NCBI GenBank assembly: GCA_012744395.1
Contig: JAAYCB010000444.1
Coordinates: 1-46,232, forward strand
Direction of reading: 5' to 3'
Length of the DNA stretch: 46,232 nucleotides
Source: Pirellulaceae bacterium
GTDB lineage: Bacteria > Planctomycetota > Planctomycetia > Pirellulales > Thermoguttaceae
The position numbers were made by a program, and so were the translations under genes. Below the pieces are notes generated by a model, which was not told the DNA's origin, made no database searches, and was given only the letters and a program-made list of their open reading frames with translations. Within the stretch, counting starts at the first letter, position 1. Each line of letters starts with the position of its first letter. Below, piece by piece: positions 1-46,232 of the stretch.

Positions 1-271
1 CGCGAATTCGCGGAACGCAGTAGGTCTCGAACTTCACGCCGCGGGAGAGATCGAACGCGTCGATGGCGTCCATCAGTCCGAAGACGCCGGCCGATATCAG
101 GTCGTCGAGTTCGACCCCGTCCGGCAAGCGGGCCCAGATCCGCTCGCCGTTGTATTTGACCAGCGGCAGATAACGCTCAACCAGCCGGTTGCGCATCTGC
201 TGGTTTGTGGGATCGTTCTTGAAGTCGATCCAAAGTTGCTCCACATCATCCGGAGCGACAGTGGTTGGCAT
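1..271 (-). CDS. fliA: FliA/WhiG-type flagellar sigma factor, N-terminal part (cut by window edge)
   Basis: Translating the minus strand from the ATG at 271 gives about 90 residues beginning MPTTVAPDDVEQLWIDF and containing RNRLVERYLPLVKY, LDDLISAGVFGLMDAIDAFD and GVKFETYC. This is the sigma region 1.2/2 pattern of the sigma-28 family, which directs RNA polymerase to late flagellar genes. The 3' part, with regions 3 and 4, lies outside the window, so the subgroup cannot be fixed. It is the last gene of the run flhF, flhG, small membrane protein, sigma factor. That order is common in flagellar clusters and supports the FliA call over a general stress sigma factor. Confidence 0.85.
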   Translation of the reverse strand, partial: MPTTVAPDDVEQLWIDFKNDPTNQQMRNRLVERYLPLVKYNGERIWARLPDGVELDDLISAGVFGLMDAIDAFDLSRGVKFETYCVPRIR

Positions 272-339
272 GCAGTCCTCCGTGACAGCGCGTCAAGGCA
301 CGAATGCCGAGCTATCCTGGTTGTTGTTTCCGGGGCACA

Positions 340-564
340 TTACGGTCGGTTCTCGTCCAACCCGTCGGCTGTCGCCGCGCGGACGGCCGCATCGACGGTC
401 CGTCCGGCAATCCATCCGAGCATCCCGCCGATCGCGGCGAAGACGCACAGGCCGATCCACGCATCCAAAGCGATTCCTTCGCTGGCCTGTCGGCGAATCA
501 ATCCGCGCGGCGTCATCGTCAGGATCGCCAGGGGGCCGGGGATGCCGGCATAGACCCCTGCCAC
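340..564 (-). CDS. small membrane protein between flhG and fliA
   Basis: A 74-residue protein starting with GTG; a purine-rich GGAGAGG lies about 8 bases upstream, which decides the start. It has a hydrophobic stretch at about residues 34-53 (AWIGLCVFAAIGGMLGWIAG), so a single membrane helix is likely. A weaker hydrophobic segment near residues 4-16 precedes it. No family was recognised. It lies 28 bases after flhG and 68 bases before the sigma gene on the same strand, so it is probably co-transcribed with the flagellar regulators. A flagellar role is inferred from position only. Confidence 0.6.
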   Translation of the reverse strand: MAGVYAGIPGPLAILTMTPRGLIRRQASEGIALDAWIGLCVFAAIGGMLGWIAGRTVDAAVRAATADGLDENRP

Positions 565-592
565 GAGCGAAACCTCTCCGTGCCCTCGAAAA

Positions 593-1564
593 TTACGCAG
601 TCGTTAAATCTTGACATCGCGCGACAAGGCGATGGTCTTCTTCGTTATCGGCATTTTTGCCGTGTTGGATGAGTCGATTTTCCAGTTCCGTTCCTCCGCC
701 GCGGCCGATCTCCGCCGCGCACTTCGCTGCTCCTCCGGCGGGGCCCCCGCCGAGCGCGTCTTCCAGCGCGTGGGCAACGGCGAGCAGGGCTCGCGCCGCG
801 GGGGCCGCGGGGTGCGAGATCACGAACGGCGTCGCTGCCCGCCCCGCCGCCGAGACGCACGGCTCGATCGGGAGCCAGTCGCAGGGCGGCAGTTCGAAAC
901 CCAGGAACCGCCGGCAGGATTGCGCGATCCGCCCGTAGACGTCGTCGGCAACCTCGGCGGACGGGCACATGTTGACCAGCAGCCGGACGCCGGGCCGCCC
1001 GGCGGGGCCGGCCGCGACCTTGATCGCCGCGTAGGCGTCGAGCACCGCGCTGGGCTCCGGGGTGGCCAGGAGGACCACCGCGGCGGACGAACGCCAGAGC
1101 CGCCTGGTGAAGGGATGCAGGCCGTTCCCGCCGTCGATCACGACCAGGTCGGCGCGGGGGCCCAGGGCGGCGAACTGGTCGAGCAGACGCACCTGGCTCG
1201 ATTCGGAGGCGTCGGCCAGATCGACGGCCGCCCATGCTCCGGGCAGGACGAAGACGCCGGCCGGACCCGGCTGGAGCGCTTCGCCCAAGGTCCGACGCCC
1301 GCAAAGCACGTCGGAGATCGTGTAGCGGTCCCGCAGCCGGCAGAGCGACTGCACGTCGGCCCGATCGGGATCGGCGTCGATCAGGACCGCGCGGAGGCCT
1401 CGCTGGGCCGCGGCCACGGCCAGGTTGACGGCGACCGTGGTCGTGCCGACGCCCCCCTTCCCGCCGCTGACCAGGAGCATCGGAACCCGCTCGGGGGGCC
1501 CGCCCGGCCGGCTTTCGGCGGCCTGCATCACCAATTTTCTAAGGTCGTTTGCCTGGTCGATCAT
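593..1564 (-). CDS. flhG: FlhG/FleN (YlxH) MinD-like ATPase controlling flagellar number
   Basis: The protein has 323 residues. Residues 2-10 read IDQANDLRK, the DQAxxLR activator helix that in FlhG stimulates the FlhF GTPase. A deviant Walker A, SGGKGGVGTTT, follows at about 33-43. VLIDADPDRADV and DLVVIDGGNG are the MinD-family switch motifs. The last 50 or so residues are a poorly conserved tail rich in Gly, Ala and charged residues. It follows flhF by 130 bases, as in many polar flagellates, and should act with it at the membrane to set flagellar site and number. No Shine-Dalgarno sequence precedes the ATG, but the start is fixed by the DQAxxLR motif. Confidence 0.93.
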   Translation of the reverse strand: MIDQANDLRKLVMQAAESRPGGPPERVPMLLVSGGKGGVGTTTVAVNLAVAAAQRGLRAVLIDADPDRADVQSLCRLRDRYTISDVLCGRRTLGEALQPGPAGVFVLPGAWAAVDLADASESSQVRLLDQFAALGPRADLVVIDGGNGLHPFTRRLWRSSAAVVLLATPEPSAVLDAYAAIKVAAGPAGRPGVRLLVNMCPSAEVADDVYGRIAQSCRRFLGFELPPCDWLPIEPCVSAAGRAATPFVISHPAAPAARALLAVAHALEDALGGGPAGGAAKCAAEIGRGGGTELENRLIQHGKNADNEEDHRLVARCQDLTTA

Positions 1565-1694
1565 GGGAGGTGAAAACGGGGCGAAAAAAGGATTCTCCGC
1601 GCGGTGGCGCCCGTGGCCGGTTCCCGCGCGGCGGCTTGGCGGTGCGGCGGCGCAGGCCTTCGCCCCGCGCCCCTAAACGCTTGCCCTTCAAGGC

Positions 1695-2915
1695 TCATTT
1701 GCGATACACGCTCTCCGTGCCCAGCACGAGCCGCGCCAGCCGGCCCGATTCGGCCGTTTCGATGTCATCCGGCACGTTCTGGCCGATCGTCAGGTAGCTG
1801 ATCGGCAGCCGGCTCGAGCGGACCAGCGGCAGGAGGTTTCCCAGGCTTGTGGCCTCGTCCAGCTTGGTCAGGATCATCCCCGTCGTCCCCACCGAGGCGA
1901 ACCGCGCCGCCGTGTGGACGAGGGCCCGCTCGCCCGCCACGCTCGACAGCACCAGGTGGACCTCGTCGGCTTCGGCCTCGCTGAGAAACGAGCGGAGTTC
2001 CTGGATCTTGATTTCGTCGCGGGGGCTGCGGCCGGCGGTGTCCATGAGGATCAGGTCGAGGCCCTCCAGCCGCCGGGCCGCCGAGCGCATCTCGCGGGGC
2101 GAGGAGACGACCTCCATCGGCAGGTCGATGATGTCGGCATACGTCCGCAACTGCTCGACCGCGGCGATGCGGTACGTGTCGACGGTGATCAGGCCCACGT
2201 TCTGCCGCTGGCGGAGGCGGAAGTTCGCCGCCAGCTTGGCGATCGTCGTCGTCTTGCCGACGCCCGTCGGCCCCACGAGCGCCACCAGCCGCCGCCGGCC
2301 GGGCGTCGCGTGGATCGGACCGCCGACGGGTATCTCCGTTTCGAGAATCCGCCCGATCCGCGCCTTGGCGAGCATCGGATCGGCCAGTTCGTCGTTGGGT
2401 GCTTCGCAGCGGATGTGCTCGATCAGCTGGCGGGCGATCTCCTCGTTGATGTCGGCCTCGATCAGGTCGGTGAAGACGCGAAACAGGCCGTCGGGCAACT
2501 CGCGCCCCGGGCCGCCGCGGTTCTGGCGGCAGAGCTCCTGGAGCATGATCCGCAGGTCGGAGAGCTGATCCTCGACGCCGCTCGGCGGCTGCTCGCCGGC
2601 CCTCGGCCCCGCTTGCCGGACGCCGCCGAGCGGGTCGCCCGCCGACCGTCCCGGCACCGGCCTGGCCGGCGGCGCGATCCGCGCCGCACCGCGCGCCGCC
2701 GCCCCCGGCCTGACGCACGCCTCGGGCAATCGGCTGGGTACATTCACCCCGGCGGAAGCGGTGACCTCGATCCGCGACCGCCCGCGAAGCAGGCCGAAGA
2801 ACCGCCGCGATTGCACCTCGCGCGTGTGCAAGACGGCGGCGTCCGGGCCCAGGTCGCGGCGGACCAGCGAGAGGGCCTCGTGCATCGAGGTCGCTCGATA
2901 CGTTCTGATTTCCAT
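1695..2915 (-). CDS. flhF: FlhF, SRP-type GTPase for flagellar placement
   Basis: The protein has 406 residues. Its start MEIRTYRATSMHEALSLVRRDLGPDA is the typical FlhF B-domain opening. A variable Pro/Ala/Gly-rich linker covers roughly residues 55-115, then come the N and G domains. G1 is GPTGVGKTTT at about 215, followed by VDTYRIAAVEQL, DTAGRSPRD and TKLDEATSLGNLL, all SRP-GTPase signatures. FlhF recruits early basal-body components to the cell pole in studied bacteria. The gene starts 53 bases after flhA ends and precedes flhG, its regulatory ATPase partner. The reading is full length with no missing GTPase motif. Confidence 0.95.
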   Translation of the reverse strand: MEIRTYRATSMHEALSLVRRDLGPDAAVLHTREVQSRRFFGLLRGRSRIEVTASAGVNVPSRLPEACVRPGAAARGAARIAPPARPVPGRSAGDPLGGVRQAGPRAGEQPPSGVEDQLSDLRIMLQELCRQNRGGPGRELPDGLFRVFTDLIEADINEEIARQLIEHIRCEAPNDELADPMLAKARIGRILETEIPVGGPIHATPGRRRLVALVGPTGVGKTTTIAKLAANFRLRQRQNVGLITVDTYRIAAVEQLRTYADIIDLPMEVVSSPREMRSAARRLEGLDLILMDTAGRSPRDEIKIQELRSFLSEAEADEVHLVLSSVAGERALVHTAARFASVGTTGMILTKLDEATSLGNLLPLVRSSRLPISYLTIGQNVPDDIETAESGRLARLVLGTESVYRK

Positions 2916-2968
2916 GGCGGTTTATCCGGTTCTTGCCGAATCCTGGAGGTTGTCTGGCGCCGCCGACT

Positions 2969-5062
2969 CTAGACGGCGTCGGTGACCATTGCCACCGATT
3001 CGATCTGCGTGTCTCGGGTGATCTCGTTGTAGCTGAGAACGATCAGCTCCGGCAGGTGCGCGCCGGCCAGCTCCTTGACCGCCGCGCGGACCTGCGGACT
3101 GCACAAGACGATTGGCGGGTGGCGGTCCAGCCCAAGCCGCTCCAGTCCGTCGGCAATCCGCCGGCAAGTCGTCTCCACGGCTTGCGGCGACATCCGCAGC
3201 AGCAGCCCGCGTTCCGAATGCTCGACCCCCGCGCGGATCCGGTCCTCCAGGGCCGGATCGAGGGTCACCACGTGGAGCCGGTTGTCGCGATCGCGGTAGC
3301 GGGTCGAAATCGTCCGCGCCAGCCGCGCCCGCACATACTCCGCGAGAACGACCCGGTCCTTGGTGCGGCCCGCGTAGTCCCCGAGGGTCTCGAGGATCGC
3401 GCTGAGCCGGCGGATCGGGACCTGCTCGCGGAGCAGCGACTGGAGAATCTGCTGGACCTCGGCGAGCTTCATCTGTGCGGGGATCAGCTCGTCGACGACG
3501 GCCGGCGCGGTCTGCCGCAGTTCGTCGATCAAGTGTTTCGTCGCGTCCCGGGTGAGAATCTCGGCGGCGTGCCTGCGGACCGTCTCCGTCAGGTGGGTGG
3601 CGATCACGGCGCACGGCTCCACCACGGTGTAGCCGAGCATCTCGGCCTGCTGGCGAACCGGCGGCTCGATCCACAGCGCCGGCGTGCCGAACGCCGGGTC
3701 GTTCGTGGCCAGCCCGGGGACGGTTCCCGAAGTCATTCCCGAATCCATCGCCAGGAACATCCCCGGATGGACCGTGCCGCTTGCCACCGGCAGGCCGGCG
3801 ATCTTGATCCGGTACTGCTGCTGATCGAGCTGGAAGCTGTCCCGAATCCGCAGCTTCGGCAGGATGATGCCGATCTCGGAGGCCACGTTCTGGCGGATTC
3901 TGTGGATCCGTTCGAGCAGGTCGCCTCCACGCTTCGGATCGGCCAGCTTGATCAGGCCGACGCCGATCTCGACCTCCATCGGGTCGACCGCCAGGTAGTC
4001 CTCGATCCGCTCCTCCGGCTTCCCGGCCTTCTCGGCCTTCTGCCTGGCCTGGCTGGCCGCACGCTGCCGGGCAGTCCGATGCGAAAGCCTTAACGCCAAG
4101 GCGATGCAGGAACCGGCAATCAACACCAGGGGGGCCTTGGGCAGGCTCGTCAATGAGAGAACGCCGAGGAATCCGCCGGCCACGGCCAGGGCTTCGGGCC
4201 GGGCGAACAACTGGCGGAGAAACTCGCTCGGCAGGTTGGCTCGTTTGTTGGTCCGCGTGACCAGCAATGCCGCCGCCACGGAGATCAGGAAGGCCGGAAT
4301 CTGGCTGACCAGGCCGTCGCCGATGGTCAGCTTGGTGAACAAGGCGGCCGCATCGCCCAGCGGCATCCCGGCTTCCACCACGCCGACGAACAGCCCGCCG
4401 ACGATATTCACCAGGGCGATGCAGATCCCGGCGATCGCGTCGCCGCGGACGAACTTGCTGGCACCGTCCATGGCCCCGAAAAAATCGGCCTGGGCCGTGA
4501 TCTCCTCGCGCCGCCGCTGCGCCTCCCGCTCATCGATCGTGCCGGCGTTCAGGTCGGCATCGATCGCCATCTGCCGGCCCGGCATCCCGTCGAGGGCGAA
4601 TCGCGCGGCGACTTCGCTGATCCGGGTGGCGCCCTTGGTGATTACCACGAACTGGATGATCACGATGATCACAAAGATGATCATGCCGACGACGATCTTG
4701 TCGCCGGCCACGAACTCGCCGAAACTCCGCACCACCCCCCCCGCCGCCAGCAGGCCCGCCGACTCGCCACGCGTGAGGATCAGCCGCGTGGTCGCCACGT
4801 TCAAGACCAGCCGGAACAGCGTCGTGGTCAGAAGCAGCGAGGGAAAAATATTGAACTCCAGCGGCGTTTTCACGTAGACCGTGGTCAGCAGCATGATCAC
4901 GGAAATCGTGATGTTCGACGCCAACAGCACGTCCATCAGCGGGACCGGCAAGGGAACCACGATCACTAGCACGCTGGCAACGATCCCCAACGGCAAGATC
5001 AGCTCGCGCAGCGTTGCGAAGGGGGAGCCGCCCGGGGCGCGCAATGCGACGTCCGATGCCAT
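2969..5062 (-). CDS. flhA: FlhA, flagellar type III export gate protein
   Basis: The protein has 697 residues, a normal FlhA length. The first half has about eight hydrophobic segments and carries the FHIPEP block (GDKIVVGMI, KGATRISEVAARFALDGMPG, AIDADLNAGTI, GAMDGASKFVRGDA). The second half is the cytosolic export-substrate docking domain, with VEIGVGLIKLAD, NDPAFGTPALWI and HLTETVRRHAAEIL. FlhA forms the cytoplasmic nonameric ring of the export gate and couples proton flow to secretion. A GGAG lies 6 bases before the ATG. Its neighbour upstream is a plus-strand gene, so flhA cannot simply be co-transcribed from flhB without reading through it and probably has its own promoter. Confidence 0.97.
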   Translation of the reverse strand: MASDVALRAPGGSPFATLRELILPLGIVASVLVIVVPLPVPLMDVLLASNITISVIMLLTTVYVKTPLEFNIFPSLLLTTTLFRLVLNVATTRLILTRGESAGLLAAGGVVRSFGEFVAGDKIVVGMIIFVIIVIIQFVVITKGATRISEVAARFALDGMPGRQMAIDADLNAGTIDEREAQRRREEITAQADFFGAMDGASKFVRGDAIAGICIALVNIVGGLFVGVVEAGMPLGDAAALFTKLTIGDGLVSQIPAFLISVAAALLVTRTNKRANLPSEFLRQLFARPEALAVAGGFLGVLSLTSLPKAPLVLIAGSCIALALRLSHRTARQRAASQARQKAEKAGKPEERIEDYLAVDPMEVEIGVGLIKLADPKRGGDLLERIHRIRQNVASEIGIILPKLRIRDSFQLDQQQYRIKIAGLPVASGTVHPGMFLAMDSGMTSGTVPGLATNDPAFGTPALWIEPPVRQQAEMLGYTVVEPCAVIATHLTETVRRHAAEILTRDATKHLIDELRQTAPAVVDELIPAQMKLAEVQQILQSLLREQVPIRRLSAILETLGDYAGRTKDRVVLAEYVRARLARTISTRYRDRDNRLHVVTLDPALEDRIRAGVEHSERGLLLRMSPQAVETTCRRIADGLERLGLDRHPPIVLCSPQVRAAVKELAGAHLPELIVLSYNEITRDTQIESVAMVTDAV

Positions 5063-5134
5063 CCAGTTCTCCAGAGAGAATGGCCGGAAGACGGCCGTTC
5101 GAGGATCCGCTGAAGGTCAAGAATCGAGGGCGCG

Positions 5135-5163
5135 AGGGTACCCAAAAGCCGGCGTTCTGTCCA
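5135..5163 (-). promoter_or_regulatory. candidate sigma-70-type promoter for flhA-flhF-flhG-fliA
   Basis: On the minus strand TGGACA (5163-5158) is followed after 17 bases by TACCCT (5140-5135). The -35 matches consensus at 5 of 6 and the -10 at 3 of 6. It lies about 73 bases before the flhA start and would drive the second half of the flagellar cluster, which is cut off from flhB by a plus-strand gene. No sigma-54 or sigma-28 motif was seen here. Prediction only. Confidence 0.3.
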
Positions 5164-5243
5164 GGCCGGTTGTCGTCCGCCAGCGCGAACGGCCTCTCCG
5201 ATCCCCACTTCTGGGGCGGATTCCTCGACAAGCTCAAGTCTTA

Positions 5244-5272
5244 TTGCCGGGAGAAGCGATAAAGGATATGAG
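5244..5272 (+). promoter_or_regulatory. candidate promoter for the thioredoxin-fold lipoprotein gene
   Basis: TTGCCG at 5244-5249 is followed by 17 bases and TATGAG at 5267-5272; each box matches consensus at 4 of 6. It lies 73 bases before the ATG at 5346, and the region is less GC-rich than its surroundings. Confidence 0.3.
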
Positions 5273-5345
5273 GAGAGTCTCTTTTCATCCGCCAGGGCAA
5301 GTGCGTCTTCTCCGCAGGCAAACTGGGCAGAGTGAAGTGTTCTTG

Positions 5346-5867
5346 ATGCGCAACATCCCCCTTGTTGTCCTAGGTTCCGCAGTTCTGCTGCTTGCGGTCT
5401 CCGCCGGCTGCGACTGCCCGGAGCCGCCATCGCTGGTGATGCTCCGCGAAGCGCAGGGGGCGCCGGAAGCGCTGGATGCGCCGCCCGCGGCCGTCGCGTT
5501 TGTCGACGACTTCGACAGCGGGCTAAAGTTGGCCCTCCGCGACGGCAAACCGCTACTGCTCTTCTTCCACGTCCGCGATTGCGTCTATTGCAGCCAGATG
5601 CTCAACGAGACGCTGAGGGACCCGCAAGTGGTCCGGTTGGCGGAGAGGTTCGTCTGTATCCGCATCGAGGCGGACGCGTCGCGCGCGGTCTGCCGCAGGT
5701 TCCACGTCGAGGCATTCCCAACCGTGCAGTTCGTCTCCCCGCGGGGAATGCCGCTCAGCCGGCTGCTGGGCAAGATCGACGCCGAAGCGTTTGTCTCGCA
5801 GATGGAAGCGGTGCTCCGCGGCCCGCAGAATCGCTCCGTCTATCGCGGCGACCTGATCTTGCGATAA
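5346..5867 (+). CDS. thioredoxin-fold lipoprotein inserted between flhA and flhB
   Basis: The protein has 173 residues from the ATG at 5346, chosen because it opens a lipoprotein signal: hydrophobic core at about 5-19 and lipobox SAGC with Cys22. The mature part is thioredoxin-like: KPLLLFFHVRDCVYCSQM carries a CVYC redox pair (Cys79, Cys82), and EAFPTVQFVSPRG holds the expected cis-proline strand. It would act as an envelope-anchored thiol reductase or oxidase, or a redox chaperone. The substrate is unknown. The gene is on the strand opposite to all flagellar genes and splits flhB from flhA. A link to flagellar assembly is only suggested by position. Reading frames upstream of 5346 are open but do not look coding. 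Confidence 0.8.
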   Translation: MRNIPLVVLGSAVLLLAVSAGCDCPEPPSLVMLREAQGAPEALDAPPAAVAFVDDFDSGLKLALRDGKPLLLFFHVRDCVYCSQMLNETLRDPQVVRLAERFVCIRIEADASRAVCRRFHVEAFPTVQFVSPRGMPLSRLLGKIDAEAFVSQMEAVLRGPQNRSVYRGDLILR

Positions 5868-6045
5868 CCCCCCGCAGCGGGACTGCCGTCCGGGAAAGAC
5901 TCAACGCTCAAGGTTCAAGATACAAATGGAATCTGGTGCTCCCAGTCAAAGGCCCGGTCCTGCCCACTCTTGGCGATTGGCAATGGAACCTTGAACCTGC
6001 GATTCTGAACCCTCCTCTCTCTCCCATGCGCTCTCGGCACGCGCT
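5868..6045. other. spacer between convergent thioredoxin-fold gene and flhB
   Basis: This 178-base stretch has no gene. It holds an inverted pair, aggttcaa at 5911-5918 and ttgaacct at 5991-5998, in GTTCA-rich text that resembles the repeats in the flhB/fliR and fliR/fliQ spacers. No T-tract terminator is visible. Confidence 0.4.
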
Positions 6046-7122
6046 TCACGCGGCTTGTCTTCGCCGCCTGTCCTGGAGTTGATAGACGTAGGCCAGAATC
6101 TCCGCCACGGCCGCATAGCGCTGGCGGGGAATCGGCCGTCCGACCTGGACCTCGCGACACAGGGCCTGGGCAAGCGGTTTCTTCTCCACGAGCGGAACCC
6201 CGCTCTCCAGCGCCAAGCGGCGAATCCGCTGGGCGATCAGCCCCGCCCCCTTGGCCACGACGATCGGGGCCTCCATCGTCTTCGCATCGTACTGGATGGC
6301 GATCGCCGTCTCCGTGGGGTCGGTGACGACAACGTCGGCCTTCGGCACGGCTTCTGACAGGCGGTGGAGCACCAACTGGCGCTGCACGGCCCTCCGCCGG
6401 GCGATCACCTGCGGATCGCCCTCCAAATTGCGCATCTCCTCGCGGACTTCCTGCGGCGTCATCTTCAAGTCCTGCTCGTGCTTCCAGCGCTGGAAGCCGT
6501 AGTCGAGCAGCGCGAGTACGAACAGCGCCGCGCCGATCTTGACGGTCGTCCAGACAAGCAGGCGGATCATGTAGACTGTCAGTTCCCCCACATCCAACTC
6601 CCCCAACCCGAGAATCGCCTCCTTCTCGCCGTATAGCACGGCGGCGGCGACCGATGCCACCACCGCCAGCTTGAACAGCCCGAACACAAGCCGCGCTAGA
6701 CTGTGCATCGAGAACAGCCGACGCGCACCCTTGAACGGATCGAGATGCGAGAAATCGAGCTGCACCCTGCTGGGCAGAAAGAGAAATCCGACCTGCGCCA
6801 GGTTCACGGCAATCGCCGCCAGCAAGACCGCGCCGAAAATCGGCAACACCGCGCGGGCCAGCCCGCTCACCGCGCTGCCCCACTGCCAGACGGCAAAGCC
6901 CACGTCGGCCCGCACCCACGCAGCGCCGCCCAGTTGACTCCGGCCGTAATCCAGCAGGAACGAAACCAGCCGGGGGCCGGCCAGCAGCAGCGCCATCATC
7001 CCCGCCAGCAGCAGCACCGCCGAGCCGAGGTCCTGGCTCCGCGCAACCTGGCCCTCCTCGCGCGCCTTCTGCCGGCGATGCGGTGTCGGGGCCTGGGATT
7101 TGTCGCCGTCGTGGTCGGGCAT
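6046..7122 (-). CDS. flhB: FlhB, export-apparatus switch protein with unusual DPTE autocleavage site
   Basis: The protein has 358 residues, normal for FlhB. The N-terminus (KSQAPTPHRRQKAREEGQVARS) is the classic FlhB opening. Four hydrophobic segments follow in residues 30-215 and then the cytosolic domain. Where the family has NPTH, this protein reads VVVTDPTETAIAIQYD, so D268-P269-T270-E271. The codons GAC CCC ACG GAG are unambiguous at 6310-6321. FlhB controls the switch from rod/hook to filament export, and in studied species cleaves itself between N and P. Here the Asn nucleophile and the His are both replaced, so cleavage may be slow, absent or done differently. Otherwise the cytosolic domain looks intact. 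Confidence 0.95.
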   Translation of the reverse strand: MPDHDGDKSQAPTPHRRQKAREEGQVARSQDLGSAVLLLAGMMALLLAGPRLVSFLLDYGRSQLGGAAWVRADVGFAVWQWGSAVSGLARAVLPIFGAVLLAAIAVNLAQVGFLFLPSRVQLDFSHLDPFKGARRLFSMHSLARLVFGLFKLAVVASVAAAVLYGEKEAILGLGELDVGELTVYMIRLLVWTTVKIGAALFVLALLDYGFQRWKHEQDLKMTPQEVREEMRNLEGDPQVIARRRAVQRQLVLHRLSEAVPKADVVVTDPTETAIAIQYDAKTMEAPIVVAKGAGLIAQRIRRLALESGVPLVEKKPLAQALCREVQVGRPIPRQRYAAVAEILAYVYQLQDRRRRQAA

Positions 7123-7150
7123 CGTGTAAAAACTTCAGGGGGCAAGCGGC

Positions 7151-7294
7151 CGGGTTCAGGGTTCAGGGTCCAGTTTTCACTTCCCACCTCGTTCCCAAGC
7201 TCCAGCTTGGCAACCAAGTGGGAATTCTGTGGTATGCAAGTCTGAACCCCGAACCCCGAACCCTTCGCCGGTTCCCAAGCACCGGCTTGGCATC
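7151..7294. repeat. composite palindromic repeat in the flhB/fliR spacer
   Basis: The 209-base spacer holds two copies of gggttca at 7153-7168, then a near-perfect palindrome gttcccaagctccagcttgg (7191-7210), then an inverted run ctgaaccccgaaccccgaac (7231-7250) and a second palindrome gttcccaagcaccggcttgg (7272-7291). The same two motifs recur at 8135-8214, and the palindrome recurs at 22285-22308 and partly at 28863. This is a dispersed REP-like family, not part of the flagellar genes. Confidence 0.7.
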
Positions 7295-7331
7295 GAGTAC
7301 TCCCGCCTCTGATCTCCTGGCAACCTCCACT

Positions 7332-8126
7332 TTACCGGCCGGGCGTTGGCACCTTCAGCGACTGGCAAATCAATTCGAGCGAGGGTTCAACCTGCCGCTG
7401 AAACACCCAGACCGCCACTCCGATCACAAGGGCCAGCGTGCCGAAGGCGACCATCGCGTTGATGCCGAAACCGACGACCAGGATGTTCAGTTGGGGCAGC
7501 GTGCGGCTGATCAATCCCATCACCAGCGTCGAGAGCAGCAGCGCGGCAACCAGCGGAGCCGCGGCGCGGATGGCGAGGGAGAAACTCTGCGCCGCCAGCA
7601 CCACGAACGTCTGGCCGATTCCGGTGGGGATCGCGCCGCTGCCGATCGGAAGCGCCGTAAACGTGTCCAGCAGCGCGGAGAGCACCATCCGATGCCCGCC
7701 AATCAGCAGGAACACGGCGAGACTGGTGAGCAACAGCAGGTGGGAAACCAGCGGCGAGCTTTCACCGGAGGACGGATCGAACAGGTCGGCGAGCATCAGT
7801 CCGCCGAGCTGCCCGATCACCTGGCCGGCCAACTGGATTCCGGAGAAGAGGATCACGATTCCCAGGCCCAGGGTCAGCCCGACGACCAGCTCGCTGCCGA
7901 TGTAGACGGCGTACTGCAAGGTCGTGCCCGGATCGGCCAGGGTGGCGTTCCACTGGCTGGGCATGATCAGCACGGAGATCGCCGCCGCAAGGATCGCGCG
8001 GACGTGGATCGGCACGTTGGTGGAGCTGAACACCGGAGCGGTCATCACCAGCCCGCTCACCCGCGTCAACACCAGGGTGAAGACGAGCAGCTTGCCGGCG
8101 TCGAGTTGGGCGATCAGGTCTGGCAC
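7332..8126 (-). CDS. fliR: FliR, flagellar export gate membrane protein
   Basis: The protein has 264 residues and starts with GTG. Six hydrophobic segments span it, with FliR-type features: FTLVLTRVSGLVMTAPVFSS near the N-terminus, GSELVVGLTLGLG near residue 78, GQLGGLMLADLFDP in the middle and PQLNILVVGFGIN near residue 212. With FliP and FliQ it forms the FliP5Q4R1 export core at the base of the flagellum. It lies between fliQ and flhB as usual, but with unusually long repeat-bearing spacers of 209 bases to flhB and 132 bases to fliQ. Confidence 0.95.
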   Translation of the reverse strand: MPDLIAQLDAGKLLVFTLVLTRVSGLVMTAPVFSSTNVPIHVRAILAAAISVLIMPSQWNATLADPGTTLQYAVYIGSELVVGLTLGLGIVILFSGIQLAGQVIGQLGGLMLADLFDPSSGESSPLVSHLLLLTSLAVFLLIGGHRMVLSALLDTFTALPIGSGAIPTGIGQTFVVLAAQSFSLAIRAAAPLVAALLLSTLVMGLISRTLPQLNILVVGFGINAMVAFGTLALVIGVAVWVFQRQVEPSLELICQSLKVPTPGR

Positions 8127-8134
8127 GGTGGAAC

Positions 8135-8214
8135 GGGTTCAGGGTTCAGGGTTCAGTCTTCACCTCGTTCCCGAGCTCCAGCGTGGCAACGCATGCCAGC
8201 AGGAGCTTGGGAAC
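8135..8214. repeat. second composite palindromic repeat, fliR/fliQ spacer
   Basis: Three tandem gggttca units (8135-8155) are followed by tcttcacctc, then gttcccgagctccagcgtgg (8167-8186), and gagcttgggaac (8203-8214). The order and motifs match the copy in the flhB/fliR spacer (7151-7214), so both spacers seem to have received the same element. Confidence 0.7.
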
Positions 8215-8258
8215 CTGTCTGCCGTGGGAGTTCGAAAAGCCCGGCGGTCTCCCCGCGT

Positions 8259-8525
8259 TCAGAACCGTCCCGGAATCGTTGTGATCAGGTTCGAGGAATA
8301 GTCGAGCAGTTGGGCGAGCAGCCACGGCAGCGTCAGGCTCAGGACGGCCACCATGGCGATGATCTTCGGCACAAAAGCAATGCTCTGCTCCTGGACCTGG
8401 GTCAGCGCTTGAAACAGGCCGACCACCAGCCCGACAACCATGCCGGCCACCAGCACCGGCGAGCCGACCAACAGGGCGATCCAAATTGCCTGCCGCGCCA
8501 GATCGATGGCGTCTTCAGCAACCAT
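8259..8525 (-). CDS. fliQ: FliQ, flagellar export gate membrane protein
   Basis: The protein has 88 residues, the usual FliQ length, from the ATG at 8525 (MVAEDAIDLARQAIWIALLV). Earlier in-frame starts were rejected because they add a non-hydrophobic tail through repeated DNA. It has two hydrophobic helices (about 13-35 and 52-75), and the motif GLVVGLFQALTQVQEQ between them is diagnostic. FliQ helices wrap the FliP5R1 core. An AAAGG lies 7 bases before the ATG. Its neighbours are fliP upstream and fliR downstream. Confidence 0.95.
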   Translation of the reverse strand: MVAEDAIDLARQAIWIALLVGSPVLVAGMVVGLVVGLFQALTQVQEQSIAFVPKIIAMVAVLSLTLPWLLAQLLDYSSNLITTIPGRF

Positions 8526-8540
8526 GGCGATGCCTTTTGT

Positions 8541-8568
8541 GAAAGCGGAAAGCGGAAAGCGGAAAGCG
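8541..8568 (-). repeat. 4 x 7-bp tandem repeat before fliQ
   Basis: Four perfect copies of gaaagcg lie in the fliP/fliQ spacer, 16 to 43 bases before the fliQ start. On the fliQ mRNA these read CGCTTTC and are not themselves a ribosome site. Copy number may vary between strains. Confidence 0.75.
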
Positions 8569-8587
8569 GCCGATTGCCCATCTTGTG

Positions 8588-9448
8588 TCAGGTGTATGGC
8601 GCAAAACTGTCCATCAGCATGCCCACGACCAGGTGCCAACCGTCGAGCAGCACAAACAGCATCAGCTTGAACGGCAACGATATCAACACCGGCGGCAGCA
8701 TCAGCATCCCCATCGAGACCATCACGCTGGCGATCACCATGTCGACGATCAGGAACGGCAGGTAGACCTGGAATCCGATCAGGAAGGCGACCTTCAACTC
8801 GCTGAGCATGAACGCCGGCAGCAGCGCCTGAAGCGGCACGTCCTCATAGCCGTCGACCTCGGGCGGATCGGGCAGCCGGTTGAGGAACAGGTAGACGTCC
8901 TCGGTATTTCCCGCCCGCTCGATCTGCATGCTCATGAACCGGCGAATCGGCACCTGCCCGGTCTCCCAGGCCTGTTCCAGAGTGATTTGGTGGTCCGTAT
9001 AGGGCGCGATTGCCCCCTCGTAAACCTCCTTCCAGACCGGTGTCATCACCAGCAGCGTGATGAACAGTGCGAGGGTTGTGATCACCTGGCTGGGAGGGAG
9101 TTGCTGGGTGCCGATCGCCTGGCGAAGCAGGCCGAGAACGACGATGATCCGCACGAAACAGGTCGTCATCATCAGCAAGGCCGGGGCGAGGCTGAGCACG
9201 GTCAACAGCAGCATCACCTGCAACGTCGCGCTGAGGCCCTCGGGGCTGGTCCATTGACTGGGGCCCCCGGCCATCCCGCCGGGCAATTCCAGCGATAGCG
9301 GGCGGTTGGCCGCGTCTTGAGCCGACACGGGGGCGACCGCGGGCAGCAGCGCAAGGGCGGCCAGCGTCCCGGCCGCCGCCCAGCGCAAGCGCCAAGGGCG
9401 CCGGCGCGGCGCGGCGTCCGATCGGCTTCGCTCGGGCGACTCAGCCAT
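8588..9448 (-). CDS. fliP: FliP, flagellar export gate membrane protein
   Basis: The protein has 286 residues with a predicted signal sequence ([22 protein letters not shown]). The core has the FliP marks: [29 protein letters not shown], then [38 protein letters not shown] and [13 protein letters not shown]. Five FliP copies form the entry pore of the export gate. It is somewhat longer than the common 245 residues, due to the N-terminus. The start overlaps the end of fliO by 8 bases, which suggests translational coupling. Confidence 0.96.
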
Positions 9449-10358
9449 CCAGGCCCTCCCGTCCGCCAGGCAGCAGGGAGCCGGCCGAACGGACCGCGAA
9501 CTCCGCTTCGGCGGACCGGCCGCTGAACTGCTGGAATGCTTGGCGGAAAGCTGCGGTTGCGCTGCCCGCCTGGGCCGATTTGCAGAGCCCGGCCAGCCGC
9601 GTGACTTGATCGGGATGTTCGATCTCGGTAAGTGTCTCGGTCCCCTCGGGCGTCGTGCAGACCAGCAGCAACTTGTCGCCGCAGCGGAGGAGCTGGACCT
9701 GCTGGCCCTTGGCGATCGAGGCCCGGCCGAGAACCTCGAACACGTCGCTGGGCAGAACGCCGCTGCCGCTCGGCGCCGCCCGGCGGATCAGCCAGGCGAC
9801 GATGCAGAACAATCCCAGCACGATGGCAAGACTGCTGATCACCGTGGCGATCGAGCGGGTCGCGGGGTTGCCGTCCGTGGCGGATTGCCCGCCCTGCCTC
9901 GCCGTCCGACCGGCCGCGGCAAGGCGCGGAAACCCCGCACGTTCGACCGGGCGGGATGCCGTCTCGGACGAGGCCTCGACAGGCGGCGGCTCGGCCGCCC
10001 CGGCCGCCTCCGTCTGGTCGTCGCGCGGCGGCGATCCGCCCTCCGCCGGACCGCTGTCCGGCGGCTCCGCCGCCGAGCAATACACGGCCGCCTGCACCGA
10101 CTGGACCGGACGGCCCGGCGGATCGCACGCCGTCGGACGGACAAGGCTCGGGGAGCCGCGTTCCGCGGGCTGGGCTTCCACGGGGGGGCAAGCCGGCTGG
10201 GAATCGCCCTCGACGCGGGGCGCGAGGTTGGCCGTGGCCTGCTTCCGGAACGAATCGGCAAAGAAACGCTGCTCCCCGGCCGCCCCCGGCGAGGCAACGA
10301 GCAGCAGCAGTCCGAGCACGGAGAGTTTCCCAGGCATCCTTGCCTTCACGGCGATCAT
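9441..10358 (-). CDS. fliO: FliO, flagellar biosynthesis assembly factor, with long periplasmic region
   Basis: From the ATG at 10358 the protein has 305 residues (alternatives are 10337 and an upstream start at 10439). A signal-like segment [17 protein letters not shown] is followed by about 130 low-complexity Pro/Ala/Ser/Glu residues, a membrane helix [23 protein letters not shown], then the cytosolic FliO domain ([25 protein letters not shown]). FliO helps FliP fold and assemble. The cytosolic domain and the place just before fliP support the call. The long N-terminal part is much larger than in enterobacteria. The AAAGAGGG abutting ATG 10358 is too close to be a normal ribosome site, so the exact start is open. 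Confidence 0.85.
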
Positions 10359-10469
10359 CCCTCTTTCCGGCCGTTCACCCGTCTGCCAGCGGCCCCGCTG
10401 GCCCGCTTCCAGAACCGCGCGCGCCCGGCCGTTCTCCAATCGCGGCCCAGGATCGGCCCGGCGGCCCCT

Positions 10470-11204
10470 CTAGGCCGCCGGCGCTGTGCTCGCCACGAGT
10501 TCCGCCACGCGCACGCAAAAATTGTCGTTCAGCACAAGGACCTCGCCGCGCGCGATCAGCCGCCCGTTGACGTAGATGTCCACCGGATCGCCGGCCAGCT
10601 TGTCGAGCGCCACGACGGCTCCCTTCCGCAATCGAAGCACATCCTCGAGATACATCTTGGTGCGGCCGAGTTCGATCTTCAGGTCCAGCTCGACGTCGCT
10701 GAGCAGGTCCAGCGTGGCGGTCTCCGTGTTGGCGGGGCTGCCGCTCAGCTCGCGGAACTGAAAATGGGTGGCGCTCGGCGGCAGGTCCCTCCCTTCGGTC
10801 GCAACCGATTCGAGCGCCCTCTCCGCCTGTTGGAAGAGAAGTTCGACGTCCGCCGCCGAGATCGACGGCTGGGCGGCATCCGTCCGGTGATCGCTGCCAG
10901 CGGCTGCGGCGTGCCCTCCCGTTGGCGGACGGGCCTGGCTCGTGCCGCTCGCCTCCGCCCCGTCGAGGCGCCTGTCCCCCTCGTCATCCGCTGGCGACCG
11001 CCCACTGCCCGCCGGCTCCGCGGGCCGGCGGCCGGCGGGGGACGAATCTCCCGCCAATCTCCCGCCCGCGGCCGCCTCCGACGCCGCTTGATCCTCTGGA
11101 TTGGGCGCGGCGGAGGACGCGGACCCGCTGCCGGATTCGGCTGCCGCGCCCCGCAACTGGGCTTCGATGTCCCCCTGGTTGATCAGCTCGTTGTCGTCGG
11201 CCAT
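10470..11204 (-). CDS. fliN: FliN, flagellar switch/C-ring protein with long N-terminal linker
   Basis: The protein has 244 residues from the ATG at 11204. Residues 5-16 ([12 protein letters not shown]) resemble the docking motif found at the start of FliM/FliY/FliN-type proteins. A long Ala/Gly/Ser/Pro-rich linker covers about 20-125. The C-terminal SpoA domain (residues about 160-244) reads [67 protein letters not shown], broken here only for description: it is the standard FliN fold. It builds the lower C-ring and docks FliH-FliI. No fliM is seen beside it, which is unusual because fliM and fliN are normally neighbours. Starts further upstream run into non-coding text. Confidence 0.92.
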
Positions 11205-11384
11205 GGCAATCCATTCCCGGCTTCGTGAACAACTCCGGCGAGCCAACCCGCAAGGCCTCCTGCCGCGGGCATGTTGCCGCAAATCCATCCGCACCGGTCC
11301 GGCCCCCGCCAGACCAATCTCGGGAGCGACTCGGGCGGGCGGCAACGGTTCGTGCGGTCGGGCTGCTCCTCGATGAAGGAGAAT

Positions 11385-11643
11385 TCACTGAAAAAGCGCC
11401 GACCGCGGGAACGGCCTGCCGAATGTGCGGTTAGTTGTCCCTGAAATCCGTCTTTTAATCAACCCCAACCCGGCGTCCATCAGGTCTTCCCGGCCCGCGC
11501 TCCGCGCCGTGAGGGTCACCGGGTCGCGGAGCCGATGCCGGTTTTCCTGCCAGGCCGCCAGGAACGCCTCTTCCTCTTCCCCGCCAATTGTGCCAGACAG
11601 GAGCCAAGAGGTGCACCGCGCCTCCGAGGACCTTGGCGGTCAT
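11385..11643 (-). pseudogene. possible frameshifted or decayed small ORF between fliJ and fliN
   Basis: An ATG at 11643 overlaps the fliJ stop (ATGA) and opens MTAKVLGGAVHLLAPVWHNW. In that frame the sequence then becomes Gly/Arg/Pro-rich and stops at 11455. A second frame, the one fliJ itself used, has no ATG or GTG start but reads coding-like from about 11585: GGEEEEAFLAAWQENRHRL and DPVTLTARSAGREDLMDAG with mostly G or C at third positions, ending at 11385. Joining the first 20 residues to the second frame needs one frameshift. This could be a small flagellar gene broken by mutation or a sequencing error. No family was recognised. The slot is where fliK, flgD, flgE and fliM often lie. Confidence 0.35.
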
Positions 11644-12092
11644 CGCTCCCCCTCCTCGGCGCGGCAGCGCTGGCCCACCTCGTCGAGGCGCCGGGTCTCC
11701 AGCCTCGCCTCCTTGTCGAAGTGCGCTCGCTGTTGTTTCTCGCGGAGCAGCTCCAGGACGCGGAGGGAACGGTCGGCTTCGACGAGCGCTTCGCGGCGGC
11801 GATCGATCGCGCAGCGGATCGCCTCCTGCTTTTCGGCCAGGTCGCGATCCTCCCTCCGCAGCGCCGCCTCGTAACGCCGCGCGACCAGCAGCCGGTCGAG
11901 GTCCAGCGCGCCGGGCCGGGCCGCCTCGCGGCAGGTCTCCAACAGCTCGGCCAGCTTGGCGGCCACGGACTTCCGCTGCTCGCGAATCACCTGCTCGGCA
12001 TGGAAGGCCTCGGCCAGATCGCTCCGCCGCTGGTCGCGGGCGGACGCCCGCAGCCGGAGGAGCGTCGCCAGACGGAACTTGAACGTGCTCAT
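11640..12092 (-). CDS. fliJ: FliJ, flagellar export chaperone-like coiled-coil protein
   Basis: The protein has 150 residues, a usual FliJ length. It starts MSTFKFRLATLLRLRASARDQRRSDLAEA, the typical FliJ opening (KFRLxxLLRLR), and the rest is a charged, heptad-like helix pair rich in Arg, Glu and Leu. FliJ sits as a stalk in the FliI hexamer and links the ATPase to FlhA. It lies 45 bases after fliI. Its stop codon overlaps a following ATG (see the decayed ORF). Confidence 0.88.
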   Translation of the reverse strand: MSTFKFRLATLLRLRASARDQRRSDLAEAFHAEQVIREQRKSVAAKLAELLETCREAARPGALDLDRLLVARRYEAALRREDRDLAEKQEAIRCAIDRRREALVEADRSLRVLELLREKQQRAHFDKEARLETRRLDEVGQRCRAEEGER

Positions 12093-12137
12093 TGCCAGGT
12101 CTTAGTCCGTTGCCTCGATCGGGTTGCCTCGCTGCGG

Positions 12138-13466
12138 TCAGGGGGCCTCGGCGGCGGGCAGCTTCCGCGTCACGATCTGCAGGAGGTCGAGCAGCATCGC
12201 CTCGGCCTCGGCGCAACTGGCGCGCTGCTCGACGCGCTGTCGCAGCAGGGCGTCGATCTTCGGCTTCAGCTCGATTGCCAGGTCCACAACGGGGTTGGCG
12301 CCTTCGCGGTACGCGCCGATCGAGATCAGGTCTTGATGGTCGCGGTAGGCCGCCATCAACTGGCGGACCGCCAGGGCGGCCCGCTGGTGTTCCGCGCCGG
12401 TCACCTCGGGCATCAGGCGGCTGAGGCTTTCGAGCACGTCGACCGCCGGGTAGTGGCCCCCCGCGGCCAGACTCCGCGAGAGCCAGATATGCCCGTCCAG
12501 CAGCCCCCGCACGGCGTCGGCCACCGGCTCGTTCGGATCATCGCCCTCGACCAGGACGGTGTAGAAGGCGGTGATGCTGCCTTCGGGCGTTCGCCCGGCC
12601 CGTTCCACGATTCGCGGCAGGATCGCGAAGACCGACGGCGGATAGCCGCGGGTGGCGGGCGGCTCGCCCGCCGCCAGCCCGATCTCGCGCTGGGCCAGGG
12701 CGAACCGCGTCAACGAATCGACCAGCAGGAGGACATCCTTGCCCTGGTCGCGAAAATACTCGGCAACGGCGGTCGCCGTCGAGGCGGCGTGCACCCGCAC
12801 CAGCGCCGGCTCGTTGCTCGTGGCCACGACGGTGACGCTCTTCTTCCTGCCTTCCGGGCCGAGATCGCGCTCGATGAACTCGTTGACTTCGCGGCCCCGC
12901 TCGCCGATCAGGGCGATCACGATTACGTCGGCGTCGGAGTAGCGCGCCATCATTCCCAGGGCGACGCTCTTGCCGACCCCGCTGCCGGCGAAAATCCCCA
13001 GCCGCTGGCCGCGGCCGCAGGTCATCAATCCGTCGATCGCGCGAATTCCGGTGGAAAGCGGCGTGTCGATTCGCGGGCGGCGGCAGGGGGCCGGCGCGCC
13101 GCGCTGGAAGGCGACCCGGTCGGCCAGCGCGGGCTGCCCCCGCCCGTCGATCGCCCTGCCTTGGGCGTCGATCACCCGCCCGAGCAGCGAATTGCCCACG
13201 CGGAGCCATCGCGATGTGCGTTTCAGCCGCACGCGGTTGCCGTGGCGGATGCCGGCCAGGTCCGCAAACGGGTAGAGCAGGGTCATGTTGTCGCGAAAAC
13301 CGATCACTTCCGCATCGAGCGGAGGCCCCGTCTCGCGCTCGATCTGGGCGAGGGCCCCGACCGGCGCCGGGAACCCGGCCGCCGAGACGGTGATTCCCGC
13401 CGTGCGGGAGACCGCCCCGCGGATTTCAGCCGGCATCAGGTGGTGCAATTGCTCGACAAGGTCCAT
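12138..13466 (-). CDS. fliI: FliI, flagellum-specific export ATPase
   Basis: The protein has 442 residues from the ATG at 13466; AAAGGGG lies 11 bases upstream. Earlier in-frame starts overlap fliH and were rejected. The motifs are RIDTPLSTGIRAIDGLMTCGRGQRLGIFAGSGVGKS (Walker A GSGVGKS), LIGERGREVNEF, then the Walker B-like VLLLVDSLTRFALAQREIGLAAGEPP and GSITAFYTVLVEGDD. These place it in the FliI/YscN branch of F1-like ATPases. It unfolds and releases export substrates from chaperones, working with FliH and FliJ, whose genes flank it. Length and motifs look complete. Confidence 0.97.
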   Translation of the reverse strand: MDLVEQLHHLMPAEIRGAVSRTAGITVSAAGFPAPVGALAQIERETGPPLDAEVIGFRDNMTLLYPFADLAGIRHGNRVRLKRTSRWLRVGNSLLGRVIDAQGRAIDGRGQPALADRVAFQRGAPAPCRRPRIDTPLSTGIRAIDGLMTCGRGQRLGIFAGSGVGKSVALGMMARYSDADVIVIALIGERGREVNEFIERDLGPEGRKKSVTVVATSNEPALVRVHAASTATAVAEYFRDQGKDVLLLVDSLTRFALAQREIGLAAGEPPATRGYPPSVFAILPRIVERAGRTPEGSITAFYTVLVEGDDPNEPVADAVRGLLDGHIWLSRSLAAGGHYPAVDVLESLSRLMPEVTGAEHQRAALAVRQLMAAYRDHQDLISIGAYREGANPVVDLAIELKPKIDALLRQRVEQRASCAEAEAMLLDLLQIVTRKLPAAEAP

Positions 13467-13483
13467 CGGCGGCAGCGCCCCTT

Positions 13484-14161
13484 TCAGGTTAGTTCCTCTT
13501 CGATCCGTCGCATTTGCGTTTCGATCGCCTGGTCGATTTCCCCAAAGGCGGTCTCCACCCGGCATCCTCCCCGGGTGACCGCCGGATCAGCGGCCAGCTC
13601 GCACGCCCCCAGGCCCGCCATCGCGCGAACCAGCGCCTCGGCTTGGGGTTGGAGGGCGTCGTAGTCTTGGGGATTGAGCCGGACGCGCACGGTCGGACTG
13701 CCCGCCACCAGCCGCAGCGTCTCGCCGACCAGTTGCAGCGGGATCTCCGGATGCTGCTCGACCTGCTTCCTCACGATCCGCTCGGCAATCGCGATCGCCA
13801 GCCGGACGGCGCTCCGTTCCCAGTGGGCCAACCAGGTCTCCTTGGCCTGCTGGATCTCGTCGATCACGGCGGCCAGCGCCGGCATCAGCGTGGCCAGCTG
13901 CTCGGCGAGCTGCGTCCCGACGATCCGCTGAATCTCTCTCTGCCCGTCGGCGTAGCCCCGCTTCCGCGATTCCTCCTCGGTCGCGCGGCGGATCCGCTCG
14001 GCATCCTGCTGGGCCCGGGTGAGCACCTCGCCGGCCTGCTGCCGTACCCCGTCGAGATAGACGCCGGCCTTCTCCGCCATGTCGTCGAAATTGAACGCCA
14101 CGGGTTGGATTCCGCCGGCCCGGTCGGTGGCCTTGATGACAGTCGGCCTGTTCGTTGGCAT
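13484..14161 (-). CDS. fliH: FliH, flagellar export ATPase regulator
   Basis: The protein has 225 residues. The first third is charged and probably coiled-coil (QQAGEVLTRAQQDAERIRRATEEESRKRGYADGQRE is in residues 41-76). The C-terminal half has the FliH/YscL/V-ATPase-E-like core with AIAERIVRKQVEQHPEIPLQLV and RVRLNPQDYDAL. FliH binds FliI and docks it to FliN at the C-ring. It lies 48 bases after fliG and 17 bases before the fliI start. Confidence 0.93.
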   Translation of the reverse strand: MPTNRPTVIKATDRAGGIQPVAFNFDDMAEKAGVYLDGVRQQAGEVLTRAQQDAERIRRATEEESRKRGYADGQREIQRIVGTQLAEQLATLMPALAAVIDEIQQAKETWLAHWERSAVRLAIAIAERIVRKQVEQHPEIPLQLVGETLRLVAGSPTVRVRLNPQDYDALQPQAEALVRAMAGLGACELAADPAVTRGGCRVETAFGEIDQAIETQMRRIEEELT

Positions 14162-14209
14162 CTGCTGGTCCTGGGGTGTGCTGGCAAAACGGTTCGCGGT
14201 CGCCTCCGG

Positions 14210-15193
14210 TCAGGCTTCCTGGCAGAATCCGGCAGGCGACGCCGGCAACCGGCGGCCGCGCCGCCCGGCGCTCCGCGGCGAGCGGATGCCCAGCTTCTGG
14301 GCAATCATTCCGATCCATTCGCGCGCCGCCTCGACGTCGCTCAGCCGCGTTGGGCCCGGGTGGTCCATCTCTTCGCTCAGCACGGCCGCCCGCGCCGGCG
14401 GCAAGGCCGCCAGCAACCGGTCGACGACGGCCGGCGGCGCGCCGACCAGCGCCAAGGCAAGCAGCTTCAGATCGGTCGCGTCGAGCAGGTCCTCCAGGTC
14501 GGCACGGTCGATTTGCGCCAGATCCTCGAACTCCATCCGCTCCGGCCGGAGCCGCTCCGCCAGCGGCGGATCGTGGGCCGAGAGGTTCTGATACAGCTGG
14601 CTGCCCACTTGGCGATCGGCCGCGTCGAGAATCCCTTCGACCGCCGCCAGGCCGGACACCCGGCGCAGCGGAAAATCGAACGAGTGCGACGGGCGGCAGC
14701 GCAGCGACTGCTCGATCTCGGCAAGAATTTCCGGATCGGTCTCCTCCAAATCCACGAGGCGGCGGAGGACCTCGGTCTGGATCCGCGACGGAAACCGGAC
14801 GAGCACCTCGCCCGCCAAGGCGGGCGCCAAGTGCGAAAGAACCATGGCGATCGTCTGCGGCCGTTCGGTTGCCAGGGCGCCCGTTAGCCCGTCGGGCGAG
14901 ATTTCGCCGAGCGACTGGAAAGCGCGCGGTGTGCCCGCGGCGGGCGTGCCGCCGACGGCCTCCGCCTGGAACCGGCCATGCCAGACGACCGGGCGCTGCG
15001 GCGCGGCCCGCAGGAACTCGTCGATCACCCTCCGCTGCTCGGCGGGATCGAGCGGGTCGAGGTCGAAGACGGCGCGGCGGACTCTCTCCGCCTCGTCGTC
15101 GGCCAGCTGGTCGAGCACCAGGTCGGCCGCCTCGCGGTCGAGAGTTTGGATCAGGATGGCGACCTTGCGGATTCCGTCTGGACTGCTGTTCAT
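14210..15193 (-). CDS. fliG: FliG, rotor/switch protein
   Basis: The protein has 327 residues from the ATG at 15193 (MNSSPDGIRKVAILIQTLDREAADLVL). The three FliG domains are visible: the N-domain that binds FliF, a middle ARM domain, and a C-terminal torque domain ending EEMDHPGPTRLSDVEAAREWIGMIAQKLG. The FliM-binding EHPQR motif of other FliGs reads ERPQT here (residues 110-114). The middle domain is otherwise close (TIAMVLSHLAPALAGEVLVRFP). Its C-terminal tail after residue 305 is short, Arg/Pro-rich and variable. It lies 88 bases after fliF in the usual order. Confidence 0.95.
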   Translation of the reverse strand: MNSSPDGIRKVAILIQTLDREAADLVLDQLADDEAERVRRAVFDLDPLDPAEQRRVIDEFLRAAPQRPVVWHGRFQAEAVGGTPAAGTPRAFQSLGEISPDGLTGALATERPQTIAMVLSHLAPALAGEVLVRFPSRIQTEVLRRLVDLEETDPEILAEIEQSLRCRPSHSFDFPLRRVSGLAAVEGILDAADRQVGSQLYQNLSAHDPPLAERLRPERMEFEDLAQIDRADLEDLLDATDLKLLALALVGAPPAVVDRLLAALPPARAAVLSEEMDHPGPTRLSDVEAAREWIGMIAQKLGIRSPRSAGRRGRRLPASPAGFCQEA

Positions 15194-15281
15194 TGGGTTG
15201 TGTCTCGTTCGGGCCGGCCGCGTTGCGGCTCGGTTGTCGTTGTCTCTGGGCTGCCTGCCGCTTGCCCGCTGCGGCCGGGGA

Positions 15282-16949
15282 CTATTCCGTCGGGGTCCCG
15301 ATCCAGTTCCGCAGGATGCTTGCCGCCGTCTCCGGATCGCTGGCCACCAGGGCCGAGAGGTCCTCGCGGAGCGACTTGTCCGTTCCTGAGAACCTCCGCA
15401 AGGGGCGCTCTTCGCCCGCCTCGCCGGCCCCCTTTTCCCCGTCCGGCGCGGCAGCGGCCGCCGGCTCCGAGCCGTCGATCGTCTCGCCCGGTGGGATCGC
15501 GCGGATCGCCGATCGCAGCACGGCGAGGGCTGCCAGCCCGAGCACCAGCAGTCCCAAGCTGCTCCCGTGGATTCCCAGCCACGTGGCCACGGTCTCCGCC
15601 GCGCCGGGCTCAGGCAGCGGAGCAGGCGCAATGTGCTGGAAGTCGCTGACCTGCACCAACTGGGACGGGTCCGCCTGCCCTTCCGCCTGCGGCAGCACGC
15701 CCGCGACGAGCTGCTTGATCTTGGCCGTCTCCTCCTGGCGGATCTGCGCGATGTCGGCCGCCGCCGGCTCCCTGGGCTCTTCGCCCGGCGCCGGCGGATG
15801 CTGGTTCCGCCAGACCTTCGCGAAATAGCTCGTGGGGACGGCGATCGCCACCGCGACGCGCTCGACCGTGTGCGGCGCGAATTCCTTTTCGGTCTCCTCG
15901 CCCGAGGGAACCGCCGTCTCGCTCGACTCCCTCACTTTTTCGGCCTCCGTCGCCCCGTTCGATTCGCTCGCCGCGAGCGACCGGGCAGTGTTCCCCGCCG
16001 CATTCGCCACGTGGCCCGGGCGGCCGCCGCGGGCCTGGCCATGCTGCGATCCGGTGGCCTTGTTCTCGAGGTGACTGGCCGGGATCGACTTTTCCTTGTC
16101 GAACGCCGTTGTCCGCGTGCGATGCACCCTCTCCGGCGCTAGATCAACGCTCGGCGTGACGATCACCCCAGGCACGTAGGACAGGAGATCCTCGATCTTC
16201 CGCCGCCAGTTCTCCTCCTGCTTGCGCTGCTCTTGGGCGAGCAGGCCGCCGCCGCCGGTCGCGCCGCCCGCCGGGCTGCCGATGTGCGACCGGCCGGTGT
16301 TCAAATCCATCACGACGACGTTCTCCGGCCTCAAGCCGGCGACCGCTCCGACCATCGTCTGGCAGACCGCGTTGACGAGCATCTCGTCGAGCGGCTGCAT
16401 GCCCGCCGGCTTGATGCTCACTGAGGCGGTGACGACGCGCTCCTTGCGCAGCCCCGGCTTGATCTCCTCGTCGAAGAGCACGGCCGCCCGCTCGATGCCC
16501 TTGATCTGGCGGAACACCTCGGCGAGGAATTTCTGCTTGTCGTTCTTGAGCCGCGCTTCGAACTTGGGGCGGCCTTCGAACGGGCTGCTGTTCTCCAGGG
16601 CGCCGTCGAGAATCTCACTGAAATCCCGCGGCAGGGCGCTGTTCTTGGCCAGCGCCGCAACATATGCCGCCTGCTTTCCGCGCGCCACGCGGATCCGCCC
16701 GCCGACAATCTCGAAGTCGGAGAGCCCCTCGGTCGAGAACGCCGCCAGCATCGGGGTCAGTTCGTCGCTGGAAAACAGCCGGTTGTCGAGCAGGTAGACC
16801 CCGTCGCCGGCGCCGAACTCCCTGGTGAACACGTAGCCCAGGCTGACCACGGCGACGATCAGCAACAACGCCGAGGTGGCCCGGCCGGACGGCGTCATCC
16901 CGGCGAAGAACTCTTTGATCGGAAGGAAGTAGCGATTGAGGACATCCAT
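15282..16949 (-). CDS. fliF: FliF, MS-ring protein
   Basis: The protein has 555 residues from the ATG at 16949. A first membrane helix (SALLLIVAVVSLGYVFT) lies at about 24-40 and a second near the C-terminus (HGSSLGLLVLGLAALAVLRSAI). Between them are the ring-building motifs RVARGKQAAYVAALAKNS, RQIKGIERAAVLFDEEIKPGL and VTASVSIKPAGMQPLDEMLVNAVCQTMVGAVAGLRPENVVVMD (shown in parts here). The extreme C-terminus (SALVASDPETAASILRNWI) is the segment that binds FliG. FliF is the base on which the export gate and rotor assemble. Upstream start codons are in a GC-rich hairpin and were rejected. Confidence 0.95.
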   Translation of the reverse strand: MDVLNRYFLPIKEFFAGMTPSGRATSALLLIVAVVSLGYVFTREFGAGDGVYLLDNRLFSSDELTPMLAAFSTEGLSDFEIVGGRIRVARGKQAAYVAALAKNSALPRDFSEILDGALENSSPFEGRPKFEARLKNDKQKFLAEVFRQIKGIERAAVLFDEEIKPGLRKERVVTASVSIKPAGMQPLDEMLVNAVCQTMVGAVAGLRPENVVVMDLNTGRSHIGSPAGGATGGGGLLAQEQRKQEENWRRKIEDLLSYVPGVIVTPSVDLAPERVHRTRTTAFDKEKSIPASHLENKATGSQHGQARGGRPGHVANAAGNTARSLAASESNGATEAEKVRESSETAVPSGEETEKEFAPHTVERVAVAIAVPTSYFAKVWRNQHPPAPGEEPREPAAADIAQIRQEETAKIKQLVAGVLPQAEGQADPSQLVQVSDFQHIAPAPLPEPGAAETVATWLGIHGSSLGLLVLGLAALAVLRSAIRAIPPGETIDGSEPAAAAAPDGEKGAGEAGEERPLRRFSGTDKSLREDLSALVASDPETAASILRNWIGTPTE

Positions 16950-16987
16950 CCATGGAACCTCGTGCTGAATGGCTGGGTTGCTCGCCG

Positions 16988-17008
16988 GCCGGCGCGCTGC
17001 GCGCCGGC
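16988..17008 (-). other. strong hairpin in the fliE/fliF spacer
   Basis: A perfect 9-bp stem (gccggcgcg / cgcgccggc) closes a 3-base loop in the 87-base spacer, 39 bases before the fliF start. There is no T-tract, so it is not an intrinsic terminator. In the mRNA it could slow decay or tune fliF translation. Function is inferred. Confidence 0.55.
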
Positions 17009-17036
17009 GCGGCCCGCACACGCCAACACGCGATCA

Positions 17037-17342
17037 TCAGACCCGAATGCTTTGGACGTCGTTGTATGCCTGGACCATCTTGTCCTGGACCTGCATCATC
17101 AGTTGGAAGGCGATGTCGGCCCTCTGGACCGCGGTGAGGACCTCGGCCGGGCTGACGTCCGCGCCCGCGGCAAGCTGCTCCACTGCCCGGTCGGCGTCCT
17201 GCTGCATCGTGTTGAGCTGGTGGATCGAGTCGAGCAGAAAGTCCTTGAACGAGCCCTCGCCGCCCGCTGCCGCCGCCGCGTTGCCGAGCCCCTGCGGCGG
17301 CTGGATCGGCGCCAGCCCCCGGAAGCCATCGATCGGATTCAT
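17037..17342 (-). CDS. fliE: FliE, proximal rod/MS-ring junction protein
   Basis: The protein has 101 residues from the ATG at 17342. The C-terminal half is the conserved FliE part: FKDFLLDSIHQLNTMQQDADRAVEQLAAG, then TAVQRADIAFQLMMQVQDKMVQAYNDVQSIRV. FliE joins the MS-ring to the rod and is the first export substrate. Its start overlaps the stop of the preceding 66-residue gene by one base (TGATG), which implies translational coupling. Usually flgB and flgC precede fliE, but not here. Confidence 0.93.
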   Translation of the reverse strand: MNPIDGFRGLAPIQPPQGLGNAAAAAGGEGSFKDFLLDSIHQLNTMQQDADRAVEQLAAGADVSPAEVLTAVQRADIAFQLMMQVQDKMVQAYNDVQSIRV

Positions 17343-17542
17343 CAGGCAATAATCCTCAACGTCTGATTGGTCAAGTCTCTGTCGATCTCGACCGAGGAAA
17401 CGCGGACCCCGGCCTGGAGCGTTTCGTGGGTCTGCTCCAGGCGGAGCGCCGCGGCGTGCCATGCCGCCAGCACGGTTTGCCGGTCGGCGTCGCCGCCCGG
17501 CGGCGCGGGGCCGCGGCAGAGGGTGGAAGCAGTCTCAATCAT
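17342..17542 (-). CDS. 66-residue unknown protein, first gene of the fliE operon
   Basis: From the ATG at 17542 it encodes 66 residues (MIETASTLCRGPAPPGGDA then a helix-rich part TVLAAWHAAALRLEQTHETLQAGVRV, ending EIDRDLTNQTLRIIA). Third codon positions are strongly G or C through the middle, and its stop overlaps the fliE start by one base. Both support a real gene. It has no membrane segment or signal peptide and does not match FlgB or FlgC as far as can be judged by eye. A role as a small export chaperone or regulator is possible but unproven. Confidence 0.55.
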   Translation of the reverse strand: MIETASTLCRGPAPPGGDADRQTVLAAWHAAALRLEQTHETLQAGVRVSSVEIDRDLTNQTLRIIA

Positions 17543-17885
17543 CAAAGGCCGTCAACCAGTCGAACACCGTTTCCCACGCTCGTCCGCCATGGGCCTCGAT
17601 GGAACGAGGATCAGGTGGCAGCTTTTACCCAAAATATCGGGCCCGTGTCAAGAGATGCCTCGTGGGCGCTTCAGGTGCGAAGGTCCGCCTGGCGGTAAAG
17701 GCATTCCGGGAGGATCTCGCTTGAAGAGGCCCAGCACTGGGGATCATCGCGGGCGCGGGGCGCCGGCCGGCGGTCCCTGTCACGTTCGGCGACGGGTCTG
17801 CCGAGAACGGTCCGTGCATCGGCCCTTTTCCGGTCGATTGGTGGGCATTCGCTCCGCACCACCCCCCGCCCCCTGTACACGGCCG
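17543..17885. other. intergenic region upstream of the fliE operon
   Basis: These 343 bases hold no gene supported by codon use. They contain one promoter candidate (17622-17651) for the flagellar operon. No sigma-54 (TGGCAC-N5-TTGC) or sigma-28 box was found on the minus strand. Confidence 0.5.
17622..17651 (-). promoter_or_regulatory. candidate sigma-70-type promoter of the fliE-flhB operon
   Basis: A perfect TTGACA (17651-17646) is followed after 18 bases by TAAAAG (17627-17622, 4 of 6). The box pair is in an AT-richer patch of otherwise GC-rich DNA, about 80 bases before the first gene. It would give a constitutive rather than sigma-54-type start for the flagellar operon. Prediction only. 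Confidence 0.4.
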
Positions 17886-18836
17886 CTACGGCAAATCGAG
17901 CTTCTTCAGGAACTGCTCGGTTCGATCGGAGAAGTCGAGATCGCCCGGCTTGTAGGCGAATTGGCCGGCGTGGATCGGCTCGTTGAAACGCACCTTGGAG
18001 AGGTTGATCCGGATTGCCGGGCGGTCGTTTGGTTTGGCCTTGACCGTGGTCGTCGAGCCGGGAAGCCGGTAGAAGACGATCGAGTAGGGAAACAGATCGT
18101 CTTTGCCCAGGAAGAGGATCACGCAATTCGGCAGATGCGGCGGAAGCTGCTCGAACTCGACTCCCTTCCGCTCCCCGGCCTTGGTTTGATCGCCCGGGAG
18201 GGCCGTGGCGAGCACGCTCGGACGCCATCGCCCCTCCAGCTTCCAGGCGGGAAATTGAGGCTGGAGCAGAACGCTCTCCGGCGTTTCGAAGACGAAGGCC
18301 CGGTCGAACGAGTGGAGCAGCCCCGCCAACCCCCCCAAACCCGGCCATTGATCGATGGCCCGCAACCGGGCGCTCGTCCCGGCCTCCTCGATCTTCTGCT
18401 GAAGCCGTGCCAGATCGAGGCGCGACAGCGTTTCGGCGCCCTGGAGCTTGCGATAGTTCCACAAGAAGCGGCCGTCGCAGACCTCCAGGAGGCTGCTCGG
18501 CTGCTCGTCCACCTTGGTTTGCACGTTCAATTCCAGCCGGTATTGCAGGCCCTGATTCGATCGCTGTTCAAAATAGCTGCCCGAACCGATCACTTCCTGC
18601 CCGAAAAGACGCACGGACTGGGTGACGTGCGCCGAGACGGCGAAATAGCGTTGAAGAATCGCCCTTGCGCGGCGGACGAGAAGCTGGCCTTCGGGGTCGG
18701 ATGCCGCATCGCTCCGCCGGGCGGTCTTCTCCCCTGCTCCGGGCCCCTCTCTTGCCGCCGAATCGTCTCCTAAACCGGAAACTGGCAAAACCAGGAAGCA
18801 TGCGCAAAGCCTCGCGATCATTAACTTCGTGCGCAT
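17886..18836 (-). CDS. secreted LolA-like/DUF2092-like lipoprotein-handling protein
   Basis: The protein has 316 residues with a signal peptide (LMIARLCACFLVLPVSGLG) and no lipobox at the cleavage site. The body looks like the half-barrel LolA fold: ARAILQRYFAVSAHVTQSVRLFGQEVIGSGSYFEQRS, then LLEVCDGRFLWNYRKL (as in outer-membrane lipoprotein sorting proteins) and YSIVFYRLPGSTTTVKAK near the end. It probably binds a lipid or acyl group in the periplasm. Such LolA-like proteins are common and diverse in planctomycetes. The assignment is by fold-level resemblance only. It runs in the same direction as the flagellar operon, 343 bases upstream of it, and is probably a separate unit. Confidence 0.6.
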   Translation of the reverse strand: MRTKLMIARLCACFLVLPVSGLGDDSAAREGPGAGEKTARRSDAASDPEGQLLVRRARAILQRYFAVSAHVTQSVRLFGQEVIGSGSYFEQRSNQGLQYRLELNVQTKVDEQPSSLLEVCDGRFLWNYRKLQGAETLSRLDLARLQQKIEEAGTSARLRAIDQWPGLGGLAGLLHSFDRAFVFETPESVLLQPQFPAWKLEGRWRPSVLATALPGDQTKAGERKGVEFEQLPPHLPNCVILFLGKDDLFPYSIVFYRLPGSTTTVKAKPNDRPAIRINLSKVRFNEPIHAGQFAYKPGDLDFSDRTEQFLKKLDLP

Positions 18837-19178
18837 CGTCCGGGTCCTGACGGATTTTCCAAAGATTCGCGTTGTACTATTCCGACCTTTAAACCTCAGA
18901 GGGGGAATTTCGCGCGACCGGAGCCTGGTCGCCGGAATTCTCCAACCCTAGCGACTCTCGGGCAGTCAAGGCGGTCTGCCCGCCGAGTCGCGCTGGGGCG
19001 AGATCGTGGACCTCACGGATTGTAGGACGCGCCCGTGTCCGGGTCTACGTCAATCACGTCTCGGTCCGGGTAAGAAGCAAGCCAATGCGATGGGCGGCCC
19101 GGCGTGGGTCCGCTCGGCAGATTGAACTGGGAAACGATTCGTGGCCGGAGCCCTGAAGAGAGATAGGGGGGACACCTG
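18837..19178. other. divergent intergenic region, 342 bases
   Basis: No gene is supported. It separates a minus-strand secreted protein from a plus-strand lipoprotein and must hold both promoters, but no clear box pair was found. Two short 6-bp stems are visible (gcgacc/ggtcgc at about 18914-18932 and gggcag/ctgccc at about 18960-18981). Confidence 0.4.
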
Positions 19179-20255
19179 ATGAGATGCGGATTCGCTTTGT
19201 GTCTGATGGCCTTGGTGGCAGTTGCCGTGGGGTGCCGTGCGCCCCTGCGGCACGGAATGCCGCCGGCCGAAAGTATGCTCCAACAAGGACCAGGCGTCGG
19301 TGGCCCCGGTCCGGGAGTGATGTATCAGCAGGCGGCGGGTGCGTCCGCCGCCGACTCCCAGGTCGCTTTTGTCAGGCCTGAGGGGATGGTGGTCACCTGG
19401 GATGTCTCGATGCCCGGGCAATTCGACTCGGTTCCGATGGTCGCTCCCGGACGGCAGAACTTCCCCCAGGGCGCGATCTATCGCCTCAAGTTGACGAACA
19501 TCCCCGCATACGACGGAGTCGAACTCTATCCGACCCTCGAAGTCGGGCCGGCAATGCCGCGAACGCAGGCGTTCCTGGCGCACAACGCGATTCCGATCGA
19601 ACTGACCGCTTCCGATTTCGAACAGGTGCTGGCCGGAAACTTCGTCACCAAGGTGATCTACCTGCCCGACCCGGAGTATCAAGAACTGGCCTTGGCCGGC
19701 GTCGAGACGCTGGTCAGCACGCGGCTTGATCCGGGCGTCGATCCGATCGTCGAAGCCGACCGCCGGGGTTCGATCCTGGGCGTGCTGCGGCTGGGCAACA
19801 AGGACCTGGAGATTCCCGGGCAGGCCACCGAAGGCGCCAGCGTTGTGCCGACGTCTTACGCTCCCTTCCCCGGCGCTGGAATCGCCCCGGACATGGGGGC
19901 CCCGATGAACACCGGCCACCTGTCGACGGTCCCGACGAACTACATCTCGGGCGTGACGGGCCCGCAGTACGGCATGCCGATCAGCGGAACGCCGATCGGG
20001 CTTCCGGGCCCGCCGCATATCCCGCTCGGTTCGCCCGCCGGATTGCAGAAGCACGTGATTCGCAACCACACGCCCGGGCACATCCCCGCCCCGGCCAAGC
20101 AGATCCGGGTCAACGTTCGCCAGGTTCCCGGTCTCGGCTATCCCAAGCCCGGCAACACCGCTTGGATCGGTGGCCGGGCGGCGGCGGGACCGGTCTGCCG
20201 GCAGCAAGCCGGCGGCGAGGTCTGCGGCGATCCCGCCTGCCAGTCTTGCCCCTGA
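19179..20255 (+). CDS. planctomycete-type lipoprotein, paralogue of the next gene
   Basis: The protein has 358 residues with a lipobox VAVGC (Cys19). The middle domain (about 75-210) contains AIYRLKLTNIPAYDGVELYPTLEV, IPIELTASDFEQVLAGNFVTKVIYLPDPEYQ and RLDPGVDPIVEADRRGSILGVLRLG. The next gene has matching blocks in the same order, so the two share a domain of unknown function. The last third is Pro/Gly/Ile-rich low-complexity sequence, and the C-terminus has four Cys (CRQQAGGEVCGDPACQSCP). It is presumably an outer-membrane or cell-envelope lipoprotein. No function is claimed. Confidence 0.75.
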   Translation: MRCGFALCLMALVAVAVGCRAPLRHGMPPAESMLQQGPGVGGPGPGVMYQQAAGASAADSQVAFVRPEGMVVTWDVSMPGQFDSVPMVAPGRQNFPQGAIYRLKLTNIPAYDGVELYPTLEVGPAMPRTQAFLAHNAIPIELTASDFEQVLAGNFVTKVIYLPDPEYQELALAGVETLVSTRLDPGVDPIVEADRRGSILGVLRLGNKDLEIPGQATEGASVVPTSYAPFPGAGIAPDMGAPMNTGHLSTVPTNYISGVTGPQYGMPISGTPIGLPGPPHIPLGSPAGLQKHVIRNHTPGHIPAPAKQIRVNVRQVPGLGYPKPGNTAWIGGRAAAGPVCRQQAGGEVCGDPACQSCP

Positions 20256-20469
20256 CGATACCCGTCTCGAAACGTGCTTCCGGCGCCGCCGTGGCGGCCG
20301 GCAAGACGCGCGGCCGGCCCGGCGGAGGCGAGGCACTTGACTTGCCTGCGCCGGGAAGGGACGCCGCCCGATGAGTAACCCAAGTCCTCACCTTGAGGCC
20401 GCACGATACCCTGCCATGGTCCGCTCGCTCAGCCGTACAACCCAACGCCGAGTTGGAGACACTCGCCAG

Positions 20470-22200
20470 ATGCGCCCCTCTCCAGGCGAACAGCATGCGA
20501 CCGTCTCCGACCGCGGCTGGCGGCCGAGCCTGCCCCGAGTTGCCGGCCAGATGGTGCTCGTCGTGGCGGCCGTTCTCTCCCTCGCCGGTCGTGCGCCGGC
20601 CCAGCAGAACGTCCACCGACTGTACCATGCGATGATGCCGCCGGGAGCGATTGGAAGCATGCAACTCGCCCGCGGCGGACCCTTGGTGGGATATTTCCAG
20701 CCGGTCCTGATCAAGGGACCGGCTGGCGTGCTGGCCGCCATGGCCGAAGGCGGCGGCTTCGCCGAGGCCGAGACGGCGCCGATCCGGGTCGGGTTGCTGA
20801 TCGGGCAGGTTTATCGCCTGCGGGTGATGAACATCCCCTTGAATCCAGGCGCCGAGGTGTTTCCCACAATCGAAATCATCGACCGCCTCCATCCGCCGGC
20901 CGGCCAGGAAGAACGCTTCCCGATCGTCGTCGAAATCTCCCACGACGATATCATGAAGGCCCTACAGGGCACGTACCTGACTAGGGTGATCTACCTCGAA
21001 GATCCGCAGTTGGCCCTGCCCGCCGCCCATGCCGGGCTACAGCCCTCCTTCGACCTGCCGCCCGGACAGGACCCGCTCGCAGTCGCCGACCAGATCGGCC
21101 GCCCCGTGGCCATCCTCCGCATGGGCGGAATCCTGCCGACCGCCGATGGCCAGCCGGACATGCAGTTCCTGTTCGGATGCCCGCCCTGGATCCGGCCCGC
21201 CCTGCCGAGCCCCCCGGACCCGGACCAGCAGGTGGTCCCCCAGGGGCTCGTCTGCGGCCCGCTGCCCGCGGGAACCGCCCGGCCCTGGCCGGCCGACGAA
21301 TACATCTGCGACGGCGGGGATCGCAACCAGACCGCCAAGGTCACCCCCGATTGGGAAGTCCGCGGCCTGGAGACCGAAGACACGATCGCCCACTATGATA
21401 CGCTCGACGGCCGCCGCGTCGTCGAGCCGAGCAACCGCGTCTGCATCTACAGCCCTCGCTTCTCGGCGGTTCGCCACGTCGTCGGCCTGCGGCTGAACCA
21501 GCAGATGCACGCCGCCGGCGGCGTCCGCCAGGAGACGATCATGGCCCGCGTTGCCGACACCCGCGAGGTCCGCAGCAGCACGCAGAATTTCCAGCCGATG
21601 GCCGAGGCGTCGCGCGGCCTGGCCAACCTCTACCAGTCCGAGCAAGGCGGCGGGACCCTCGCCTCGCGGACCAGGCTGCGAGGTTTCCACCAGGGCTCGT
21701 TCATGCCCTACGAGAATCTCGTGGCGATCCGCACCGGCGCGTACGACAGCGCCGAGACGGCCTGGCTCGCATCCAGAGCAAACGCGGCAATCGCCTGGTC
21801 GCACGACCTGGGCCTCCAGGTGATCATCGATCGCCAGCGGGCGGCCGCGGAGATTCGCGACCAGGGCGTTTCTACTGTCTTCACCGTCAACGAACCGCCG
21901 ACCAATCCGCGCTTGCGGTTGATCAAGGTCGCCTCGACGCCCAACGCACTCCCCGGCGAAACGGTCGAATTCACGCTCCGCTTCGACAATCTGGGCAGCC
22001 AGCTGATCGGCAACGTGACGCTCATCGATAACCTCACCACGCGGCTCGAATACGTCGAACACTCCGCCGAGTGCAGTCTCGACGCCGACTTCAGCACCCA
22101 GCCCAACGAGGGCCAGTCGCTGGCCCTCCGCTGGGAAATCACCGAGCCGATGGCGCCCGGCGATGGCGGCGTGATCCGCTTCCAGTGCCGCGTACGGTAG
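20470..22200 (+). CDS. secreted DUF11-like protein sharing a domain with the upstream lipoprotein
   Basis: From the ATG at 20470 the protein has 576 residues. The open frame extends back to 20371, but its first 33 codons have only about half G/C third positions, unlike the rest, so 20470 is preferred. A signal segment (MVLVVAAVLSLAGRAPAQ) follows a basic N-terminus. Residues about 95-220 match the upstream lipoprotein (VYRLRVMNIPLNPGAEVFPTIEI, KALQGTYLTRVIYLEDPQ, LPPGQDPLAVADQIGRPVAILRMG). The C-terminal 100 residues (LIKVASTPNALPGETVEFTLRFDNLGSQ, NVTLIDNLTTRLEYV) are a DUF11-type Ig-like domain typical of surface proteins. The pair probably acts together at the cell surface. Confidence 0.75.
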   Translation: MRPSPGEQHATVSDRGWRPSLPRVAGQMVLVVAAVLSLAGRAPAQQNVHRLYHAMMPPGAIGSMQLARGGPLVGYFQPVLIKGPAGVLAAMAEGGGFAEAETAPIRVGLLIGQVYRLRVMNIPLNPGAEVFPTIEIIDRLHPPAGQEERFPIVVEISHDDIMKALQGTYLTRVIYLEDPQLALPAAHAGLQPSFDLPPGQDPLAVADQIGRPVAILRMGGILPTADGQPDMQFLFGCPPWIRPALPSPPDPDQQVVPQGLVCGPLPAGTARPWPADEYICDGGDRNQTAKVTPDWEVRGLETEDTIAHYDTLDGRRVVEPSNRVCIYSPRFSAVRHVVGLRLNQQMHAAGGVRQETIMARVADTREVRSSTQNFQPMAEASRGLANLYQSEQGGGTLASRTRLRGFHQGSFMPYENLVAIRTGAYDSAETAWLASRANAAIAWSHDLGLQVIIDRQRAAAEIRDQGVSTVFTVNEPPTNPRLRLIKVASTPNALPGETVEFTLRFDNLGSQLIGNVTLIDNLTTRLEYVEHSAECSLDADFSTQPNEGQSLALRWEITEPMAPGDGGVIRFQCRVR

Positions 22201-22216
22201 GTCTTGCCGCTGGCCT

Positions 22217-22308
22217 GCAAGCTCCGGCCTCTACTTGGCTCCCAGGCTCCAGCCTCTACGGGTTTCCAAGCTCCGGCCTCTACGGTTCCCAAGCTCCAGC
22301 TTGGGAAC
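22217..22308. repeat. degenerate tandem repeats ending in a perfect palindrome
   Basis: Three imperfect copies of caagctccggcctctac lie about 30 bases apart, followed by the perfect palindrome gttcccaagctccagcttgg plus gaac (22285-22308). This is the same palindrome as in the flagellar spacers at 7191 and 8167. It lies downstream of the DUF11-like gene and could also act as a weak transcript end. Confidence 0.7.
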
Positions 22309-22364
22309 CCGACTCCAACGGCCATCCGAACCGCGGGGCCGGCCCGCGCGGCGATCCGATCCGG

Positions 22365-22393
22365 TTGTCAGCGCGCCCCGAGAGCCGGATAAT
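22365..22393 (+). promoter_or_regulatory. good sigma-70-type promoter for the fused nucleotidyltransferase gene
   Basis: TTGTCA (22365-22370, 5 of 6) is followed by exactly 17 bases and GATAAT (22388-22393, 5 of 6). It would start transcription near 22400, about 32 bases before the ATG at 22432. It is one of the best promoter matches in the window. Confidence 0.55.
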
Positions 22394-22431
22394 GGGGCAG
22401 CTCCAAACCGTCCCCCTTTACGCCCCCTGCA

Positions 22432-23304
22432 ATGCTCTCCGATACCTCCGCCGACGCCCTGCGGGTGCAGATCGAACTCCTCCGCAAGGCGACGCCCAGC
22501 CAGCGATTCCGCCTCGTCTGCGATCTGACGACGACGGCCGTCGAACTGTCGCGCGCGGCGATTCGCCGCGCTGGTCCCGAGTTGAGCGAATCGGAGGCCA
22601 AGCTTCGCTGGGCGGAACTCCATTACGGTGGCCAGCTTGCAGACCAGGTGAGGGGTCATTCAAGAATCGCGGCGGGCGACATGAGCCAAATACCCCTCTT
22701 TGCGGCCTTGAAACCCGTAATCGAAGCCTTCGAGGGCCTCTCCGTCGCATACTATCTGGGCGGCTCCGTCGCGAGCTCCTTTTACGGTGTCGCACGTACG
22801 ACTCTCGATGCCGATTTGGTCGCCGATCTCGAGGCGGGCCACGCCCCGCCCTTGATCGCCCGCCTTGGTGACGAGTACTATGCCAGCCAGGAAGCGATCT
22901 CCGATGCGATCGCGCGAAAATCTTGTTTTAACGTGATCCACCTACCCTCGATGTTCAAGGTCGACGTTTTCGTCGCCAAGCCAGGGCTTTATGATCGCCA
23001 GGCGCTGGCACGCCGGCGCTCGGCGGCTGTTTTCCTGGGCGGCGTGGCCGAGGATTTTATGATTGCTTCGCCGGAAGACGTCATTCTCAGCAAGCTCCAG
23101 TGGTTCCGGCTCGGCCAGCAGGTTTCAGAACGACAATGGCAAGACGTCCTGGGAGTGCTTCGCGTTCAAGGCCCTCGGCTCGACGAAGCGTATCTTCTGA
23201 AATGGGCTCGTGAGCTGGGCATCGGCGATCTGCTCGCCCGGGCGAGGCAGGCAATCCCGTCTCCGGACCTGCACAGCGGCGGGCGGAGTTCCCAAGACGC
23301 ATGA
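22432..23304 (+). CDS. fused small partner protein + AbiEii/DUF6036-like nucleotidyltransferase
   Basis: The protein has 290 residues. Residues 1-75 (LRVQIELLRKATPSQRFRLVCDLTTTAVELSRAAIRR, LRWAELHYGGQLADQVR) resemble the small helical proteins often encoded just before such nucleotidyltransferases. Residues 84-290, from an internal ATG at 22681 (MSQIPLFAALKPVIEAFEG), are the transferase: YLGGSVASSFYGVARTTLDADLVADL carries the GG-S motif and the D-x-D-like pair, and IASPEDVILSKLQWFRLG is a typical distal motif. Related enzymes include AbiEii toxins that modify nucleic acids. Here both parts are in one frame. It may be a real fusion, or two proteins with the second started internally. Confidence 0.65.
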   Translation: MLSDTSADALRVQIELLRKATPSQRFRLVCDLTTTAVELSRAAIRRAGPELSESEAKLRWAELHYGGQLADQVRGHSRIAAGDMSQIPLFAALKPVIEAFEGLSVAYYLGGSVASSFYGVARTTLDADLVADLEAGHAPPLIARLGDEYYASQEAISDAIARKSCFNVIHLPSMFKVDVFVAKPGLYDRQALARRRSAAVFLGGVAEDFMIASPEDVILSKLQWFRLGQQVSERQWQDVLGVLRVQGPRLDEAYLLKWARELGIGDLLARARQAIPSPDLHSGGRSSQDA

Positions 23305-23353
23305 CGCCAAGGACGGCCTGTTTCCTGCCCCCTGTCCCCCCCTCTCCCGCGCT

Positions 23354-24601
23354 GTGACCAGCCCATCCAACCAATTCGAGTTCCGCTGCCCCGGCGAAAC
23401 CTCGGCAATCAGCCGGGCCGTGCATCTGGCCCGACTGGCCGGCGGGTATCCCGCCTGCCGCCAGTGCCCGCATCGCCACCAGGTCGAGGGACTCTCGTCG
23501 CGGCTGGCGAAACGCACTGCCCAGCTGCGCCGCGCTGCGGGGCCGGCCGATTGGTTTCACGAGGAAGGGGCGGGCGGCGGCTTGCATGAGGGCTTTAACG
23601 CGGACTTCGCGGGCCGCCTGGCGGCCGCGTTCGGAGTCCTCCTCCGCGACTGGCTGCCGCCGGACCCGGCCAACCCGGCCGTCGTCGTCGCCGGCGACGG
23701 CCGGGCGTGGACCCAGGAACTGCTCGCCGCGGCCGCGGAACGATTGCGCTGGGCCGCCTGCGATGTGATCGAACTCGGCGCCGCCACCGCCCCGGCCCTG
23801 GCCTGGGCAGTTGCCCACTGGCGGGCCGATGGCGGATTCTACCTGGGCAATCCCAGCGGCCGGGCGCACGCCGCCGGCGTCAAGTTCTTTCTCTCCAAGG
23901 CGCGGCCGGTCTCCGCGGGCGATGCCCTGTCGGCAATCCGCCGGGCGGTGGATCACCCGCCGCGGCGGCCGGCGAGGCGGTTCGGCGCCGCCCGAGGGCA
24001 TGGCGGCGCGCCGCACTACCTCGAGCGGTTCACCGCAGCGTTTCATGGCCTGCGACCGCTTCGTTTTGCCCTCCAGACAACCTGCCGCCCCTTCGTTGCC
24101 GCCGTCGACCGCTTGCTGGAAGACACCGCCTGCCGGGTGATTGCCGTGGACGCCATCGGCGGCCCCGGCTGGCCGCCGGCCGAGAGCCAGGTCCACTTCG
24201 CAATCGCCGTCGACGACGATGGCGAGCGGTGCCGCCTCTGGGACGAGCGCGGCCAGCCGGTGAGCCTCTCCCGGCTACTGCTGATTGCGGCCGCGCGCGG
24301 AGACGCTCTGGCCGGCCGGACCGTCGCCGTAGGGTGTGAAATCTCCGCCGCGGCGGCCGCGCGGCTCACCGCCCTTGGAGCCCGTCTCGTCCGCTGCGGG
24401 CACCTCCGTGCCGAGACCTACCAGGCCCTCGTCAAGCAGCAGGCCGCCCTCGGCGCGGACTCCGCCGGGCGGATCTGGCACACGGCCGGCGGCCATCTCG
24501 CGGCCGACGCGCTCGTCACGCTGGCGATCCTGCTTGGGCGGCTCAGCGGCGACGACCGGCCGCTTTCCCAGGTCCTCGACGCGGAGCTTCGAGACCACTA
24601 A
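23354..24601 (+). CDS. degenerate phosphohexomutase-like protein with N-terminal Cys motif
   Basis: From the GTG at 23354 the protein has 415 residues. Residues 11-41 (RCPGETSAISRAVHLARL, then YPACRQCPHRH) place Cys12, Cys35, Cys38 and His40 as a possible zinc site. The rest follows the alpha-D-phosphohexomutase layout: VVVAGDGRAWTQELLAA, GGFYLGNPSGRAHAAGVKFF, AVDDDGERCRLWDERG and IWHTAGGHLAADALVTLAILL. The catalytic loop TASHNP is replaced by a shorter YLGNP, so the phosphoserine is missing. The metal loop DGDGDR survives as DDDGER. It may bind a sugar phosphate without turning it over. The start is less sure because no ribosome site is visible. Confidence 0.65.
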   Translation: MTSPSNQFEFRCPGETSAISRAVHLARLAGGYPACRQCPHRHQVEGLSSRLAKRTAQLRRAAGPADWFHEEGAGGGLHEGFNADFAGRLAAAFGVLLRDWLPPDPANPAVVVAGDGRAWTQELLAAAAERLRWAACDVIELGAATAPALAWAVAHWRADGGFYLGNPSGRAHAAGVKFFLSKARPVSAGDALSAIRRAVDHPPRRPARRFGAARGHGGAPHYLERFTAAFHGLRPLRFALQTTCRPFVAAVDRLLEDTACRVIAVDAIGGPGWPPAESQVHFAIAVDDDGERCRLWDERGQPVSLSRLLLIAAARGDALAGRTVAVGCEISAAAAARLTALGARLVRCGHLRAETYQALVKQQAALGADSAGRIWHTAGGHLAADALVTLAILLGRLSGDDRPLSQVLDAELRDH

Positions 24602-24790
24602 AATCGTCTGTTGGCAGCGAAACGTTCCCGTTGCTGGTTCCGGTGCAAGCCTGGCGGGCCGACTGCCGCGGCCGCGACGCCGCCAGCACCGCCTTTTTGG
24701 GAACGATCGCCGCTGCCTGTGAAATCCCCGCCGGAATGGCCCCCCATGCCGGTACACCCCCCCCTACCCTTCTCTCCGCGTTTGCCTGCC

Positions 24791-25912
24791 ATGGCCATGC
24801 CTGACTGGATTGCTGAACGAACCAGGTGCTTTGACTCCTCCGGGATTCGCAAGGTCTTCGACCTCGGCGCGAAGATGGCCGATCCGATCAACCTCTCAAT
24901 CGGCCAGCCCGACTTCGACGTGCCGGGCGAGGTCCGCAAGGCGGCCATCGACGCCATCCAGAGCGGGAAAAACGGCTACGCGCTGACCCAGGGGATGCCC
25001 ATCTTGCGCGAGAAACTCCAGCAACGGATCGACGCCGAATACGGCCATCCGGACCGCGAGTTGTTCGTCACGTCGGGGACAAGCGGCGGCCTGATGCTGG
25101 CCCTGATGGCCCTCGTCGACCCCGGCGACGAGGTGATCGTCTTCGACCCCTGCTTCGTCATGTACAGCGCGCTTGCCGGGCTGGTCGGCGGCACGGTCGT
25201 CACCATCGACACGTATCCCGACTTCCGCATCGATCTGGATCGGGTGGCGGCCGCGATCAGCGAGAAGACGAAACTGATTGTCTTCAACAGCCCCACCAAC
25301 CCGACCGGCGCGGTCGCCACGGAAGACGAGGTCCGCGGCCTGGCCGAGTTGGCCGCCGAGCGGAACGTCGTCCTGGTCAGCGACGAAATCTATCGCGCCT
25401 TCTGCTACGACCGCCCCTTCCTCTCCCCTGCCCTCTACAACCCGGAGACCCTGGTCATCGACGGCTTCAGCAAGAGCCACGGGATGCCGGGCTGGCGGCT
25501 CGGTTTCGCGCACGGTCCGGGCGAGATCATCCGCACGATGATCAAGCTCCAGCAATATAGTTTTGTCTGCGCGCCCCAGCCGGCGCAGTGGGCCGGCGCA
25601 GCAGCGCTCGACGTGGATATCTCCCCGCAGATCGACGCCTACCGCAACAAACGGGACATGCTCCTGGCAGGCATCGGCGACCTCTACGAGATCGCACGCC
25701 CCGGCGGGTCGTTCTACATGTTCCCCAGGGCGCCCTGGGGCACGGGCGCCGAGTTCGTCGAGCGGGCGATCCAGCAGCACCGACTGCTGATCATACCGGG
25801 CAAGATCTTCAGCCACCGGGATACGCACTTCCGCATCTCCTACGCGGCTCCCGACGGCACCATCCAGCGCGGGATCGAGGCCCTGCGGAAGATCGCCAAG
25901 GAGGGGCCGTGA
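24791..25912 (+). CDS. class I/II PLP-dependent aminotransferase
   Basis: The protein has 373 residues from the ATG at 24791 (24797 is also possible). Motifs are NLSIGQPDFDVPGEVRKAA, YALTQGMPILREKL, NSPTNPTGAV, SDEIYRAFCYD and GFSKSHGMPGWRLGF, where Lys in SKS is the PLP Schiff-base residue, and the final FRISYA strand holds the substrate-binding Arg. It belongs to the aspartate/alanine-type family, with the substrate not defined by sequence. No Shine-Dalgarno precedes it. The next gene, a membrane protein, follows 33 bases later on the same strand. Confidence 0.92.
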   Translation: MAMPDWIAERTRCFDSSGIRKVFDLGAKMADPINLSIGQPDFDVPGEVRKAAIDAIQSGKNGYALTQGMPILREKLQQRIDAEYGHPDRELFVTSGTSGGLMLALMALVDPGDEVIVFDPCFVMYSALAGLVGGTVVTIDTYPDFRIDLDRVAAAISEKTKLIVFNSPTNPTGAVATEDEVRGLAELAAERNVVLVSDEIYRAFCYDRPFLSPALYNPETLVIDGFSKSHGMPGWRLGFAHGPGEIIRTMIKLQQYSFVCAPQPAQWAGAAALDVDISPQIDAYRNKRDMLLAGIGDLYEIARPGGSFYMFPRAPWGTGAEFVERAIQQHRLLIIPGKIFSHRDTHFRISYAAPDGTIQRGIEALRKIAKEGP

Positions 25913-25945
25913 GCGGCGCGCCGCCGGGCGGCGCAAGGTGGAGAG

Positions 25946-26449
25946 ATGGTCCAGGAAATCCGCTGGTTCGGCTTGATCCTCATGGCGGCTGCCTGGATCA
26001 CGCTGCTGGTCTCGTTCTTCCTGCCCGCCGCCGCCCCGCTGAGCTTCGGCTGGGCGGCGCCGCTCCCAGTCCAGACCGGCTGGGAGAGCTTCCTCGAAGC
26101 GCTGAATCTGCCGCTCGTGGCGGGCTTCCGCCCCCTGGCGATCCTCGCGCCGTGCGCGGCGGCGATCAATGCGCTGGTGCTCGTCGGCCCGCTGGCGATT
26201 CTGGCCTTGAGGCAGTGTGCGGCCGCGTACGGCGCGCTGGTCTGCATCGGCGGCGGCCTGGCGGCCTGGCTCTGCCCGATGGTCTACGACGATCTGCGGA
26301 TCGGATACTACCTCTGGATCGGCTCGATCTTCGCGATCGCCGCGGCCGCCTTTCTGATCGGCATCAGCCAACTGCGCGAGCAGAGCCTGGCCCACGATCG
26401 GCGGCTGGCCGAGTTGCGGAAGGTCCAGGCCGCCCTCGATCAGGCTTGA
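25946..26449 (+). CDS. four-helix membrane protein of unknown function
   Basis: The protein has 167 residues with four hydrophobic segments (about 7-30, 55-90 with two close helices, 93-112 and 124-145) and a charged C-terminal tail (LREQSLAHDRRLAELRKVQAALDQ) that may form a short coiled coil. A GGAGAG lies before the ATG. It is between an aminotransferase and an acyltransferase and likely co-transcribed with both. No family was recognised. Confidence 0.7.
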   Translation: MVQEIRWFGLILMAAAWITLLVSFFLPAAAPLSFGWAAPLPVQTGWESFLEALNLPLVAGFRPLAILAPCAAAINALVLVGPLAILALRQCAAAYGALVCIGGGLAAWLCPMVYDDLRIGYYLWIGSIFAIAAAAFLIGISQLREQSLAHDRRLAELRKVQAALDQA

Positions 26450-26476
26450 TCGGGGGGAGCAACAAGGGAATCTGAC

Positions 26477-27292
26477 GTGACACGAAGTTCCACACCAACC
26501 GAGACGTTCCTCCGCTATACCGGGTCGGCCTACGTGACGCCCCCGCGGCGAGTATCCCTTTTCGCCCGGGCCTTCCCCTCCCTGAGTTTCTACCGCAGGT
26601 TCCTGGCGATCGTGTTTGGCAGCAGCGTCCAGGCCAGGCGCGGGCTCTACGGCGACGCGGAGTGGTGCCGCAGCAGCCACGAGGTCCTCAAGACCCTCGA
26701 GTCGGTCGGCGTGCGCTTCGAGATCACCGGCATCGAGCACCTCGAGCGGCTGCCGTCTCCCTGCGTAGTCATCGCCAACCACATGAGCGTGCTGGAAACA
26801 AACGTCCTGCCGGTGATCATTCAGCCGATCAGACCGGTGACCTTCGTGGTCAAGCAGAGCCTGCTCGACTACCCCGTCTTCAAGCACGTGATGCGGTCGC
26901 GCGACCCGATCGCCGTCACGCGCGGCAATCCTCGCGAGGATTTCAAGGCGGTGATCGAGGGCGGCAGCGAGCGGCTTGCGCGGGGAGTTTCGATCATTGT
27001 CTTTCCGCAGACGACGCGGACGCGCCGGTTCGACGCCTCCCAGTTCAACTCGATCGGCGTCAAGCTGGCCCTCCGCGCCAACGCGCCGGTGGTCCCCTTG
27101 GCCCTGCTCACCGACGCCTGGGGAAACGGCCGCTGGATCAAGGACTTCGGCAAGATCGACCCGGCCAGAACCGTTCATTTTGCCTTTGGCGAGCCGCTGG
27201 AGATTCAAGCTCGCGGCACGGAAGACCACCAGAAGATCATCCGCTTCATCGAGGAGCGGCTTGCCCGGTGGAGTCTTCCGAGCCCCGCTTGA
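26477..27292 (+). CDS. PlsC-like lysophospholipid acyltransferase, variant motif subfamily
   Basis: The protein has 271 residues from a GTG with AAGGGA 9 bases upstream. The acyltransferase core is clear: VIANHMSVLETNVLPVII, VKQSLLDYPVFKHVMRSRDPI, IIVFPQTTRTRRFD and VKLALRANAPVVPLALLTDAWG. The catalytic H-X4-D is H-X4-E (His102, Glu107), and the usual FPEGTRS is FPQTTRT (176-182). These changes occur together, which suggests a subfamily rather than decay. It probably adds an acyl chain to a lysophospholipid or related lipid at the membrane. It is the last gene of this run and is followed by a convergent gene. Confidence 0.85.
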   Translation: MTRSSTPTETFLRYTGSAYVTPPRRVSLFARAFPSLSFYRRFLAIVFGSSVQARRGLYGDAEWCRSSHEVLKTLESVGVRFEITGIEHLERLPSPCVVIANHMSVLETNVLPVIIQPIRPVTFVVKQSLLDYPVFKHVMRSRDPIAVTRGNPREDFKAVIEGGSERLARGVSIIVFPQTTRTRRFDASQFNSIGVKLALRANAPVVPLALLTDAWGNGRWIKDFGKIDPARTVHFAFGEPLEIQARGTEDHQKIIRFIEERLARWSLPSPA

Positions 27293-27372
27293 GATGGCCG
27301 CGCTGCGCGACTGACAGGAGCCACGCAAATCCCAAGGTCCGCAGGTCAAAACCAACGGACAGCGGCCGTCTC

Positions 27373-28845
27373 TCACGGCCCTGAAGCCACCGGTTCCTCG
27401 CACCGGCGCTCGGCCAGCCTGTTCAGCAGGCCGAGCAGCGTCGCGACGATCTTCGGTTCGGCCTCTTCTTCCAGGCAACTCGACCGCGCCCGCCAGGTCG
27501 TGTAGCCGCCGAGCTTGTGTTGATCCGGCGGCGGCAGGTAGCCGGCATAGCCGTTGGCCACGGAAACGTTGAACGTCGGTTTCAGCGGGCTCTCGGCCTT
27601 GATCCGCAAGCCCGTGCTCCCATACACCTCGTTGGGCGTCGCCGCAATGCCCAACGGGCCGATGCGGATCGCCTGGAGCTTGATCTCCCGGGTGTCGGGC
27701 CACTGGTCCATGATCACGGTCTCCCGAGCGTAGATCTCCGGCCAGTTGCGCGGCTTGCCATTGGGGAGCTTCTCGACGACCAGTTGGGCTTCCTTGACCT
27801 CTTCAGGCGTCGGCTTGCGGACCTTGAGCGTCAACCGCGCCTCCTCCATCGCCAGCGGCGCCCAATCGTGGTATTGGATCGTCCTGTACGCCTCGAATGC
27901 GGCCTGGGCCACGTCGCGGCCAACGGTGAAACGGTCGAACTCCCGGCGGGGCCTGGTGAAGTCGCAGCAGTTCGCGTCGCCGCTGGTGCCATTGGAGAGC
28001 ATCGCCACAAACGGCGGGTCAAGGTTCTCGGCGCCGATCCGCTTTTCGATCTCCGCCGCGAAGACGGCGAAGTAGTCGGCCGAGACAGGGCTCGAACCGG
28101 CGTAGTGCGTCGAGTAATTCGAAACCAGCGCAAGCGGCCGGCCGTCACGCGCCTGGATCGAGACGACCGCCACCTCCGGGTCCGCCGGCCCGGTCGGTCG
28201 CAACGCATTCGGGTTCAGATAGCCCGGGTTCATCTGCGCCTGGTCATTCGTCTTGCCTGTGAACGGATTCGTCCCGGCGGTGCCGGGCTTCATCAGAAAA
28301 CGGCGGCAGAAGACGTTTGTGGGGTCCTTGCCCATGGCCCAGCCAATCCGCGCGGGAGCCAGGTTCTTGTTCGCGCGCTCGATCCCCGCGGCGATCCTGC
28401 CCGGCAGGTAGCCGGCATACGCCTCATCGCAATCGGTCCCCAACACGCCATAGACCGATGGCGCTGTGTGCGTGTGCGTGGCGGAGATCAACATCCGGTC
28501 AACGGGAATCCCGGTTTTTTCATGGGCCATCTGCTTGGCATCGTCCATCAGCGGACGGGGGATCAGCAGGCTGTCGACGACCGCGATCGCGATCTTGCTG
28601 ACGCCGTCGTCCAGCACCAGGCAGCGGGCGTGCAGCGGGTCGACAACCTTCGTCGCCCCCTGCTCCAGAGAGCTCCCGCTGACGAGGACGGGGAATTTCG
28701 TCGGGGTCACGTCGATGGCATAGGCCCCTGCCCGAAAAACCCTCGCCGCACCTGGCTGTTCCCCCTCCGCCCCGAAGCTGCAAAACGGGTAGCCAATCGC
28801 GACCAGGATTGCCGGCACGAAGATGGCTCTCAGTCGATCGGGCAT
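27373..28845 (-). CDS. secreted neutral/alkaline ceramidase-like protein
   Basis: The protein has 490 residues from the ATG at 28845, chosen because GAAAGGAG lies 8 bases upstream and a signal peptide follows (RAIFVPAILVAIGYPFCSFG). It has the neutral ceramidase layout: AGAYAIDVTPTKFPV at the start, SATHTHTAPSVYG with zinc-site histidines, STHYAGSSPVSADYF, and MLSNGTSGDANC near the catalytic serine. In planctomycetes such proteins are widespread and may not act on ceramide. The C-terminal part reads VSVANGYAGYLPPPDQHKLGGYTTWRARSS, the usual end of the catalytic domain. The Ig-like C-terminal domain of some ceramidases is absent. Confidence 0.82.
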   Translation of the reverse strand: MPDRLRAIFVPAILVAIGYPFCSFGAEGEQPGAARVFRAGAYAIDVTPTKFPVLVSGSSLEQGATKVVDPLHARCLVLDDGVSKIAIAVVDSLLIPRPLMDDAKQMAHEKTGIPVDRMLISATHTHTAPSVYGVLGTDCDEAYAGYLPGRIAAGIERANKNLAPARIGWAMGKDPTNVFCRRFLMKPGTAGTNPFTGKTNDQAQMNPGYLNPNALRPTGPADPEVAVVSIQARDGRPLALVSNYSTHYAGSSPVSADYFAVFAAEIEKRIGAENLDPPFVAMLSNGTSGDANCCDFTRPRREFDRFTVGRDVAQAAFEAYRTIQYHDWAPLAMEEARLTLKVRKPTPEEVKEAQLVVEKLPNGKPRNWPEIYARETVIMDQWPDTREIKLQAIRIGPLGIAATPNEVYGSTGLRIKAESPLKPTFNVSVANGYAGYLPPPDQHKLGGYTTWRARSSCLEEEAEPKIVATLLGLLNRLAERRCEEPVASGP

Positions 28846-28862
28846 GCGCGCGCTCCTTTCTG

Positions 28863-28877
28863 GTTCCCAAGCTCTTG
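28863..28877. repeat. partial copy of the TTCCCAAGCT palindromic repeat
   Basis: gttcccaagctcttg matches the left half of the dispersed palindrome seen at 7191 and 22285; a related tcaagctct follows at about 28890. It lies in the 5' spacer of the ceramidase-like gene. Confidence 0.4.
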
Positions 28878-28947
28878 CCCGGCCCTGCTTCTCAAGCTCT
28901 CCTGCCCGGGGACCGCCGACCAATGGGAACGTGGTGTTGCGTCCCGG

Positions 28948-30012
28948 CTAGCTGAGCCACTCGCCGAGATGCTCGTTGACGAAATCATCGTCGGTCAGGT
29001 AAGGGTAGGTTCTCGTGACGCGGTCGAGTTCCTCGCTCTGCCCCGGGCTGAGGGTCTCTTCCGGGGCGAGGCACCACGCGCCGGCAAACAGCCCCTGCCG
29101 GCGGAGAATCTCGTGCACGCCGGCGATGCAGCCGGCGAACTGGTGGGCCACGTCGAACAGCGCCGCGTTCATGTCGGTGACTTCGATGTTCGTGGCCAGC
29201 AGTTCGGCGGGAATCGCGTTGGCCGCGGCGGCCCGGCGGCACGCGGCGTGCAACTCGACGGCGGCGCGGGTCCATACGGCCCAATGGCCGAGCAGTCCGC
29301 CGACCATCCGCCGCTCGACCTGCTTGCCTTGAATCTCGAATCGGTAGGGGGTCACCAGGTCGGCCACGAGATTGTCGTCGTTGCCGGTGTACAGGGCGAT
29401 GTCGCCGCGGCCGGCCTCGGCCAGTCCGCGGACGACGTCGATCGTCTGGTAACGGTTGAAGGCGGCGATCTTCACGGCCACGACGCTCTCGATCTCGGCA
29501 AACCGCCGCCAGAAAGAGAATGGCAGAATCCGCCCGCCCACGCTCGGCTGGAGATAGAACCCGAAGACCGGGATCGCCTCGCCGACCGCGCGGCAGTGGT
29601 CGGCCAGCTCCGCGTCGCCGGCGTCGCGCATCGCGCTTAAGTTGAGCAGGCCGGCGTGAAACCCGCAATCGGCGGCCGCGGCGGCCTCCGCCACGGCTTC
29701 CCTCGTGCGGCCGCACACGCCCGCGACCCGAACCAGCGGCTCGGAACGCCCCGCATCGAGCTCGTCGAACACGTCGCGGGCGAGCGACAGCAACGGCGCA
29801 AACAATCCAATCTTCGCATCCCGGATGGCGAACTGCGTCGTATGGACGCCGACGGCAATCCCCCCCGCCCCGGCCGCGCTGTAGTAGCGCCAAAGCGCCC
29901 GCTGGCGCCGAGGATCGAACCGGCGGGTCGAGTCCAATGCCAAGGGAGTGGCGGGAATCACGGTTCCGCGATCGAGCGTCGCGCGGATCGACGGGGGCAA
30001 TCGTCGGGACAT
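28948..30012 (-). CDS. DapA/DHDPS-family aldolase or synthase-like protein
   Basis: The protein has 354 residues from the ATG at 30012. It resembles class I aldolases of the dihydrodipicolinate synthase family: GTVIPATPLALDSTRRFDPRRQRALWRYY, AGAGGIAVGVHTTQFAI, VRVAGVCGRTREAVAEAA, VFGFYLQPSVGG and VVAVKIAAFNRYQTIDV, where the Lys is in the place of the Schiff-base lysine. The usual DapA tyrosine in the YN-P motif is seen only as FYLQP. It is longer than DapA (about 290), so a lysine-biosynthesis role is unlikely and the substrate is unknown. It lies 102 bases upstream of the ceramidase-like gene and may be co-transcribed with it. Confidence 0.75.
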   Translation of the reverse strand: MSRRLPPSIRATLDRGTVIPATPLALDSTRRFDPRRQRALWRYYSAAGAGGIAVGVHTTQFAIRDAKIGLFAPLLSLARDVFDELDAGRSEPLVRVAGVCGRTREAVAEAAAAADCGFHAGLLNLSAMRDAGDAELADHCRAVGEAIPVFGFYLQPSVGGRILPFSFWRRFAEIESVVAVKIAAFNRYQTIDVVRGLAEAGRGDIALYTGNDDNLVADLVTPYRFEIQGKQVERRMVGGLLGHWAVWTRAAVELHAACRRAAAANAIPAELLATNIEVTDMNAALFDVAHQFAGCIAGVHEILRRQGLFAGAWCLAPEETLSPGQSEELDRVTRTYPYLTDDDFVNEHLGEWLS

Positions 30013-30350
30013 GGCGGTATCCGACAGGCGTTCAGCGTAACGGGAAAAAATACGAGCGACCAAGCAGGGCCGCCGGGCGTTCAGGGCTTCCGGCGTCAAG
30101 CCTATTGTAAGGGATGCCGGCCCGCTTGCCATCCATCGCCCACGGCTTTCCCACGCTCCGCGGCAACCGAGCGGTTCCGCGATGGGGTCAGAAGCCCGCC
30201 CGCGGCGAAAACCGCATCGCCCGCTGCCGCCACGCCGGGCAGGAACGCGCGCCGGGTATTGCGGGCTGGCCTGCTGACGGTTATTTTCCGGGGAAACGCC
30301 GATCAACCACGCGGCAATCGGATCCAGCCCAGCGGCAGAGAGGGGACCGG
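30013..30350. other. divergent intergenic region, 338 bases
   Basis: No gene is supported. It separates the DapA-like gene (minus) from the DUF4253 gene (plus), and holds one promoter candidate at 30104-30132. Open frames crossing it are G/C-rich shadows. Confidence 0.4.
30104..30132 (-). promoter_or_regulatory. candidate promoter for the DapA-like gene
   Basis: On the minus strand ATGGCA (30132-30127, 4 of 6) is followed by 17 bases and TACAAT (30109-30104, 5 of 6), about 92 bases before the ATG at 30012. Confidence 0.35.
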
Positions 30351-31022
30351 ATGTTTGAAACCGTGACCGTGGCCGGAGACAAGGCCCTCGAGGAACTGAT
30401 CCGCTACCGGGCCCTGTTCCGCGACTCGGGCCAGTATCCGTTCCTCATCGGCGACTCCGAAGCGCTCGCCCAGCTTTCCGAACAGATGGAATTCGACAAG
30501 CGCCCCCTGGCGGAAATCCTCGCCGCGGCCTCGCTCTTCCGCGCCCAGGAATGGCTCGGCGAGCGCCGCGCGGAAATGGAGGCCGACGGGTGCGATTTCT
30601 CCGCGATCGAGGGCGTCTGGCCGGACGAACCGCCTGAACAGGGCCGCATCCAAGCCCATCGCGACACGCCTGCCGGGAGCACCAAGGAGACCGTGCTCCT
30701 CGGACGCGTCCAGATCGCCGAACCCTGGCAACTGCCCGCCGCCCTCCACTTCGGCGGCTGGAACGACTGCCCCGAGCCCGAAATCCACGCCGCCATGTTC
30801 ATGCGCTGGCAGGAGCAATACGCCGCGGAGATTGTCAGCATCTCGGGCGACGTGGTCGAATGCCTCGTGGATCGACCGCCGACCGAGCGCCGCAGCGCAA
30901 TCGAACTGGCGTGGGAGCAGTATCTCTTCTGCTACGACATCGTCGAGCAGGGCTGCCAGACGATCGCCAACCTCGCGGCCGCCCTCCTGAATTCCAACTA
31001 CTGGCACTTCTGGTGGGACTGA
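30351..31022 (+). CDS. DUF4253-domain protein
   Basis: The protein has 223 residues; GAGGGG lies about 6 bases before the ATG. The C-terminal 75 residues (AAMFMRWQEQYAAEIVSISGDVVECLVDRPPTERRSA, LAWEQYLFCYDIVEQG) match the DUF4253 pattern. The N-terminal half is more variable, with FLIGDSEALAQLSEQMEF near residue 33. Related proteins are soluble and their role is unknown. It has no signal peptide. It is alone on its strand, convergent with trpB. Confidence 0.75.
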   Translation: MFETVTVAGDKALEELIRYRALFRDSGQYPFLIGDSEALAQLSEQMEFDKRPLAEILAAASLFRAQEWLGERRAEMEADGCDFSAIEGVWPDEPPEQGRIQAHRDTPAGSTKETVLLGRVQIAEPWQLPAALHFGGWNDCPEPEIHAAMFMRWQEQYAAEIVSISGDVVECLVDRPPTERRSAIELAWEQYLFCYDIVEQGCQTIANLAAALLNSNYWHFWWD

Positions 31023-31081
31023 GCCCGCAGTTCGGAATCCATCCCGCGCCTCCTCCGCGCCCCGGAATTCATCCCCGGTTA

Positions 31082-31134
31082 CCCGAAGCGTACGCGAGAC
31101 CCACCCGGCCGGCGGCCCTCGCGAACGCTTCGGG
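31082..31134. repeat. 17-bp inverted repeat between convergent genes
   Basis: cccgaagcgtacgcgag (31082-31098) and ctcgcgaacgcttcggg (31118-31134) pair at 16 of 17 positions with a 19-base loop. There is no T-tract. It lies between the ends of the DUF4253 gene and trpB and may end transcription from either side or be an intergenic repeat element. The GAAGCGT core also occurs in the element at 42641-42780. Confidence 0.6.
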
Positions 31135-31174
31135 CTGACGCTCGGCTCATGAACAGTCCGGGCGAGAACCGCCA

Positions 31175-32380
31175 TCAACCCCCGCCCACTCCCCGCAGCC
31201 GTGCGATCTCCGCGGCGTCCTTATCTCCCCGGCCGGAAAGACAGATCACCACCGCTTCGTCCCTGCTCTTCTCCGCGGCGATCTGGATCGCTCGCGCCAC
31301 GGCATGCGCGCTTTCCAGGGCCGGCAGGATGCCCTCGGTCTGCGCCAGGGTGTCGAACGCGTCGAGGGTCTCCCCGTCGGTGGCGTAGGTGTAGCGGACG
31401 CGGCCGGATTCCTTCCAGTAGCTGTGTTCCGGTCCCACGCCCGGATAGTCCAGACCGGCCGAGACCGAATGGACGTCGCCGGTCTGGCCGTCGTCGTCCT
31501 GGAGGACGTAGCTGAAAGCGCCATGCAGCACGCCGGGCCGGCCGAAGTTGAGCGTCGCGGCGTGGTCGCCGGCCTTCGTCGACCGCCCGCCCGCCTCGAC
31601 GCCGACCAGTTCAACGCCCCCCTCGTCAATGAACGCGTGGAACATGCCGGCCGCATTGCTGCCGCCGCCGCAGCAGGCCACGATCACGTCGGGCAACCGC
31701 CCGAGCTGCTCCAGGCACTGCTGGCGCGTCTCCCGGCCGATCACCGACTGGAAGTCGCGAACGATCCTCGGGAACGGGCTCGGCCCCACGACGGAGCCGA
31801 GGATGTAGTGGGTTGTCTCCACCGACGCCATCCAGTCGCGCATCGCCTCGTTGATCGCGTCGCGGAGGGTCCGCGATCCACTGGAGACGGGGCGGACCTC
31901 GGCGCCGAGCAGCCGCATGCTGAACACGTTGGGTTGCTGCCGGCGGATGTCTTCTTCCCCCATGTAGACAACGCATTCGAACCCGAACCGCGCGCAGGCC
32001 GTTGCCGTGGCCACGCCGTGCTGGCCGGCCCCGGTCTCGGCGATCACCCGCGGCTTGCCCATCCGCCGCGTCAACAGGGCCTGGCCAAGCGTGTTGTTGA
32101 TCTTGTGCGAACCGGTATGGTTCAGGTCTTCGCGCTTCAGGTAGATCTGGGCCCCGCCGCACCTTGCGCTGAGGCGCTCGGCATGGTAGAGAGGGGAAGG
32201 CCGGCCGACGTAATGCCGGTACAGGTCGGCCAGCTCCAACTGAAACGCCCGATCGCCAACGGCCTTCTCATACTCCGCGCTGAGCTGGCCCAGCGCCTTG
32301 ATCAGCGTCTCCGGAACGTAGCGGCCGCCGAACGGGCCGAATCTGCCGGCCTCCTCGGGCGCCGGGTTTGTGGTGGTCAT
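31175..32380 (-). CDS. trpB: tryptophan synthase beta chain
   Basis: The protein has 401 residues from the ATG at 32380; upstream in-frame starts are basic, unlike any TrpB. It reads [16 protein letters not shown] at the start, [37 protein letters not shown] with the PLP Lys in [19 protein letters not shown] and [16 protein letters not shown]. TrpB joins indole and serine to make tryptophan. It lies without a visible trpA or other trp genes in the window, so the trp genes are probably scattered. All catalytic motifs are present. Confidence 0.96.
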
Positions 32381-32515
32381 GCACGAAGTCTCTCTGCGGT
32401 GGACTGAAAATCGGTCGCGGCGGCACGACACTGCCCGCACGAGCCAGGACCGGCTTCTGCTGCGGCGAAACACCCGCTCGCCCCGCGCCGACCCCGCCTC
32501 GGTGGGGAAAAATCC

Positions 32516-32544
32516 ATTCTCCGGCCGGCCGTTCCCGCGGTCAA
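32516..32544 (-). promoter_or_regulatory. good sigma-70-type promoter for trpB
   Basis: On the minus strand TTGACC (32544-32539, 5 of 6) is followed by 17 bases and GAGAAT (32521-32516, 4 of 6). The predicted leader is about 130 bases. It has no run of Trp codons and no clear attenuator. Confidence 0.5.
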
Positions 32545-32657
32545 GGGGATGCGTGCTCCGTCACGCGGGCGTGCCAGGCTGCCCGCGGCGGCCCGACGGC
32601 AGACGAATTCCCAGACACCGCCCGTCAGGGCCGGGTTCGCAATTGCCTGCGGATGGA

Positions 32658-32828
32658 TCACTTCGCGGGCGCGGCCGGCTGCTCGACCACCGTCGATCCC
32701 GGTTCGGCTTGCGGCGGCGCGGTGGGATTCTCCGGATACTCGACATCCGGCGAACCGCAGCCGGCCGAAAGTGCCAGGAGGGCGGCCGGCAGGAGCAGCC
32801 AGCGGCGGATTCTCTGGATTGCGTTCAT
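32658..32828 (-). CDS. 56-residue lipoprotein next to the DUF1559 gene
   Basis: From the ATG at 32828 it encodes MNAIQRIRRWLLLPAALL then the lipobox LSAGC (Cys24) and a short Pro/Glu-rich tail ending EQPAAPAK. The basic start, hydrophobic core and lipobox make a gene almost certain in spite of its size. Small lipoproteins of this type commonly follow DUF1559 genes in planctomycetes. It lies 131 bases after that gene on the same strand. Function unknown. Confidence 0.75.
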   Translation of the reverse strand: MNAIQRIRRWLLLPAALLALSAGCGSPDVEYPENPTAPPQAEPGSTVVEQPAAPAK

Positions 32829-32959
32829 CGACTTTCTCCACACTGCCGAGCCGGCTGAGTCTTTGCCAATTCCGCGCCCCTCGCGCGCGGACGGCTCCCC
32901 CCGGCGCGGCCTTGTTTGTTTCCGCTCCCTTGGGAGGTCCCATCCCGGGCCCTGCGGGG

Positions 32960-33913
32960 TCAATCGAGCGGCGCGATCTGGCCGTCGCTCATCCCCGAGC
33001 TTGCCTGGAAGATCCCGCGGTCGATCGTCTCGGCGACTCCGCGAACCGAACCGTCGACCAGGCAGAACTGCACGATCCCCGGGTGGCGCGCGGTCCACTG
33101 CCACCAGCCCTCGCCGATCCCCCAGCCGGTCGCGGCCATCCCGCAGCCGGCCCAGGAAAAAGCGAAATGCCGGCCGTCCTCGTGCCCCGAGTCGCCGCCG
33201 ATGTTCTCGCCGAACAGGAGGGTGTTGCTGGAGCCGTCGCGAACGTCCTTGAAGCGGTTCTGCGAGCGGTTCGTGAACACCCCGGCCCACTTGTCCCAAT
33301 CGGCGTTGCCGGTCTTGCCCATCCCTCCGGCGATGCCCAGGTAGTGAGTTCTTCCTAGGACTTCCGCACTCTCGTCGTCGTAGCGCCCGCCGGCCTCGAC
33401 GACCTCGGCGGCGGCCGTGTCGTAGAACAGGTGGATTGTGATCAGGGTCCTCGCCGGTCTGGCCTCGTTTTCCGAGGGGCAGCAGAACGCCCGGAGCCTG
33501 GTCTGGGCCGCCGCCCAGGCCTCGGTCCGCGCCCAGTATCCCTCCCCCACACGCGCCGCGTCGAAGATCGAGATGTCGCCGTAGTTCGAGCGTCCGGCGT
33601 CGAGCTTCTCGTGGACTGCGCCGATCTCCAGGTAGGGCAGCAGGTGGGTCAAGGCGCCGACGAACTGGCCCGTCCAGGGGGGGACCGGCGCCTGGGGGTT
33701 CGGTCCCAGGTAGCCCGGCGGGAACCGGTTGTGCGCTGCGTGGAAGTTGTGGGCGGCCAGGCCGAGTTGCTTCAGCCGGTTGCTGCAATCCGCGCGGCGC
33801 GCGGCCTCGCGCGCGGTCTGGACGGCAGGCAGCAGAAGGGCGACGAGAATGCCGATGATCGCGATGACGACCAGCAACTCGACCAGCGTGAAGGCGTTTC
33901 GGCGGCCAGGCAC
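32960..33913 (-). CDS. DUF1559 protein with type IV pilin-like N-terminus
   Basis: The protein has 317 residues. The start RRNAFTLVELLVVIAIIGILVALLLPAVQTAREAARR is a prepilin signal: FTLVELLVVIAIIGI with Glu at +5 and the cleaved GxxxF-like site. The DUF1559 body has SNRLKQLGLAAHNFHAAHNRFPPG, RDGSSNTLLFGENIGG and FCLVDGSVRGVAETID near the C-terminus. These proteins are greatly expanded in planctomycetes, are processed like pseudopilins and are probably surface-exposed. A perfect -10 box lies about 90 bases upstream. Confidence 0.95.
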   Translation of the reverse strand: MPGRRNAFTLVELLVVIAIIGILVALLLPAVQTAREAARRADCSNRLKQLGLAAHNFHAAHNRFPPGYLGPNPQAPVPPWTGQFVGALTHLLPYLEIGAVHEKLDAGRSNYGDISIFDAARVGEGYWARTEAWAAAQTRLRAFCCPSENEARPARTLITIHLFYDTAAAEVVEAGGRYDDESAEVLGRTHYLGIAGGMGKTGNADWDKWAGVFTNRSQNRFKDVRDGSSNTLLFGENIGGDSGHEDGRHFAFSWAGCGMAATGWGIGEGWWQWTARHPGIVQFCLVDGSVRGVAETIDRGIFQASSGMSDGQIAPLD

Positions 33914-34008
33914 AATCGGGTTCCCACCAGGAGGTTCCGCTTCGCCCCGGAAGGCGCCCGGATCGATCCGTTTGTCCGCGGGAGGCGCGCGGGGAGCCTT
34001 GTTTCCAG

Positions 34009-34037
34009 ATTATACGTTACGGCCGCAGGGTTGGCAT
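34009..34037 (-). promoter_or_regulatory. promoter of the DUF1559 gene
   Basis: On the minus strand ATGCCA (34037-34032, 4 of 6) is followed by 17 bases and a perfect TATAAT (34014-34009). The predicted start near 34002 leaves about 88 bases of leader. A run of ten C lies further upstream at 34076-34085. Confidence 0.5.
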
Positions 34038-34142
34038 CGCGGCGGCGGAGAGAATCGCGGCAGCGGGCCTGGCCACCCCCCCCCCACCGCGCGCAGTTGC
34101 CCGCCGGGGAGCGCCGCCCCGCCCGGTCCGAGACCGGGCCGA

Positions 34143-36566
34143 TCAGGACGTGACCGGTTGCCGCGCGGCGCGGCCGGCGGGCCTCAGGTGCGGCACGTCT
34201 TCGCGCTCGCCGTGTCCAGCCGGCCGCTTCTCCTCCAGGCGGTCCATGGCCTCGCGGGCCTGCTCCTTGCGGATCTCGCGGAAGCCGCTCTTCCAGAATT
34301 GATTCCCGAGCGGGGAGGCCAACAGGGCCGGCAGCACGAGCAGGTTGCCGATCGACGAAACGGTCAGCATCGCCAGCATCATCGCGCCGAACCGCTGCGT
34401 GGGGGTGAACTCGCTGAACATGAATGCCGAGAGACCCAGCCCGATTACCCCCCAACTCTGGTAAATCGCCCGCGCACATTCCTCGTAGCCGTACATGATC
34501 GACTGGCTGCGATTCATGCCCCGCTTCTGCCCCTGGCGGCAGAAGATCATGAAGTGGATCGCGTCGTCGATCGTCACGCCGAGCGCCACGGCGGGCACCA
34601 TCACCGTGCCCGCGTCGATCACGATCCCGGTGTGCCCCATGTAGCCGAAAACAAGCGCCAGCGGGAACAGGCTGGGGATTGCCAGCAGGATTCCGGCGGA
34701 CCAATCGCGCATCAGGAAGATGATCGCGATGCCGATCAGCGTCAGGTCGCCCGCAAAACCCAGCAGCAGGCCGTCGAGCATCGACCGCTGGGCCTTGTAG
34801 ATCAGCGGGACCAGTCCGGTGTAGACGGCCGAAATGCCCTCGACCCCGCGCGCCCGGTAATCGGCCAGGACCGGATCGACCTGGCGGCGGATGTCGTGGA
34901 TGAACTCCCCGTAGTCCAGGTCGTTCAGGGCTCCGACTCGCGCGCTGACGCGCCACAATTCCTCAGCCTCTTCGCTGCACAGGTAGTCGCTGAGCTCCTC
35001 GCGGCTCCGGTTCAGGAGCGTGATCCAGGTCCGCCGCTCGATCATGCCGGGCCGCGCGGGGAGGCTGCGGGTGAAGGTTGGCGCCGCCAGCGTGCTCCCC
35101 ACCTCGGGCATCGCCCAGATCGTCCGCCGCACGTCCTCGACCAGGCGGAGCTGATCCAAGATGTCCAGATTGCACTTCTCCTTGTCGACGCGGATTACGA
35201 CTTCCATCGGCACCAGCGGGCCCAGGTGTTCCTCCAACCAGGCGTAGTCGTGCAGAATCTGGGCTTTCGGGGAGAACAGCCGCATCAACTTGACGGATGT
35301 CTCCATCTTCGAGACACCGTAGAGTCCGGCGCACATCAGCGCCAGGCAGATGGCGATCACCACCCCGTTGCGGCGGATAATCCAATCGCCGACGCCGCGC
35401 CACTTGGGCGAAAGACCCGGGTCGTATGCGTGCAGCCCTTCCTGGTTGATGTTCTTGATCGGCCAGGTTTGCAGCGCGGCGGGCAGGTACAGGCAGCAGA
35501 CGACCAGGCTGATCATCACCCCCAGCGCCGAATAAATGCCGAACATGCGGATCGGCACCAGCTCGCTGACCCCCAGGGACACCAGGCCGATCGCCGTCGT
35601 GCTGGTGGCCAGGAACAGGGGCAGCCCGGCGCGTCGCACGGCCTGGTCGGCCGCCCCCTCGACCGTGCCGTGCTCGTTGGCCGCGTCGCGGTAATAGTTC
35701 GCCAGGTGGATCGCGCCCGAGATCGCCGTCACGTAGACCAGCGAGGGCATCGTCAACAGGATCGCGTTCATCGTCGAGCCGGTGAAATACACCGCGGCGA
35801 GGCTCAATCCGGCGGCGAAAATCCCGGTCGTAAAGACCATCGCCGTCAGGCCAAAACTCCTCAAACACCACCACGAGATTACCAGCCCGACAACGCCGCA
35901 AATCCCGGCCAGCTTGTAGAGCGACTTCTCCCCCTCGGTGTCAATCGCCACGTTGTCCACCGGCGGACCGCCCATGTGGAGCTGGTCGGGCGAGATCGCG
36001 CACTCCTTCTCCGCCACCTCGTAAACCTTCTCCACCACCGCGTGGAGAAATTTCTTCTTCCGTCCAAACGTCCGCTTCGCCTGCTCGGCATTCCAGATCG
36101 CCTCGCCATCCGGGTTGACCGTCAGAACGAGGCATGTCTGCTTGCCATCGGGCCCGATCACGAACCCCTTGAGACGCTCGATCGCCTCCTCCGGCGACAG
36201 ACGCTGATCCTCGATCAGCATGTCCCGCAACTGCGTGCCCGTTATCGCGTTGGTGAAGAATCGAAACGGCGGAACTCGGGAAGTCGGATCCTCGTCAGGG
36301 GGGAGCAGCTTGCGCGCCAAGAGCTCCAACGCGGGGCTGTCCAGCGTGCAGCCCTCCCAGCTTACCAGGACGAACATGTCGCTTTCGAATCGCTGGCGAT
36401 ACCACCTGAAAGTCGTCGTCTCCTCGTATTGGGCTGGCAGCCAGGATTTCACATCGTTCGAGTTGCTCATCAAGGATCGCCTGGTCCCGACCCACATCAT
36501 GGGCATCAGGAAGGCGATGATCATTAAGACTTTGAGGCTGTTTCGCGCAAAGAAGGCTGGTTTCAT
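34143..36566 (-). CDS. RND/MMPL-superfamily exporter
   Basis: The protein has 807 residues from the ATG at 36566 (MKPAFFARNSLKVLMIIAFLMP); earlier frames are not hydrophobic. It has twelve expected membrane helices in two halves, each with one helix, a large periplasmic loop and five more helices. The first set includes LAGICGVVGLVISWWCLRSFGL and NAILLTMPSLVYVTAISGAIHLANYYRD. The second includes GIAIIFLMRDWSAGILLAIPSLFPLALVFGYMG and MVPAVALGVTIDDAIHFMIFCRQGQKRG, with the paired Asp in helix 10 as in proton-driven RND pumps. It probably moves lipids or hydrophobic compounds out of the inner membrane. No partner genes adjoin it. A C-terminal cytosolic tail is basic. Confidence 0.88.
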   Translation of the reverse strand: MKPAFFARNSLKVLMIIAFLMPMMWVGTRRSLMSNSNDVKSWLPAQYEETTTFRWYRQRFESDMFVLVSWEGCTLDSPALELLARKLLPPDEDPTSRVPPFRFFTNAITGTQLRDMLIEDQRLSPEEAIERLKGFVIGPDGKQTCLVLTVNPDGEAIWNAEQAKRTFGRKKKFLHAVVEKVYEVAEKECAISPDQLHMGGPPVDNVAIDTEGEKSLYKLAGICGVVGLVISWWCLRSFGLTAMVFTTGIFAAGLSLAAVYFTGSTMNAILLTMPSLVYVTAISGAIHLANYYRDAANEHGTVEGAADQAVRRAGLPLFLATSTTAIGLVSLGVSELVPIRMFGIYSALGVMISLVVCCLYLPAALQTWPIKNINQEGLHAYDPGLSPKWRGVGDWIIRRNGVVIAICLALMCAGLYGVSKMETSVKLMRLFSPKAQILHDYAWLEEHLGPLVPMEVVIRVDKEKCNLDILDQLRLVEDVRRTIWAMPEVGSTLAAPTFTRSLPARPGMIERRTWITLLNRSREELSDYLCSEEAEELWRVSARVGALNDLDYGEFIHDIRRQVDPVLADYRARGVEGISAVYTGLVPLIYKAQRSMLDGLLLGFAGDLTLIGIAIIFLMRDWSAGILLAIPSLFPLALVFGYMGHTGIVIDAGTVMVPAVALGVTIDDAIHFMIFCRQGQKRGMNRSQSIMYGYEECARAIYQSWGVIGLGLSAFMFSEFTPTQRFGAMMLAMLTVSSIGNLLVLPALLASPLGNQFWKSGFREIRKEQAREAMDRLEEKRPAGHGEREDVPHLRPAGRAARQPVTS

Positions 36567-36961
36567 GCGTTCAGGGAACCCTTCCGCGAAGCGGTCTTTT
36601 CCGATGTTACCACGGTTACGGCCCGCATTGATGCCAAAATCGGTTCGCGTGCCCCAACGGCTGAAGACGGCACCCGCCAGCCGGTCCTGCATACCCAAAG
36701 CATAAAGTCGCAGTTCCGCGGGTTCATCCGCCGGGGTCAAAAGAAATGCAGCCAGCGCCGAGATACCGCCCCAGGGGGGGGCTCCCGCCCACGCACGCAG
36801 CTCGGCAATCGCCTCGCTCCATGCAGCACATGCCCCATCGCGCTTCAGTCGATCCTAACTACCGCTCCGCCGACCGTCAAGCCGTACTTGAAGTCCGAAA
36901 CAGCCGCCAACCCCCCCCGAACGATTGGTGCAATCCCCCTTCCGCGGAAACGGGCGGCGAC
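36567..36961. other. intergenic region upstream of the exporter gene
   Basis: No gene is supported in these bases. A G8 run lies at about 36774-36781. The region holds the leader of the exporter gene, but no convincing promoter pair was found. Confidence 0.35.
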
Positions 36962-36999
36962 AAAAAAACGCCCGCTCCGACTCGCGGCCGGAACGGGCG
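36962..36999 (-). terminator. intrinsic (rho-independent) terminator
   Basis: On the minus strand a stem of 10 bp with one mismatch (CGCCCGTTCC / GGAGCGGGCG) with an 11-base GC-rich loop is followed directly by seven Ts (36968-36962). It ends transcription arriving from the candidate small RNA and the zinc-ribbon EIIA gene. It is the best terminator in the window. Confidence 0.85.
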
Positions 37000-37085
37000 A
37001 CTTGTGGGCGAAACAAAGAGGGCCGTATGGTGGGGCAGGGACCATACGACCCGAGGTTGTGGACGTGAATCCACAACCAGTGAAC
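36962..37085 (-). ncRNA. candidate structured small RNA, about 124 nt
   Basis: On the minus strand, a predicted start 5 to 9 bases after a TATACT box gives a transcript that folds into three stem-loops. The first is a perfect 9-bp stem (GGTTGTGGA/TCCACAACC, 37078-37055, loop of 6). The second is a 10-bp stem with one mismatch (GTCGTATGGT/ACCATACGGC, 37050-37022). The third is the intrinsic terminator (36999-36962). No open frame with coding character covers it. The region contrasts with neighbouring genes in having paired stems instead of G/C at third positions. It could instead be a long structured 3' end of the EIIA gene. No known RNA family was recognised. Confidence 0.5.
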
Positions 37086-37089
37086 GAGT

Positions 37090-37117
37090 AGTATATATTG
37101 CTGATCGTCGCCTGCAA
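37090..37117 (-). promoter_or_regulatory. candidate promoter for the small RNA
   Basis: TATACT (37095-37090, 5 of 6) is preceded after 16 bases by TTGCAG (37117-37112, 3 of 6). The surrounding TATATAC patch is markedly AT-rich for this genome. It lies between the EIIA-like gene end (37189) and the stem-loops. Confidence 0.45.
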
Positions 37118-37188
37118 TACTTTTTTAGAAGGGGTGCAGAGTGGCCCGTCGTGGGGAGGGCGGCCGTCCAACTGGCTCGCGGCCGATC

Positions 37189-37713
37189 TCAGCCCGAGCG
37201 GAGGAAACGCGAAATCCGCTCCAGTGCCCGCAGGTGGTCGCCCGGCTGGTTCGGCGGCGAAAGCAGCAGGAAGATCGTCTTGACCGGCGCCCCGTCGAGG
37301 CTGTGGAAATCGACGCCGCCGGGCGCATAGCCGACGGTCCCAACCACCCGCGCGATCGAGGGGTGTTTCACGTGTGGCACAGCGCACTCATACCCGATCG
37401 CCGTCGTTCCCAGTTGCTCGCGGCGGATCAACGAGTCGATCACGTCGGGCAGCGATTTCTGCGGCACGTGGCCGTGCTCCGCCAGGCTCCGCACCAGCAG
37501 CCCGATCGCCTCGTTGCGGTCGCCGGGCTGCATCGCGTGGAGGATCGCCTCGTGCACGAGGAAATCGAACTGTTCAACGCCCGGCAGGTGCGGAAGCCAG
37601 AGAACATACCCGCAGCTCGGACAGGGCATGTTGCCGGGCGGAGCCGTCGGTTCGATCGGCAGCTCCTTCTGGCAATTCGGGCAGCAGCGGAAATGGCTCG
37701 TGGGCGTCGGCAT
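37189..37713 (-). CDS. zinc-ribbon + EIIA(Ntr)-like (PtsN) protein
   Basis: The protein has 174 residues. Residues 8-36 hold a zinc ribbon (CPNC at 11-14 and CPSC at 31-34). Residues about 50-174 are a PTS EIIA type-2 domain: HEAILHAMQPGDRNEAIGLLVRSLAEHG, IRREQLGTTAIGYECAVPHVKHP, where His114 aligns with the phosphorylated histidine, and KTIFLLLSPPNQPGDHLRALERISRFLR. EIIA(Ntr) proteins usually work in regulation, not sugar uptake. The zinc ribbon at the N-terminus is unusual. It follows the flippase-like gene by 21 bases, so the two are likely one operon. Confidence 0.85.
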   Translation of the reverse strand: MPTPTSHFRCCPNCQKELPIEPTAPPGNMPCPSCGYVLWLPHLPGVEQFDFLVHEAILHAMQPGDRNEAIGLLVRSLAEHGHVPQKSLPDVIDSLIRREQLGTTAIGYECAVPHVKHPSIARVVGTVGYAPGGVDFHSLDGAPVKTIFLLLSPPNQPGDHLRALERISRFLRSG

Positions 37714-37734
37714 ACTGGGAGTCCTCGTTCGCGT

Positions 37735-38760
37735 TCATCCTTGGGGACGCGGTCCGGTTTCATATCGTTCGGCCTCGTGGATGACTTTCGCCACTTCGGC
37801 CCGGTTGGCCAGGTAATAGACATAGCCGATCGCCGCGATTACCACCGTCACGATCCGGTAGCTGAGAGCGACGACCAGCCCCTGGCCGGAGGCAATTGCC
37901 CCGCCCCCGGTCGGCACCTGCGTGTACAGGAAGTTGAGCACGATCTCGAACGGCCCGGCGACGATCGGCAGCACGCCCGTGGCGGCCCCCAAGGGGCTGA
38001 TGACGAAGTGCATCGCCAGCGAAGGGGCATGCTCGTACAAGGCCGCGCAGATCAGGTAGACGCCGATCGAGAAAAAACTGTGTACGGCCACGCTCATCAG
38101 CGCGGAGGCCAGGACCACCGGCCAGCGGCGCCGATACATGGCCACCGCCTCGGCGACCTTCTCCAGCAAGCCGCCGACGACCGGCGTCTTCGCCAGGAGC
38201 CGCGTCGAAGCGCCGCCCGAAAGGTCCGGCGCCATCAGGGCGATCATCGCCACCGTCCCGGCGATCGTGATCGCGTGGGTCGCCGTGCAGATCGTGCGAA
38301 CCAGCTCGTTGCCGAAGTCCGCGAAACCGGTCAGCAAGATCGCCGCCGACGCCACCACGAACAACAGGTACAACCCGATCACCCGGTCGACGAACACGCT
38401 CGCCACCGCCTGGGTCCGCCGGCCGGGACAGGAGAGCGCTAGCAGGTACGCCTTGAGCAGATCGCCGCCCACCACGCCCATCGGCGCCAGATTGAACAGG
38501 TATCCCACCAGCCCGATCCGCAACGCGTCCTTCAGCGTGAAGGGAATCTCCAGCGCGCGGACCAGGTAGTACCAGCGGATCAGCGTCAGCAGAACGGCGG
38601 TCCCGCTGAACACCAGCGACAACCCCAGCAGCGGCCAATTCTTCGACTGATGCGCCAGCGTTGTGAACGCGTCGTCCTTCTGCGCATCCCAGAACAGGTA
38701 AGCCAGGATGGCGATCGGCACGCCGACCTTCACGGCGAGCAGAGCGGTTCTTTTGACCAT
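37735..38760 (-). CDS. LPG-synthase-TM/UPF0104-type integral membrane flippase-like protein
   Basis: The protein has 341 residues and about eight hydrophobic helices. The motifs LLTLIRWYYLVRALEIPFTLKDALRIGLVGYLFNLAPMGVVGGDLLKAYLL, then SVFVDRVIGLYLLFVVA and ISPLGAATGVLPIVAGPFEIVLNFLY match the AglD2/LPG_synthase_TM family (parts quoted for description only). The PMGVVGGD and DRVIGLY motifs are the family signature. Members move lipid-linked sugars or phospholipids across the membrane or form the membrane half of aminoacyl-phosphatidylglycerol synthases; no catalytic C-terminal half is present here. It probably shares an operon with the EIIA-like gene that follows. Confidence 0.85.
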   Translation of the reverse strand: MVKRTALLAVKVGVPIAILAYLFWDAQKDDAFTTLAHQSKNWPLLGLSLVFSGTAVLLTLIRWYYLVRALEIPFTLKDALRIGLVGYLFNLAPMGVVGGDLLKAYLLALSCPGRRTQAVASVFVDRVIGLYLLFVVASAAILLTGFADFGNELVRTICTATHAITIAGTVAMIALMAPDLSGGASTRLLAKTPVVGGLLEKVAEAVAMYRRRWPVVLASALMSVAVHSFFSIGVYLICAALYEHAPSLAMHFVISPLGAATGVLPIVAGPFEIVLNFLYTQVPTGGGAIASGQGLVVALSYRIVTVVIAAIGYVYYLANRAEVAKVIHEAERYETGPRPQG

Positions 38761-38825
38761 GCCGGTTTCCTGTCCGCGACGAAAGGCCTGCGTCGCCCGC
38801 TGTCGGCAAGCTGCATGAACGTTGG

Positions 38826-38863
38826 ATTATAGCAGGAACCCGCAGCGCCCGCAGCGCCCGCAG
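38826..38863 (-). promoter_or_regulatory. perfect -10 box with tandem repeats in the -35 region, before the flippase gene
   Basis: On the minus strand a perfect TATAAT lies at 38831-38826. Where a -35 box should be (38849-38854) there are instead 2.8 copies of a 9-base unit cccgcagcg (38839-38863). The missing -35 and the repeats suggest an activator-dependent or regulated promoter. The predicted start is about 65 bases before the ATG at 38760. Confidence 0.45.
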
Positions 38864-38922
38864 CTCGGGCGCCGCCGCGGGGGCTGTCTCTCTCCCGCGG
38901 GCTGGCGGCGCCGCGGAATCGC

Positions 38923-39777
38923 CTAGAGGGCCTTCCGCGCCAGCCGTTCCGCTTCGACCTGGCCAAAATGCCAGAACAGGTCGTCCCACAAGAAGGGCTT
39001 CGCCACCACCGCGCGGGCGCCGGCCGCGAGGAAACGGTCCCGCTCCCGGCAGCGAGGAAAATCGGCCAGAACGATCACCGCCGCATGCCAATCGGATCGC
39101 AGCCGGCGGAGGACGGCGATCTCCTCGTCCATCCTGCCCGCCGCGTCGAAGAGGATCAGCCCTGGACTGTCCAGCGGCAGATCGTCCGGCGGGCGTAGCC
39201 AGCGCGCCGAGTGGCCCCGCCGCCGACACCCGTCGGCGAGCAACTCGTAGAGGTCGTGTTGCCAGGTCACGATGTCGACCAGCCCGGCGCCGTTGGCATC
39301 GAAACCGCCCGCCAACACCAGGCATCGCTCCTCTTCACCCGCCGTCGGCGGCAGGCTCCAGACCGACGCGCCGCCCGCCAGCAGCCGCCCCAGCTCGCGA
39401 TCGCAGTGGGATACCCATTGGTGCCAGAAGACGCGGACCGCGCCCGGCCAGGGCCGGCCGGTCCGCGTCTCCCCTTCGCACCAGGGACCGAGCAGGGCGA
39501 CCATCCGCGCCAACGGCGCCGCGCTGCGGATCGGCGCGATCTGCGATTCCGAGAACTCGTCCGGGTAGGATTGGACAACCACGACCACGTCGGGTACCAG
39601 CGATTCCCGCTCCAGAAGGGCGATCCCTGCGGACGCATCAGCAGCCGCCACGACCCTGCCCCACGACTCCAACGCCTGCCGGGCACCGCCGAACTCCGGC
39701 CGCGACAGGTCGCCCAGACACAACATTGCCAGTTGACCGGGCCGGCCGTCCGAGGAGTCGCGAGTCTGATCTTCCAT
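38923..39777 (-). CDS. degenerate response-regulator-receiver-like protein
   Basis: The protein has 284 residues from the ATG at 39777. It has two similar halves. The N-terminal lobe (AMLCLGDLSRPEFGGARQALESWGRVVAAADASAG, PDVVVVVQSYPDEFSE) looks like a receiver fold whose Asp is lost. The C-terminal lobe (GLILFDAAGRMDEEIAVLRRLRSDWHAAVIVLADFPRCRERDRFLAAGARAVVAKPFLWDDL, in parts) keeps an Asp after the third strand and a Lys before Pro-Phe as in receivers, but the Thr/Ser switch is Ala. It could still take a phosphate or serve as a protein platform. It follows the HTH-EIIA gene by 47 bases. Confidence 0.6.
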   Translation of the reverse strand: MEDQTRDSSDGRPGQLAMLCLGDLSRPEFGGARQALESWGRVVAAADASAGIALLERESLVPDVVVVVQSYPDEFSESQIAPIRSAAPLARMVALLGPWCEGETRTGRPWPGAVRVFWHQWVSHCDRELGRLLAGGASVWSLPPTAGEEERCLVLAGGFDANGAGLVDIVTWQHDLYELLADGCRRRGHSARWLRPPDDLPLDSPGLILFDAAGRMDEEIAVLRRLRSDWHAAVIVLADFPRCRERDRFLAAGARAVVAKPFLWDDLFWHFGQVEAERLARKAL

Positions 39778-39824
39778 CAACACGCTCGATTGCACCCAGG
39801 CTGCGGTCTGATCCCCCCGGCCGC

Positions 39825-40532
39825 CTACAGCGTCGCCTCCGCCACGGCGATCAACCGATGCACGCTTGGCGAATCCTCCGCCTCGCGCAAATTCTGGAGA
39901 AAACCCGGACTTCCGAGCACGCGGGCCAGCCGAGCCAGCGTTCGCAAGTGGCCGCGATCGTCGACCGAGCAAATCAGGAAGAACAGGTCAGTCAAGTTGC
40001 CGAAGCCGCCGCCAAACGGAATCCCCGAAGCCGACCGGCCAAACGCCAGCAGGGGTTGCCCCAGAATCGACGCCATCGGACGCCGCGGGTGAAGCAGCGC
40101 CACGCCATTGTCAAGCGCTGTCGGATGCATCTCCTCCCGATCGCGGACCGCCGCCGCCATCTTCTCCGGATCCCACAAGTATCCGGTCCCAGCCGCCAGG
40201 TCCACCATCGCCGTGATCGCCGAGTTCCTCGTCTTCGCCATCAGCGGGATCGCAATCGCCTCGACCAAGAGGATCTCGGCCAGGACAATCTCCTGGGCAT
40301 CCTCCGGACCCCGGTTGCGGCGCAGCGCCCCTTCGACGTTCACCAACTCCTCCTCGTCGGCCAGGCCGATCCGGGTCTCAAGCCAGTGATGAATCTCCGC
40401 GCGGGAAAACCGCCACTCGCCCCCAACCTTCCGACCGGGAAGCTTGCCGCGATCCGCCAGCCGGCCAACCTTCTGTGGCAAAAGGTGGAGGTAGGCGGCC
40501 AGACTCTCCAGATCGAAGTCCTCGTGGGGCAT
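39825..40532 (-). CDS. HTH + EIIA(Ntr)-like (PtsN) regulatory protein
   Basis: The protein has 235 residues from the ATG at 40532. Residues 7-52 are a MerR/excisionase-type helix-turn-helix (LESLAAYLHLLPQKVGRLADRGKLPGRKVGGEWRFSRAEIHHWLE). Residues about 80-235 are an EIIA type-2 domain: VEAIAIPLMAKTRNSAITAMVDLAAGTG, ALDNGVALLHPRRPMASILGQPLLAFGR, where His148 is the likely phosphorylation site, and TDLFFLICSVDDRGHLRTLARLARVL. Joining a DNA-binding module to EIIA(Ntr) suggests a phosphorylation-controlled regulator. Earlier in-frame starts are non-conserved basic text. It is the first gene of the run that continues with the receiver-like gene. Confidence 0.85.
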   Translation of the reverse strand: MPHEDFDLESLAAYLHLLPQKVGRLADRGKLPGRKVGGEWRFSRAEIHHWLETRIGLADEEELVNVEGALRRNRGPEDAQEIVLAEILLVEAIAIPLMAKTRNSAITAMVDLAAGTGYLWDPEKMAAAVRDREEMHPTALDNGVALLHPRRPMASILGQPLLAFGRSASGIPFGGGFGNLTDLFFLICSVDDRGHLRTLARLARVLGSPGFLQNLREAEDSPSVHRLIAVAEATL

Positions 40533-40797
40533 GAAAACACCGCTGCATGGGCCCAAGCGCCGGGGCTGTAAATCCCGTAGACCGCCATGATCGCCGATTT
40601 TCACAAACCTGTCCAGGCCCGCTCCGCCGACCCCGTCCGACAACACGTAGGACGGGGATCCCGGCCCGTTGCGGTGTCTTGTGGTGACGCAGCGCTGGCG
40701 TTTTGACGGTGCAAGTGGCACTCGCCTTGGCGAACGTTTCGCGCCCACGCCAATCGCCCCGGATTGCTCCGCACCACCCTACATGCTCCTGTACGAA

Positions 40798-42585
40798 TCA
40801 GCGTCGCGCCCCATCGATCAGCACCTCCACGCCATCCGGCGCCGTGTAGCTCGTCGCCACGCTGCCGTCCGGGCGCTTGTCATGACGGACCCGAACCACG
40901 CCCCGCGGGGTGGGCAGACCGCCCTCCGCCCAGGCCAGATCGGCCAACTGCGGCCGAATCCGGACTCTCTTGCAGCCCGGTTCGAGCACCTCGATGCCCA
41001 GCACGTGCTCGCTCAGCCAGGCCGTCGGGCCGGAGGCCCACCCGTGGCAGAGGCTGTGGCGGAGCCCCTTGTAGCAGTAATTGCCGAAGTCCGCGTGAAT
41101 GTCCTTCTTGCCTTCCGGCACGAACTGGTCGATCCGCCCGGCATTGTCCATCCACTCGATGTCAAAATCCTCCCAGAAGGTCGTCGCGCCCAGGTCGAGC
41201 ATGCCCCCCCAATACTGGCGAATGCAGTCGATCGCGCCCTGGTAATTGCCGGCCTTGGCCATCGCCTCGAGAATGTAATAACCATAGAACGTCGACATCC
41301 GCTTCGCGCCGTCCACTGCCAGGTAGGTCTCGTTCATTTCCGCCGCCGGCGCAAGCCCGGCAAGAGCCATCAACGCGGCCGCCTGTTTCGAATTGTTCGG
41401 GTCCGGCACGTGCCGGCGGAGCCGCCCGGCGGACCCGCGGCATTCAGCGGCCGTCTTCCCCTCGCCCAGCGTGTCGCACAGCTCCGCCCCGGCGTCCATC
41501 GTCATCGCCAGCAGCGATTGCAGGCCCGCATGGATCGCCGGCTCGTTCTCCGACGAAGGCCAGTCCAGGAAACGGCCGTCGAGCTGCTCTTCGTTCCGCT
41601 CGTTGACCTTGGCCATCAACTGGCCAAGCAGCGGGACCAGGTAGGCCTTCTGCTCTTCGAGATACGCCCGATCGCCGTGGTGCAGGTACCACTGGTGGTG
41701 AATCAGCACCCACCACATCGAATACGAGCTGATGCCGTTCATCCAGCCGGGCAGCGGGAATACGTCGCGGGCGTAATCGAGACTCGCCGGCACAACCGGG
41801 TTGGCCCCGAAAACCGCGCAAATCGTCATTGTCTCCGGGTGCATGTCGCCAATCCAGACCAGCCGGTCGCGCTTGATCCCGTCCCACAGATAGTGCTGCA
41901 TGTTCAAATGGACTGTGTAGGCCCCGGTCCGCCAAATCCGGTTGAGCCGTTCGTCGCTGCACCGGAACCAGCCCAGGTAGGGAATGTCGCGGTACGCCAG
42001 GATCGCATGGACCTCCTTCAGCAGCACCGTCCGCTCGCCGTCGACCAGGTCGATCCGCGCGAAGCGGAAACCGCTGTTGCCGACCTCCACGCTCCCCAGC
42101 CAGGGCGCTTCGACCACCAGGTCGCGCATCGCGTGGTCGTTCGTCGCGCCCCCCACGCCGCCGATCTCCGACATCGCCTCACTCACCGATTCGCCCAAGC
42201 GGATACGAAACCGCACCGGCGACTTGCCGTCCGACATCCCGAGCACCAATTGCAGCCCCCCCTGAAGCTCGATGCCGAAATCGAACAGGATCGCCGGCGC
42301 TGGCTTGCCGGGCTGGCTCGTGAGCGTGCATAGCCCCCGCCGGACGGTTGCCGGTTGCCGTGTCCCCCTCTTCAGCAGCACGGACGCACCGGAGATGGTT
42401 TCGCCGCTATCGTCCGATTTCCAGAGGATCGCCTGGGGAGTGATGAATGCGCGGACCGTGGCGTCGATCTCCGCGCGGTCGCCCGCGGCGGCCCGAACGG
42501 CCGGCGGCACGTCGCCCTGGCTGGCAGCGGGCGCGGCGGCCCAAGCAAGAATCATCCCCAGCGCGATGTAGAACGCGGATTTCAT
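40798..42585 (-). CDS. secreted alpha-L-rhamnosidase-like glycoside hydrolase (GH78-type)
   Basis: The protein has 595 residues with a signal peptide (MKSAFYIALGMILAWAAAPAAS). The first 200 residues look beta-rich (ILFDFGIELQGGLQLVLGM, FRFARIDLVDGE). The catalytic (alpha/alpha)6 part has YLWDGIKRDRLVWIGDMHPETM, the GH78 acid motif region, then GISSYSMWWVLIHHQWYLHHGD and LGATTFWEDFDIEWMD, and a C-terminal GLRHSLCHGWASGPTAWLSEHVLGI. GH78 enzymes remove L-rhamnose from plant or algal glycans. It would act in the periplasm or outside. The GH78 call rests on motif resemblance. It lies alone between two long spacers. Confidence 0.8.
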   Translation of the reverse strand: MKSAFYIALGMILAWAAAPAASQGDVPPAVRAAAGDRAEIDATVRAFITPQAILWKSDDSGETISGASVLLKRGTRQPATVRRGLCTLTSQPGKPAPAILFDFGIELQGGLQLVLGMSDGKSPVRFRIRLGESVSEAMSEIGGVGGATNDHAMRDLVVEAPWLGSVEVGNSGFRFARIDLVDGERTVLLKEVHAILAYRDIPYLGWFRCSDERLNRIWRTGAYTVHLNMQHYLWDGIKRDRLVWIGDMHPETMTICAVFGANPVVPASLDYARDVFPLPGWMNGISSYSMWWVLIHHQWYLHHGDRAYLEEQKAYLVPLLGQLMAKVNERNEEQLDGRFLDWPSSENEPAIHAGLQSLLAMTMDAGAELCDTLGEGKTAAECRGSAGRLRRHVPDPNNSKQAAALMALAGLAPAAEMNETYLAVDGAKRMSTFYGYYILEAMAKAGNYQGAIDCIRQYWGGMLDLGATTFWEDFDIEWMDNAGRIDQFVPEGKKDIHADFGNYCYKGLRHSLCHGWASGPTAWLSEHVLGIEVLEPGCKRVRIRPQLADLAWAEGGLPTPRGVVRVRHDKRPDGSVATSYTAPDGVEVLIDGARR

Positions 42586-42640
42586 GGCGGCTCCTCAAAG
42601 CTACGGTTGTCTGGCCTGCTGGCGGTTTCGCCCTGCCGGT

Positions 42641-42780
42641 TAGCCCGGATTGATCATCAGCCGCCGACTTTTTGACTGCCCCGCGCTATCGCAAATGCGA
42701 ACCGCAAGCGAGGCCAACTCGTGTTGAACGCCGTCGCTTACGCTTCAGGTCAACGGCCGGCTGATGACTAACCCGGGGTA
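42641..42780. repeat. MITE-like element with 23-bp imperfect terminal inverted repeats
   Basis: tagcccggattgatcatcag plus ccg (42641-42663) and cggctgatgactaacccggg plus gta (42758-42780) are inverted copies matching at 19 of 23. The 94-base interior holds weaker inner symmetry (gcgaaccgcaagcgag and cgtcgcttacgcttcag). No ORF for a transposase is inside. It lies in the leader side of the GH78 gene and resembles non-autonomous mobile repeats. Confidence 0.6.
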
Positions 42781-43094
42781 GTCTCCCATTCTACCGCCCT
42801 GGCGCCGCGGGGTGCACGTCCGCCTTTGCGGGCGTTGGCTGGGTCCGGAAAAGGTCAAGCAGAGAATCTGTGAACCAAATGGCAATCTGGCTGGTGCGGG
42901 CAGTTTGGTGAAAACGTGCCTCTCGCCCAACAGCGCGGGTCACGGATGCCGCCCCCCATCGCCCGGCGAGAGGGTCTGCGGGTTGGCGTGTGGGTGCTCG
43001 GCAGCAGTGCCCGCCGTGCTCCTTGGGTCAGGGCACACCGTTCGCTATGGCCTTGGGAACGATGTTTGGACCGCGCGTCTTCGCGCTGCGGGTG
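42781..43094. other. intergenic region between the MITE-like element and the GPYF gene
   Basis: No coding signal was found. Only short weak stems are visible. It joins the GH78 leader to the promoter of the next gene. Confidence 0.4.
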
Positions 43095-43122
43095 TCCACA
43101 ATTTCCCTCCCAGCGGTAGAAT
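43095..43122 (+). promoter_or_regulatory. candidate promoter for the GPYF-repeat protein
   Basis: TCCACA (43095-43100, 4 of 6) is followed by 16 bases and TAGAAT (43117-43122, 5 of 6). It is about 90 bases before the ATG at 43212, with the AGGAGG ribosome site in between. Confidence 0.45.
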
Positions 43123-43211
43123 ATAAGTAGGCGGGATGTGGCTCGGCGACAGGTCGGGTTGCCTCGATCGGGCCGATCCCGATCCGCACTTCGCACAGGA
43201 GGCCCAACACC

Positions 43212-44045
43212 ATGTACGCCGCCATCGCTCCGTCGCCCCTTCGCATCCCTCGCGCCCGGATTCACGCCGCCGCGATTCTCCTGTGTGCGGCGACCCTCTC
43301 AACCGCAATCATGCAACCGGCGCGCGCCGGCGGGCCGGAATCATACCCAATCGCCCACCCCTGGTACGGCTATGGCGGCCCCTACTTCGGCCCCTACTTC
43401 GGCCCCTACTTCGGCCCCTACTTCGGCCCTTACCCCGATCACGCCGCGACGGCCGCCGAGTCGTATCGGCGGGGCCTGGCGGACGTTCTCCGAGCCGGAG
43501 GGGAATTCAATCGCCTCACGTCCGAAGCGGCGCTCAACCTCCAGGCGGCCCGCGCCCAGGCGATCACCAACGCCCAGGACTCCGTCGAGGCGTATTTCAA
43601 CATCCGCCGCCAAGCCCGCGACTATCGCCAGACCGAGCGCAATCCGCGCCCATCGATCGAGGCGGTCGGACGCTACGCCCGCGATGCCAGGCCCCGCGAA
43701 CTCAGCCTTAGCGAGTTGGATTCGCTCACCGGGCGGATCAATTGGCCGATCCTCCTCCGGCACGAAATGTTCCAGGAACCAAGGGAGAGCTTGGACGAGC
43801 TCTTCGACCGCTGGGCCGTCTCCCGCAACCTCGGCGCCGCCGATCGTTTCGGCCCGCGGGAGTACCTGGCGATTCTCCAACGGACCGGCGAGATGATCGA
43901 GCAGCTTCGCCAGCAGATTCAACGCCTGCCGCCCCAAGATTACCTCAACGCAAAACGGTTTCTCGAGAGCCTCGCCTTCGAGGTCCAAAGCTCGAACCGC
44001 TCGGAGGGGCCGCCGGCCGCCGACGTGTCCCAGACCACCCAATAA
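43212..44045 (+). CDS. secreted protein with tandem GPYF repeats
   Basis: The protein has 277 residues; AGGAGG lies 10 bases before the ATG. A signal peptide (RIHAAAILLCAATLSTAIMQPARA) ends near residue 40. Residues 56-71 are four exact GPYF units, continued by GPYP, encoded by four perfect 12-base DNA copies (43377-43424). After this comes a helical, charged body (SYRRGLADVLRAGGEFNRLTSEAALNLQAARAQAI, in parts). The body looks like a stalk or scaffold protein. Similar aromatic Gly/Pro repeats occur in exported coat or adhesive proteins. Function is unknown. Confidence 0.7.
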   Translation: MYAAIAPSPLRIPRARIHAAAILLCAATLSTAIMQPARAGGPESYPIAHPWYGYGGPYFGPYFGPYFGPYFGPYPDHAATAAESYRRGLADVLRAGGEFNRLTSEAALNLQAARAQAITNAQDSVEAYFNIRRQARDYRQTERNPRPSIEAVGRYARDARPRELSLSELDSLTGRINWPILLRHEMFQEPRESLDELFDRWAVSRNLGAADRFGPREYLAILQRTGEMIEQLRQQIQRLPPQDYLNAKRFLESLAFEVQSSNRSEGPPAADVSQTTQ

Positions 44046-44059
44046 AAGCAGGCTCTCCC

Positions 44060-44267
44060 GCTTTCAACCCCTCTGCGGCCCTTTGGAGTGCGGCGACTGA
44101 TCGCCGCTTTCAGCCGCTCTGCGGCCCTTTGGAGTGCGGCGATTGATCGCCGCTTTCAGCCGCTTCGCGGCCCTTTGGAGTGCGGCGATTGATCGCCGCT
44201 TTCAGCCGCTCGGCGGCCCTTTGGAGTGCGGCGACTGATCGCCGCTTTCAGCCGCTTCGCGGCCCTT
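44060..44267. repeat. 46-bp tandem repeat with palindromic core, about 4.5 copies
   Basis: The unit starts cggccctttggagtgcggcg and ends gccgctttcagccgct plus three or four variable bases; copies begin at 44076, 44122, 44168, 44214 and (partial) 44260, exactly 46 bases apart. Each full copy holds gcggcga, a 4-base loop (ctga or ttga) and tcgccgc, a perfect 7-bp hairpin. It lies between two convergent genes. The variation is confined to the loop and the last few bases. Confidence 0.85.
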
Positions 44268-44306
44268 GAACGCCGCCAAAGACCGCCAACGCCTTCGCCG
44301 CACGTC

Positions 44307-45563
44307 TCACCGCCCGCCCGGCAACATCTCCGTTTCAATCCGCGCCAGCCCGACCCCAAACACCGCCCGTGCAATCTCGTCGAGCACCGCCCGATCGGCC
44401 TGGAGGTGCAGCGTGCGGTGGCAGTGCGTCAGCGACTGGCCGGACCCAAGCGCGGCCGCCGGCGAGAGCGACTCGATTTCGTAAAACGCGCCCATTCCCT
44501 TCACGCCCGGCGCCGGCGGCCCGTCGTTGTAGGCATTGGCCACGTCGCCGCTGTACGGGGCCGGCGCGTCGAGGCCCCAGCTGTTGTTCATGTAGTCGCA
44601 GCAGGTCGGGTCGTCCGGCATCGTGAACTGGACGAGCGTCAGCGTTCCGGAGGCGAAGTCGACCGAGCCGAGCACGTTCTTCGCCCGCCGCTGCGAGGTC
44701 CCGATCTTCGCCCGATACTGGCCATCGGCGCGGAGCAGGATCGCTTCGGGCAGGATCTTCAATCGGTCGGCCGGCACCGGGCCGAAATAGTCGGACTTGA
44801 CCGCCGGACCGAGCGACTCCTCCTCGCCCGGCCGGTAAGGCACGACGATCACGGTCTCCGGCCCCGCATTGAGCATGCCCAGAATCCAGATCGAGACCAT
44901 TCCGTCATCGCGGTGCATGTCCGGGCCGCAATTCCGGATCGAGTTGACCGTCTCATAGGCCACGCGCCGCACGCCGCCGGCGAGCATCGGCCCGGCGGCC
45001 CGCCCAAACAGCCGCTGGAGGTCTTCGCCGCCGAGCAGGCGGACTTCGCGAGTCACCGCCAGATCGAACCGCGCTGCCGAGGCGTTTTGCAGCTGCATCC
45101 GCCGCGACATCCGGCAGGAGGCGTCCCCCGCCGTGCTGGCCGCCTCGTAGGGCCCCGCGTTGAGCGCCGGCGGCGTGTGCCAGTTGGCGAGCGTTTGCGC
45201 CGCGCCCGGGGCAAACCAGAGGCTGAACCGCCCCCCCTCCGGCGACAGCCACATCCGATCTTCCGCCCCGTAGTTGTTGAACTGCGGATCGTGCTTGCCC
45301 GCTTCGATAAACGAGCGATTGACGAATCCGAAGCTCACGCCGTCGTCGCCGCCGCAGGTCGACGTCATCACGCGCCCCTGCCACTCGGGGCAGACGGCGA
45401 CCCGCGCGCCGCGCTCACCCGAGAGCTCGACGACCCGTGTGTGTTCCCCGAGAAACCCGCGCACCGTGCCGTACGTCATCTCTTCCCCTCTCGTCTCCAG
45501 TCCCAACACGCCCGCCACACCGAAAACGACCGCGGCACGAACGATCCTCCAGGCCATCGGCAT
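44307..45563 (-). CDS. secreted DUF6786-like protein (galactose-mutarotase-type fold)
   Basis: The protein has 418 residues from the ATG at 45563; GGGAGG lies about 10 bases upstream, and a signal peptide follows (WRIVRAAVVFGVAGVLGLETRG). The body reads LSGERGARVAVCPEWQGRVMTSTCGG, FNNYGAEDRMWLSPEGGRFSLWFAPG and YETVNSIRNCG, a pattern seen in the DUF6786 family, which is related to sugar mutarotase-type beta-sandwiches. It likely binds or modifies carbohydrate outside the cell. The family call is by resemblance only. The stop is close to the 46-bp repeat array. Confidence 0.7.
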   Translation of the reverse strand: MPMAWRIVRAAVVFGVAGVLGLETRGEEMTYGTVRGFLGEHTRVVELSGERGARVAVCPEWQGRVMTSTCGGDDGVSFGFVNRSFIEAGKHDPQFNNYGAEDRMWLSPEGGRFSLWFAPGAAQTLANWHTPPALNAGPYEAASTAGDASCRMSRRMQLQNASAARFDLAVTREVRLLGGEDLQRLFGRAAGPMLAGGVRRVAYETVNSIRNCGPDMHRDDGMVSIWILGMLNAGPETVIVVPYRPGEEESLGPAVKSDYFGPVPADRLKILPEAILLRADGQYRAKIGTSQRRAKNVLGSVDFASGTLTLVQFTMPDDPTCCDYMNNSWGLDAPAPYSGDVANAYNDGPPAPGVKGMGAFYEIESLSPAAALGSGQSLTHCHRTLHLQADRAVLDEIARAVFGVGLARIETEMLPGGR

Positions 45564-45849
45564 CACCCTTCTTCCTCCCGGATCGGTTGCCCATCAAGCG
45601 GTGTCCTCTCGATCCCGCCCCCATCCGGCTCGCCCGGGTGGAGCGCGAAATTGGCGGCTACCAGCTGCATCGAGACTCGATCCTGAAAAGCCCGCGCTAG
45701 CGCACGGCACATAGATCTTCTTCGGAACAGGACTTTTCGCCGCGCAGGCCCTGAGCCTCTCCGCCCGGCCGTTGCATTTGTCTTCAATCGAGATAATCAT
45801 AATATGGTTCGCGACTGATTCAAAGCATCCACGAAAGGGAGCCCCGCCG
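45564..45849. other. divergent spacer upstream of the DUF6786-like and DUF1080 genes
   Basis: No gene is supported. It holds promoter signals on the DUF1080 side (45778-45805) within an AT-rich patch. It also holds overlapping G/C-rich shadow frames. Confidence 0.35.
45778..45805 (+). promoter_or_regulatory. candidate promoter for the DUF1080 gene
   Basis: TTGTCT (45778-45783, 4 of 6) is followed by 16 bases and TAATAT (45800-45805, 4 of 6) in an AT-rich patch, 45 bases before the ATG at 45850. Confidence 0.3.
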
Positions 45850-46232
45850 ATGAGACGATCACTTCTTCTGGCCGCCGTCGCCAGCCTTGCTCTTGCCCCG
45901 CTTGCCTTGGCCGATGAGGGGGTCGTGCCGATTTTCGACGGCAAGACCTTCAACGGCTGGAAGGCCAACGAAGGCGGCAAGTCGTGGACGATCGAAGACG
46001 GGGCCCTCACCGGCCGCGGCGGCCGCGGCCATGTCTTCTACGTCCAGGACGAGCTCGACGACTTCGAGCTCAAGGTCGACGTCAGAATCAACGAGGGGGG
46101 CAACTCCGGCATCTACTTCCACACCAGGTACCAGGAGGAGGGATGGCCGGCCGCCGGGCATGAAGTCCAGGTCAACAACACCCACGCCGACCCGGTCAAG
46201 ACGGGTAGCCTCTACGACGTCGTCAAGCTCTA
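45850..46232 (+). CDS. secreted 3-keto-disaccharide hydrolase/DUF1080 protein, N-terminal part (cut by window edge)
   Basis: The visible 127 residues start MRRSLLLAAVASLALAPLALA, a signal peptide, then VPIFDGKTFNGWKANEGG, WTIEDGALTGRGGRGHVFYVQDELDDFELKVDVRINEGGNSGIYFHT and HEVQVNN (in parts). This is the DUF1080 jelly-roll fold, typical of planctomycete exported carbohydrate enzymes. AAAGGGAG lies about 8 bases before the ATG. The 3' end is outside the window. Confidence 0.92.
   Translation, partial: MRRSLLLAAVASLALAPLALADEGVVPIFDGKTFNGWKANEGGKSWTIEDGALTGRGGRGHVFYVQDELDDFELKVDVRINEGGNSGIYFHTRYQEEGWPAAGHEVQVNNTHADPVKTGSLYDVVKL

Follow-up and report, generated by a model that had tools for sequence, protein, structure and literature searches.

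To our knowledge, Helicobacter pylori has no Hfq. Its intergenic small RNA RepG has a second stem-loop that is the terminator, and the C/U-rich loop of this terminator pairs with G-rich targets, such as the G repeats in the tlpB leader (PMC8295292). In Alphaproteobacteria, the cuckoo, alpha-r14 and CcsR RNAs display a loop motif, CCUCCUCCC, that constitutes an anti-Shine-Dalgarno sequence, and the CcsR RNAs arise by processing of a single transcript that carries the gene for a DUF1127 protein (PMC10746234, PMC10253847). The whole Planctomycetes-Verrucomicrobia-Chlamydiae group has yielded very few known small RNAs, with 8 in one review table (PMC9029176). The Rhodopirellula-1 motif, according to its table entry, occurs in Planctomycetes and Proteobacteria, was judged probably cis-regulatory and carries no Rfam number (Weinberg et al. 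2010, PMC2864571).

Here we analyzed a stretch of DNA of 46,232 nucleotides (the window) from a Pirellulaceae bacterium, in which a small RNA with a C-rich loop is predicted on the minus strand. A search of Rfam 15 gave nothing above the gathering threshold, the best sub-threshold matches being far under their thresholds, and a literature search returned no description of the family to which this RNA belongs. Like Rhodopirellula-1, as far as that motif can be compared by its table entry only, the RNA is a candidate from Planctomycetes; its family differs from that entry in that it looks free-standing and that, outside Planctomycetota, it gave only single matches, possibly from mis-binned contigs. 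The family is thus a previously uncatalogued one of putative small RNAs with a C-rich loop, whose general plan is known from RepG and the cuckoo RNAs.

Elements of the window locus

An earlier note had read this locus as an independent small RNA. The elements that it listed on the minus strand, namely a TATACT box, hairpins and a terminator with seven T, are all present where they had been placed. A -35-like box that the note lacked (TTGCAG, 37117-37112) is separated by a spacer of 16 nucleotides from the -10-like box (TATACT, 37095-37090). With a start placed about 7 nucleotides past the -10 box and an end at the U run, and by comparison with homologues, the predicted RNA would span 36962-37083, or about 120 nucleotides. 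Hairpin 1 (37055-37078) contains 10 pairs in the predicted fold; nine of these are Watson-Crick pairs, in agreement with the 9-bp hairpin described before, and one is U-G. Hairpin 2 (37020-37052) had been given as a 10-bp hairpin with one mismatch; a hairpin does lie there, but it is somewhat longer, with 12 pairs including one U-G, and it is supported by covariation as well as by the fold. Its loop, CCCUGCCCC (37032-37040), is the proposed pairing or binding site. Immediately 3' of this hairpin is UCUUUGUUUCGC (37008-37019), which, in comparison with the intact U run at this place in relatives, appears to be a broken remnant. Hairpin 3 (36999-36969, 13 pairs, 10 of them G-C) and the seven T that follow (36968-36962) together make up an intrinsic terminator (36962-36999) that occurs only in this copy among those inspected.

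The 124-nucleotide stretch folds with -62.1 kcal/mol, compared with -37.2 kcal/mol for dinucleotide shuffles (z = -7.4; 0 of 200 as good), and hairpin 1 of this copy likewise stands out from its shuffles (z = -5.0). Mechanically called open reading frames run across the region; among relatives, neither the covariation of the stems nor the differences in spacing hint at coding.

The neighboring genes lie on one shared strand and encode an LPG_synthase_TM-type membrane protein, an EIIA-type PTS protein whose N-terminal part is zinc-ribbon-like with a CxxC motif, and an MMPL exporter. The gene with the EIIA(Ntr)-type domain (37189-37713, minus strand) has four cysteines in this N-terminal part, which gave a weak Anti-TRAP match, and the genome of the window encodes two more EIIA relatives. 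A functional tie between the RNA and EIIA(Ntr), which had been proposed from their proximity, is not borne out, in that synteny is not kept and homologues of the RNA sit in many different contexts. Specifically, an EIIA orthologue from the same genus, with 87% identity, precedes an oxidoreductase gene, with no such RNA after it, and the next-best EIIA relatives likewise lack the RNA. A link to the MMPL exporter was also rejected: no such RNA was found upstream of the gene in seven relatives, and a contig from the same genus begins inside the gene. The end of a same-genus contig (L305 1-20, G001:C1156) breaks at AAAAAGCTATTGCA, which resembles AAAAAAGTATTGCA just 5' of the window promoter, so a copy of the RNA may be hidden in the assembly gap. 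Separately, the DNA that separates the small RNA from the MMPL exporter gene contains a run of eight G (36911-36918, minus strand). The character of this run is opposite to that of the C-rich loop, and it could be a cis target, or nothing.

A covarying hairpin with a constant loop in Pirellulales

A plain DNA similarity search returned short chance matches only, and none in plasmids. We therefore ran a covariance model (R1), for which the window sequence was the only input, on 100 relatives. It gave full-length matches in several families of the order; the top one (L082) reached 47 bits and an E value of 3.7e-10, and G093, G061, G075, G094 and G078 followed at E values of 1e-8 to 1e-6. These matches were obtained before the loop motif was known. 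What is conserved among them is hairpin 2 with a common loop, rather than the three-hairpin layout, so that the family-defining element is the loop CCCUGCCCC of hairpin 2 (37040-37032 in the window), which the earlier note had missed. The loop has the form (U/C/A)CCUGCCCC, with the family consensus NCCUGCCCC, and is mostly closed by GGU/RCC. In the relatives, hairpin 2 serves as the terminator and is followed by a U run and often by GCGC, and its 5' side is occupied by a sequence-unrelated hairpin and a promoter-like element.

In 64 of the 147 genomes of the order, a pattern scan located the motif beside T runs, frequently at several places in one genome, and the reversed control gave few matches. 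A second model, R2, was built for hairpin 2 and its tail from 58 sequences, including the window. At E<=1e-5 it matched 88 of the 147 genomes of the order, with 1-9 copies each, and at E<=1e-4 it matched 30 of the 41 genomes of the family of the window; most genomes have one or two copies. Among genomes from other orders of the phylum, 6 of 380 reached an E value of 1e-5, and the five inspected of these six were terminators without the loop, as were the weak matches inspected beyond the order (E values of about 1e-6 to 1e-2), which were ordinary terminators.

The hairpin 2 stem was examined in alignments of 54 and 58 copies. Overall, 92% of cells are paired, compared with 70% in shuffles, and 150 cells are changed on both sides, compared with 45. 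The covariation score is 0.64 against 0.23 in shuffles; sliding the partners makes it collapse. Because the sequences in these two sets had been selected with a folding filter, we turned to an independent set of 84 copies, matched only by AGGTNCCTGCCCCRCCT followed by TTTTT in 84,980 species and collected with no such filter. At eight of the nine outer stem positions, 73-83 of these 84 sequences form a pair, and 65 do so at the last; many pair types occur. The compensatory stem changes in planctomycete homologues that had been suggested as a check on the small RNA are thus found, as strong covariation in hairpin 2. The named matches of this pattern belong to Pirellulales, Thermoguttaceae and other planctomycetes, except for three contigs that are loosely named or probably mis-binned; outside Planctomycetota there are single matches only, and these may be mis-binned contigs.

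Invariance of the loop is partly a matter of selection, since for most copies the octamer was part of the collecting pattern. The R1 and R2 copies carry the loop with no requirement for the octamer, although R2 nevertheless favors it. A few members (L191, L212 and L180) have the octamer in both hairpins. The sequence of hairpin 1 varies across the family, but in 51 of 66 copies a hairpin at this place is significantly stable in comparison with its shuffles (p<=0.05). The window copy shares with the family both the hairpin with a NCCUGCCCC loop on a covarying stem and the combination of an upstream hairpin 1 with a sigma-70-type promoter 38-47 nucleotides 5' of the loop-bearing motif.

Two observations lie to the side of these comparisons. 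GCGC occurs within 4 nucleotides past the U run at 55 of 92 family terminators (seen in the L181-L260 and L082-L180 loci), compared with about 13% of other terminators (general terminators from L309-L348) and with 2-6% of T runs that lack a hairpin. Such conserved DNA past a terminator was unexpected. In addition, look-alike hairpins in three genomes of one related family (f2; L158 ~1500, minus strand; L169 ~1432, plus strand; L174 ~1476, minus strand) were left out of the family because they contain CCTGCCCC but differ in stem and loop. They read GCCCCG..GGCTTGGGTGGG-loop-CCCCACCCARGCCGGGGC with a T run, are conserved and terminator-like, and are possibly another RNA family.

Promoters, copies and gene context

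The window promoter has 8 of 12 consensus bases, a score that is reached by 5% of shuffles and that lay under the cut in a consensus promoter scan. Although unremarkable alone, it is convincing because relatives carry the same element at the same distance. Their -10 boxes are mostly 38-47 nucleotides 5' of the loop-bearing hairpin motif, the distance in the window being 45 nucleotides. TTG(A/C)-type boxes stand at the place of the -35 box, and several members have a promoter of the type TTGCAN-16-NATACT. Over 81 family loci the best sigma-70 score is 8.1 of 12, compared with 4.4 in shuffles, and 46% of these loci score at least 9, compared with 0.8% of shuffles. With its own promoter and terminator and its full-length homologues, the reading of the locus as an independent small RNA is well supported.

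Some genomes carry the RNA in tandem, with at least four copies in 1.2 kb in one array (L141 1234-2464) and three copies in 0.4 kb in another (L142 1273-1767); each of these copies has its own promoter-like element, and their hairpins 1 differ. Two contexts recur: in one, the RNA is flanked by a divergent ArgE/DapE-like peptidase gene and by nuoA; in the other, it lies beside a divergent TraB/GumN-like gene. When genes were called mechanically, 40 downstream genes ran in the direction of the RNA and 33 against it, and 53 upstream genes pointed away from the RNA, as against 25. Own promoters and terminators, together with mixed downstream orientation, fit free-standing genes rather than leaders or 3' ends. 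It is true that hairpin 2, together with its U run, makes a good intrinsic terminator, and that several copies are located just 5' of nuoA, as might be expected if the hairpins simply belonged to the gene before them, as its 3' end, or to the gene after them, as an attenuated leader. We regard this explanation as very improbable, given the promoters at a fixed distance upstream, the diversity of the downstream genes in either orientation, the upstream genes that mostly point away, and the lack of the loop in general terminators. Moreover, in the genome of the window a separate promoter-like element, TTGACC-17-TAGAAT (identified by eye), lies between the RNA and nuoA. These comparisons establish a family of putative free-standing small RNA genes in Pirellulales, with a covarying stem, a constant loop, a fixed promoter distance, multiple copies and diverse contexts.

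The genome of the window has two strong copies, of which the canonical one (G000:C138:10507-10556) lies upstream of nuoABC, where many members sit. It scores 58.9 bits with R2, compared with 50.5 bits (E value 6e-10) for the window copy, which is itself among the 58 source sequences of the model. The direct U run after hairpin 2 that is usual, if not universal, in the family is broken in the window copy (UCUUUGUUUCG), where UCUUUGUUUCGCCC and the separate hairpin 3 are found instead; what this copy has kept is the loop, the two stems and the geometry of the promoter. We filed this copy as a divergent member because the clean U run is missing, and on sequence comparison the predicted RNA of the window represents a divergent paralogue that carries one terminator hairpin more. 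Hairpin 2 would have lost its clean U run and the added hairpin 3 would supply termination, giving a predicted transcript of about 120 nucleotides, compared with 80-95 for canonical copies. Alternatively, within a real family, the window copy might be a paralogue in decay that has lost its expression, leaving the canonical copy as the functional gene. The higher score of the latter, and in the window the broken U run and weaker promoter (8/12), lean toward decay, but a copy with both stems and the loop intact, a perfect new terminator with seven U, and promoter spacing and distance equal to those of other members makes it an unlikely explanation. It is compatible with either pairing or protein binding as the role of the family.

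Possible partners of the loop

The proposed gene plan consists of a sigma-70-type promoter, a variable 5' hairpin and a 3' hairpin that would present the nine-base NCCUGCCCC loop and usually double as the terminator. The loop, unpaired in the fold and invariant on a drifting stem, appears to be the working part. Hfq was detected in 0 of 30 and ProQ in 0 of 20 Pirellulales genomes, with control genomes positive in both searches, which sets the family apart from Hfq- or ProQ-dependent small RNAs. We infer that the RNA would act in trans through the exposed loop, which would pair with G-rich GGGGCAGG-like sites in selected mRNAs with neither chaperone. The explanation that we favor, and consider probable, is that a divergent member of a small RNA family spread across Pirellulales lies in the window, and that the loop of this family is, by analogy with RepG and the cuckoo RNAs, an Hfq-independent pairing site.

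Complements of the loop (hexamers to octamers of the GGGCAGG type) were not enriched at translation starts, either in 836 pooled genes or in 475 genes of one complete relative, so broad masking of Shine-Dalgarno sequences is unlikely and was set aside. The 23S rRNA was also rejected as a partner, since two relatives have no GGGGCAGG in their 23S rRNA loci. The same lack of enrichment would suit an RNA whose NCCUGCCCC loop is bound by a conserved RNA-binding protein, as a CsrB/RsmZ-like decoy or a recruiting loop. The constancy of such a protein would explain that of the loop across the order while the stems drift, and the multiple or tandem copies, as well as some members in which each hairpin bears the octamer, point in the same direction. 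However, the loop contains no GGA and is therefore not a CsrA/RsmA-type site, and the one or two copies in most genomes are few for a titrating decoy. We rank pairing first, and protein binding second, as a distinctly less likely alternative.

Canonical copies share with RepG two stem-loops and a C/U-rich terminator loop, but this likeness is one of plan only. The sequence in common is limited to C-richness, the phylum is another, and the octamer CCUGCCCC and the multicopy spread are peculiar to the Pirellulales family. With the cuckoo, alpha-r14 and CcsR RNAs it shares several hairpins, an ultraconserved C-rich loop, highly variable stems and multiple copies, sometimes in arrays. In contrast to these RNAs, the Pirellulales loop is NCCUGCCCC rather than CCUCCUCCC, its complement is unenriched at starts, and each copy has its own promoter, unlike the CcsR RNAs, in addition to belonging to another phylum. 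As the defining cuckoo motif is lacking, we consider this a new family that at most works like RepG or the cuckoo RNAs.

A family that spans the order and keeps its seed fixed offers a concrete handle on post-transcriptional control in bacteria that have neither Hfq nor ProQ, and through the invariant loop its partner becomes directly searchable. We tentatively suggest that in this order, which appears to lack both chaperones and shares multicopy small RNAs, the nine-base loop, on scaffolds that drift freely, may serve as a common address for a conserved RNA or protein partner, and that the family could be a global post-transcriptional regulator of planctomycetes with no described counterpart.
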